The position numbers and the translations under genes were made by a program. From the NCBI GenBank assembly GCA_002712715.1, contig PAUF01000017.1, positions 67,796 through 101,824 of the forward strand: 34,029 bases of DNA, in the 5' to 3' direction. A model generated the notes under the pieces. That model was not told the origin of the DNA. It made no database searches and worked only from the letters and a program-made list of their open reading frames with translations. Numbering within the stretch: position 1 is the first letter of the stretch; every line of letters begins with the position of its first letter. Source of the stretch: Flavobacteriales bacterium (lineage in GTDB: Bacteria; Bacteroidota; Bacteroidia; Flavobacteriales; BACL11). This document shows, one piece after another, positions 1-34,029 of this stretch.

Positions 1-2
1 GC

Positions 3-218
3 ATGCAAGACAATGATAAAAATATGGGAAGCTATAAGATTGAGTCAGTATTGAATGAATCACAGGGTTCATTAATATATATTTATGATTTTATGCATAT
101 GTGGAGATTTCACATAGAAGTAATATCTTTAATTAAAGATGAAAAAAGCGACTTACAAATAATTAAAGAAATAGGTAAACCTCCTAAAAAAGCTCCTCTA
201 ATAAGTTTCGAAAATTAG
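3..218 (+). CDS. plasmid pRiA4b ORF-3-like protein, C-terminal part (partial)
   Basis: Only the last 71 or so codons are in the window. The frame is open up to the left edge, so the gene very probably starts outside it and the first Met here is internal. The segment with YIYDF, then MWRFHIEV, resembles the conserved core of the pRiA4b ORF-3-like family (PF07929; usually YxYDFGDxWxHxI), which is also found in passenger proteins of some mobile elements. The protein's function is not known. The Gly-Asp after YDF in most members is replaced here by Met-His. The stop lies 12 bp before miaA on the same strand, so the two may be cotranscribed. The family call is by motif resemblance only. Confidence 0.6.
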   Translation: MQDNDKNMGSYKIESVLNESQGSLIYIYDFMHMWRFHIEVISLIKDEKSDLQIIKEIGKPPKKAPLISFEN

Positions 219-230
219 TAATTATAATAA

Positions 231-1133
231 ATGCTAAAGATGTCTAAAAAACTAATAGTGATACAAGGACCTACAGGAATAGGTAAAACTAAGGTTGCAA
301 TTTTACTAGCTAAAAGATTTGAGACTGAAATTATCTCAACAGATTCAAGACAATTTTACAAGGAATTACTAATTGGAGCAGCTCCTCCATCAAAAAAACA
401 ACTTCTTGAAGTTAAACATCATTTCATTCATAACCTTTCAGTAAATGAAGACTATAATATAGGTAAATTTTCAAATGAATGTGAAAAAAAAATTTATGAA
501 TTATTTAAACAAAGAAATAAGTTAATTACTGTTGGAGGGTCAGGAATGTATACTGAGACAATTGCTAATGGGTTATTAGATAATATACCTGACATAGATA
601 TATCTTTTAAAAAAAACATCATGTCTAAATACAAAACATATGGAATAAAGTTTTTGCAAGAAGAACTTGAAAAACATGATAAAAATTACTTTAATATTGT
701 AGACAAAAAAAATCCTCATAGATTAATTAGAGCTTTAGAAGTATTTTACGCCACAGGAAATCCATTCTCTTCTTATAGAAAAAAACAAAAAAGGAAAAGG
801 AACTTTACAGTTTTAAAAATTGGACTAATAGATGATAGGGAAACTTTATATAATAAGCTAGACTCTAGAGTAGATAGCATGTTCGAAAAAGGACTAATAG
901 ATGAAGTTCAAAAACTTTTAAAATACAGAAATAAAAACGCTTTAAAATCTGTAGGATATACAGAAGTGATAAACTATTTAGACAATAAAATATCTCTAGA
1001 AGAAACTATTAAACTAATTAAACAAAATAGTAGAAGGTTAGCAAAAAGACAAATAACTTGGATGAAAAGAAATAAAGATATTTTATATTTTAATCCAAAA
1101 GAATTAGAAAAAATATATAAAGCTATCGAATAA
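231..1133 (+). CDS. miaA: tRNA dimethylallyltransferase MiaA
   Basis: Transfers the dimethylallyl group of DMAPP to N6 of A37 in tRNAs that read UNN codons, the first step of i6A/ms2i6A modification. The P-loop GPTGIGKT is at residues 13-20, the substrate-contacting DSRQ at 38-41, and the VGGSGMY motif follows near residue 103. The arginine-rich C-terminal part (RRLAKRQITWMKR) is typical of the family. The 300-residue length is normal for Bacteroidota. A second in-frame ATG at 240 would give a protein starting MSKKLIVI and is an equally good start, since neither has a Shine-Dalgarno. The 3' end overlaps the convergent T9SS gene by 11 bp. Confidence 0.96.
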   Translation: MLKMSKKLIVIQGPTGIGKTKVAILLAKRFETEIISTDSRQFYKELLIGAAPPSKKQLLEVKHHFIHNLSVNEDYNIGKFSNECEKKIYELFKQRNKLITVGGSGMYTETIANGLLDNIPDIDISFKKNIMSKYKTYGIKFLQEELEKHDKNYFNIVDKKNPHRLIRALEVFYATGNPFSSYRKKQKRKRNFTVLKIGLIDDRETLYNKLDSRVDSMFEKGLIDEVQKLLKYRNKNALKSVGYTEVINYLDNKISLEETIKLIKQNSRRLAKRQITWMKRNKDILYFNPKELEKIYKAIE

Positions 1134-4116
1134 TTGAAACTGTTCCTTTTATTGGATCTATTCCATCACGTAATTTAATTACATAAAAATATGTGCCATC
1201 TCTTAATGGGTTACCATTCATATTATTCCCATCCCATGGGTCAAAATATCCAACAGATTTAAAAACTAAATTACCATATCTGCCATATACCTTAATCTCT
1301 GAATCTAGAAACAGAAAGGCATCTTCAATATTCCATAAATCATTGACACCATCATCATTAGGAGAAAAAACATTAGGAACACATTCAGGATTTAATAAGG
1401 ATATATTAAAAGCTGTATCAACAATGCAAAAATTATCATCTGTAACTGTAACCGAATATAATCCGGGGTAAAGGAAAATACTGATAGGATTAAACGTTTC
1501 TCCATTACTCCACTCATAACTATAACTTCCAACTCCACCACTAGCCACGACTTCTAACTCTAAATCTAAATTAGAAATATCACAATCTATTAAATCTTCA
1601 GAAGGATTTAGCGACAAAATTATAGGATCTACAATAACCTCTTGCAAAACTTCACATTCATTTTTATCAGTCACCCAAACTCTATGTAAACCATTACATA
1701 TATTTCCATGAGCAGTTATTTCTCCATTATCCCATAAATATGTGTATGGCTCGCTCCCCCACAACAAACTATCAGGATATACTGTTGTAGTTAATTCATC
1801 CACAATACCTCCCATAGGAAAATAAAAACTAACATCTATACTATCAATAACTTCACAATTATTCTCATCAACTACTGAAACGTAATGAACCCCTTGACAT
1901 AAATTAAAAATTTCACTCTCATTCTCTCCAAATAAAATATCCATATTCGAATTATACCATTGATAAGAAAAAGGTGGTTGAGCTGTAGAGGATGTTACTA
2001 TAACCTCTCCCATATTCAGAGGATTAGTATAATAGTCAGCTTCAACTTCTAAAATATATTCATTAATTGTAAAGTTAACAGAAATAGTATCACCGCATGA
2101 ATCAGTAACCATTATCCACTGTAAACCACCCTCTAAATCATTAGAAATTGAATCAGTAGAACCATTACTCCAGATATAAGAATACGGTGGTGTTCCACCA
2201 GCGACTACTACACTGGCAGTTCCAGCAATATTACAAGTAGCTTGTATAATATTAACACTAATTTCAAGTGAATCTGGCTCAGAAATCAATATTGTAGATT
2301 CTAAAAAACATCCATTTTCATCGGAGACAGATAATGAATGTAATCCAGACTGTACTACAATTTGATAGTTAGTATCTGCAAAATTATTATTCCATACCAA
2401 ATCATAACTCCCTGTTCCACCTGATATATTAACAGAAACTAATGTAATAGCATCACGACAAAAAAGAGGATTTTGAAAACCATAGAACTCTGTAAAAATT
2501 GAATCCGGTTCATATAAATATACTGAATCAGTATAAAAACAACCTAAACTATCAGTAATGTGAATAATATATAATCCAGATGATATAGCAAATAGAGAAT
2601 CTGGACTTCCAGAACCAGACAACCAATTATAACTAAGTGGAGGATTGCCTCCAAGAATATTAATAGAAATACTTCCATCTGAGAAACCATTACATGAAGG
2701 TGGATATAAAGACTCATTAATTGATACATCTGAATTTTCACCAACTATATAATCCTCAGTGAACATACAACCTAAACTATCATATAAAACTAATGTATAT
2801 ATTCCTGAATACAAGGAATCTGGATTTACGCCACCCCATTGTATATTATATGGGCTTATTCCACCAAAAATAGTGTCAATAGATAAAGTTCCTGAATTAT
2901 CTCCAAAACATATTGCATTAGTTGAAGTTACATTTGTATAAATAGTATTAGGTGCTGAAAGAAAGTAAGATATAGTATCTAAACATTTATTAATTGTATC
3001 ATATATTTGCAAACTATAATTTCCAGATCTAACATAAATAGAATCAGAATGACTAAATCCTAACCAATTATACTCTACTGTTTTATACCCTCCTATTATT
3101 TCATCAACAAAAAGCCATGTACTATCCTGCTCGCATATAATCGAAGGAGAATTAGAGATAATTAGTGAATAATTATTAGGTTCATGGATCAGTATATTAG
3201 TATCCAAAACACATCCAAATGAATCCTCAACTGACAAAGTGTAATAACCAAAATACAAACTATCAAACAACACATAATAAGGAAGATTCCCAGTAGAAAC
3301 ATTAATTGAAGATCCTGTTCTTTCTATAAATCTAATTGTATCATTAGATGAGTCAATTAAATAGTAATTATAATAATTCCCTGAAACATATCTCTTACCA
3401 TCTTTAATATTAATATAAAATGAACCCGTATTAGTTCCTATACAATTTACTGAATCAATAAATAAAGAATCAACCCTTAGTTTATTAGGCTGAAAAATTA
3501 CAGAAGTATCTAATGTCAAAGCAATGGAATCAAAAGGCTGAAATATACATCCATTTGAATCAACAACATTGACAACATATTCTCCCGCGGAAAGATTATC
3601 TAATAAAGTATCATTTTGACCAGAAGATAAAAGATTTCCATTTTTATACCATAAGTAATTATAATATTCATCACCTGAACTTGGGATACCATCAGGATCA
3701 AATGGCACACCTCCTGAAACAACTTCTTTTAAACTTCCTGAAGAATCGCCATAACATTTCACATTCTGATGAGCTCTCTTTACAGAGTACAATGAACAAG
3801 GGGGGGTAACATCTAAGGTATCTGAGGGAATGAAATTATTATCATAAACTATAACTCTATAAGAAAAACACTCGAAAAATCCGATTGAATCCAAATTACT
3901 TCCAGAAGAATAACCAATCCAAACAAATGATTGATTATCAAAAAAATACCAGGAATAAAATGGTGTAACAGTATCAGTATCTATTTGTATATAACCTTGA
4001 GAATTATTACAATCGATTCCCTGAACATTAGTTGAAACTATATTTTGAGAAAATACACAAAATGGAATACAGATTAAACAAAATATAATAAAAAAATTTT
4101 TCACAATATTAATCAT
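1123..4116 (-). CDS. SprB-repeat surface protein with T9SS type B (CHU_C) sorting domain
   Basis: Large secreted protein of about 997 residues. It has an N-terminal signal peptide (KNFFIIFCLICIPFCVFSQ), then an array of SprB-like repeats of about 60-85 residues. The repeats are recognisable by GGxPPYxYxWSNG, then SGxYxxxVxDxxGC. The final 85 or so residues form a gliding-motility-associated C-terminal domain: VPNVFSPNDDGVNDLW, then YGRYGNLVF, FDPWDGN and DGTYFYVIKL. By family knowledge such proteins cross the outer membrane through the T9SS and act as surface adhesins or matrix proteins. A TTG at 4119 directly precedes the ATG chosen here. A GTG at 4104 would give the textbook signal peptide start MKNFFIIF. 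A perfect TATATTTG promoter element lies only 4 bp upstream of the ATG. The ligand is unknown. Confidence 0.9.
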   Translation of the reverse strand: MINIVKNFFIIFCLICIPFCVFSQNIVSTNVQGIDCNNSQGYIQIDTDTVTPFYSWYFFDNQSFVWIGYSSGSNLDSIGFFECFSYRVIVYDNNFIPSDTLDVTPPCSLYSVKRAHQNVKCYGDSSGSLKEVVSGGVPFDPDGIPSSGDEYYNYLWYKNGNLLSSGQNDTLLDNLSAGEYVVNVVDSNGCIFQPFDSIALTLDTSVIFQPNKLRVDSLFIDSVNCIGTNTGSFYINIKDGKRYVSGNYYNYYLIDSSNDTIRFIERTGSSINVSTGNLPYYVLFDSLYFGYYTLSVEDSFGCVLDTNILIHEPNNYSLIISNSPSIICEQDSTWLFVDEIIGGYKTVEYNWLGFSHSDSIYVRSGNYSLQIYDTINKCLDTISYFLSAPNTIYTNVTSTNAICFGDNSGTLSIDTIFGGISPYNIQWGGVNPDSLYSGIYTLVLYDSLGCMFTEDYIVGENSDVSINESLYPPSCNGFSDGSISINILGGNPPLSYNWLSGSGSPDSLFAISSGLYIIHITDSLGCFYTDSVYLYEPDSIFTEFYGFQNPLFCRDAITLVSVNISGGTGSYDLVWNNNFADTNYQIVVQSGLHSLSVSDENGCFLESTILISEPDSLEISVNIIQATCNIAGTASVVVAGGTPPYSYIWSNGSTDSISNDLEGGLQWIMVTDSCGDTISVNFTINEYILEVEADYYTNPLNMGEVIVTSSTAQPPFSYQWYNSNMDILFGENESEIFNLCQGVHYVSVVDENNCEVIDSIDVSFYFPMGGIVDELTTTVYPDSLLWGSEPYTYLWDNGEITAHGNICNGLHRVWVTDKNECEVLQEVIVDPIILSLNPSEDLIDCDISNLDLELEVVASGGVGSYSYEWSNGETFNPISIFLYPGLYSVTVTDDNFCIVDTAFNISLLNPECVPNVFSPNDDGVNDLWNIEDAFLFLDSEIKVYGRYGNLVFKSVGYFDPWDGNNMNGNPLRDGTYFYVIKLRDGIDPIKGTVSIIR

Positions 4117-4120
4117 CAAG

Positions 4121-4128
4121 CAAATATA
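4121..4128 (-). promoter_or_regulatory. Bacteroidota -7 promoter element for the SprB-repeat gene
   Basis: On the minus strand the sequence reads TATATTTG, a perfect match to TAnnTTTG. No convincing -33 TTG is present at the expected distance. The element almost touches the start codon, which implies a leaderless or very short-leader transcript, or a later start codon. Confidence 0.6.
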
Positions 4129-4156
4129 CCTAAATAAAAATAATTTAAAAATAACT

Positions 4157-5080
4157 CTATAATTGATGAAAATCTAACTCTAAACCTTGATCAGCTACCA
4201 TAGTATTACTAAAAATAGATTTTGACTCTAATAAGAGATTTTCATAATTAGAATATCTTTGAGAAAAATGACCAATTAATAAACACTTAACATCAGCTTT
4301 TTTAGCAATAAGAGCCGCGTCCTCGCTTGTGGAGTGATTAGTAACACTTGCTCTATCTTTGTGCTTAATCATAAATGTAGCCTCATGATACAACACTGTA
4401 ACATCTTTAATTTTATCGACAATAAGTTCATTATACTTGGTATCAGAACAAAAAGCATAAGAGAATGGATTTCTATTTGGAACAGTTAGCTCCTCATTTG
4501 AAATCTTCTTACTAGTTTCTTTACAAAAGAAATCATTACCTGACTGCAACTTAATAATTTCATCATGAGGCACATTATATTGTTGTATTTTTTTTGATAA
4601 TATTTTCCTATGTAAAATCTTCTCCTGGAATAAGAATCCATTACATAAAATTCCATGATTTAAAAGAAATGTAGATATACAAATTTTATTATCTTCAAAC
4701 AAAACACCTTCGTAATTTTCAGAAATAGAATGAAAGAATAATGGATATGACAATACAGTCTTAGAGGCATCTAACTGAGAATCAATAATCTTTTTCAAGT
4801 TCTCATGAGCATATATATGTAAATCTCTTTCCCTTCCTAATAAATGCATAGAAGTAATTAATCCAATTAATCCAAAATAATGATCTCCATGTAAATGACT
4901 AATAAAGATATGTGAAATTCTTTGAAATCTAATTTGATATTTTCTTAATTGAATCTGAGTACCTTCTCCACAATCAATCAGAAAACATTTTTCATCAAAA
5001 GATAATACTTGAGATGTTGGATTCCTATTCTCTTTTGGAATTGCAGAATTAGAACCGAGAATAGTTAATTTAAACGACAT
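4157..5080 (-). CDS. rnz: ribonuclease Z
   Basis: Metallo-beta-lactamase-fold endonuclease that matures tRNA 3' ends. The zinc motif SHLHGDH is at residues 61-67 (H62, H64, D66, H67), after LIDCGEGTQ at 35-42. The distal ligands lie in HEATF, HSTSEDA and IGHFSQRY. A length of 307 residues is normal for the bacterial short form. The start codon overlaps the stop of the upstream cargo gene in a TAATG arrangement, which suggests coupled translation. It is the last gene of the pyrR-pyrB run. Confidence 0.96.
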   Translation of the reverse strand: MSFKLTILGSNSAIPKENRNPTSQVLSFDEKCFLIDCGEGTQIQLRKYQIRFQRISHIFISHLHGDHYFGLIGLITSMHLLGRERDLHIYAHENLKKIIDSQLDASKTVLSYPLFFHSISENYEGVLFEDNKICISTFLLNHGILCNGFLFQEKILHRKILSKKIQQYNVPHDEIIKLQSGNDFFCKETSKKISNEELTVPNRNPFSYAFCSDTKYNELIVDKIKDVTVLYHEATFMIKHKDRASVTNHSTSEDAALIAKKADVKCLLIGHFSQRYSNYENLLLESKSIFSNTMVADQGLELDFHQL

Positions 5081-5931
5081 TATTTATCCAATATAATCAT
5101 ATTTTTAGATAACCTTTCGTGATTATTAGTAATCGAATAAGTATACACCCCAGGCGAAAGATTTTTTTCAAATACAAATGAATTAAGTCCTTTATCTGAA
5201 AGAAATTTCCTGTTTTCAACTAAATTTCCAAATACATCTACAACTTCAAAAACTACCTCTTGACTTTCAGAGCAATTATAAATGATCTTTGTGGAAGAAG
5301 AAGTAGGATTTGGGTAATTTTGCATGAGTGAAAATTTACTTTCATGTACTAAATCAATATAGGTAGCGTCAGAAACAACTACTTTATATCCAGGTATTTC
5401 TTCATAATTACCTAATGCACTATATAAATCTGTAGCGTAAGGATATTGAATAAATCCTAAGTCAAGTGTACCATGAGTATATACATTCACAATAATAGAA
5501 ATAGGATATACTCCAATATTATCATTAGTCAATCCATTAACATAAGCACATGTAAGTATATTACCAGGTAATACACAACTAGGAATATTACATCCATAAT
5601 TTAAACCTGAGGGAAGACCTGAAAGTGAAATTAACTCCATACTATCTACTGGCCAACCACCAAGAAACTCACTAACCTGTATTCCCAAAACTGTAGTGTC
5701 TAAAAAAAGTATTGAAGAATCACCTCCAGTTGCCTCTAATAATGTAGCTGGTGTTTTAATGTCTAAAACAGCTGAATAATTAATACCTTGATATGCTACT
5801 GGAAGATTAGTAACTGTATCAGGCCATATATTATAAGTAGAGTCCTGGTAAATTGAGTTAGGTGTACATTGTGCATTTGATTCAAAAAAACAACAACACA
5901 CAATAAAAAATAAAATACAAATTTGTTTCAT
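5080..5931 (-). CDS. secreted protein with T9SS type A sorting domain
   Basis: The open frame extends upstream to 6018, but the ATG at 5931 gives a clear signal peptide (MKQICILFFIVCCCFFESNAQ) and avoids overlap with the preceding gene. The mature protein is about 260 residues. The last 80 or so residues match a type A T9SS C-terminal domain: FSLMQNYPNP, then VVDVFGNLV, LSPGVYTYSI and a terminal basic segment LSKNMIILDK. The domain would direct export through the outer membrane and cleavage by the PorU sortase. The middle part contains no domain I recognise. It sits between two genes that are usually neighbours (the STAS-like gene and rnz), so it may be a later insertion into that operon. Confidence 0.88.
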   Translation of the reverse strand: MKQICILFFIVCCCFFESNAQCTPNSIYQDSTYNIWPDTVTNLPVAYQGINYSAVLDIKTPATLLEATGGDSSILFLDTTVLGIQVSEFLGGWPVDSMELISLSGLPSGLNYGCNIPSCVLPGNILTCAYVNGLTNDNIGVYPISIIVNVYTHGTLDLGFIQYPYATDLYSALGNYEEIPGYKVVVSDATYIDLVHESKFSLMQNYPNPTSSSTKIIYNCSESQEVVFEVVDVFGNLVENRKFLSDKGLNSFVFEKNLSPGVYTYSITNNHERLSKNMIILDK

Positions 5932-5947
5932 ACTATTAATTTTAAAG

Positions 5948-6256
5948 TTAAATATTAAACTGCCTTTCAATATCCTCCATCTGGATAAAATCATATGCTT
6001 CTTGTAATGAAGGAACAATATTTAAGTATTCATGAAAATTGTGACTAGACACTATAACAAACGAACCTTTTTTTTCATAAATAGATCTCCCAAATATAAC
6101 TAAATTTTCTTTAATCATTTCAATCTTTTCAAATGAAAGTTCTGACAGATCTGCGATAAAATGTGATGTTTCATTGGGAACATCAAGATTTTCAAAATTT
6201 TCTATTTCTGTAAGTTTAAAAACAAGAATATTACTATGATCAAATTTTTCATGCAT
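5948..6256 (-). CDS. small STAS-like protein encoded next to ribonuclease Z
   Basis: A 102-residue cytosolic protein. The C-terminal signature (GSFVIVSS, then IVPSLQEAYDFIQMEDIER) matches my recollection of small proteins encoded immediately upstream of rnz in Flavobacteriia. Those are often labelled 'ribonuclease Z' by neighbourhood although they have no nuclease motif. The alternation of a LIxDLSEL strand with helices is compatible with an anti-sigma-antagonist (STAS) fold, but there is no obvious phosphorylatable serine motif. The gene is 10 bp downstream of pyrB and in the same operon. The function is unknown and no catalytic residues are visible. Confidence 0.75.
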   Translation of the reverse strand: MHEKFDHSNILVFKLTEIENFENLDVPNETSHFIADLSELSFEKIEMIKENLVIFGRSIYEKKGSFVIVSSHNFHEYLNIVPSLQEAYDFIQMEDIERQFNI

Positions 6257-6266
6257 AAAATAAATT

Positions 6267-7196
6267 TTATTTTTGAATTTTTGAAGCTAATAAATACAAA
6301 ACAGCCATTCTTATAGCTACTCCATTTTCAACTTGATCTAAAACAATTGACTGTTTTGAATCAACTACGTCAGAGCTTACTTCAATACCCCTATTTATAG
6401 GACCTGGATGCATAATAACAATTTTTTTGTTTATAGAATTTAAAATCTCACGATTAACCCCATAATACATAGAATATTCTCTTAAAGTTGGGATATACTT
6501 AACATTCTGTCTTTCTAACTGTATTCTTAAAATATTAACTACATCACACCACTCTAATCCATCTTTTAAATCAGCAATATGCTCAACTCCCAAAGTATGG
6601 ATGTGACGAGGAATTAATGTAGAAGGACCACATACCTTGACTGTAGCTCCAAGCTTCTGTAAACAAAATATATTAGACAAAGCGACTCTAGAATGTAAAA
6701 CATCTCCAACAATCAAAATATTCTTATTCTCAACTAATCCTAACTTATTCCTAATCGAATATGCATCAAGTAATGCCTGAGTAGGATGTTCATGTGATCC
6801 ATCACCTGCATTAATGACAACTGAATTAACATTTTTAGCTATAAAATCGGATGCTCCAGCGTTAGGATGACGGATAACTACCATATCGACTTTCATAGCT
6901 ATTATATTGTTCACAGTATCTATTAGTGATTCTCCTTTTTGCAAGGATGATGTTGAAGATGAAAAATTAATAATGTCGGATGACAGCCTCTTTTCTGCTA
7001 ATTCAAAAGATAATTTAGTTCTAGTAGAGTTCTCAAAAAAAAGATTAGCAATAGTAATATCTCTAAGAGTTGGAACTTTCTTGATTGGCTTATTAATTAT
7101 CTTTATAAAATTATCGGCTGTTTTAAAAATTAAATTGATATCCTGTTCAGTTAATTGCTTAATTCCTAACAAATTTTTTACAGTCAATCTATTCAT
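6267..7196 (-). CDS. pyrB: aspartate carbamoyltransferase catalytic subunit
   Basis: Condenses carbamoyl phosphate with aspartate to N-carbamoyl-aspartate in pyrimidine synthesis. The carbamoyl-phosphate-binding motif ENSTRTKLSF has S57-T58-R59-T60. HPNAG, DGSHEHPTQALLDAYS and HPGPINRG are the other family signatures. The 309-residue length is typical. pyrR ends only 4 bp upstream, so the two form one transcript. No regulatory subunit gene (pyrI) is in the window. Confidence 0.97.
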   Translation of the reverse strand: MNRLTVKNLLGIKQLTEQDINLIFKTADNFIKIINKPIKKVPTLRDITIANLFFENSTRTKLSFELAEKRLSSDIINFSSSTSSLQKGESLIDTVNNIIAMKVDMVVIRHPNAGASDFIAKNVNSVVINAGDGSHEHPTQALLDAYSIRNKLGLVENKNILIVGDVLHSRVALSNIFCLQKLGATVKVCGPSTLIPRHIHTLGVEHIADLKDGLEWCDVVNILRIQLERQNVKYIPTLREYSMYYGVNREILNSINKKIVIMHPGPINRGIEVSSDVVDSKQSIVLDQVENGVAIRMAVLYLLASKIQK

Positions 7197-7200
7197 TATA

Positions 7201-7740
7201 TTATTTTTTTAATAAAATTATTTTATTATGACCATCATTTCCCCATTTAACTATCACGCGTTCTGAAGAAATAGAATCAACTGATTTACCAACATAATCT
7301 GGTTGAATAGGAAGATGACGCTTTAACCTCCTATCAATTAACACCATTAACTCAACTTCTTTTGGCCTCCCAAAGGAGGTCAGTGCATCTAATGCTGCAC
7401 GAATAGATCTGCCAGTAAATAAAACATCATCTATTAAAACAACTCTTTTATTCTCAATCGAAAAATTCATATCTAACTTATCAGGAGAAATTATAGTTTC
7501 TCTTCTTCCAAAATCATCTCTAAAAAATGAAATGTCTAAACTACCTAAAACAATGTTATTATTACCAGATATTTCAACTAAATTATTTAATATCTTTCTA
7601 GCAAAATCAACACCCCTCGGCTGTAACCCCACTAAAACTGTTTCAGTAAAATCTAAATGATTCTCAATTAATTGATGAGAAAGTCTATTAATCATTATTG
7701 AAAACTCTCTATTATCTACTATTTGTTTTTCATTTGACAT
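7201..7740 (-). CDS. pyrR: bifunctional pyrimidine operon regulator / uracil phosphoribosyltransferase PyrR
   Basis: PRTase-fold protein of 179 residues. The PRPP-binding loop VVLIDDVLFTGRSI is at about residues 100-113, and LQPRGVDFA near 39-47 is a family signature. In the family it binds pyr mRNA in a UMP-dependent way to promote attenuation and may have UPRTase activity. Being first in a pyrR-pyrB operon fits control of pyrimidine synthesis. The start is only about 20 bp downstream of the rpsA terminator hairpin, leaving little room for a conventional promoter and no room for a classical PyrR leader. Confidence 0.94.
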   Translation of the reverse strand: MSNEKQIVDNREFSIMINRLSHQLIENHLDFTETVLVGLQPRGVDFARKILNNLVEISGNNNIVLGSLDISFFRDDFGRRETIISPDKLDMNFSIENKRVVLIDDVLFTGRSIRAALDALTSFGRPKEVELMVLIDRRLKRHLPIQPDYVGKSVDSISSERVIVKWGNDGHNKIILLKK

Positions 7741-7750
7741 AATCTATCAA

Positions 7751-7758
7751 TAAAGTTA
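7751..7758 (-). promoter_or_regulatory. possible -7 promoter element for pyrR, abutting the rpsA terminator
   Basis: Minus strand TAACTTTA matches TAnnTTTG at all but the last base. A TTTT in the hairpin loop lies 19 nt upstream, where the -33 TTTG would be. The element would start transcription within a few bases of the pyrR ATG. This is tentative. Confidence 0.35.
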
Positions 7759-7759
7759 C

Positions 7760-7790
7760 AAAAAAAAAAGTCCTAATAAAACTTAGGACT
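7760..7790 (-). terminator. intrinsic terminator of rpsA
   Basis: A perfect 8-bp stem (AGTCCTAA pairing with TTAGGACT) closes a 6-nt loop. On the minus strand it is followed by about ten T residues. It begins about 10 bp past the rpsA stop codon. Sequence and orientation both fit rho-independent termination. Confidence 0.88.
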
Positions 7791-7798
7791 TTCTTCTT

Positions 7799-9727
7799 TT
7801 ATTTTTCTTTAAGATCATCTTTTAAATTTGATAACTCATCTAAATCTCCTAAAGTTGATTTCTGCTGTGACTTTTGTATTTTAGTAACAGCTTTTTTTGT
7901 TTCTGTTTTCTGTTTTTTCAAATTTTCAGATTCATTTTCCTTAAAGGTAGATGTATGAGAAACTAGTATTCTTCTATTATCTTTAGAAAACTCCAACACT
8001 CTAAAATTCTCAACATCCCCAACAACTAACCTACTACCATCTACTTTCTCCATATGTCTATTAGGACAAAATGCCTCCACAGCATCATCAAAAATTATTA
8101 GAGATCCCTTTGAAAATATTTCCCTTACAGTACCTTTAAAATCATCGCCTATCACAAACTTAGACTCATAATTAACCCATGGATCTTCACATATTTGTTT
8201 ATGGCCAAGACTTATCCTCCTATTATCTACGTCAACATCTAAAACTATAACTTCAAGTTTCTCACCTACTTTAGTAAACTCTGCAGGATGCTTAACTTTC
8301 TTAGTCCAAGACAAGTCTGATATGTGAATTAATCCATCTATTCCTTCCTCCAATTCAACAAAAATTCCGAAATTTGTAAAATTCCTCACCTTAACATTAT
8401 GTTTAGAGTCAACAGTATATTTCTTATCTATAATAGACCAAGGATCTTCTGACAATTGTTTAACTCCTAAAGACATTTTTCTTTCTTCACGATCTAATGT
8501 TAGGATCATAGCTTCTACTACATCACCTACTTGATAAAAATCACCAGCGCTTTTTAAATGAGTAGACCAAGACATTTCAGACACATGTATTAATGCTTCA
8601 ATACCCGCTTGAATCTCAACAAACACCCCATAATCCGCTACAACTACCACCTTTCCTTCAACTTTATCACCTTCCTTCATTTTTGAATCTAAAGCATCCC
8701 ACGGATGTTCACCAAGTTGTTTAAGACCTAACTGAATTCTCTTCTTTTCCTGATCAAATTCTAAAATCACAACATTAATTGACTCATCTAATTTCACTAC
8801 TTCTTCAGGATGAGTAACTCTTCCCCAAGATAAATCTGTAATATGAATCAACCCATCAACACCCCCTAAGTCAACAAATACACCATATGAAGTAATATTT
8901 TTTACAATACCTTCAATCACCTGACCTTTCTCTAAGTTAGACATTATCTCCTCCTTCTGACCTTCTAAATCCTCCTCAATTAGAGCCTTATGAGAAACTA
9001 CTATATTTCTAAATACTTCATTAACCTTAACTACTTTAAATTCCATATCCTTACCAACATACTCATCATAATCTCTAATAGGTTTAACATCTATTTGTGA
9101 ACCTGGTAAGAATGCTTCTATTCCAAAAACCTCAGCAATCATTCCTCCCTTAGTTCTACTTTTAATCTTTCCATTAACAACCTCACCTGTATCCAAAGCT
9201 ACATTCACTTTTTCCCAAGATCTTAAAACGCGAGCTCTTCTATGAGACAATACTAACTGACCATTTTTATCTTCTTGTTTTTCTACTAAAATTTCAACTT
9301 GGTCACCAACCTTTAGATCAGGATTATATTTAAATTCTGTACTTGAAATAACACCATCAGATTTGAAGTTTATATCAACAATAATTTCTCGATCAGAAAT
9401 TGAAACAACTGTGCCATCTAGAACTTGCTTTTCCTCAATTTCAGGCATGGTAGAATCATATAAAGATTCTTCTTCTTTATTAAATATTTTTTCTGTATCA
9501 CCAATTACTGAATTCCAATCAAATTCTTGATTAGATGAAGATAATGATTTATTTTTTTTAGAAACTTGTGTTTCTTTTTTTTCAGAATCTACTTGTGTTT
9601 CTTTTATATCTGTCTTATCTTTTTTGATAAGTTTGGGTCTACTTTTTTTTGGTGTTTTTTTAATTTTCTGAACAATTGTTTCTTCAGAAACATTTTCAAC
9701 TTCTTCCTCAGCCTTTTTTTTCGACAT
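7799..9727 (-). CDS. rpsA: 30S ribosomal protein S1
   Basis: A 642-residue S1 protein with a Lys/Glu-rich, probably disordered N-terminal extension of about 95 residues. Six S1 (OB-fold) domains follow, beginning near residues 98, 181, 268, 353, 440 and 528. Domains 3-5 are the most canonical (GVFVDLGGVDGLIHITDLSW and close relatives). S1 binds mRNA on the 30S subunit. In Bacteroidota, which initiate largely without Shine-Dalgarno pairing, it is expected to matter for mRNA recruitment. It is monocistronic, with its own promoter about 105 bp upstream and a strong terminator. Confidence 0.97.
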   Translation of the reverse strand: MSKKKAEEEVENVSEETIVQKIKKTPKKSRPKLIKKDKTDIKETQVDSEKKETQVSKKNKSLSSSNQEFDWNSVIGDTEKIFNKEEESLYDSTMPEIEEKQVLDGTVVSISDREIIVDINFKSDGVISSTEFKYNPDLKVGDQVEILVEKQEDKNGQLVLSHRRARVLRSWEKVNVALDTGEVVNGKIKSRTKGGMIAEVFGIEAFLPGSQIDVKPIRDYDEYVGKDMEFKVVKVNEVFRNIVVSHKALIEEDLEGQKEEIMSNLEKGQVIEGIVKNITSYGVFVDLGGVDGLIHITDLSWGRVTHPEEVVKLDESINVVILEFDQEKKRIQLGLKQLGEHPWDALDSKMKEGDKVEGKVVVVADYGVFVEIQAGIEALIHVSEMSWSTHLKSAGDFYQVGDVVEAMILTLDREERKMSLGVKQLSEDPWSIIDKKYTVDSKHNVKVRNFTNFGIFVELEEGIDGLIHISDLSWTKKVKHPAEFTKVGEKLEVIVLDVDVDNRRISLGHKQICEDPWVNYESKFVIGDDFKGTVREIFSKGSLIIFDDAVEAFCPNRHMEKVDGSRLVVGDVENFRVLEFSKDNRRILVSHTSTFKENESENLKKQKTETKKAVTKIQKSQQKSTLGDLDELSNLKDDLKEK

Positions 9728-9831
9728 CTTTCATTTCATTTGTATCTTTCACATTTATACAAGACAATTATAAAGTAAAAGAGTGTTAATTATTATCTTT
9801 TTATTCCCAATACGTCTTTCTAAAGGGTCGG

Positions 9832-9839
9832 CAAAGATA
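9832..9839 (-). promoter_or_regulatory. -7 promoter element for rpsA
   Basis: Minus strand TATCTTTG is a perfect TAnnTTTG match. Transcription would start near 9826, giving an untranslated leader of about 100 nt before the rpsA ATG. That is long compared with the other promoters in this window. Confidence 0.65.
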
Positions 9840-9864
9840 CAAAAATCTAAAATAAATATGAGTT

Positions 9865-10743
9865 TTACGTTGATATTTTCGCAAGTTCCTTTTCAACCTC
9901 TTCCATCAACCACAATGGAGTTGAAGTAGCACCACAAATTCCAATAGAATTCGCGCCTGTAAACCACTCTTTTTTTAATTCTTTTACTTCAGAAATAAAA
10001 AAAGACCTTTCATTCTCTAATTTACAAGAATTATATAACATTCTTCCATTTGAACTTTTCTTTCCACTAACAAATACAATCACATCATTACTTAAAGCAA
10101 ACTTCTTAAGCTGAGGCTCTCTTCCAGAAACTTGTCTACATAATGTATCATGAACAACAAATTCTAATGGATCATTCAGTCCTAACTCAGAACGTTTCTT
10201 CTCAATCTCTAACTTAATTTCTCTATAATCTTTTGGACTTTTTGTAGTTTGAGAATACATATATATAGGCTTATTAAAATCTAATTTCTCTAAATCAGAA
10301 ACTCCTGAAATCAAAACTGCATCTCCGCGAATCTGCCCAAGCAATCCCTCAACTTCAGCGTGACCTTCCTTACCATATACTACAATCTGCCCATTCTTCT
10401 TTATTGCTGTTTTATATCCTTCCTTTATATTATGCTGTAGCTTTAAAACAACGGGACAAGAAGCGTCCAAAAGTTCTAAATTATTTTGTAAAGCTAATTC
10501 ATAAGTTTCTGGAGGTTCACCATGAGCTCTAATCAAAACTTTGCAATTTTTATAATGCTTTAATTGTTGATGATCAATAATTTTCAAACCTAAATCATTT
10601 AACCTCTTGATTTCTCTATCGTTATGAACTATGTCACCTAAACATAATAAACTTTTATTTTTTTTCAACTCAATCTCTGCCATTTCAATGGCATACACTA
10701 CACCGAAACAAAAACCAGAATATTTATCTATTTCTATTTTCAT
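9865..10743 (-). CDS. ispH: 4-hydroxy-3-methylbut-2-enyl diphosphate reductase
   Basis: Last enzyme of the MEP isoprenoid pathway; reduces HMBPP to IPP and DMAPP with a [4Fe-4S] cluster. The three cluster cysteines are C12 (SGFCFGV), C96 (DASCPVV) and C202 (DTLCRQ). The conserved residues of VHNDRE, RAHGEPP, GHAEVEG and SSNGRML are all present. The length is 292 residues. The start overlaps the end of cmk by 20 bp, so it belongs to the lon-porQ-cmk-ispH run. Its product DMAPP is the donor for MiaA, encoded elsewhere in the window. Confidence 0.97.
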   Translation of the reverse strand: MKIEIDKYSGFCFGVVYAIEMAEIELKKNKSLLCLGDIVHNDREIKRLNDLGLKIIDHQQLKHYKNCKVLIRAHGEPPETYELALQNNLELLDASCPVVLKLQHNIKEGYKTAIKKNGQIVVYGKEGHAEVEGLLGQIRGDAVLISGVSDLEKLDFNKPIYMYSQTTKSPKDYREIKLEIEKKRSELGLNDPLEFVVHDTLCRQVSGREPQLKKFALSNDVIVFVSGKKSSNGRMLYNSCKLENERSFFISEVKELKKEWFTGANSIGICGATSTPLWLMEEVEKELAKIST

Positions 10744-11431
10744 TAGCTAAATATGTGTTAATAATTTTAAAAATTGTTTTATTTTGACTCTCTATACTAA
10801 CATTGGTAGTGTCAATTAAGATAGCGTCTTCAGCTCTAATTAAAGGATTAATAGATCTTGTAGAATCGCTCTGATCTCTTTTTTTAATATTTTCTAAAAC
10901 CTCATCAAAGGAAATAGAATCATTATTAATTGACAACTGTAAAAAACGTCTTTTCGCACGATCTAAAACATCTGCTGTTACAAAAAACTTTATTTCTGCA
11001 TTAGGAAATACAAATGAACCAATGTCTCTACCATCCATTACTATATTTTTATCAACTCCCATATTTCTCTGATAATCTACTAGTTTTTTCCTTATTTGCG
11101 GGACCTTCGCTATTTGACTCACAAATTTTGAAACTCGAATACTTCTAATCTCGTCCTCTACATTTCTTCCATTAAGAAAAGTTTTAGAACTATCATCAAT
11201 CCTATCATAAATAAAATTCACATGACATTTGTCAATTAAGTTTAGTAATTTGCTGATATCAAAAAAACTTTCTGAAATACAATTATTTTCCAAACAAAAT
11301 AAAGTAACTGCTCGATACATTGACCCTGTATCAATATAAATCATTTTGTATTTCTTACAAATCGCTTTAGAGATTGTACTTTTTCCACAAGAAGAATGGC
11401 CATCAATGGCAATATTTATCAAATTATTCAT
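10724..11431 (-). CDS. cmk: (d)CMP kinase
   Basis: Phosphorylates CMP/dCMP to the diphosphates with ATP. The P-loop GHSSCGKST is at residues 11-19. DTGSMYRA, then DGRDIGSFVFPNA and TADVLDRAKRR, are the CMP-binding and lid signatures. The length is 235 residues. The start overlaps the porQ stop as ATGA, and the 3' end overlaps ispH by 20 bp, so the three genes are translationally packed. Confidence 0.96.
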   Translation of the reverse strand: MNNLINIAIDGHSSCGKSTISKAICKKYKMIYIDTGSMYRAVTLFCLENNCISESFFDISKLLNLIDKCHVNFIYDRIDDSSKTFLNGRNVEDEIRSIRVSKFVSQIAKVPQIRKKLVDYQRNMGVDKNIVMDGRDIGSFVFPNAEIKFFVTADVLDRAKRRFLQLSINNDSISFDEVLENIKKRDQSDSTRSINPLIRAEDAILIDTTNVSIESQNKTIFKIINTYLANENRNR

Positions 11432-12459
11432 TTGACTCCAAAATTAGACAAATTTGTATCAATAGAAAAACTATTAACAATTGATGACACATGAAAATTA
11501 CTCATGGAGTAATTTATCCTGATTTTTTTGATAGATAAGCCAAAACCCCAAGAAAAACCACTCATTGAGAAAGATGACAAAAGTCTCAGATCCTCTCTTC
11601 GCTGAAAATTAAATCCGCCTCTAATATATAAAGACTTCCTAAATGGATTTAATTCACCACCAATTATTAAATGTCTTAAAAGTTTTTTAGCAACACTTTC
11701 CTGTTTGATATTTAATGTATTATCATTGTAGGAATAACTGTCAAATATGTTGGAAATATCATATGTATTTATATTATGAAAAACAATGGAATAGCGAAAT
11801 GGAAGATGATCTAAAGATTTCGAAAAACCTAATTGAACTTCGAATGGAAGTTCTTCTAAATTATTAGTGAAGCTAGTTAAAGGACGCCCTATGTTTTTAA
11901 ACAGAAGAGATGTTGCGAAATCACGATCAGAACTAAAATATGTCATTGAAATATTCGATGAAATTGAAAAAGAATTATATCGATCAAAGTAGGAATTCAT
12001 TAATCGCAAATTCATTCCTAAATTGATGTTTTTATGAATTTCATTTGACACACCAAAAACTAACAAATGTTGATTAGCACTAAATTCACCAATATTATTT
12101 CCCACTTCATCAGTTTCAACAAATAAACCATAATTGATCGAATTAATACCTGTCATAAAAGTATATCTTTCGGATAAATTTTTTGAATAAACAAATGAAA
12201 ACAAATTAATATCTGAAATATAATCAGTAAAACTAAAAGAAATAATTCCATCCATTGAATTATTAAGTAATGAAGGTGTGGTAAAAGATAAATTTACATC
12301 ATCATCCAATATAGATATAACCTCACCTCCCATGGATAATGTTCTTGGAGAAAATTGGGTATTCAAAAAACTATAAGAAGAAATTTGAACCTGAGACAAG
12401 ACAGAAATCGGAGATAAGAATAAATAAAATATAAAAAAAAATAAAAAATTAATTTTCAT
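11428..12459 (-). CDS. porQ: type IX secretion system protein PorQ
   Basis: Outer-membrane beta-barrel protein of about 343 residues with a signal peptide (MKINFLFFFIFYLFLSP, ending at SVLSQ). Family hallmarks are near the N-terminus (SPRTLSMGGEVISILDDDVNLSF) and in many short amphipathic strands. By family knowledge PorQ belongs to the T9SS attachment complex with PorU, PorV and PorZ, which cleaves and anchors cargo. An upstream TTG at 12465 is also in frame, but the ATG at 12459 gives the cleaner signal peptide. It lies between lon and cmk, about 16 bp after lon. Two T9SS cargo genes lie in the same window. Confidence 0.87.
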   Translation of the reverse strand: MKINFLFFFIFYLFLSPISVLSQVQISSYSFLNTQFSPRTLSMGGEVISILDDDVNLSFTTPSLLNNSMDGIISFSFTDYISDINLFSFVYSKNLSERYTFMTGINSINYGLFVETDEVGNNIGEFSANQHLLVFGVSNEIHKNINLGMNLRLMNSYFDRYNSFSISSNISMTYFSSDRDFATSLLFKNIGRPLTSFTNNLEELPFEVQLGFSKSLDHLPFRYSIVFHNINTYDISNIFDSYSYNDNTLNIKQESVAKKLLRHLIIGGELNPFRKSLYIRGGFNFQRREDLRLLSSFSMSGFSWGFGLSIKKIRINYSMSNFHVSSIVNSFSIDTNLSNFGVK

Positions 12460-12475
12460 TATCAATTATAAAACA

Positions 12476-14917
12476 TTAAACTATATATGGATCAACTACC
12501 TTTTTCTTAAGTAAAGATATATCAACTACTTCCTTCATAGAGTTGACATAATAGAATGTTAGACCTTTAAGATATCGCGGATTGATCTCTAATACATCCT
12601 TCCTGTTTAAAGTAGATAAAACTATCTTTGTAATACCAGATCTCTTTGCCGCAAGAATCTTTTCCTTAATACCTCCTACTGGCAGGACTCTGCCTCTCAA
12701 TGTAATTTCCCCAGTCATTGCTATTTTCTTTTTAACTTTTCTTCCAGTAAAGGAAGAAACTAAAGAACAAAACATAGTGATTCCTGCTGATGGGCCATCT
12801 TTAGGAGTAGCCCCTTCAGGAACATGTATATGAGCATTCCATTTCTGAAAAATTTCAGGATCTAATCCATATTCTTTTGCATGAGCCTTAAGATATTCCA
12901 AAGCAATTGTTGAAGATTCCTTCATCACTTTTCCTAAATTACCTGTTATAGTCAACCCTCCTTTTCCCTTACTGAGGGATGATTCAATAAATAAAATATC
13001 ACCTCCTACACTTGTCCATGCTAATCCAGTAACCACACCAGCAACTTCAGCATCAAATAATTTTTCTGAATCAAATTTAGAAGGTCCAAGAATATTTTCT
13101 AAATCTTTAAAAGTAATTGAATTATTATAATCTTCATTCATAGCAATAGATTTTGCAATAAACCTAACTAACTTTGCAATTTTCTTTTCTAATCCTCTAA
13201 CACCTGATTCTCTAGTATATCCGTCAATTATTTTTTCTAATATTTTGTTTTTCAAATCGATTTGATTCAATTTAAGTCCATGTTCTAAAATCTGTTTAGG
13301 TACCAAATGTTTTTTCGCTATTTGAATCTTTTCTTCAACTGTATATCCATTAATTTCAATAATCTCCATCCTATCCCTTAAAGCAGGTTGAATACTTGAA
13401 AGTGAATTTGCTGTAGCTATAAATAAAATCTTAGAAAGATCGTAACCTAACTCTAAATAATTATCGTGAAAACTATTGTTTTGTTCAGGATCTAGAACTT
13501 CTAGTAAAGCAGATGAAGGATCTCCATGCATATCCCTAGTAACTTTATCAATCTCATCTAATACAAAAACTGGATTTGAAGAATTAGCCTTTTTAATAGA
13601 TTTAATTATTCTACCTGGCATTGCTCCAATATATGTTCTCCTATGTCCTCGAATCTCTGACTCATCCCTTAAACCACCTAATGAAACTCTAACATACTGT
13701 CTTCCAACTGCCTCGGATATAGATCTTCCTAATGAAGTTTTACCAACACCAGGAGGTCCATATAGACATAATATAGGTGATCTCATATCTCCTTTCAACT
13801 TAAGTACCGCTAAATGCTCTAATATTCTTTCTTTAACTTCTTCCAGACCAAAATGGTCCTTATCAAGTATAGACTTAGCGCGTTTTAAATCAAATTTATC
13901 TTTAGTAAATTGATTCCACGGCAATTCTAGAATTAATTCTAAATAACTACGTTGCACCGAATAATCAGCCATACTTGGATTCATTCTCTGCAATTTCTTT
14001 AATCCTTTATCAAACTCCTTAGCAACTTCTTTATCCCATAACTTCTTAGAAGCTTGAACCCTCATTTCTTCAATTTCTTTCTCCGAACCAGAACCACCTA
14101 ATTCTTCTTGAATCGCTTTCATTTGTTGATGAAGAAAATATTCTCTTTGTTGTTTATCAAGATCAGTCTTAACTTTTGATTGAATTTCATTCTTCATTTC
14201 TAACATTTGCAGCTCTTTGGTTAATAAACGAAGGGCCTTTTTAGCTCTATCAAACAAATCGGTATTCTCTAACAACTGTTGCTTCTGACTAATTGAAATA
14301 TTCATATTAGATGAAACAAAATTGATTAAAAAAGAAGGGCTCTCTATATTTTTAATAGCAATTGTAGCTTCTGATGGGATATTTGGAGACAAATTAATTA
14401 TACTTAAAGAAATATCTTTAATTGAGCCTACCAATGCACTGAATTCCTTATTGTTTTGCAGAGGATTTTCTTCTATTAACTCAAGTACCTTTGCTTTATA
14501 GTATGGATCAGTATCAACTATCTCTCCCAATTCAAACCTCTTTCTACCTTGAATTATAGCAGTAATATTTCCATCAGGCATTTTAAGTGTTTTAAGAATA
14601 TGTGCTACAGTACCTATTTTATTTAGATCACCAATAGCTGGTGTTTCAATATCTCCATTCTTCTGAGCAACAACACCAATCACTTTATCAGATTGATAAG
14701 TGTCATTTACAAGCCTAATAGATCGATCTCTACCGATTGTTATTGGAATAATTACACCAGGGAACAATACAGTATTCCGCAAGGGCAATATTGGTAATAT
14801 TTGAGGTGTCTCCTCTTTATTAATTTTCTCTTCATCTTCATTGCTCATCAATGGAAACATTTCCGTATCCGCATCAAAAACATTTGAAAATGATAAATCT
14901 TTAATTATTTTTTTCAT
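12476..14917 (-). CDS. lon: ATP-dependent protease La (Lon)
   Basis: An 813-residue LonA protease. The N-terminal substrate-recognition domain begins near ILPILPLRNTVLFPG. The AAA+ module carries Walker A GPPGVGKTS and Walker B VFVLDEIDK. The serine-lysine protease domain has the nucleophile in DGPSAG (S710) and the general base in GGIKEKILAAK (K753), 43 residues apart as in E. coli Lon. It degrades misfolded and regulatory proteins in the cytosol. The start codon overlaps the stop of the upstream small gene (ATGA), and porQ follows closely. Confidence 0.98.
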   Translation of the reverse strand: MKKIIKDLSFSNVFDADTEMFPLMSNEDEEKINKEETPQILPILPLRNTVLFPGVIIPITIGRDRSIRLVNDTYQSDKVIGVVAQKNGDIETPAIGDLNKIGTVAHILKTLKMPDGNITAIIQGRKRFELGEIVDTDPYYKAKVLELIEENPLQNNKEFSALVGSIKDISLSIINLSPNIPSEATIAIKNIESPSFLINFVSSNMNISISQKQQLLENTDLFDRAKKALRLLTKELQMLEMKNEIQSKVKTDLDKQQREYFLHQQMKAIQEELGGSGSEKEIEEMRVQASKKLWDKEVAKEFDKGLKKLQRMNPSMADYSVQRSYLELILELPWNQFTKDKFDLKRAKSILDKDHFGLEEVKERILEHLAVLKLKGDMRSPILCLYGPPGVGKTSLGRSISEAVGRQYVRVSLGGLRDESEIRGHRRTYIGAMPGRIIKSIKKANSSNPVFVLDEIDKVTRDMHGDPSSALLEVLDPEQNNSFHDNYLELGYDLSKILFIATANSLSSIQPALRDRMEIIEINGYTVEEKIQIAKKHLVPKQILEHGLKLNQIDLKNKILEKIIDGYTRESGVRGLEKKIAKLVRFIAKSIAMNEDYNNSITFKDLENILGPSKFDSEKLFDAEVAGVVTGLAWTSVGGDILFIESSLSKGKGGLTITGNLGKVMKESSTIALEYLKAHAKEYGLDPEIFQKWNAHIHVPEGATPKDGPSAGITMFCSLVSSFTGRKVKKKIAMTGEITLRGRVLPVGGIKEKILAAKRSGITKIVLSTLNRKDVLEINPRYLKGLTFYYVNSMKEVVDISLLKKKVVDPYIV

Positions 14918-15219
14918 CTGGAACCTCTATTATTAAAAGCATCAAAAAGTTTTTGTTTAATATCATCTTCCATTTCTTTCTGAGCTTGGACGAAGCCTAA
15001 TTTCTCTCCACATAATACTCCTATAAGTGTAGCTTCTCTCACATTATAACCTTGCTGTAAGATTTTCATTACTATCTCATAGAACGATTCTGATTCGTTA
15101 ATTATTTTATTAGCCATATTGGTAATCTCTTTCAATTCTGATATTTCACATTGCAATAAATTACAAAATTTATCTTTCTCTTCATTGGTAAAACTTAATT
15201 TACAATCAATTTTAGTCAT
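14914..15219 (-). CDS. small uncharacterised protein upstream of lon
   Basis: A 101-residue, mostly helical, charged cytosolic protein. I do not recognise its family. There is no signal peptide and no membrane segment. It has three cysteines, in NLLQCEIS, VLCGEK and near the start (IDCKLSF), with no metal-binding spacing. The C-terminal third is rich in Lys, Glu and Gln (VQAQKEMEDDIKQKLFD), and the last residues are basic. Its stop overlaps the lon start (ATGA), so the two are coupled, and it is probably first in the operon. A role as a Lon accessory would be speculation from position only. No TAnnTTTG element is seen in the 80 bp upstream. Confidence 0.75.
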   Translation of the reverse strand: MTKIDCKLSFTNEEKDKFCNLLQCEISELKEITNMANKIINESESFYEIVMKILQQGYNVREATLIGVLCGEKLGFVQAQKEMEDDIKQKLFDAFNNRGSR

Positions 15220-15298
15220 ATTAAAATTTATTTAGTTTTATATAATAATAGACTCAATAAGTATGCCAAAACGCGAGTAAAGAAAAAATGTCAGAATA

Positions 15299-16462
15299 TC
15301 AGTAATTCCTAAATTTAGAAGATATATCATATACTACCTCTAAAATCTTAATATCATGGTCTGACAAATTGACACCTCTTCTAGACATAACTTTTTTAGC
15401 TACCTCTAATGCTTTAATTAAGCTATAATTAGAAAATCCAGAAGCTCCCCCCCAACTAAATGATGGTATAAAATTTCTTGGATAACCAGATCCAAAAATA
15501 TTAGCGCTCACACCAACAACTGTACCTGTATTAAACATGGTATTTATACCTGTTTTAGAGTGGTCTCCCATTAATAATCCACAAAACTGCAATCCAGTAT
15601 CTAAGAACCTCTCTATTTTATAATTCCATATCTTGACATTAGCATAATTATTCTTTAAATTAGAAATATTAGTGCCCGCTCCCAAGTTACACCATTCACC
15701 AATGACAGAATTTCCTATGTAACCATCATGAGATTTAGCAGAAAATCCAAAAAAAACACTATTACTCACCTCACCACCAACCTTAGTATATGGGCCTAAA
15801 GTTGTAGATTCATAAATTTTTGAATTAAGTTTAACAAGCGAACATTCACAGGCAGCAAAAGGTCCTTTTATTGAAGATCCCTCCATAATTTCAACATCTT
15901 TACCCAGGTAAATAGGTCCACTATTCAAATTTAAGTTCACATATTCTACTTTAACTCCCTCTTCAACAACTAAAGGATAATTACTGCCAATAATATTATT
16001 TGTAGAAGACACCCTATTTTTTTTCAATATATTTAAATCGAAAAAATTAATATCTGATATTATCTCATCTCCATTAAATGAAAAAATATCAGTGCATGAA
16101 CGTAAACGTTTAAAATTTACATTTGTTTCTACATTAACTAAAACCTTATCATCATATTCACAATTTCTAAAAGCAATTATTCTATCTTGTTGACGCAAAG
16201 CTTCTCCAAATCTTAATGAATTAATCTCTGTTACTAAATCTGGATTAGGCAATACAGATGAGTCAATCCAAAGATTATCATCTTTTACAATTGGATTAAA
16301 CTGATCACTTAAATAATTTGTGGTAGACAACGAAACATCTTTGAAATAGTTTTTCCATTTTTGTTCAATTGTAAATATTCCAATTCTAAACAAAGCAATG
16401 GGCCTAGTATATGATAATGGATAAAACTGATGTCTATCTCTTTCAAATAAAATTACATTCAT
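15299..16462 (-). CDS. GlmU-like putative sugar nucleotidyltransferase
   Basis: A 387-residue protein of the Bacteroidota GlmU-like family often labelled glucose-1-phosphate thymidylyltransferase. The N-terminal part starts MNVILFERDRHQFYPLS followed by YTRPIALFRIG. From about residue 170 there are hexapeptide repeats of a left-handed beta-helix, including GPFAACE, LGPYTKVGGEV, GEWCNLGAGTNISNLKN and TGINTMFNTGTVVG. The N-terminal half is less like true GlmU pyrophosphorylase domains, so the substrate is uncertain. It lies directly behind rpmE2, a pairing I recall as common in Flavobacteriia, and has its own promoter element. Confidence 0.83.
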   Translation of the reverse strand: MNVILFERDRHQFYPLSYTRPIALFRIGIFTIEQKWKNYFKDVSLSTTNYLSDQFNPIVKDDNLWIDSSVLPNPDLVTEINSLRFGEALRQQDRIIAFRNCEYDDKVLVNVETNVNFKRLRSCTDIFSFNGDEIISDINFFDLNILKKNRVSSTNNIIGSNYPLVVEEGVKVEYVNLNLNSGPIYLGKDVEIMEGSSIKGPFAACECSLVKLNSKIYESTTLGPYTKVGGEVSNSVFFGFSAKSHDGYIGNSVIGEWCNLGAGTNISNLKNNYANVKIWNYKIERFLDTGLQFCGLLMGDHSKTGINTMFNTGTVVGVSANIFGSGYPRNFIPSFSWGGASGFSNYSLIKALEVAKKVMSRRGVNLSDHDIKILEVVYDISSKFRNY

Positions 16463-16469
16463 ACAAACA

Positions 16470-16477
16470 CAAAGTTA
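16470..16477 (-). promoter_or_regulatory. -7 promoter element for the GlmU-like gene
   Basis: Minus strand TAACTTTG is a perfect TAnnTTTG match, starting in the T-run of the rpmE2 terminator. It lies 7 bp before the ATG, implying an almost leaderless mRNA. No -33 TTG is seen at 19 nt. Confidence 0.5.
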
Positions 16478-16502
16478 AAAAAAAACCCCACAAAGTGGGG
16501 TT
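16477..16502 (-). terminator. intrinsic terminator of rpmE2
   Basis: A perfect 8-bp GC-rich stem (AACCCCAC pairing with GTGGGGTT) closes an AAA loop. On the minus strand it is followed by a run of T. It lies 12 bp after the rpmE2 stop. Confidence 0.9.
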
Positions 16503-16514
16503 GAAATTTATTAA

Positions 16515-16769
16515 CTATTTTTTTAAATTTTTATACCTATTCTTGAATTTATCAATTCTACCAGCAGTATCTACCAGTTTAGATTTACCAGTATAAAAAG
16601 GGTGGGAATCGGAAGATATCTCCATCTTTACTAGGGGATACTCCTTACCATCTTTCCACTTAATTGTTTCATTACTAGGAGCACATGATTTAGTCAATAT
16701 TGAATAATCTGTGGACATGTCTTTAAATACACAAAACCTATACTCCTCTGGATGAATTCCTTCTTTCAT
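16515..16769 (-). CDS. rpmE2: 50S ribosomal protein L31, type B
   Basis: An 84-residue ribosomal protein beginning [17 protein letters not shown], with [13 protein letters not shown] and [13 protein letters not shown] as family signatures. It has no CxxC zinc-binding pair and is therefore the zinc-independent type B (C-minus) form. It has its own complete promoter and a strong terminator, so it is monocistronic. Confidence 0.97.
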
Positions 16770-16798
16770 ATCATTAAATTTTTAAAAAATTTGGATTG

Positions 16799-16828
16799 CA
16801 AAAATAATAATTTATATAAACTATACAA
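16799..16828 (-). promoter_or_regulatory. promoter of rpmE2
   Basis: Minus strand TTG at 16828-16826, then exactly 19 nt, then TATTTTTG at 16806-16799. This is the best full match in the window to the Bacteroidota TTG-N19-TAnnTTTG consensus. The implied leader is about 25 nt. Confidence 0.75.
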
Positions 16829-16836
16829 CTATAAAA

Positions 16837-17580
16837 CTATCTTCTTGAAATTTTAGCAAGCAATCTAAGAATTTCAATATAGAGCCAAATTAACGTAACT
16901 AATAGTCCAAAAGCACCATACCACTCCATATATTTTGGAGCTCCATTATCAACAGCTTCTTCTATAAAATCAAAATCCATAACCAAGTTAAGAGACGCAA
17001 TCAGAACAATAAATAAAGAAATACCTATACTCATCCAATCTCCGTTCATAGGATTAAATATTTCCAAACCACCTGAACCAAACATACTCATAAGAAAACT
17101 GATTAAATAAACAACACCTATTCCAGCCGTAGCTGCAAAGACTCCCAACTTAAAGTTTTCTGTAGGCTTAATGATTTTAGATTTATACGCAAATAACAAA
17201 GCAAAAAATATACCTAATGTCAATAAAATTGCCTGTAAAACTATACCAGGATAAAACATTTCCTTGAATGCAAATGAAATACCACCCAGGGCTAAACCTT
17301 CTAATGCAGAATATATAGGAACAGTGATTGGAGACCATTGTTTTTTAAAAATTGTTATCAAAGCCAATATGAAACCTCCAATAAAACCAACATACATTAA
17401 TTCAGTAATTCCATTTGAATATGTGTAATAGCCAGTAATTAATAAAATTAATAAACTAACAGCAGTTTTATTTACAGTACCCTGCAGAGTCATTGCAGAA
17501 TCACCAATATTAGCAAGATTTTGAAAGGATTTACTATTTAAAGTTGGGTTTCCTGATCTAAGCATATTTCTATTCATCAT
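16837..17580 (-). CDS. Bax inhibitor-1/YccA family membrane protein
   Basis: A 247-residue protein. After a 35-residue cytosolic N-terminus it has about seven hydrophobic segments (for example VSLLILLITGYYTY, LMYVGFIGGFILALI, GISLFIVLIASLNLVMDF). The acidic C-terminal motif DFDFIEEAVDNGAPKYMEWYGAFGL is typical of the Bax1-I/YccA family. Members are inner-membrane proteins linked to calcium leak or to regulation of membrane proteases; the exact role here is unknown. Two consecutive ATGs start the gene. It is transcribed divergently from the TonB receptor. Confidence 0.9.
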   Translation of the reverse strand: MMNRNMLRSGNPTLNSKSFQNLANIGDSAMTLQGTVNKTAVSLLILLITGYYTYSNGITELMYVGFIGGFILALITIFKKQWSPITVPIYSALEGLALGGISFAFKEMFYPGIVLQAILLTLGIFFALLFAYKSKIIKPTENFKLGVFAATAGIGVVYLISFLMSMFGSGGLEIFNPMNGDWMSIGISLFIVLIASLNLVMDFDFIEEAVDNGAPKYMEWYGAFGLLVTLIWLYIEILRLLAKISRR

Positions 17581-17614
17581 ATTTTGTTTTATTTATTTAC
17601 TTGTAAAATTTATA

Positions 17615-17622
17615 CAAAAATA
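17615..17622 (-). promoter_or_regulatory. -7 promoter element for the Bax inhibitor-1 gene
   Basis: Minus strand TATTTTTG, a perfect TAnnTTTG, 34 bp before the ATG. It shares a 114-bp divergent intergenic region with the TonB receptor promoter. Confidence 0.6.
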
Positions 17623-17667
17623 AATAATTTATATGTTTTTATTAAAGGTTTTATAATTAAAATGAAG

Positions 17668-17675
17668 TATTTTTG
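17668..17675 (+). promoter_or_regulatory. -7 promoter element for the TonB-dependent receptor
   Basis: Plus strand TATTTTTG, a perfect TAnnTTTG, 19 bp before the ATG at 17695. No clear -33 TTG is present. Confidence 0.6.
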
Positions 17676-17694
17676 CAAAAGTTTTTTTTAAAAA

Positions 17695-20067
17695 ATGAAT
17701 AAAACATTATTTTTCATAGCTTTTTCGATATCTTTCTTAGCACTCTCACAAGAAAAATTTACTATTAGTGGGTATGTTCAAGAAGAATCTAGTGGTGAAA
17801 ATCTAATAGGAGTTTCAATTTACGAAAAAAATAGCCGTCAGGGAACCTCCACAAATCAATATGGATTTTACTCATTAACATTAAATGAAGGTAATTATGA
17901 TATAGCCTACTCATTTATTGGTTTAGAAACCATTATTAAAAAAATTAATTTAAATAAAAATTTAAGAATCAACATTGCTCTTTCCGAATCTTCCACAAAA
18001 ATTCAAGAAATCCAAATTAATGAGGATAGAGTAGATAAAAACATTGAGAGTGTAGAAATGAGTCAAGTAAAACTTGATGTTCAAAGTGTAAAATCAATTC
18101 CTGTAATATTAGGAGAAATAGATGTTTTAAAAACCGCACAACTTCTTCCTGGCATTTCATCTGGAGGAGAAGGAAGTTCAGGACTTTACGTAAGAGGTGG
18201 AGGTCCAGATCAAAATTTAGTGTTACTAGACGAAGCTGTTGTTTATAACGCCGCTCATTTATTTGGTTTTTTCTCAGTTTTTAATGCAGATGCAATCAAA
18301 GATGTTAACATAATTAAAGGAGGAATGCCTTCTCAATACGGAGGTAGACTATCATCAGTTCTTGACATAAGCATGAAGGATGGAAATAACAAAAAATATG
18401 AGTTTGATGGCGGTATAGGGCTACTATCTTCAAGATTAACTGTTCAAGGACCATTGAAAAAAGAAAAATCATCATTTATAATTTCTGGAAGAAGAACATA
18501 TGTAGATATACTATCAAAACCTTTTTTAAATAGAGAAGATCCCGAAACGGGTGAACCAAATCCATTCTCCGGTTCTGGTTACTATTTCTATGATTTAACA
18601 ACTAAAATAAACTATAGAATATCTGATAAAGATAGAATATTTCTTAGTGGATACTTTGGAAGAGATGTGTTTAATTTCGCAGATGCTGAAAGCGGTTTTG
18701 GAATAGAAATACCTTGGGGTAACGCGACAACATCACTTAGATGGAATCATTTATTTAGTGATAAATTATTTATGAATACATCATTAATTTTTACAGACTA
18801 CAGATTTTCATTTAACCTTACTCAATCTGATTTCGCCTTTAAAATTTTCTCCGGAATTAATGATTGGAATCATAAAACTGATTTTCTATTTGTCCCAAAC
18901 CAAAAACATAAAATTAAATTTGGAACTAATTTTACTTACCACATTTTCACTCCCGGAAATGCTTCTGGAAACGCTGGGGATGTAGAATTTAGTCCGGACT
19001 CAATATTTAAACAACGAACAAATGAAGGAGCCATTTATATAAACGATGAAATAGAGTTCTCAGAAACATTGAAAATGAATGTAGGCGTTAGATATTCATC
19101 ATTTCAGCATAGTGGAAAAATAAACCCAATTGAATACTTGAAAAATGAATTAACTCAAAATACTAAAGATCACTATAGACACATTGAGCCTAGAATATCA
19201 GCAAGACTTAAATTAAATACTACAGAATCAATTAAAGCATCTTTTTCTCAAAATTATCAATATGTTCACTTGGCATCAACTGCTGCTGTTAGTTTGCCTA
19301 CAGATTTATGGGTTCCAAGCTCATCAATAATAAAACCAAAATTCTCAACTCAATATGCAACTGGGTACTTTAAAAACTTCAATGATAATATGTATGAAAG
19401 CTCCATAGAAATATACTATAAGAATATGGACAATCTAATTGAATACAAAGAAGGAGTACTCCCTGAAGACAATACAAATACTAACAGTGATGACGCTTTT
19501 ACATTTGGACATGGAGAATCATATGGATTAGAGCTGCTTTTAAGAAAAAATACAGGGAGGTTTACTGGATGGATTGGATATACTTTATCTAAAACTACCA
19601 GATTTTTTGATGAAATTAATAATGGAATGAGTTTCCCAGCAAAATATGATAGGCGCCATGATCTTTCAGCAACTGCTTCATACAAAATTAGCAACTCATG
19701 GAATTTAAGTACTGTTTTTGTCTATGCTACTGGAAATTCAATTACTTTACCTTCTGAAAGGTATATTATTGATGGAAATATTTTTACAGAGTATACTTCA
19801 AGAAATGGGTACAGAATGGACCCATATCACAGACTAGATATTGGAGCAACATATACCCCTAAAAAGAAAAAGAAGTTTACTTCTTCATGGAATTTTTCTA
19901 TATATAATGTTTACAGCCGAAAGAATCCTTATTTTATATACTTAGACCTTGTAAATAATTCTGATAATGAAAATGGAAGTATACAAAATGGAAACTTAAC
20001 TCCTAAAGCTTATCAAGTTTCTATTTTTCCAATTCTTCCATCAATTACATGGAACTTTAGCTTTTAA
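17695..20067 (+). CDS. TonB-dependent receptor with N-terminal carboxypeptidase-regulatory-like domain
   Basis: A 790-residue outer-membrane receptor. It has a signal peptide (MNKTLFFIAFSISFLALSQ) and a CarboxypepD_reg-like beta-sandwich at about 23-105 (FTISGYVQEESSGENLIGVS, ending in NIALSES). A plug domain at about 125-235 includes LYVRGGGPDQNLVLLDE and IIKGGMPSQYGGRLSS. A long beta-barrel ends in an aromatic C-terminus (ITWNFSF). It should import a substrate into the periplasm using TonB/ExbBD energy. The DUF4249 lipoprotein gene begins 3 bp downstream, so they form a pair. There is no SusD gene next to it. The substrate cannot be told from the sequence. Confidence 0.93.
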   Translation: MNKTLFFIAFSISFLALSQEKFTISGYVQEESSGENLIGVSIYEKNSRQGTSTNQYGFYSLTLNEGNYDIAYSFIGLETIIKKINLNKNLRINIALSESSTKIQEIQINEDRVDKNIESVEMSQVKLDVQSVKSIPVILGEIDVLKTAQLLPGISSGGEGSSGLYVRGGGPDQNLVLLDEAVVYNAAHLFGFFSVFNADAIKDVNIIKGGMPSQYGGRLSSVLDISMKDGNNKKYEFDGGIGLLSSRLTVQGPLKKEKSSFIISGRRTYVDILSKPFLNREDPETGEPNPFSGSGYYFYDLTTKINYRISDKDRIFLSGYFGRDVFNFADAESGFGIEIPWGNATTSLRWNHLFSDKLFMNTSLIFTDYRFSFNLTQSDFAFKIFSGINDWNHKTDFLFVPNQKHKIKFGTNFTYHIFTPGNASGNAGDVEFSPDSIFKQRTNEGAIYINDEIEFSETLKMNVGVRYSSFQHSGKINPIEYLKNELTQNTKDHYRHIEPRISARLKLNTTESIKASFSQNYQYVHLASTAAVSLPTDLWVPSSSIIKPKFSTQYATGYFKNFNDNMYESSIEIYYKNMDNLIEYKEGVLPEDNTNTNSDDAFTFGHGESYGLELLLRKNTGRFTGWIGYTLSKTTRFFDEINNGMSFPAKYDRRHDLSATASYKISNSWNLSTVFVYATGNSITLPSERYIIDGNIFTEYTSRNGYRMDPYHRLDIGATYTPKKKKKFTSSWNFSIYNVYSRKNPYFIYLDLVNNSDNENGSIQNGNLTPKAYQVSIFPILPSITWNFSF

Positions 20068-20070
20068 ACT

Positions 20071-21144
20071 ATGAGAAAAATTTTATTCATATCAATTATA
20101 TTATTAGTCTCTTGCAGAGAAGAGATTGATCTTGATTTATTTCCAGCAGACCAACGAATGGTCGTTCAGGGATCAATTGAGCCCGGATTCCCTCCTTACA
20201 TTATTTTAACAAAAAATCAAGGTTATTTTGATCCTATAAATAGCAATACTTATAATGATCTATTCATTAAAGATGCTGAAGTGACAGTTTGGAAAAGAAA
20301 TGAAAATGGAGGAATTGACTCAATTAAATTAGAACCTCTACCTCCACCTCTAGATACATTACCTATTTATACAGATATAAACTATATGATTCAGTTTCTT
20401 TTAAATCAAGAAACACCAATTCCTTATCCATTTAGCCAAGCAGGAAACTCATACAATCTAGAAATTAAGTGGAATGATAATATAATTACCGGCACAACTA
20501 CAATTCCAAATCCAGTTCCCTACGATTCTATTTGGATTGAAGAAACAGAATTTGAATATGATGAACCAAGAAAATGCATTATCTTCTGTACATACACTGA
20601 TCCTGATACTATTGGAAATAATTTTGTACTTAGAAGTAAACGTATATACCATGGAATCAAAGACTCTATTCCTTATTTGTATCCTCAAAATGCCATTGCC
20701 AATGACGCAGATGAATCTTTATTATTAGTAGATGCTGGCATAGATATTTTAATAAATGGGACCACATTTGACTTTCCAATATATAGACCAAGCGATAATG
20801 GAGGATTTGCTAATGGCACTTACAATTCGACTCATTACAAAAAATATAAGGACACATTAACTAATGGGAAAGATAGTGTGCTTGTAGCGGCGGACACAGT
20901 TCTCTTAAAATTTAATCAAGTTGACGTAACAGCACTAAAATTTTGGAGAGGGGTAGTCAGGAATGTGACTTCAGGTGGAAATCCATTTGCTGAACCTATG
21001 AATCTTTCTAGCAATATTAATGGAGGCTTAGGAACCTGGACTGGATTTGGAGCGACATACTACAAAGTACCAATAAATAAAGATACAACAATCATACATA
21101 ACTATACTGTTGAAAAAGGACTAAACATATTGGATATTTTTTAA
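20071..21144 (+). CDS. DUF4249 family lipoprotein
   Basis: A 357-residue lipoprotein with a lipobox at LLVSC (Cys 14), then EEIDLDLFPADQRMVVQGSI, the usual opening of DUF4249 proteins. The mature part is beta-rich, with conserved WKRNENGG and ITGTTTIPNP stretches and a C-terminal ITLxxxFW-like element (VDVTALKFWRG). These proteins are encoded right after TonB-dependent receptors in many Bacteroidota and probably act as the surface or periplasmic partner. Their biochemical role is not established. It is cotranscribed with the receptor. Confidence 0.88.
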   Translation: MRKILFISIILLVSCREEIDLDLFPADQRMVVQGSIEPGFPPYIILTKNQGYFDPINSNTYNDLFIKDAEVTVWKRNENGGIDSIKLEPLPPPLDTLPIYTDINYMIQFLLNQETPIPYPFSQAGNSYNLEIKWNDNIITGTTTIPNPVPYDSIWIEETEFEYDEPRKCIIFCTYTDPDTIGNNFVLRSKRIYHGIKDSIPYLYPQNAIANDADESLLLVDAGIDILINGTTFDFPIYRPSDNGGFANGTYNSTHYKKYKDTLTNGKDSVLVAADTVLLKFNQVDVTALKFWRGVVRNVTSGGNPFAEPMNLSSNINGGLGTWTGFGATYYKVPINKDTTIIHNYTVEKGLNILDIF

Positions 21145-21163
21145 ATTATAAGACAAACTCTAT

Positions 21164-21171
21164 TATATTTG
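21164..21171 (+). promoter_or_regulatory. -7 promoter element for trxB
   Basis: Plus strand TATATTTG, a perfect TAnnTTTG, 12 bp before the trxB ATG and downstream of the DUF4249 stop. No clear -33 element. Confidence 0.6.
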
Positions 21172-21183
21172 TAAATTAAAAAA

Positions 21184-22131
21184 ATGGGAGAAAAATTAGA
21201 AGAAATAGATGTTTTAATTATTGGGTCTGGACCTGCTGGATACACTGCTGCAATTTACGCCGCTAGAGCAGACCTCAAGCCAGTTGTAATTCAAGGAATG
21301 CAGCCAGGTGGACAATTAACAACAACAACTGATGTAGATAATTATCCTGGTTATCCAGAAGGTGTTCAAGGACCAAAAATGATGGAAGATTTTAAAGCTC
21401 AAGCTGAAAGATTTGGAACAGACACTAGATGGGGAGTTGTAACTAAAGTTGATTTTTCATCAAGACCCTTCAAAATTGAAGTTGATGAAAAAGATAATTT
21501 ATTAGCGAAAACTGTTATTATTTCTACTGGAGCATCTGCAAAATGGTTAGGGATAGAAGATGAAAAAAGACTTAACGGATTTGGAGTGTCTGCTTGCGCT
21601 ACCTGCGATGGTTTCTTTTATAAAGGAAAAGAAGTAGTTGTAGTTGGTGGAGGAGATACAGCAGCTGAAGAAGCGACATATTTAGCAAAGATGTGTAGCA
21701 AAGTAACACTATTAGTAAGAAAAGATTCGATGAGAGCCTCAAAAGCCATGCAAAAACGTGTATTTGATACTAAAAACTTAGAAGTTTTATTTAACCATGA
21801 AACAAAAAGCATTAATGGAGAGCCAGGCCCAATTGGAGTAGAAAGCGTAACCGCAATTAATAATTTAAATAATAAAGAAACTATTATTCCAGCATCAGGT
21901 TTTTTCGTTGCAATTGGACATACTCCTAATACGAAACTTTTTAATGACTACTTAGAAATGGATGAAAATGGATATTTGATTATTGAAGCAGGAAGTTCAA
22001 AAACTAAGATCCCTGGAGTTTTTGCGGCGGGAGATGTTGCTGATCACGTATACAGACAAGCGATAACATCAGCTGGTACTGGATGCATGGCCGCGTTAGA
22101 TGCTGAAAGATTTATTGCAGATAATAAATAA
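21184..22131 (+). CDS. trxB: thioredoxin-disulfide reductase
   Basis: FAD-dependent reductase of 315 residues that passes electrons from NADPH to thioredoxin. The FAD-binding motif GSGPAGYTAA is at about 14-23, and the redox-active pair C138-A-T-C141 lies in SACATCDG. The NADPH-binding GGGDTAAEEA is at about 155-164, and the C-terminal FAD motif is GVFAAGDV. All catalytic elements are intact. The stop codon's last base lies within the base of the following hairpin. Confidence 0.97.
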   Translation: MGEKLEEIDVLIIGSGPAGYTAAIYAARADLKPVVIQGMQPGGQLTTTTDVDNYPGYPEGVQGPKMMEDFKAQAERFGTDTRWGVVTKVDFSSRPFKIEVDEKDNLLAKTVIISTGASAKWLGIEDEKRLNGFGVSACATCDGFFYKGKEVVVVGGGDTAAEEATYLAKMCSKVTLLVRKDSMRASKAMQKRVFDTKNLEVLFNHETKSINGEPGPIGVESVTAINNLNNKETIIPASGFFVAIGHTPNTKLFNDYLEMDENGYLIIEAGSSKTKIPGVFAAGDVADHVYRQAITSAGTGCMAALDAERFIADNK

Positions 22132-22160
22132 ATTCAGTACTGCATTCACAGTACTGAATT
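22131..22160. terminator. bidirectional terminator hairpin between trxB and rnpB
   Basis: A perfect 12-bp stem (AATTCAGTACTG pairing with CAGTACTGAATT) with a 6-nt loop. It begins at the last base of the trxB stop and ends just past the 3' end of rnpB, so it can serve both convergent transcripts. The minus-strand tail (TTTATTTATT) is more T-rich than the plus-strand tail. Confidence 0.75.
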
Positions 22161-22164
22161 ATAT

Positions 22165-22452
22165 AGTTACTAGTAAGCCGGATTCTGTTCCCTAATGGGT
22201 TCTATCATTTATCTAGAATAAAAATTACTTTTTATTTCAAACTGCCTACCCCCTGAGTCAGCCGAGAAAGCTTCAGTCCTCAGTATACATGGCATTTCAA
22301 GCCATAGAGTTTACATGATTTCACTACAGCCGAACTGTACATACTTTCTGTTGCACTTGTCCTCACAATTGTGGACGGATGTTATCCGCTATGGTTCTCT
22401 ATCTTGTCCGGACTTTCCTCTTCTATAAATAGAAGCGATAGAAACAGTAACT
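22165..22452 (-). ncRNA. rnpB: RNase P RNA
   Basis: Catalytic RNA of RNase P, which matures tRNA 5' ends. On the minus strand, GAGGAAAGTCCGGAC (22420-22406) is the near-universal 5' core and ACAGAATCCGGCTTA (22188-22174) the universal 3' core. The ends AGTTACT and AGTAACT are complementary and form helix P1, which sets the boundaries given here. At about 288 nt it is compact for a bacterial type A RNA. A perfect TAATTTTG promoter element sits just upstream, and a terminator hairpin follows. Confidence 0.95.
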
Positions 22453-22457
22453 GTTTG

Positions 22458-22465
22458 CAAAATTA
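22458..22465 (-). promoter_or_regulatory. -7 promoter element for rnpB
   Basis: Minus strand TAATTTTG, a perfect TAnnTTTG. Its distance to the P1 5' end (about 6 nt) places the start of transcription where the RNA should begin, which supports both calls. Confidence 0.7.
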
Positions 22466-22525
22466 AAAAAAGAAATTAAACTATTATGAATCAGAAACTC
22501 ATATAAATTCCATTATTTTGCAATA

Positions 22526-23656
22526 ATGAAATTCTATATAAAAAAATTAGATAATAAATCTAAAGCAAGGACTGGAAAAATAGAAACAGACCATGGAAGT
22601 ATAGAGACTCCTTTTTTTATGCCTGTTGGCACAGCGGGTACAGTTAAGGGTATTCATCAGAGTGAAATTGAAAATGACCTAAAATCACAAATTATTTTAT
22701 CAAATACTTACCACTTATATCTAAGACCAGGTATAGAAACAATTGAAAAAGCAGGAGGATTACATAAATTTATTAACTGGAAAAAACTAATCCTTACTGA
22801 TAGCGGAGGATATCAGGTTTACTCATTATCAAATAATAGGAAAATTTCAGAAGAAGGTGTTAGATTCAAATCTCATCTAGATGGAAAATCACTATTCTTT
22901 TCTCCAGAATATGTTATAGATATTCAAAGAAAAATTGGAGCAGACATAATAATGGCTTTCGACGAATGTCCTCCATATCCGTGTGAATATAACTACGCTA
23001 AAAAATCAATGGAACTAACACATAGATGGTTGAAAAGATGTTGTGATAGATTTGAACAAACATCTAATCAATATGGATATCAACAAACACTGTTTCCTAT
23101 AGTTCAAGGTAGCTCATTCAAAGATTTAAGAAAGAAATCTGCTGAAACTATAGCAAATTCCAATAGATTTGGAAATGCAATAGGAGGACTATCTGTTGGA
23201 GAACCACATGAAATAATGTACGAGATGACTGAGGTCGTATGTTCTATACTTCCTGAAGACAAACCACGCTATCTTATGGGCGTTGGAACTCCCGTTAATC
23301 TTCTTGAAAACATTGCGTTAGGAGTGGACATGTTTGACTGTGTAATGCCTACAAGAAATGGACGAAATGGCATGATATTTACATCTGAAGGAACTATAAA
23401 TATAAAAAATAAAAAATGGGAACATGACTTTAATCCAATTGACCCAAATGGAACTTCATATGTTGATAAACTATATTCTAAAGCATACCTGCGTCATTTA
23501 TTTAAATCTAATGAAATGCTTGGAAGGCAAATTGCATCAATTCACAACATCAGATTCTATATTTGGTTAATGGAAGAGTCTAGAAAAAAAATTAATGAAG
23601 GCTCATTCAGCTCTTGGAAATCAGAAATGGTAAAAAAACTAGATCAACGATTATGA
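22526..23656 (+). CDS. tgt: queuine tRNA-ribosyltransferase (tRNA-guanine transglycosylase)
   Basis: Exchanges G34 for preQ1 in GUN-anticodon tRNAs. The catalytic aspartates are D92 (LTDSGGYQV) and D271 (MFDCVMPTRNGRNG). PIVQGS and GGLSVGE are the substrate-pocket signatures. The length is 376 residues. The usual zinc site CxCxxC is missing: residues 301-318 hold no cysteine, and the last cysteine is C272. H340 (SIHN) and the YSKAYLRHLF helix remain. A near-consensus element, TTATTTTG at 22513-22520, ends 5 bp before the ATG. The stop overlaps the next gene (ATGA). Confidence 0.95.
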   Translation: MKFYIKKLDNKSKARTGKIETDHGSIETPFFMPVGTAGTVKGIHQSEIENDLKSQIILSNTYHLYLRPGIETIEKAGGLHKFINWKKLILTDSGGYQVYSLSNNRKISEEGVRFKSHLDGKSLFFSPEYVIDIQRKIGADIIMAFDECPPYPCEYNYAKKSMELTHRWLKRCCDRFEQTSNQYGYQQTLFPIVQGSSFKDLRKKSAETIANSNRFGNAIGGLSVGEPHEIMYEMTEVVCSILPEDKPRYLMGVGTPVNLLENIALGVDMFDCVMPTRNGRNGMIFTSEGTINIKNKKWEHDFNPIDPNGTSYVDKLYSKAYLRHLFKSNEMLGRQIASIHNIRFYIWLMEESRKKINEGSFSSWKSEMVKKLDQRL

Positions 23657-24918
23657 TAAAAAAAATTGACAGATATATTATCAAGAAATTTTTAAGCACA
23701 TTTTTCTATTGTTTATCTTTATTAATCATTTTAATTATTGTTATTGATCTTTCTGAAAAAATAGATGATTTTATCAATTGGAACGAACAAAACCCAAATG
23801 AAAAGATTGAAATTTTACCATTTTTTTTCTCATATAGAATTTGGATTTACATTATCATCTCTTCAATTATAAATTTATTTTCCAATAAATTGCGTATAGT
23901 ACCATCAATCATTTTATTAGGATTATTAACTATGATTTTAATAATGTCATACATGATTTACCCACCAATACAGTCAATCAATTTAGGAAGTGAATATTAT
24001 TTATATATGGTTCCTTCATTAGTAAACGAATATTCGCCTCTATTTATATTTATATCAGTAATTTTCTTTACTTCTAGATTATCAGAAAACACTGAAATTA
24101 TAGCAATATTTAATAGTGGCATGAGTATGTTCAGATTTCTAAGACCTTATATATTAACTTCAATATTTTTATCAGTATTATCTTTTTTTCTATCTAGTTA
24201 TGCAATGCCATATTCTAATAAGAAAAAGTTTGATTTTGAGACAAAATATGGCATAAAAGAAGAGAAATTCAAAAAGAATAATATTCATATACAACTAAAT
24301 GAAAATACTTTTATCTATATTAAACAATATTTTGAATCTAGGAAAAAAGGATATTATCTATCAATTGATGAATTACAAGATAATAACTTAATTTCCAAGT
24401 TGAGATCAAATAAATTAGAATGGAATACGCATAAAAAACAATGGGATCTTGCTAAGACAGCTTATAAAAGAATTTTCAATTCTAATGGAAGTATCGATAG
24501 TGTAAATGTATACTGTATAGATACTAATCTTCTGCCTATAAATTTCGCAAAAGAAAATCCGATTCCAAACTCTATGGATATTTCTCAATTAGTAAAATAT
24601 ATAAATATTGAAAATAAAACAGGATCTGGCAAAGGTAAGTTCTACGAAATTGAATATCATAAAAGATTTGCTTATCCAGTAGCAATTATAATATTAACAT
24701 TTATCGGGGTAATATTTTCTTATAAAAAAAGAAAAGGTGGTATTGGAAAGAATTTAGCAATTGGTATCCTAATTTCCTTTTCCTACATACTTTTTTACCA
24801 GTTTTCCTCTACATTTTCAATAAATTCTGATTTGGCAGTATGGATTGGAGTATGGTCTCCTAATCTAATATTTATAATGATAAGTATTTTACTATATATA
24901 TATAGAAGGAGAATTTAG
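23653..24918 (+). CDS. LptF/LptG family permease (lipopolysaccharide export)
   Basis: Inner-membrane YjgP/YjgQ-type permease of about 421 residues, probably part of the LptB2FG exporter that moves LPS toward the outer membrane. There are hydrophobic segments near the N-terminus (FFYCLSLLIILIIVIDLSE), three more in the first half, a periplasmic beta-rich domain around 190-320, and C-terminal membrane segments (VAIIILTFIGVIFSY, NLAIGILISFSYILFYQF). The frame extends to 23614, but the ATG at 23653 overlaps the tgt stop as ATGA and gives the usual MIKKIDRYIIKKF start. Whether it is LptF or LptG cannot be settled here. Confidence 0.88.
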   Translation: MIKKIDRYIIKKFLSTFFYCLSLLIILIIVIDLSEKIDDFINWNEQNPNEKIEILPFFFSYRIWIYIIISSIINLFSNKLRIVPSIILLGLLTMILIMSYMIYPPIQSINLGSEYYLYMVPSLVNEYSPLFIFISVIFFTSRLSENTEIIAIFNSGMSMFRFLRPYILTSIFLSVLSFFLSSYAMPYSNKKKFDFETKYGIKEEKFKKNNIHIQLNENTFIYIKQYFESRKKGYYLSIDELQDNNLISKLRSNKLEWNTHKKQWDLAKTAYKRIFNSNGSIDSVNVYCIDTNLLPINFAKENPIPNSMDISQLVKYINIENKTGSGKGKFYEIEYHKRFAYPVAIIILTFIGVIFSYKKRKGGIGKNLAIGILISFSYILFYQFSSTFSINSDLAVWIGVWSPNLIFIMISILLYIYRRRI

Positions 24919-24926
24919 CAAATTAA

Positions 24927-26615
24927 TTATCGAATCAATTTCTTGTATTTATATACCTTAGAACTATCATCACCTAGACGTTTTCTTTTATTTTCTTCAT
25001 AATCAGAAAAACCTCCTTCATAAAAATAAATTTTTGAATTACCTTCAAAAGCTAAAATGTGAGTACAAACTCTATCTAAAAACCATCTATCATGAGAGAT
25101 AATAACAGCACAACCTGCAAAACTTTCAAGTCCTTCCTCTAGAGATCTCAATGTATTAACATCCAAGTCATTAGTTGGCTCATCTAATAGTAAAACATTT
25201 GCTTCTTTATGTAAAGTCATAGCTAGATGCAACCTATTTCTTTCACCTCCAGATAAAACACTGATTTTCTTATTCTGATCTGATCCATTAAAATTAAATC
25301 TAGCAACATAAGCTCTTGAATTAATTAGCTTTCCTCCAAGTTGGATTTGTTCGTTTCCTTCAGATATCTGTTCCCAAATAGTTTTTTCAAGATCTATATC
25401 AGCATGCTGTTGATCTACATAAGCTAACTTTACTGTTTCTCCAATTTTAAAATCTCCGGAATCAGGATTTTCACTACCCATTATCATTCTAAACAGTGTT
25501 GATTTACCCACACCATTTGGACCAACAATCCCTACAATTCCTGCTTGCGGCAACTTAAAATTCAAATCATCATATAAACATTTATCTCCAAATGATTTAG
25601 TTACATTTATAGCCTCAATAACATTGTTTCCCAAACGAGGTCCAGGAGGAATATATAATTCTAAATTTTTCTCCTGTTCCTTAATATCTTCTGACAATAA
25701 ATTCTCATAATTACTTAATCTAGCTTTAGATTTTGATCTTTTACCCTTTGGAGTCATCCTTACCCATTCAAGTTCCCTTTCAAGTGTCTTTCTTCTTTTA
25801 GAAGCTAACTTTTCCTCTTGAGAAAGTCTTTTAGATTTTTGATCAAGCCATGAAGAGTAATTTCCTTCCCAAGGAATTCCTTCGCCTCGGTCTAATTCTA
25901 AGATCCACCCCGCTACATTATCCAAGAAATAACGATCATGCGTAATTGCAATAACAGTCCCCTTATATTGTTGCAAATGATATTCCAACCAATGAACAGA
26001 CTCAGCGTCTAAATGATTTGTAGGTTCATCAAGTAATAAAATATCCGGCTCTTGAAGTAAAAGTCTACACAAAGCCACTCTTCTTCTTTCCCCACCAGAC
26101 AGTACTGATATCTTATGATTCTTTTCAGGACATCCAAGAGCGTCCATAGCGATTTCTAATTTTGTTTCTACATCCCAAGCATTAAGAACATCTATTTTAT
26201 CTTGAATTATACCCTGCTGTTTCATTAAATCTGCCATTTTATCATTATCCTCATAATATTCAGGCAGAGCAAATAAATCATTGATTCTATTATATTCAGC
26301 AATGATATCTGTAGCCTCTTGGACACCTTCCTTAACTATTTCAAATACAGTTTTATCTTCATCTAATTTAGGGTCTTGCTCTAAATATCCTATTGAATAA
26401 TCTCCCTTAAAATGAATATCTCCTTGAAAAGATGTATCAATACCAGCAATGATTTTTAATAAAGTAGACTTTCCAGATCCATTCAAGCCAATTATACCAA
26501 TTTTAGCTCCATAAAAAAAAGACAAATAAATATCCTTTAAAACTTGTTTATTATTACTATTAAAAGATTTTGAAACACCAACCATGGAAAATATCACTTT
26601 TTTTTCTTCAGTCAT
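24927..26615 (-). CDS. ettA: energy-dependent translational throttle protein EttA (ABC-F)
   Basis: Soluble ABC-F ATPase of 562 residues with two nucleotide-binding domains and no membrane segments. Walker A motifs are GLNGSGKST (about 43-51) and GPNGVGKST. ABC signatures are LSGGERRRVAL and LSGGERNRLHL. Walker B segments are ILLLDEPTNHLD and VLLLDEPTNDLD. The linker between domains is Lys/Arg-rich (RRKTLERELEWVRMTPKGKRSKSK). EttA binds the ribosomal E site and gates elongation by energy status. It is convergent with the permease gene, with only 8 bp between them and no visible terminator. Confidence 0.95.
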   Translation of the reverse strand: MTEEKKVIFSMVGVSKSFNSNNKQVLKDIYLSFFYGAKIGIIGLNGSGKSTLLKIIAGIDTSFQGDIHFKGDYSIGYLEQDPKLDEDKTVFEIVKEGVQEATDIIAEYNRINDLFALPEYYEDNDKMADLMKQQGIIQDKIDVLNAWDVETKLEIAMDALGCPEKNHKISVLSGGERRRVALCRLLLQEPDILLLDEPTNHLDAESVHWLEYHLQQYKGTVIAITHDRYFLDNVAGWILELDRGEGIPWEGNYSSWLDQKSKRLSQEEKLASKRRKTLERELEWVRMTPKGKRSKSKARLSNYENLLSEDIKEQEKNLELYIPPGPRLGNNVIEAINVTKSFGDKCLYDDLNFKLPQAGIVGIVGPNGVGKSTLFRMIMGSENPDSGDFKIGETVKLAYVDQQHADIDLEKTIWEQISEGNEQIQLGGKLINSRAYVARFNFNGSDQNKKISVLSGGERNRLHLAMTLHKEANVLLLDEPTNDLDVNTLRSLEEGLESFAGCAVIISHDRWFLDRVCTHILAFEGNSKIYFYEGGFSDYEENKRKRLGDDSSKVYKYKKLIR

Positions 26616-26635
26616 TTTTTATTATTTAAATATTA

Positions 26636-26643
26636 CAAAATTA
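26636..26643 (-). promoter_or_regulatory. -7 promoter element for ettA
   Basis: Minus strand TAATTTTG, a perfect TAnnTTTG, 20 bp before the ettA ATG and just downstream of the radical SAM stop codon. Confidence 0.6.
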
Positions 26644-26651
26644 AAACAATT

Positions 26652-27581
26652 TTAACATGCAGAATAGAAACGTCCTTGAAAGGTTCTTCTTTCAATCAAT
26701 CGTTTCTGTACTAAATGTTTAACCTCAAAATTCTTTTTGCCATATTTTGGAAATATCAACATTCTTTGCGGAGACTGACTAAAAAATCTTTCTATTACAA
26801 TATCTGGCCTAAGTATTTCTAAAAAATCAACTACTAAATCTATATACTCATCAAACTTGAAAAAGTTGAAAAAATCAGGATCATTTTTATATTGAATTGC
26901 CATCATTGTATGTTTAACAATTTGTAAATGATGGATTTTTAAAGAATTTATAGGTAATTTTGAAACTTCACGAGCGTGATTAAGCATATCATTTCTACTC
27001 TCCTTAGGAAGTCCCAATATCAAATGCCCTCCTAAATATAATCCACGATCTTTTGATCTATTAAAAGCATCAATCGCCTCTTCATGAGTTTGACATCTGT
27101 TGATTAACTTCAGAGTGTCATTCTTCGTTGATTCTAAACCAAACTCTAATTTTATAAAAAAATTCTTAGCTAAATTTTGCAATAAGCATAAAACATCATC
27201 CGAAATTGAATCTGGTCTTGTGGCAATTACAAGTCCAATAATATCTTTGTGGGACAAAGCTTCAGAATACATTGAATTTAACTGATCAATCGGTGCGTAA
27301 GTATTAGTATATGCTTGAAAGTATGCTAAATATTTTTGGGAATGATATTTCTTAGAAAAGAAATTAATTCCTTCATCTAATTGTTGGGTAATTGATTTAA
27401 TTGGTTTACAATAATCTGGATTGAATGTATTATTATTACAGTAAGTACAACCACCCACTCCTTTTGTACCATCCTTGTTTGGACAAGTAAATCCCGCATT
27501 TATTGAAACTTTCTGAACTCTACATTTAAATTTCTCTCTAATATATGTACTAAAATCATTGTATTTCTTTTCATCGATCAT
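26652..27581 (-). CDS. radical SAM protein of the YhcC/TIGR01212 family
   Basis: About 309 residues from the ATG at 27581. The frame is open to 27713, but that extension overlaps the preceding gene and has unlikely composition. The cluster-binding cysteines are C33, C45 and C48 (FTCPNKDG, then GGCTYCNN), the long-spaced CX11CX2C arrangement of YhcC-like proteins. HLILGLP, KIHHLQIVKHT and the C-terminal LVQKRLIERRTFQG are also family-like. The reaction is not established. It is the last gene of the MBL-DUF6356-radical SAM run, with a 25-bp gap to the preceding gene. Confidence 0.9.
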   Translation of the reverse strand: MIDEKKYNDFSTYIREKFKCRVQKVSINAGFTCPNKDGTKGVGGCTYCNNNTFNPDYCKPIKSITQQLDEGINFFSKKYHSQKYLAYFQAYTNTYAPIDQLNSMYSEALSHKDIIGLVIATRPDSISDDVLCLLQNLAKNFFIKLEFGLESTKNDTLKLINRCQTHEEAIDAFNRSKDRGLYLGGHLILGLPKESRNDMLNHAREVSKLPINSLKIHHLQIVKHTMMAIQYKNDPDFFNFFKFDEYIDLVVDFLEILRPDIVIERFFSQSPQRMLIFPKYGKKNFEVKHLVQKRLIERRTFQGRFYSAC

Positions 27582-27606
27582 ATTGTAAATTTTAAAATAA
27601 AGGAAT

Positions 27607-27822
27607 TTAAGATTCTTCCGAATCCCGCTTTCTCTGCTGCAACTCCTCATGTAATTCACTGATTTTATCGCTAGTTCCATGTTCATATAGGAAAGGGAAA
27701 AAAGCATGAGCAAAAGCCCTAAAAGAAATGTTTAATGATCGAATTCCAAAACTCCAAGCTTTTTTAAAATGCTCAAAATAGGATTCTCCGACAGAATTTG
27801 GATGTTTATTAAAAATATTCAT
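27607..27822 (-). CDS. DUF6356 family small protein
   Basis: A 71-residue protein that begins MNIFNKHPNSVGESYFEHF, has a hydrophobic stretch around AFAHAFFPFLYEHG, and ends in a charged helix (ISELHEELQQRKRDSEES). This matches the pattern HPxSVGExYxEH...HAxxPFLF of DUF6356 proteins, whose function is unknown. Its start overlaps the stop of the upstream hydrolase gene (TAATG), implying coupled translation. Confidence 0.82.
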   Translation of the reverse strand: MNIFNKHPNSVGESYFEHFKKAWSFGIRSLNISFRAFAHAFFPFLYEHGTSDKISELHEELQQRKRDSEES

Positions 27823-28664
27823 TATAAAATATCTGATAAATTGAATGTTCTATCTAGCACAACTCTGTCACTATCTTTCTTCAAAGTACAACATTCATGA
27901 TAGTTATCATGTTGCAAAAATATAATATAATCATTATCTACTGCATTATTTAAAAACTTTTCTTTTTCTGATAAGGTAACTAAAGGTCTGGTATCATAGC
28001 CCATAACATATGGAAGAGGAATATGACCAGTACTTGGAAGTAGATCTGCTGCAAAAACAATAGTTTTACCCTTATGTCTAATATGAGGTATCATCTGAGA
28101 TTCAGTATGTCCATTAACTAATAATGCAGAAAAATCTGGAAATATATCATTTGTATCTTGAACAAAATTTAAATGTCCTGATTCTTGAATAGGTAATATA
28201 TTCTCCTTCAAAAAAGAAGCTTTTTCCCTATTATTAGGGTTAACAGCCCATTCCCAATGACTTGCGTTACTCCAATATCTAGCGTTTTTAAAAGTCATCT
28301 CATATAAAGATCTTTTCTTATTCCAAACTACACTACCTCCACAGTGATCAAAATGTAAATGAGTTAAAAAAACATCTGTAATATCTTCTGGAAAGAAACC
28401 ATACTTCTTCAACGATGATCGCAGGTTAACATCTCCATGTAAATAATAATGCTTTAAAAATTTATCATCTTGCTTATCTCCTATTCCATTATCAATTAAT
28501 ATGAGTTTATCTCCATTTTCAACCAGCAATGACCTCATAGCCCAAGGACATAAATTTCTGTCATCACAAGGATTGGTTTTGGACCAAAGCACCTTTGGTA
28601 CAACACCAAACATTGCTCCTCCGTCTAATTTAAAATATCCTGTATCTATTGTATACAAATGCAT
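27822..28664 (-). CDS. metallo-beta-lactamase-fold hydrolase
   Basis: A 280-residue cytosolic protein with the zinc motif THLHFDH (H102, H104, D106, H107). Further ligands lie in VNGHTESQM and in FAADLLP, with a late His in LQHDNYHECC. The arrangement resembles lactonase-like members of the superfamily (the AHL-lactonase or YtnP-like branch), but the substrate cannot be assigned. It is the first gene of a three-gene operon with its own promoter, divergent from mpl. Confidence 0.88.
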   Translation of the reverse strand: MHLYTIDTGYFKLDGGAMFGVVPKVLWSKTNPCDDRNLCPWAMRSLLVENGDKLILIDNGIGDKQDDKFLKHYYLHGDVNLRSSLKKYGFFPEDITDVFLTHLHFDHCGGSVVWNKKRSLYEMTFKNARYWSNASHWEWAVNPNNREKASFLKENILPIQESGHLNFVQDTNDIFPDFSALLVNGHTESQMIPHIRHKGKTIVFAADLLPSTGHIPLPYVMGYDTRPLVTLSEKEKFLNNAVDNDYIIFLQHDNYHECCTLKKDSDRVVLDRTFNLSDIL

Positions 28665-28684
28665 GTTAGTAAAAATTTATTTAT

Positions 28685-28692
28685 CAAAAATA
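28685..28692 (-). promoter_or_regulatory. -7 promoter element for the metallo-hydrolase operon
   Basis: Minus strand TATTTTTG, a perfect TAnnTTTG, 20 bp before the ATG. On the opposite strand mpl has only a near match (TAATTTAG at 28711-28718). Confidence 0.6.
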
Positions 28693-28734
28693 ACAAATGT
28701 GATTAATCTTTAATTTAGTTTCACAAAAAATTTA

Positions 28735-30057
28735 ATGAAAGTTCACTTAATAGCAATTGGAGGAAGTGCCATGCATAACATGGCAATTGCGTTATCTAAA
28801 AAAGGATATGATGTTTCTGGTTCTGATGATGCAATATATGAACCAAGTAAAAGCAGATTACAAAAATTTAATTTGCTTCCAAAAAAAATAGGATGGTTTC
28901 CGGAAAAAATAAATAAAAATGTAGATTGTGTAGTAATAGGAATGCATGCAAAAAAAGATAATCCTGAATTACTGAAATCATTAAAATTACAAATACCCAT
29001 ATTTTCATATCCGGAGTATATTTACGAACAATCAAAAAATAAAATCAGAATTGTAATTGGAGGCAGTCATGGCAAAACAACTATTACATCTATGATCCTT
29101 CACGTGTTACAAAAACTTAACATAAATTGTGACTTCATGGTTGGCGCCCAGCTAAAAGGATTTGATACTATGGTCAATATTAGTGATAATGCAAAATACA
29201 TAGTATTAGAAGGGGATGAATATTTAAGTTCTCCGATAGATAAACGACCAAAATTTCATCTATACAAACCACATATTGCCGTAATAAGTGGAATCGCTTG
29301 GGACCATATAAATGTCTTTCCAACTTTTGAAAATTATACTGAACAATTTAGGATTTTTAAAAATATGATTAAAGACACTTTAATATACTGTCAAAGTGAT
29401 GAGACTGTAAACAATTTAGTCACCAAGGAAACTACTAACTGTCAAACAATTCCGTATAAAACACCTAATTATAAAATTATTGATGGAGAAACTTTTATAG
29501 ACTCCTACAAAATCAATATTTTTGGAAAGCACAACCTCCAAAATCTAAATGCAGCTAGATTAGTATGCAATCAATTAAAGGTATCAAATCAAGATTTTTT
29601 TCATGCCATCGCATCATTTAGCGGAGCAGATAACAGATTAGAAATTATTAAGAAAACTAAATATTCAATTATTTTAAAGGATTTCGCTCATTCACCTTCT
29701 AAACTAAAAGCTTCAATAAATGCGGTGAAAGAACAGTTTCCAAATAGACAATTAATTGCGTGCATGGAACTTCATACATATAGTAGTCTTAATAAAGATT
29801 ATATCTCTCAATATGAAAATTCCATGAAAATTGCTGAAACTGCAATTATTTTTTATGATACACAAACAATAAAACATAAAAACATGACATTAATTTCTAA
29901 AAAATTAATTGTAAAAAGTTTTAATAGAGAAGACCTAATTATCTTCAATAATACTGAAGAATTAAAGCAATATCTATATTCTATAAACTTTAAAAACACT
30001 AACTTACTAATGATGAGCTCTGGTAGTTTTGGAGGATTAAATTTATTAGATTTATAA
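28735..30057 (+). CDS. mpl: UDP-N-acetylmuramate:L-alanyl-gamma-D-glutamyl-meso-diaminopimelate ligase (Mpl)
   Basis: Mur-ligase-family enzyme of 440 residues that attaches recycled murein tripeptide to UDP-MurNAc. The N-terminal Rossmann part opens HLIAIGGSAMHNMAIAL, with SGSDDAIYEPS. The ATP-binding loop is GSHGKTT (110-116). LEGDEYLSSPIDKRPKF and SGIAWDHINVFPTFE are typical of Mpl rather than MurC. The C-terminal domain begins near FSGADNRLE and ends GSFGGLNLLDL. A secreted unknown follows 6 bp downstream in the same direction. Confidence 0.92.
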   Translation: MKVHLIAIGGSAMHNMAIALSKKGYDVSGSDDAIYEPSKSRLQKFNLLPKKIGWFPEKINKNVDCVVIGMHAKKDNPELLKSLKLQIPIFSYPEYIYEQSKNKIRIVIGGSHGKTTITSMILHVLQKLNINCDFMVGAQLKGFDTMVNISDNAKYIVLEGDEYLSSPIDKRPKFHLYKPHIAVISGIAWDHINVFPTFENYTEQFRIFKNMIKDTLIYCQSDETVNNLVTKETTNCQTIPYKTPNYKIIDGETFIDSYKINIFGKHNLQNLNAARLVCNQLKVSNQDFFHAIASFSGADNRLEIIKKTKYSIILKDFAHSPSKLKASINAVKEQFPNRQLIACMELHTYSSLNKDYISQYENSMKIAETAIIFYDTQTIKHKNMTLISKKLIVKSFNREDLIIFNNTEELKQYLYSINFKNTNLLMMSSGSFGGLNLLDL

Positions 30058-30063
30058 ATATCT

Positions 30064-30909
30064 ATGAATAAATTAATATTACTTATTTCTACAATGTTCA
30101 TTTTGACTAATTTATATGCACAAAAAATTACAGAATCTCAATATATTGGTTTTGTTGCTATTGAAAATGGCCCTATATATCCATTTGAATTATATTTCAA
30201 AGAACAAGATGGATTAGTTAATGGATACTCAATCACAAATAAAGAAACTATAAATGAAACAAAGTCAGACATTACTGGACATTATAACAAAAAAGAAAAA
30301 ACATTTACATTAAAAGAAAGTCAAGTACTAGAAACTAATTCTGAAGCTGACCTCAATTCTTTTTGCTATATTCATATGAACCTGAATAAACGTGGCAAAA
30401 GATTCTCTATAAAAAGATTACAAGGCAATTTTGTTGGCTACATGAATAATGGCACAAAATGTGCTAATGGCAGCATAGTTGTACTTGAAAAAGAAAAATT
30501 TGAAAAAAAAATAAAAAAAGTTGAACAAAAAATAGAGAAATCTAATCTAAAGATAGATAATATAATTAAAACACAAGTTTTGAAAAGTGGAGATAATACA
30601 GAAATTAATTGGATCTCTAATCAATTGAAAATTGACATATGGGATGCAAATAAAGAAGATGGAGATAAAATAACATTAAAAATTAATGGAAATATAATTT
30701 TAAATAATTATGAAGTCAAAAACAAAAAGAAAACAATAAAGTACAAACTAAAAGCAGGAGAAAACATAATTGAATTAACAGCTACCAATGAAGGAAAACA
30801 ACCTCCAAATACTAGCAGAATTGAAATTAGAGACAAAAAAATTAAATATCCTATAATGATTCAATTAAAAATGCAAAAAACAGCAATAATTAAAATTTTA
30901 AAAAAATAA
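30064..30909 (+). CDS. secreted protein of unknown function
   Basis: A 281-residue protein with a signal peptide (MNKLILLISTMFILTNLYAQ). The N-terminal half is beta-rich (YIGFVAIENGPIYPFELYFK). A Lys-rich linker near 142-165 leads to a C-terminal domain of about 90 residues: IDIWDANKEDGDKITLKING, then AGENIIELTATNEGKQPPNT and SRIEIRD. I have seen this WDxxxEDGDxI / NxIxLxAxNEGxxPPNT pattern at the C-termini of other Bacteroidota secreted proteins but cannot name a described domain. The gene lies 6 bp after mpl, so it is probably cotranscribed and may act in the envelope. There is no T9SS sorting domain. Confidence 0.78.
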   Translation: MNKLILLISTMFILTNLYAQKITESQYIGFVAIENGPIYPFELYFKEQDGLVNGYSITNKETINETKSDITGHYNKKEKTFTLKESQVLETNSEADLNSFCYIHMNLNKRGKRFSIKRLQGNFVGYMNNGTKCANGSIVVLEKEKFEKKIKKVEQKIEKSNLKIDNIIKTQVLKSGDNTEINWISNQLKIDIWDANKEDGDKITLKINGNIILNNYEVKNKKKTIKYKLKAGENIIELTATNEGKQPPNTSRIEIRDKKIKYPIMIQLKMQKTAIIKILKK

Positions 30910-30927
30910 TTAATTTGAATCTTTTTG

Positions 30928-30948
30928 AAATAGTTTTGCAAACTATTT
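30928..30948. terminator. probable bidirectional terminator
   Basis: A perfect 9-bp but AT-rich stem (AAATAGTTT pairing with AAACTATTT) with a 3-nt loop. It lies between the convergent ends of the secreted unknown and the DUF2071 gene. Short T-rich flanks are present, but there is no strong T-run. Confidence 0.5.
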
Positions 30949-30973
30949 TATACGAATACATCCAACATACAAG

Positions 30974-31702
30974 CTAAAAGCTCATATTTACTCTAGGCCA
31001 AGATAAAACATCAACTCCTTTTGAGTAATGTAAACTAACTAGATTATCAGAACTTAAAATAACATTCCCAAATCTATATTTAATTTTCATTCTAATTAAT
31101 TCTAAAGCTTGAATTGACCAAGGCTTATGATAAATATCATATCTAAATATTTTAAAATTTTTCACATAAAACAAGCAGTATCTCTCAAGTAACCAAATAT
31201 CCAAATCACTTTTTTCAACTACTCCATCTTGAATATTGTAATCAATATCTATCTCTAATTTCTTTTTATGATTTAATGATCTGTAATTGTTTGATTTTCT
31301 TGTAATTTCTGATGCTTCATATGGAAGTCTAGATAAAATTTTAGCAATAAAAGATGATAATGTCTTTTCAGCTTCAATATTTATAAAATATACTCCATGC
31401 TTATGATCCTTTTTGACATATGTTCTAATATTTATTTCATGAAAATTAGATATATAATCTATAGGAAATAAATTCTTAGGAAATAACTCATTCATAGTAA
31501 ATGCTACTAAAGAAACATAGCACTTTTCATTAAAGCAATCCAGTTCCAATCCTAATGGAATCAAATCAATTAATAAATCATATGGTATTTCAAAATGAAG
31601 AAAAACTGAATCATTCCATTCTTGGTAATAATTCCATTTTTCAGAAATTAAATCATGATTTGAATCTTTTAATTCTGATAGTAAGCGGATTACTTTTTTC
31701 AT
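30974..31702 (-). CDS. DUF2071 (YqjF-like) family protein
   Basis: A 242-residue cytosolic protein. LHFEIPYDLLIDLIPLGLELD and VSLVAFTMNELFP, then FHEINIRTYVKKDHKHGVYFINIEA, match the DUF2071/YqjF family. LPYEASEI and the C-terminal part (YCLFY, HKPWSIQALEL, LHYSKGVDVLSWP) also match. The fold is a beta-barrel related to acetoacetate decarboxylase, and the function is unknown. It stands alone with its own promoter element. Confidence 0.85.
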   Translation of the reverse strand: MKKVIRLLSELKDSNHDLISEKWNYYQEWNDSVFLHFEIPYDLLIDLIPLGLELDCFNEKCYVSLVAFTMNELFPKNLFPIDYISNFHEINIRTYVKKDHKHGVYFINIEAEKTLSSFIAKILSRLPYEASEITRKSNNYRSLNHKKKLEIDIDYNIQDGVVEKSDLDIWLLERYCLFYVKNFKIFRYDIYHKPWSIQALELIRMKIKYRFGNVILSSDNLVSLHYSKGVDVLSWPRVNMSF

Positions 31703-31724
31703 TTAACTTTAGTGTTTCATAAAG

Positions 31725-31732
31725 CAAACTTA
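31725..31732 (-). promoter_or_regulatory. -7 promoter element for the DUF2071 gene
   Basis: Minus strand TAAGTTTG, a perfect TAnnTTTG, 22 bp before the ATG. Confidence 0.55.
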
Positions 31733-31765
31733 CAGAAAAATTATGGGAAATATAAAAGAGAAAAA

Positions 31766-31791
31766 GTCGAGGTAGCAGGATTACAACCTAC
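31766..31791 (-). pseudogene. decayed tRNA 3' fragment (T-arm plus acceptor strand), putative
   Basis: On the minus strand, GTAGG-TTGTAAT-CCTGC forms a 5-bp T-stem (one G-U pair) with a 7-nt loop. It is followed by TACCTCGAC, like the 3' acceptor strand of a tRNA. The loop lacks the canonical TTCRA bases (it has TTGTA), and no D-arm or anticodon arm precedes it. It looks like the broken 3' end of a tRNA gene, as left at integrase attachment sites. This could be chance. Confidence 0.35.
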
Positions 31792-31943
31792 ACTCTTTTT
31801 ACATGATTAATAAAATCATTTAAAACTTTTACAATCTAGTAATTGACCTTAATCTGTCTATTTATCTATTAATTTACCCAAATAAAAACAAGGTTTTTAT
31901 ATTATATAGTATGAAGTGATAAATATTAACTAAAAATAAACTA

Positions 31944-32009
31944 GTGGAAAACATAAATATTACAATTACAAAAGAAGAACTAAGGTCAATAATAGAAGAT
32001 AATTATTAA
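31944..32009 (+). pseudogene. truncated 22-codon reading frame, possible gene remnant
   Basis: From a GTG the frame reads VENINITITKEELRSIIED then NY and stop. The protein-like composition (a short strand followed by an acidic/basic helix) resembles the N-terminus of small DNA-binding or excisionase-type proteins in Bacteroidota. No continuation is seen in any frame. It may be a relic of a deleted gene, or chance. Its stop codon overlaps the -7 element of the following cluster. Confidence 0.25.
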
Positions 32010-32014
32010 ATTTG
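32007..32014 (+). promoter_or_regulatory. -7 promoter element for the MORN cluster
   Basis: Plus strand TAAATTTG, a perfect TAnnTTTG, 23 bp before the first MORN gene. No -33 TTG at 19 nt. The next two genes follow with overlap or a 1-bp gap, so one promoter could serve three genes. Confidence 0.55.
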
Positions 32015-32037
32015 AAGAAATTAAATACTTAAAACCA

Positions 32038-32742
32038 ATGAAAAAACTACTATTGATTTTACTATGTGTGCCTTTGATTGGGATGGGGCAGGATTATTCT
32101 TCAATTAAAATATATTCAAATATGGAGTGTATATCAGGAAATTGTAAGAATGGAGAGGGAGCCTGTAAATTATATAAGCAAGATACTTATATAGGTAAAT
32201 ATGAAGGTACTTTTAAAAATAGTATACCTGATGGTAATGGTACTCTTACTTATTTCAATGGAGACAAATATGTTGGAGAATTTAAAAATCACCTTTCTGG
32301 CTATGGAACTTATACCCACCATAATGGAGATGTATATGTAGGAAGTTTTAAAGATTCAGATAGAAATGGAAATGGTAAACTTATTTTCAATAATGGAGAG
32401 ATATATGAAGGAGAATGGAAGGATGGTAAACGTAATGGTTTAGGTGTCCTTACGCTTCCTAATGGAGAAGTATATGAAGGAACATTTAAAAATGGTTTAG
32501 CTGATGGCAATGGCACTCTCATAAAAGGAGAAGGTCCAAACAAAGGAGATAAATATGTAGGTAAATGGAAAAATGGCAAGTTTGAAGGAATAGGAACGTA
32601 TTATTGGGCTAATGGAGCAAAATACGAGGGAGAATACAAAAAAGGCAGAAGAAATGGAATAGGTAAATTTACCCTACCTAATGGAAAAATAACAGAAGGA
32701 TTATGGGAAAACAGTAGGTTCATAGGAAAAGAAAAAAAATGA
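32038..32742 (+). CDS. secreted MORN-repeat protein
   Basis: A 234-residue protein with a signal peptide (MKKLLLILLCVPLIGMGQ). About eight MORN repeats of 22-23 residues follow, from near residue 54 to the end (for example YVGEFKN, GYGTYTHHNGD, YEGEWKDGKRNGLGVLTLPNG). Cys 31, 36 and 43 lie before the repeats. MORN arrays form elongated beta-hairpin stacks; in bacteria their role is mostly unknown. The gene ends by overlapping the next start (ATGA), so translation is coupled. The first 54 bp are nearly identical to the starts of the three following genes. Confidence 0.9.
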   Translation: MKKLLLILLCVPLIGMGQDYSSIKIYSNMECISGNCKNGEGACKLYKQDTYIGKYEGTFKNSIPDGNGTLTYFNGDKYVGEFKNHLSGYGTYTHHNGDVYVGSFKDSDRNGNGKLIFNNGEIYEGEWKDGKRNGLGVLTLPNGEVYEGTFKNGLADGNGTLIKGEGPNKGDKYVGKWKNGKFEGIGTYYWANGAKYEGEYKKGRRNGIGKFTLPNGKITEGLWENSRFIGKEKK

Positions 32743-33347
32743 AAAAACTACTATTAATTTTACTATGTGTGCCTTTGATTGGGTTTGGACAAACTGAATA
32801 TAAGAAAGAGTATTGGGATAATGGTCAATTAAAAGAAGAAGGAAGCTATATAGATGGTAAGAAGGAAGGTCCTTTTAAATGGTATCATGAAAATGGTCAA
32901 TTGAGATTAGAAGGAAACTTTAAAGAAAATACACTGGAAGGTCTTTGGAAACAGTATTATAAAAATGGTCAATTAGAATTTAAAGGAAACTATAAAGAAA
33001 ATAAAAGGGAAGGTCTTTGGAAAGAGTATCGTGAAAATGGTCAATTAAAATGGGAAAGAAACTTTAAAGATGATTATTTAGAAGGTTTTTGGAAATTGTA
33101 TTATTTAAATGGTCAATTACATAGGGAAGAAAACTATAAAGAAGATAAAAGGGAAGGTTCTTTTAAATTGTATTATAAAAATGGTCAATTAAAAAGGGAA
33201 TGTATCTATAAAGAAAATACACTGGAAGGTCTTTGGAAAGAGTATCATGAAAATGGTCAATTAGCATCGTATAAAAGCTATAAAGAAGGAGAACTAATTT
33301 CTAATAAATGTTGGGATGAAGAAGGAAACGAAATAGACTGCGAATAA
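32739..33347 (+). CDS. secreted MORN_2 (YwqK-like) repeat protein
   Basis: A 202-residue protein with a signal peptide (MKKLLLILLCVPLIGFGQ). It has seven repeats of the toxin-antitoxin YwqK/MORN_2 type (YYKNGQLEFKGNYKE, EGLWKEY). The AATGGTCAA codon triplet recurs at 32820, 32892, 32964, 33036, 33108, 33180 and 33252, a strict 72-bp (24-residue) period. The protein is very rich in Lys, Glu, Tyr and Asn and ends with a Cys-containing tail (NKCWDEEGNEIDCE). No catalytic domain is present. The annotated antitoxin link of the family does not imply a toxin here; none is adjacent. It overlaps the previous gene by 4 bp. Confidence 0.9.
   Translation: MKKLLLILLCVPLIGFGQTEYKKEYWDNGQLKEEGSYIDGKKEGPFKWYHENGQLRLEGNFKENTLEGLWKQYYKNGQLEFKGNYKENKREGLWKEYRENGQLKWERNFKDDYLEGFWKLYYLNGQLHREENYKEDKREGSFKLYYKNGQLKRECIYKENTLEGLWKEYHENGQLASYKSYKEGELISNKCWDEEGNEIDCE
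32820..33323 (+). repeat. seven-unit 72-bp tandem coding repeat
   Basis: Units begin with AATGGTCAATTA or a near variant at a fixed 72-bp spacing, and each encodes one 24-residue MORN_2 module. Units share long stretches (for example AAGAAAATACACTGGAAGG in two units). The identity is high enough for recombination between units. Confidence 0.85.
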
Positions 33348-33348
33348 T

Positions 33349-33786
33349 ATGAAAAAACTACTACTACTATTACTATGTGTGCCTTTGATGTTCTCTTGTG
33401 GGGAAGAAGAAGGTGAATCTAATAAGGAGAAATTACATAATACGGAGACAGAAAATTCAAGAATTGAAGTAGATGAATTAGGTGAAGTTTATTTAAGAAA
33501 TATTTCTAAGAATGAAAAATTTGAATTTACTGTATCTATATCTGTTAGTAATTGTATTAATCATGTTGAGAAGAGGAAAGAATATGGAAGCGAATTAGAA
33601 TATCAAAAATTTTATATCTTAAGACCTGGAGAACAACGATATTTAGGAAGTTTATGTAAGTTTGATGATGGAAATTTCGGTCTATCTAATGCTAATGCAT
33701 GGTATAGTAGATACAGAGATTGTAAACCATGTAATGACACCTCAAAAATTACTTATTCTGTAATGGGAGAGCTTAAGATAGAATAA
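33349..33786 (+). CDS. small lipoprotein of unknown function
   Basis: A 145-residue protein that begins MKKLLLLLLCVPLMFSCGEEE. The start is the same signal-peptide DNA as its neighbours, but it ends in a lipobox (LMFSC), so Cys 17 is probably lipidated. After an acidic linker the mature part is beta-rich (VYLRNISKNEKFEFTVSISVSNC, FYILRPGEQRYLGSL). It carries Cys residues in SNC, SLC and DCKPCND that could form disulfides. I recognise no domain. It starts 1 bp after the stop of the MORN_2 gene and is probably in the same transcript. Confidence 0.78.
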   Translation: MKKLLLLLLCVPLMFSCGEEEGESNKEKLHNTETENSRIEVDELGEVYLRNISKNEKFEFTVSISVSNCINHVEKRKEYGSELEYQKFYILRPGEQRYLGSLCKFDDGNFGLSNANAWYSRYRDCKPCNDTSKITYSVMGELKIE

Positions 33787-33818
33787 ATTGAAATCCTTTA
33801 TAACTTAAAATAAATACT

Positions 33819-34029
33819 ATGAAAAAATTACTATTGATTTTACTATGTGTGCCTTTGATTGGGTTTGGGCAAACTGAATATAAGAAAGAGTATTATGATA
33901 ATGGTCAATTAAAAGAAGAAGGAAGGTCTTTGGAAATTGTATTATGATAATGGTCAATTAAAAAAAGAAGGAAGGTATAAAGATGGTAAGAAGGAAGGTC
34001 TTTAGAAATGGTATTATTCAAATGGTCAA
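33819..34029 (+). pseudogene. frameshifted MORN_2 (YwqK-like) gene, runs off the window
   Basis: It starts with the same signal-peptide DNA as the gene at 32739, and the first 105 bp are almost identical. The start frame (42 codons) ends at TGA 33945-33947. The MORN_2 reading continues in another frame from 33922 (EGLWKLYYDNGQLKKEGRYK), then meets TAG at 34003-34005 where a Trp codon TGG is expected, and resumes as KWYYSNGQ. Spacing of AATGGTCAA is 49 bp (33900 to 33949) instead of 72, so 23 bp are missing; the next interval (33949 to 34021) is 72 again. It has both a frameshift and a nonsense change. Confidence 0.85.
33965..33999 (+). repeat. 12-bp direct repeat pair with 23-bp offset
   Basis: AAGAAGGAAGGT occurs at 33965-33976 and again at 33988-33999, a 23-bp offset. 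The preceding unit keeps only one copy (33916-33927) and lacks exactly 23 bp. The gene at 32739 has a 10-bp version of the same pair at 32836-32845 and 32859-32868. Confidence 0.85.

Follow-up and report, generated by a model that had tools for sequence, protein, structure and literature searches.

The four consecutive gene starts near the end of the window (the whole stretch of DNA that was analysed, 34,029 nucleotides in length; Table 1) share 45-54 bp of signal-peptide DNA, and they are probably copies of a family-specific module that short-tract recombination or gene conversion has spread and keeps uniform. As judged from the sequences of orthologs, the module has taken the place of the native signal in some existing genes at least, and orthologs differ in the module subtype that they carry. 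The initial annotation had pointed to 20 identical bases in all four starts, and the 20-mer TTACTATGTGTGCCTTTGAT was indeed found exactly at 32038, 32739, 33349 and 33819, with four occurrences against 0 expected in 100 dinucleotide-preserving shuffles of the window. Its wider claim, that the first 54 bp are nearly identical throughout, was accurate for genes 1 and 2 (49 matches), 1 and 4 (50) and 2 and 4 (51) but not for gene 3, which matches the other three at only 39-41/54 and 36-38/45 because its end encodes a lipobox (MFSCG) rather than IGFGQ. Outside the module, the 54 bp upstream of the four starts match pairwise at 14-21/54 and the 54 bp that follow it at 14-22/54, except in genes 2 and 4, which remain alike past the module (51/54) and are therefore ordinary paralogs. 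The full-length similarity that simple duplication predicts was not found among the window genes apart from this pair, and the four different mature proteins described at the outset are better counted as three unrelated mature types, since genes 2 and 4 are both MORN_2 proteins.

Table 1. Positions of the module copies, the genes that they head and the tRNA-Pro-related features (window coordinates, except in the last row, which refers to a related locus).
Feature	Position	Strand	Basis or remark
Module copy 1, subtype B, MKKLLLILLCVPLIGMGQ	32038..32091	+	44/45 against copies 2 and 4 (45-nt core)
Module copy 2, subtype B, MKKLLLILLCVPLIGFGQ	32739..32792	+	Sequence comparison
Module copy 3, h-region nearest subtype A, lipobox c-region, MKKLLLLLLCVPLMFSCG	33349..33402	+	Sequence comparison
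Module copy 4, subtype B, MKKLLLILLCVPLIGFGQ	33819..33872	+	Sequence comparison
Gene 1, secreted MORN-repeat protein, 234 aa	32038..32742	+	Pfam MORN, E 2.7e-42
Gene 2, secreted MORN_2-repeat protein, 202 aa, 4-bp overlap with gene 1	32739..33347	+	Pfam MORN_2, E 8e-34
Gene 3, predicted lipoprotein, 145 aa, no Pfam family	33349..33786	+	Lipobox read from sequence
Gene 4, disrupted MORN_2 paralog of gene 2 with 42 codons, cut off at the contig end	33819..33947	+	Sequence comparison
tRNA-Pro-end element, partial 92-bp copy	31718-31809	-	229 bp left of the MORN array, directly upstream of a DUF2071 gene
ORF read as a putative tyrosine recombinase	L359:1202-2395	+	In G030, after tRNA-Pro

In gene 4, a frameshift leads to a stop after 42 codons, and the frame in which the repeats resume also contains a stop. 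The contig (C17) ends at window base 34029, inside the gene 4 region, so an assembly error in this last stretch is possible, and the frameshift and further stops between 33819 and 34029 can be read equally well as decay or as assembly error.

Our comparison of non-homologous genes showed that the module copies, in their subtypes A, B and C, descend as a single DNA lineage and are not a product of peptide convergence. Among same-subtype genes without mature similarity, identity was 0.90-0.94 over codons 1-7 and 0.82-0.87 over codons 8-14, fell to 0.40-0.63 over codons 15-18 and was 0.31 just after; on the 5' side, it was 0.29-0.30 at -60 to -37 and 0.37-0.42 at -18 to -1, leaving a core of 0.82-0.94 between flanks of about 0.3. 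The conservation of synonymous positions noted initially was borne out, with the same codon used at shared residues at a frequency of 0.74-0.82 against 0.43-0.45 expected from codon usage, CTA at 88-95% of module leucine sites (background 12%) and, in subtype C, GGG at 80-85% of sites (background 9%), although these statistics are inflated by the collection of module genes mostly through DNA similarity, which a peptide-only set partly counters. In that set, all genes with at least 14/18 residues have at least 34/42 module bases, compared with an average of 23/42 and a maximum of 29 in 42 ordinary signal peptides of the same genomes (both scored ungapped), and the module identity thus does not fall to the level of a shared hydrophobic peptide. 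Convergence on a favoured signal peptide under AT-rich codon usage, to which such simple, leucine-rich peptides might otherwise be attributed, is ruled out by this codon choice and is in our view scarcely credible, given also that a peptide-like ordinary signal of the same genome, MKKRLLLFVLCLPLFGLA, has different DNA (20/42).

The same data bear on nucleotide-level purifying selection, by which the first 45 bases would be an RNA or translation signal (slow codons, mRNA targeting) of old spread and without continuing conversion. Rare codons at fixed sites, a conserved stretch that ends near functional borders (the ATG and the signal c-region) and an identity that stays high across genera are all consistent with such selection; subtypes A and C, however, differ at 7/42 bases and use other codons, and since they serve alike with different strings, one particular string is not required. 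Ordinary signals in the same genomes do without the string, and no RNA structure was found in the module (z -0.2 to -1.4). Selection alone would also leave the origin of sharing among unrelated genes unexplained. We regard this explanation as rather unlikely; nucleotide selection may add to the conservation of the module but does not explain its distribution.

A count across the genome of origin (1.55 Mb), which had been proposed as a check, showed that the exact module is not common there, the 20-mer having only four copies at 0-1 mismatch, all in the window, but is abundant in sister genera. One further match, with 2 mismatches, does not mark the start of a module, and two weaker partial DNA matches at the gene starts C7:291033 and C16:42268 are ordinary signals. 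In 257 Gb of bacterial and archaeal genomes, the exact 20-mer was restricted to Flavobacteriales MAGs, and all GTDB contigs together held 22 occurrences on 21 contigs, always in such MAGs; because these contigs stem from different projects, the 20-mer is not the artefact of one assembly. At 0-2 mismatches, it recurs in other genera of the family at up to 15 places per genome on different contigs, with a single match of the reversed 20-mer in 52 family genomes as the control. A 66-bp query matched 42 of these 52 genomes, including all 15 good ones, and only one of 180 other genomes of the order, in that case partially. The related modules of the family fall into the three DNA subtypes, with strong copies numbering up to at least 17 per genome; subtype C (MKKLLLILLCLPMIGFGQ), a sister form, was present in 31 of the 52 genomes and 12 of the 15 genera (at most 3 mismatches in 36 bp), with 0 control matches. 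No exact match of the A/B or C strings, as would mark a viral carrier, was found in viral contigs. De novo searching recovered three module genes in G048, a member of the family, none in 400 kb of G063 from another family, and only conserved-start lipoproteins and apparent repeated-element fragments in 400 kb of G061, also from another family. The lipoprotein genes of G061 (L261-L266 at about 210-217 kb, 89948 and 126617) are mostly near-tandem, with the start MKTKNLFKNLLSLLTLVLFAFSCTKP conserved as DNA; they are probably paralogs and may represent a second, local case of module sharing. All compared genomes are MAGs or other assemblies, and module genes often lie a few hundred bases or less from contig ends (e.g., the end of G000:C17, G040:C55, G010:C112 and G014:C106), as if assemblies broke near them through repeats or strain variation.

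The module heads a wide range of proteins. The 173 module-headed ORFs, from 40 genomes, comprise at least 61 mature-protein clusters, a low count because one cluster of 80 reads as chained by repeats and a shared C-terminal tail. Pfam places at least a dozen unrelated families behind the module, including LRR, HupE, Cu2_monoox_C, PHB esterase, CAP, caspase domain, TPR/YARHG, Kazal, thioredoxin, arylsulfotransferase, beta-barrel OMP, Vps10, MORN and MORN_2, and many module genes are short singletons without a Pfam family. Every copy has its own ATG and signal peptide, and copies in sister genomes are dispersed over many contigs, a single locus being seen only in the genome of the window. Plain gene duplication, in which full-length paralogs would have diverged beyond recognition in their mature parts, describes window genes 2 and 4, which are true paralogs, but is very improbable as the general explanation: the mature parts belong to unrelated Pfam families, the copies lie on many contigs, and the synonymous sites of the module could not survive while the remainder became unrecognisable. 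On the basis of Pfam families and flank identity, full-length duplication was ruled out for all but this pair.

Two genes, HupE and a Cu-monooxygenase-like gene (Pfam Cu2_monoox_C), have signals of their own in relatives, and replacement therefore happened at least there. The monooxygenase-like ortholog, usually one per genome, carries a near-perfect module of subtype B in G013, A in G014 and C in G047, and G013 and G014 belong to the same genus yet differ in subtype at this gene. In the other readable orthologs, the signals are no nearer to the module than ordinary signals are, with G038 and G008 borderline; the regapped scores out of 45 were about 29-36 for ordinary signals, 28-38 for non-module monooxygenase orthologs and 41-45 for clear modules, ungapped scoring exaggerating the remoteness of some orthologs. 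The orthologs in G038 (38/45) and G008 (37/45) may be decayed modules. In the tree of monooxygenase-like mature parts, G047 groups with four module-less g15 genomes, and at least two changes are forced. For HupE, six orthologs have the module or a close derivative and seven have an ordinary signal one codon longer; ordinary signals are basal in the tree and module forms derived, with modest support for a single gain (68/87). The HupE-specific end GGATGGTCTCAT adjoins the module in G010 and G014 and is found without it in G002 (GGATGGTCT), which is most simply read as an in-place overwriting of the hydrophobic core, and a single gain followed by lateral transfer is also compatible with these data. 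A block change of sequence type at one ortholog was thus encountered in both genes, as B, A or C in the monooxygenase-like gene and as a replaced core in HupE.

These two genes also bear on the capture of starts alone, whereby new ORFs would have joined a module start through illegitimate recombination and existing signals would never have been overwritten. The many short singletons without a Pfam family and the unrelated DNA directly after module starts fit such capture, but in relatives both HupE and the monooxygenase-like gene came with signals already, and as an account of the whole pattern we consider it unlikely. Module likeness is uncoupled from the gene: across 64 cross-genus reciprocal best pairs, it was 0.845 for ortholog modules and 0.835 for modules of unrelated genes within one genome (p=0.27), modules within a genome being no more alike than those of orthologs. 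The export-signal shuffling by duplication or conversion that was initially suggested is upheld in that orthologs occur with the module, without it or with other subtypes; for genes 2 and 4 it gives way to plain duplication, and its conversion step is the part that we infer.

In the reading that we favour, of a module spread by short-tract recombination, the unit would begin at the ATG and extend to the end of the hydrophobic core (about 42-45 bp), at times with some upstream sequence, and would have been copied repeatedly to the 5' ends of unrelated accessory genes for secreted proteins and lipoproteins. Copying would proceed by short-tract homologous or microhomology-guided recombination (gene conversion), with ATGAAAAAA at the start and GGGTTTGGGCAA or the lipobox end as likely anchors, to which tandem arrays would add the conserved tail DNA at the 3' end of the secreted gene just before; gene duplication, as in genes 2 and 4, and lateral transfer in variable regions would contribute. 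Incoming or diverging genes would in this way receive a ready and working export start, sometimes keeping their own cleavage region, as in HupE. The swapping of modules is evident from the ortholog alignments, and gene conversion is its presumed mechanism, although a length of 45-54 bp is short for homologous recombination and counts against conversion. No special enzyme for module copying was identified.

Several traces of joining were observed. A few modules are A/C mosaics, clear ones being scarce, and truncated modules lie directly upstream of full ones at L023 and L028 and before another start at L359. Among 36-bp upstream stretches, 54 non-homologous pairs were at least 70% identical, against 0 in shuffles. 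The shared upstream DNA is mainly of two kinds, namely a promoter-like stretch past a tRNA-Pro 3' end and the end of the preceding gene's C-terminal tail (e.g., GATGATGGAACAGTAGAGAAAAGAATAACAATAGATTAACA before the ATG), apparent remnants of tail DNA also occurring where no such tail is visible. Many secreted genes likewise end in codons (LFYIYDDGTVEKRIIIE-stop) that are conserved as DNA (e.g., L021, L029, L355 and L366) and retain rare codons, with Leu CTC at 43% (background 3%), Ile ATC at 70% (8%) and Glu GAG at 70% (18%) in tails picked by peptide, which suggests that both gene ends are modules. The C-terminal tail may be a type IX sorting signal; a Pfam type IX domain (CHU_C) was named in L041 only. 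A more tentative idea, which we hold as possible but doubtful, is that the 45-bp module and the tail DNA module serve as recombination bookends between which the coding region is exchangeable, unrelated products thereby being exported at once. If module and tail do form a dedicated exchange frame, this would be more than a variant of known processes.

A second dispersed repeat resembles the 3' end of tRNA-Pro (GTAATCCTGCTACCCCGACTTTTT), with about 120 bp conserved before it and a promoter-like stretch (..CCCATAATTTTCTGTAAGTTTGCTTT) after it. It was present in 30 of the 52 family genomes, with a maximum of 13 copies, and the copies often form arrays spaced about one gene apart (loci L355, L356, L357, L358, L359 and L366), and its single-strand folding, checked against the integron attC hairpin, is weak (-6.5 and -8.6 kcal/mol). 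In G006 and G030, a true tRNA-Pro is followed by repeat copies between cargo genes; the window has only one partial copy and no tRNA gene directly upstream of its module genes, a true tRNA in that position being found in some related loci only. In G030, the putative tyrosine recombinase is followed by apparent DNA-methyltransferase and defence-like genes and then by three tRNA-end copies with small genes between them, and it may be regarded as a candidate for the enzyme driving the islands. No recombinase was found among the window proteins scanned with Pfam, which represent part of the window ORFs at a locus that runs off the contig. The repeat may belong to an additive genomic island or to an array of cassettes. 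Islands of the additive kind, with repeated tRNA ends, are described in Methylophilaceae, in the part of the source considered here (PMC10872708), and these islands, like tycheposons, share with the G006 and G030 loci the tRNA 3'-end repeats between cargo genes beside an intact tRNA, which in G006 and G030 is tRNA-Pro; unlike in our loci, a shared promoter or signal-peptide module at cargo starts goes unmentioned in that part (PMC10872708). One way for module genes to reach variable regions may be through the tRNA-Pro-end islands.

The module can be set beside several known systems. In the vsa, vsp and vpma lipoprotein families of mycoplasmas, a single expression start is shifted between silent copies at one locus by a site-specific recombinase. 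The resemblance lies in a conserved signal-peptide 5' end, differing mature parts, arrays and recombination at the 5' end; unlike in the vsa and vsp families, each copy here has its own ATG and signal peptide, copies are dispersed over many contigs, and the mature parts are unrelated families. Prochlorosin and conotoxin precursors combine a conserved N-terminal leader or signal with a variable remainder of one product class, and here, too, a conserved signal precedes a very variable remainder, but enzymes of unrelated fold, repeat proteins and lipoproteins stand behind one signal DNA. Concerted evolution by gene conversion is familiar from, for example, paralogous outer membrane protein genes, and the modules of unrelated genes are similarly slightly more alike in one genome (0.850) than in one genus (0.833) or across genera (0.809); the repeated unit, in contrast, measures only some 45 bp and is carried by genes that are not homologous. 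A search of the literature on signal-peptide shuffling, conversion, MORN proteins and tRNA-linked cassettes returned no account of the module, which is weak evidence, as subscription journals lay mostly outside the search. The ingredients, namely recombination, conserved leaders and concerted evolution, are already known.

Signal peptides are usually assumed to evolve together with their proteins. In these marine Flavobacteriales, the signal behaves like a unit of DNA that passes from one gene to another, which suggests a simple way for new secreted proteins of marine bacteria with small genomes to acquire export and makes bacterial module shuffling testable at the nucleotide level. It also carries a warning that proteins of these genomes with similar N-termini need not be homologous. 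This family of Flavobacteriales thus seems to copy and paste ready-made secretion starts.

Follow-up and report, generated by a model that had tools for sequence, protein, structure and literature searches.

A MORN_2 gene at a contig end, probably broken by a deletion between short direct repeats

Introduction

How did one repeat unit of a MORN_2 gene come to be 23 bp short, and is the loss, seen at the very end of an assembled contig, a real one? The question arises in a window of 34,029 nucleotides, the whole stretch of DNA analysed here (C17:67796-101824), whose last base is also the last base of a 101,824-bp contig. The source genome is a Flavobacteriales-like draft of 18 contigs and 1.55 Mb that is 91% complete. 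An earlier note on this DNA had proposed that 23 bp were deleted between two copies of a 12-bp direct repeat. Replication slippage is an established route, independent of RecA, by which DNA between short direct repeats that lie close together is deleted, for example in E. coli (PMC5426353, PMC7063769).

Results

The region 32038-33880 contains four consecutive genes: a MORN gene, a MORN_2 gene, a gene for an unrelated 145-aa putative lipoprotein and a broken MORN_2 gene. A near-identical 45-bp leader starts all four (36-44 of 45 bases identical), while the mature parts differ. The intact MORN_2 gene served as the yardstick for the broken one. Its match to PF07661 reaches 112.1 bits, above the curated cut-off of 29.6, which makes it a member of the MORN_2 family. 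Against NCBIfam its sole match is to NF033566 (LIC20035 family adhesin), at 67.5 of 250 bits and thus far under the cut-off. The broken gene retains a single PF07661 unit that scores just below the same Pfam cut-off (29.3 versus 29.6 bits).

Repeat units were marked by the AATGGTCAA motif, and intervals were measured between its occurrences. In the intact gene all six intervals are 72 bp, while the broken gene has one of 49 bp followed by one of 72 bp; the spacing thus bears out the earlier claim of a first interval of 49 bp instead of 72 (Table 1). The 12-mer AAGAAGGAAGGT is found once in the short unit and twice in the next one, at an offset of exactly 23 bp, and the coordinates and arithmetic first given for these copies are right. 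It occurs once more in the intact paralogue, at 32859, and is absent from the opposite strand of the window.

Table 1 Features of the broken MORN_2 gene and its intact neighbour (positions in the window)
Feature	Position	Strand	Basis or remark
Neighbouring MORN_2 gene, intact (202 aa), with seven unit motifs 72 bp apart	32739..33347	+	PF07661 8e-34; spacing
Slip-prone arrangement in paralogue unit 1: AAGAAGGAAG twice (32836, 32859), 10 bp, offset 23	32836..32868	+	
Broken MORN_2 gene, truncated 42-aa frame with signal-peptide-like leader	33819..33947	+	ends at TGA 33945-33947
Shortened repeat unit, 49 bp	33900..33948	+	motif spacing; 23-bp gap versus paralogue
AAGAAGGAAGGT, lone copy remaining at the putative deletion junction	33916..33927	+	
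AAGAAGGAAGGT, first copy of the intact next unit, E-G-R frame	33965..33976	+	
AAGAAGGAAGGT, second copy of the intact next unit, +23 bp, K-K-E-G frame	33988..33999	+	
Second lesion of the broken gene: TAG at a usual-Trp position	34003..34005	+	paralogue comparison
End of assembled contig (G000:C17, base 101824)	34029..34029	.	

The frame opened by the ATG at 33819 runs for 42 residues before it meets its TGA, so the frame effect ascribed to the deletion was correctly described. Past the junction, MORN_2 sequence continues in another frame, KKEGLWKLYYDNGQLKKEGRYKDGKKEGL, up to the TAG. The counterpart of this TAG in the intact paralogue is TGG (Trp) in four of the six complete units and TTT in the other two. 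The TAG comes in addition to the frameshift, and the broken gene therefore carries two independent lesions: the 23-bp deletion is not the only one. With an independent stop as well as a deletion, the broken MORN_2 gene is probably a pseudogene.

Aligned to its paralogue, the broken gene shows a single gap of exactly 23 bp, located at AAGAAGGAAGGT. The first 60 bases of the two genes agree at 57 positions, and the second unit of the broken gene matches paralogue unit 1 at 63 of 72. When the final 230 bp are compared with themselves at an offset of 23, the sole run of at least 5 bp is the exact 12-mer. We enumerated all deletions of 1-60 bp within the intact next unit, which yield 1,730 distinct products. 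Only one of these has a junction homology of at least 8 bp, namely the product with the 12-bp homology and the 23-bp offset, and this homology is beyond what chance would give. The same enumeration of paralogue unit 1 returns one such product, with a homology of 10 bp and again an offset of 23, and in the remaining paralogue units no deletion product has a junction homology of 10 bp or more. The marks of a deletion between short direct repeats are thus present, with one copy at the junction (33916), two in the next unit and a 10-bp pair in paralogue unit 1, the parent being represented by proxy. Since the high-homology product is unique, the gap against the paralogue is exactly 23 bp and an origin by duplication is unsupported (see below), pairing of the two AAGAAGGAAGGT copies very probably caused the loss; together with the leader match, the unique homology and the single gap make it the economical account. 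Because paralogue unit 1 has the same out-of-frame arrangement at 10 bp, the arrangement itself is probably older than the loss.

The size of the loss is less firmly set. The same mispairing could also have joined the first 12-mer of one unit with the second of a later unit; 23+72n bp would then be lost, with an identical structure as the outcome. Neighbouring units are near-identical where this matters (26 of 27 on the left; 37 of 42 at an offset of 72). Moreover, the right-hand portion of the short unit agrees with paralogue unit 1 at 15 of 21 positions and with other units at up to 17 of 21, and since it fits unit 1 no better than the others, the size of the loss is not fixed. However, the simplest event is enough, and slippage favours closer copies, a proximity effect noted in the literature (PMC5426353, PMC7063769). 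We regard the larger loss as a less likely variant, one that is a sub-case of the favoured explanation and overlaps with it in probability.

To place the short unit among related genes, we searched 398 genomes of the order with a AATGGTCAA-type motif pattern for intervals of 43-71 bp. Five matches were obtained, one of which is the broken gene; no other 49-bp interval was found in these genomes, a count whose denominator is limited by the strictness of the motif. Within the family, the 17 other matching intervals, six of them in the gene's own paralogue, are all 72 bp, and 72 bp is therefore the likely ancestral unit length, judging from this spacing. A PF07661 scan of 52 family genomes returned the match at the junction in a 30-aa frame, whereas all other listed matches sit in frames of at least 118 aa with no stop inside the match. 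Broken MORN_2 members are thus rare. They do occur: in one relative (L094, G044; 1501-1826, minus strand), a MORN_2 array is closed by a TGA at a Trp codon and continues after it, away from the contig end. In another relative (L027), a contig likewise ends within the start of such a MORN_2 gene.

No same-genus genome was found among the genomes compared, and the best MORN_2 relatives over most of the query are at most 47% identical. A broader scan of genome contigs gave distant relatives only, with none among the viral contigs. The 145-aa putative lipoprotein has matches in relatives mainly via the shared leader. Consequently, the genomes compared offer no orthologous locus against which the break could be read.

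Both lesions fall within the last ~130 bp of the 101.8-kb contig, and the assembly cuts the gene off inside its repeat array. The contig stops 102 bp past the junction, 82 bp past the TGA and 24 bp past the TAG. One possible explanation is that the terminal ~130 bp derive from a chimeric or error-bearing read, through in-vitro slippage in amplification, or from a low-coverage assembly of mixed strains, and that the cellular gene is intact. Besides the closeness of the contig end, a search of the rest of the genome bin found no continuation of the array or the gene, the two lesions lie within ~60 bp of sequence although the window's list of open reading frames showed no further broken gene, and the 49-bp interval is seen in no other family member. 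However, several lesions are common in pseudogenes, and the leader and the second unit, with its 63 of 72 matches to paralogue unit 1, are otherwise well conserved. Furthermore, a k-mer assembly with k >12 cannot join 12-bp repeats unless there are reads that hold the junction. For this last reason a true pseudogene is favoured over an edge artefact, which we consider unlikely though well worth keeping in mind, and the lesion is likely to be present in the DNA of the cell. Lying within the contig's final 130 bases, the break is best taken as provisional at the level of reads.

Alternatively, the 49-bp unit might be a partial duplication, in which the second copy of one unit slipped with the first copy of the next and 49 bp were gained. 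The distance between those copies is indeed 49 bp, and identity at an offset of 49 is 37 of 38. A gain of 49 bp requires at least 49 matching bases, however, whereas this identity ends after 38 bp and falls to 5 of 11 in the 11 bp just upstream. In addition, the short unit directly follows the leader, as paralogue unit 1 does, and no 12-mer stands ahead of it in the broken gene. A 49-bp tandem duplication is accordingly unsupported, and we hold it to be very improbable.

The least credible reading is a contingency (phase-variation) switch, an out-of-frame repeat kept to turn the gene off in part of the population: the paralogue does have an out-of-frame repeat at the corresponding position (10 bp at an offset of 23), but among 81 MORN_2-type open reading frames the offset of 23 is seen only in this paralogue, and the independent TAG means that a change of frame alone does not set the gene on or off. 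Out-of-frame direct repeats of at least 10 bp within 71 bp were also counted in these 81 open reading frames (76 kb) and compared with synonymous-codon shuffles. We observed 16 against 12.3 +- 3.4 expected, a chance-level count without excess, and so there is no sign of a designed switch. It is equally hard to believe that the MORN_2 genes of the cluster keep a deletion-prone out-of-frame repeat and that natural populations mix the 49- and 72-bp forms. A general slippage hotspot in MORN_2 genes was likewise rejected, as out-of-frame repeats showed no enrichment, first in 33 and then in 81 open reading frames.

Discussion

Together, our results make it reasonably probable that mispairing removed 23 bp, or 23 bp plus whole 72-bp units, from a MORN_2 gene that has a signal-peptide-like leader and stands in a cluster of small genes resembling one another, that this gene also acquired a TAG, and that it is now a pseudogene. 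The earlier note had called the deletion "fully explained" and the observed sequence "precisely" predicted. Pairing between the two 12-bp copies is well supported, but these words are too strong: the parent lies outside the window, losses of 23+72n bp are equivalent, there is a second stop, and the contig ends close by. In the same way, the repeats, the interval and the gap can indeed be read from the window, whereas the event cannot be called reconstructed from it, since the parent allele lies outside and the paralogue and the next unit act as stand-ins.

We then propose a model for the loss. Two out-of-frame AAGAAGGAAGGT copies, 11 bp apart within one repeat unit, would mispair during replication. 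The mispairing would remove 23 bp, or 23 bp plus whole 72-bp units, from the MORN_2 gene. The deletion would shift the frame, and translation would stop after 42 residues. We infer that this took place in a living cell and that the mechanism was slippage, not single-strand annealing.

The event is probably an ordinary slippage deletion of a known kind. As in the replication slippage of E. coli, one copy and the intervening sequence are lost, the homology is short and the copies are close. There is no difference in kind; the copies here are a product of how a repeat protein is encoded, and they are read in different frames as E-G-R and K-K-E-G. The gain and loss of units in tandem-repeat protein genes also involve a repeat array and slippage. 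However, the frame survives changes by whole units, whereas the loss seen here, 23 of 72 bp, is out of register and disrupts it. If real, the locus would be a clean textbook case of repeat units rich in lysine, glutamate and glycine that carry out-of-frame homologies able to break genes. It also carries a caution: one sequence can yield a well-argued account of a mutation, but both lesions here lie at the edge of an assembly.

The intact neighbour, by its PF07661 match, resembles the MORN_2 repeat proteins of Bacteroidota. Elsewhere, certain members of the MORN_2 family carry the annotation of YwqK-type antitoxin. The ywqJ-ywqK genes of Bacillus subtilis are a putative pair of polymorphic toxin and antitoxin (PMC8321402). 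No toxin that could act as a partner was found at the MORN_2 locus studied here. Within the cluster, the MORN and MORN_2 genes share the four bases ATGA (32739-32742), an overlap that suggests translational coupling of the two.
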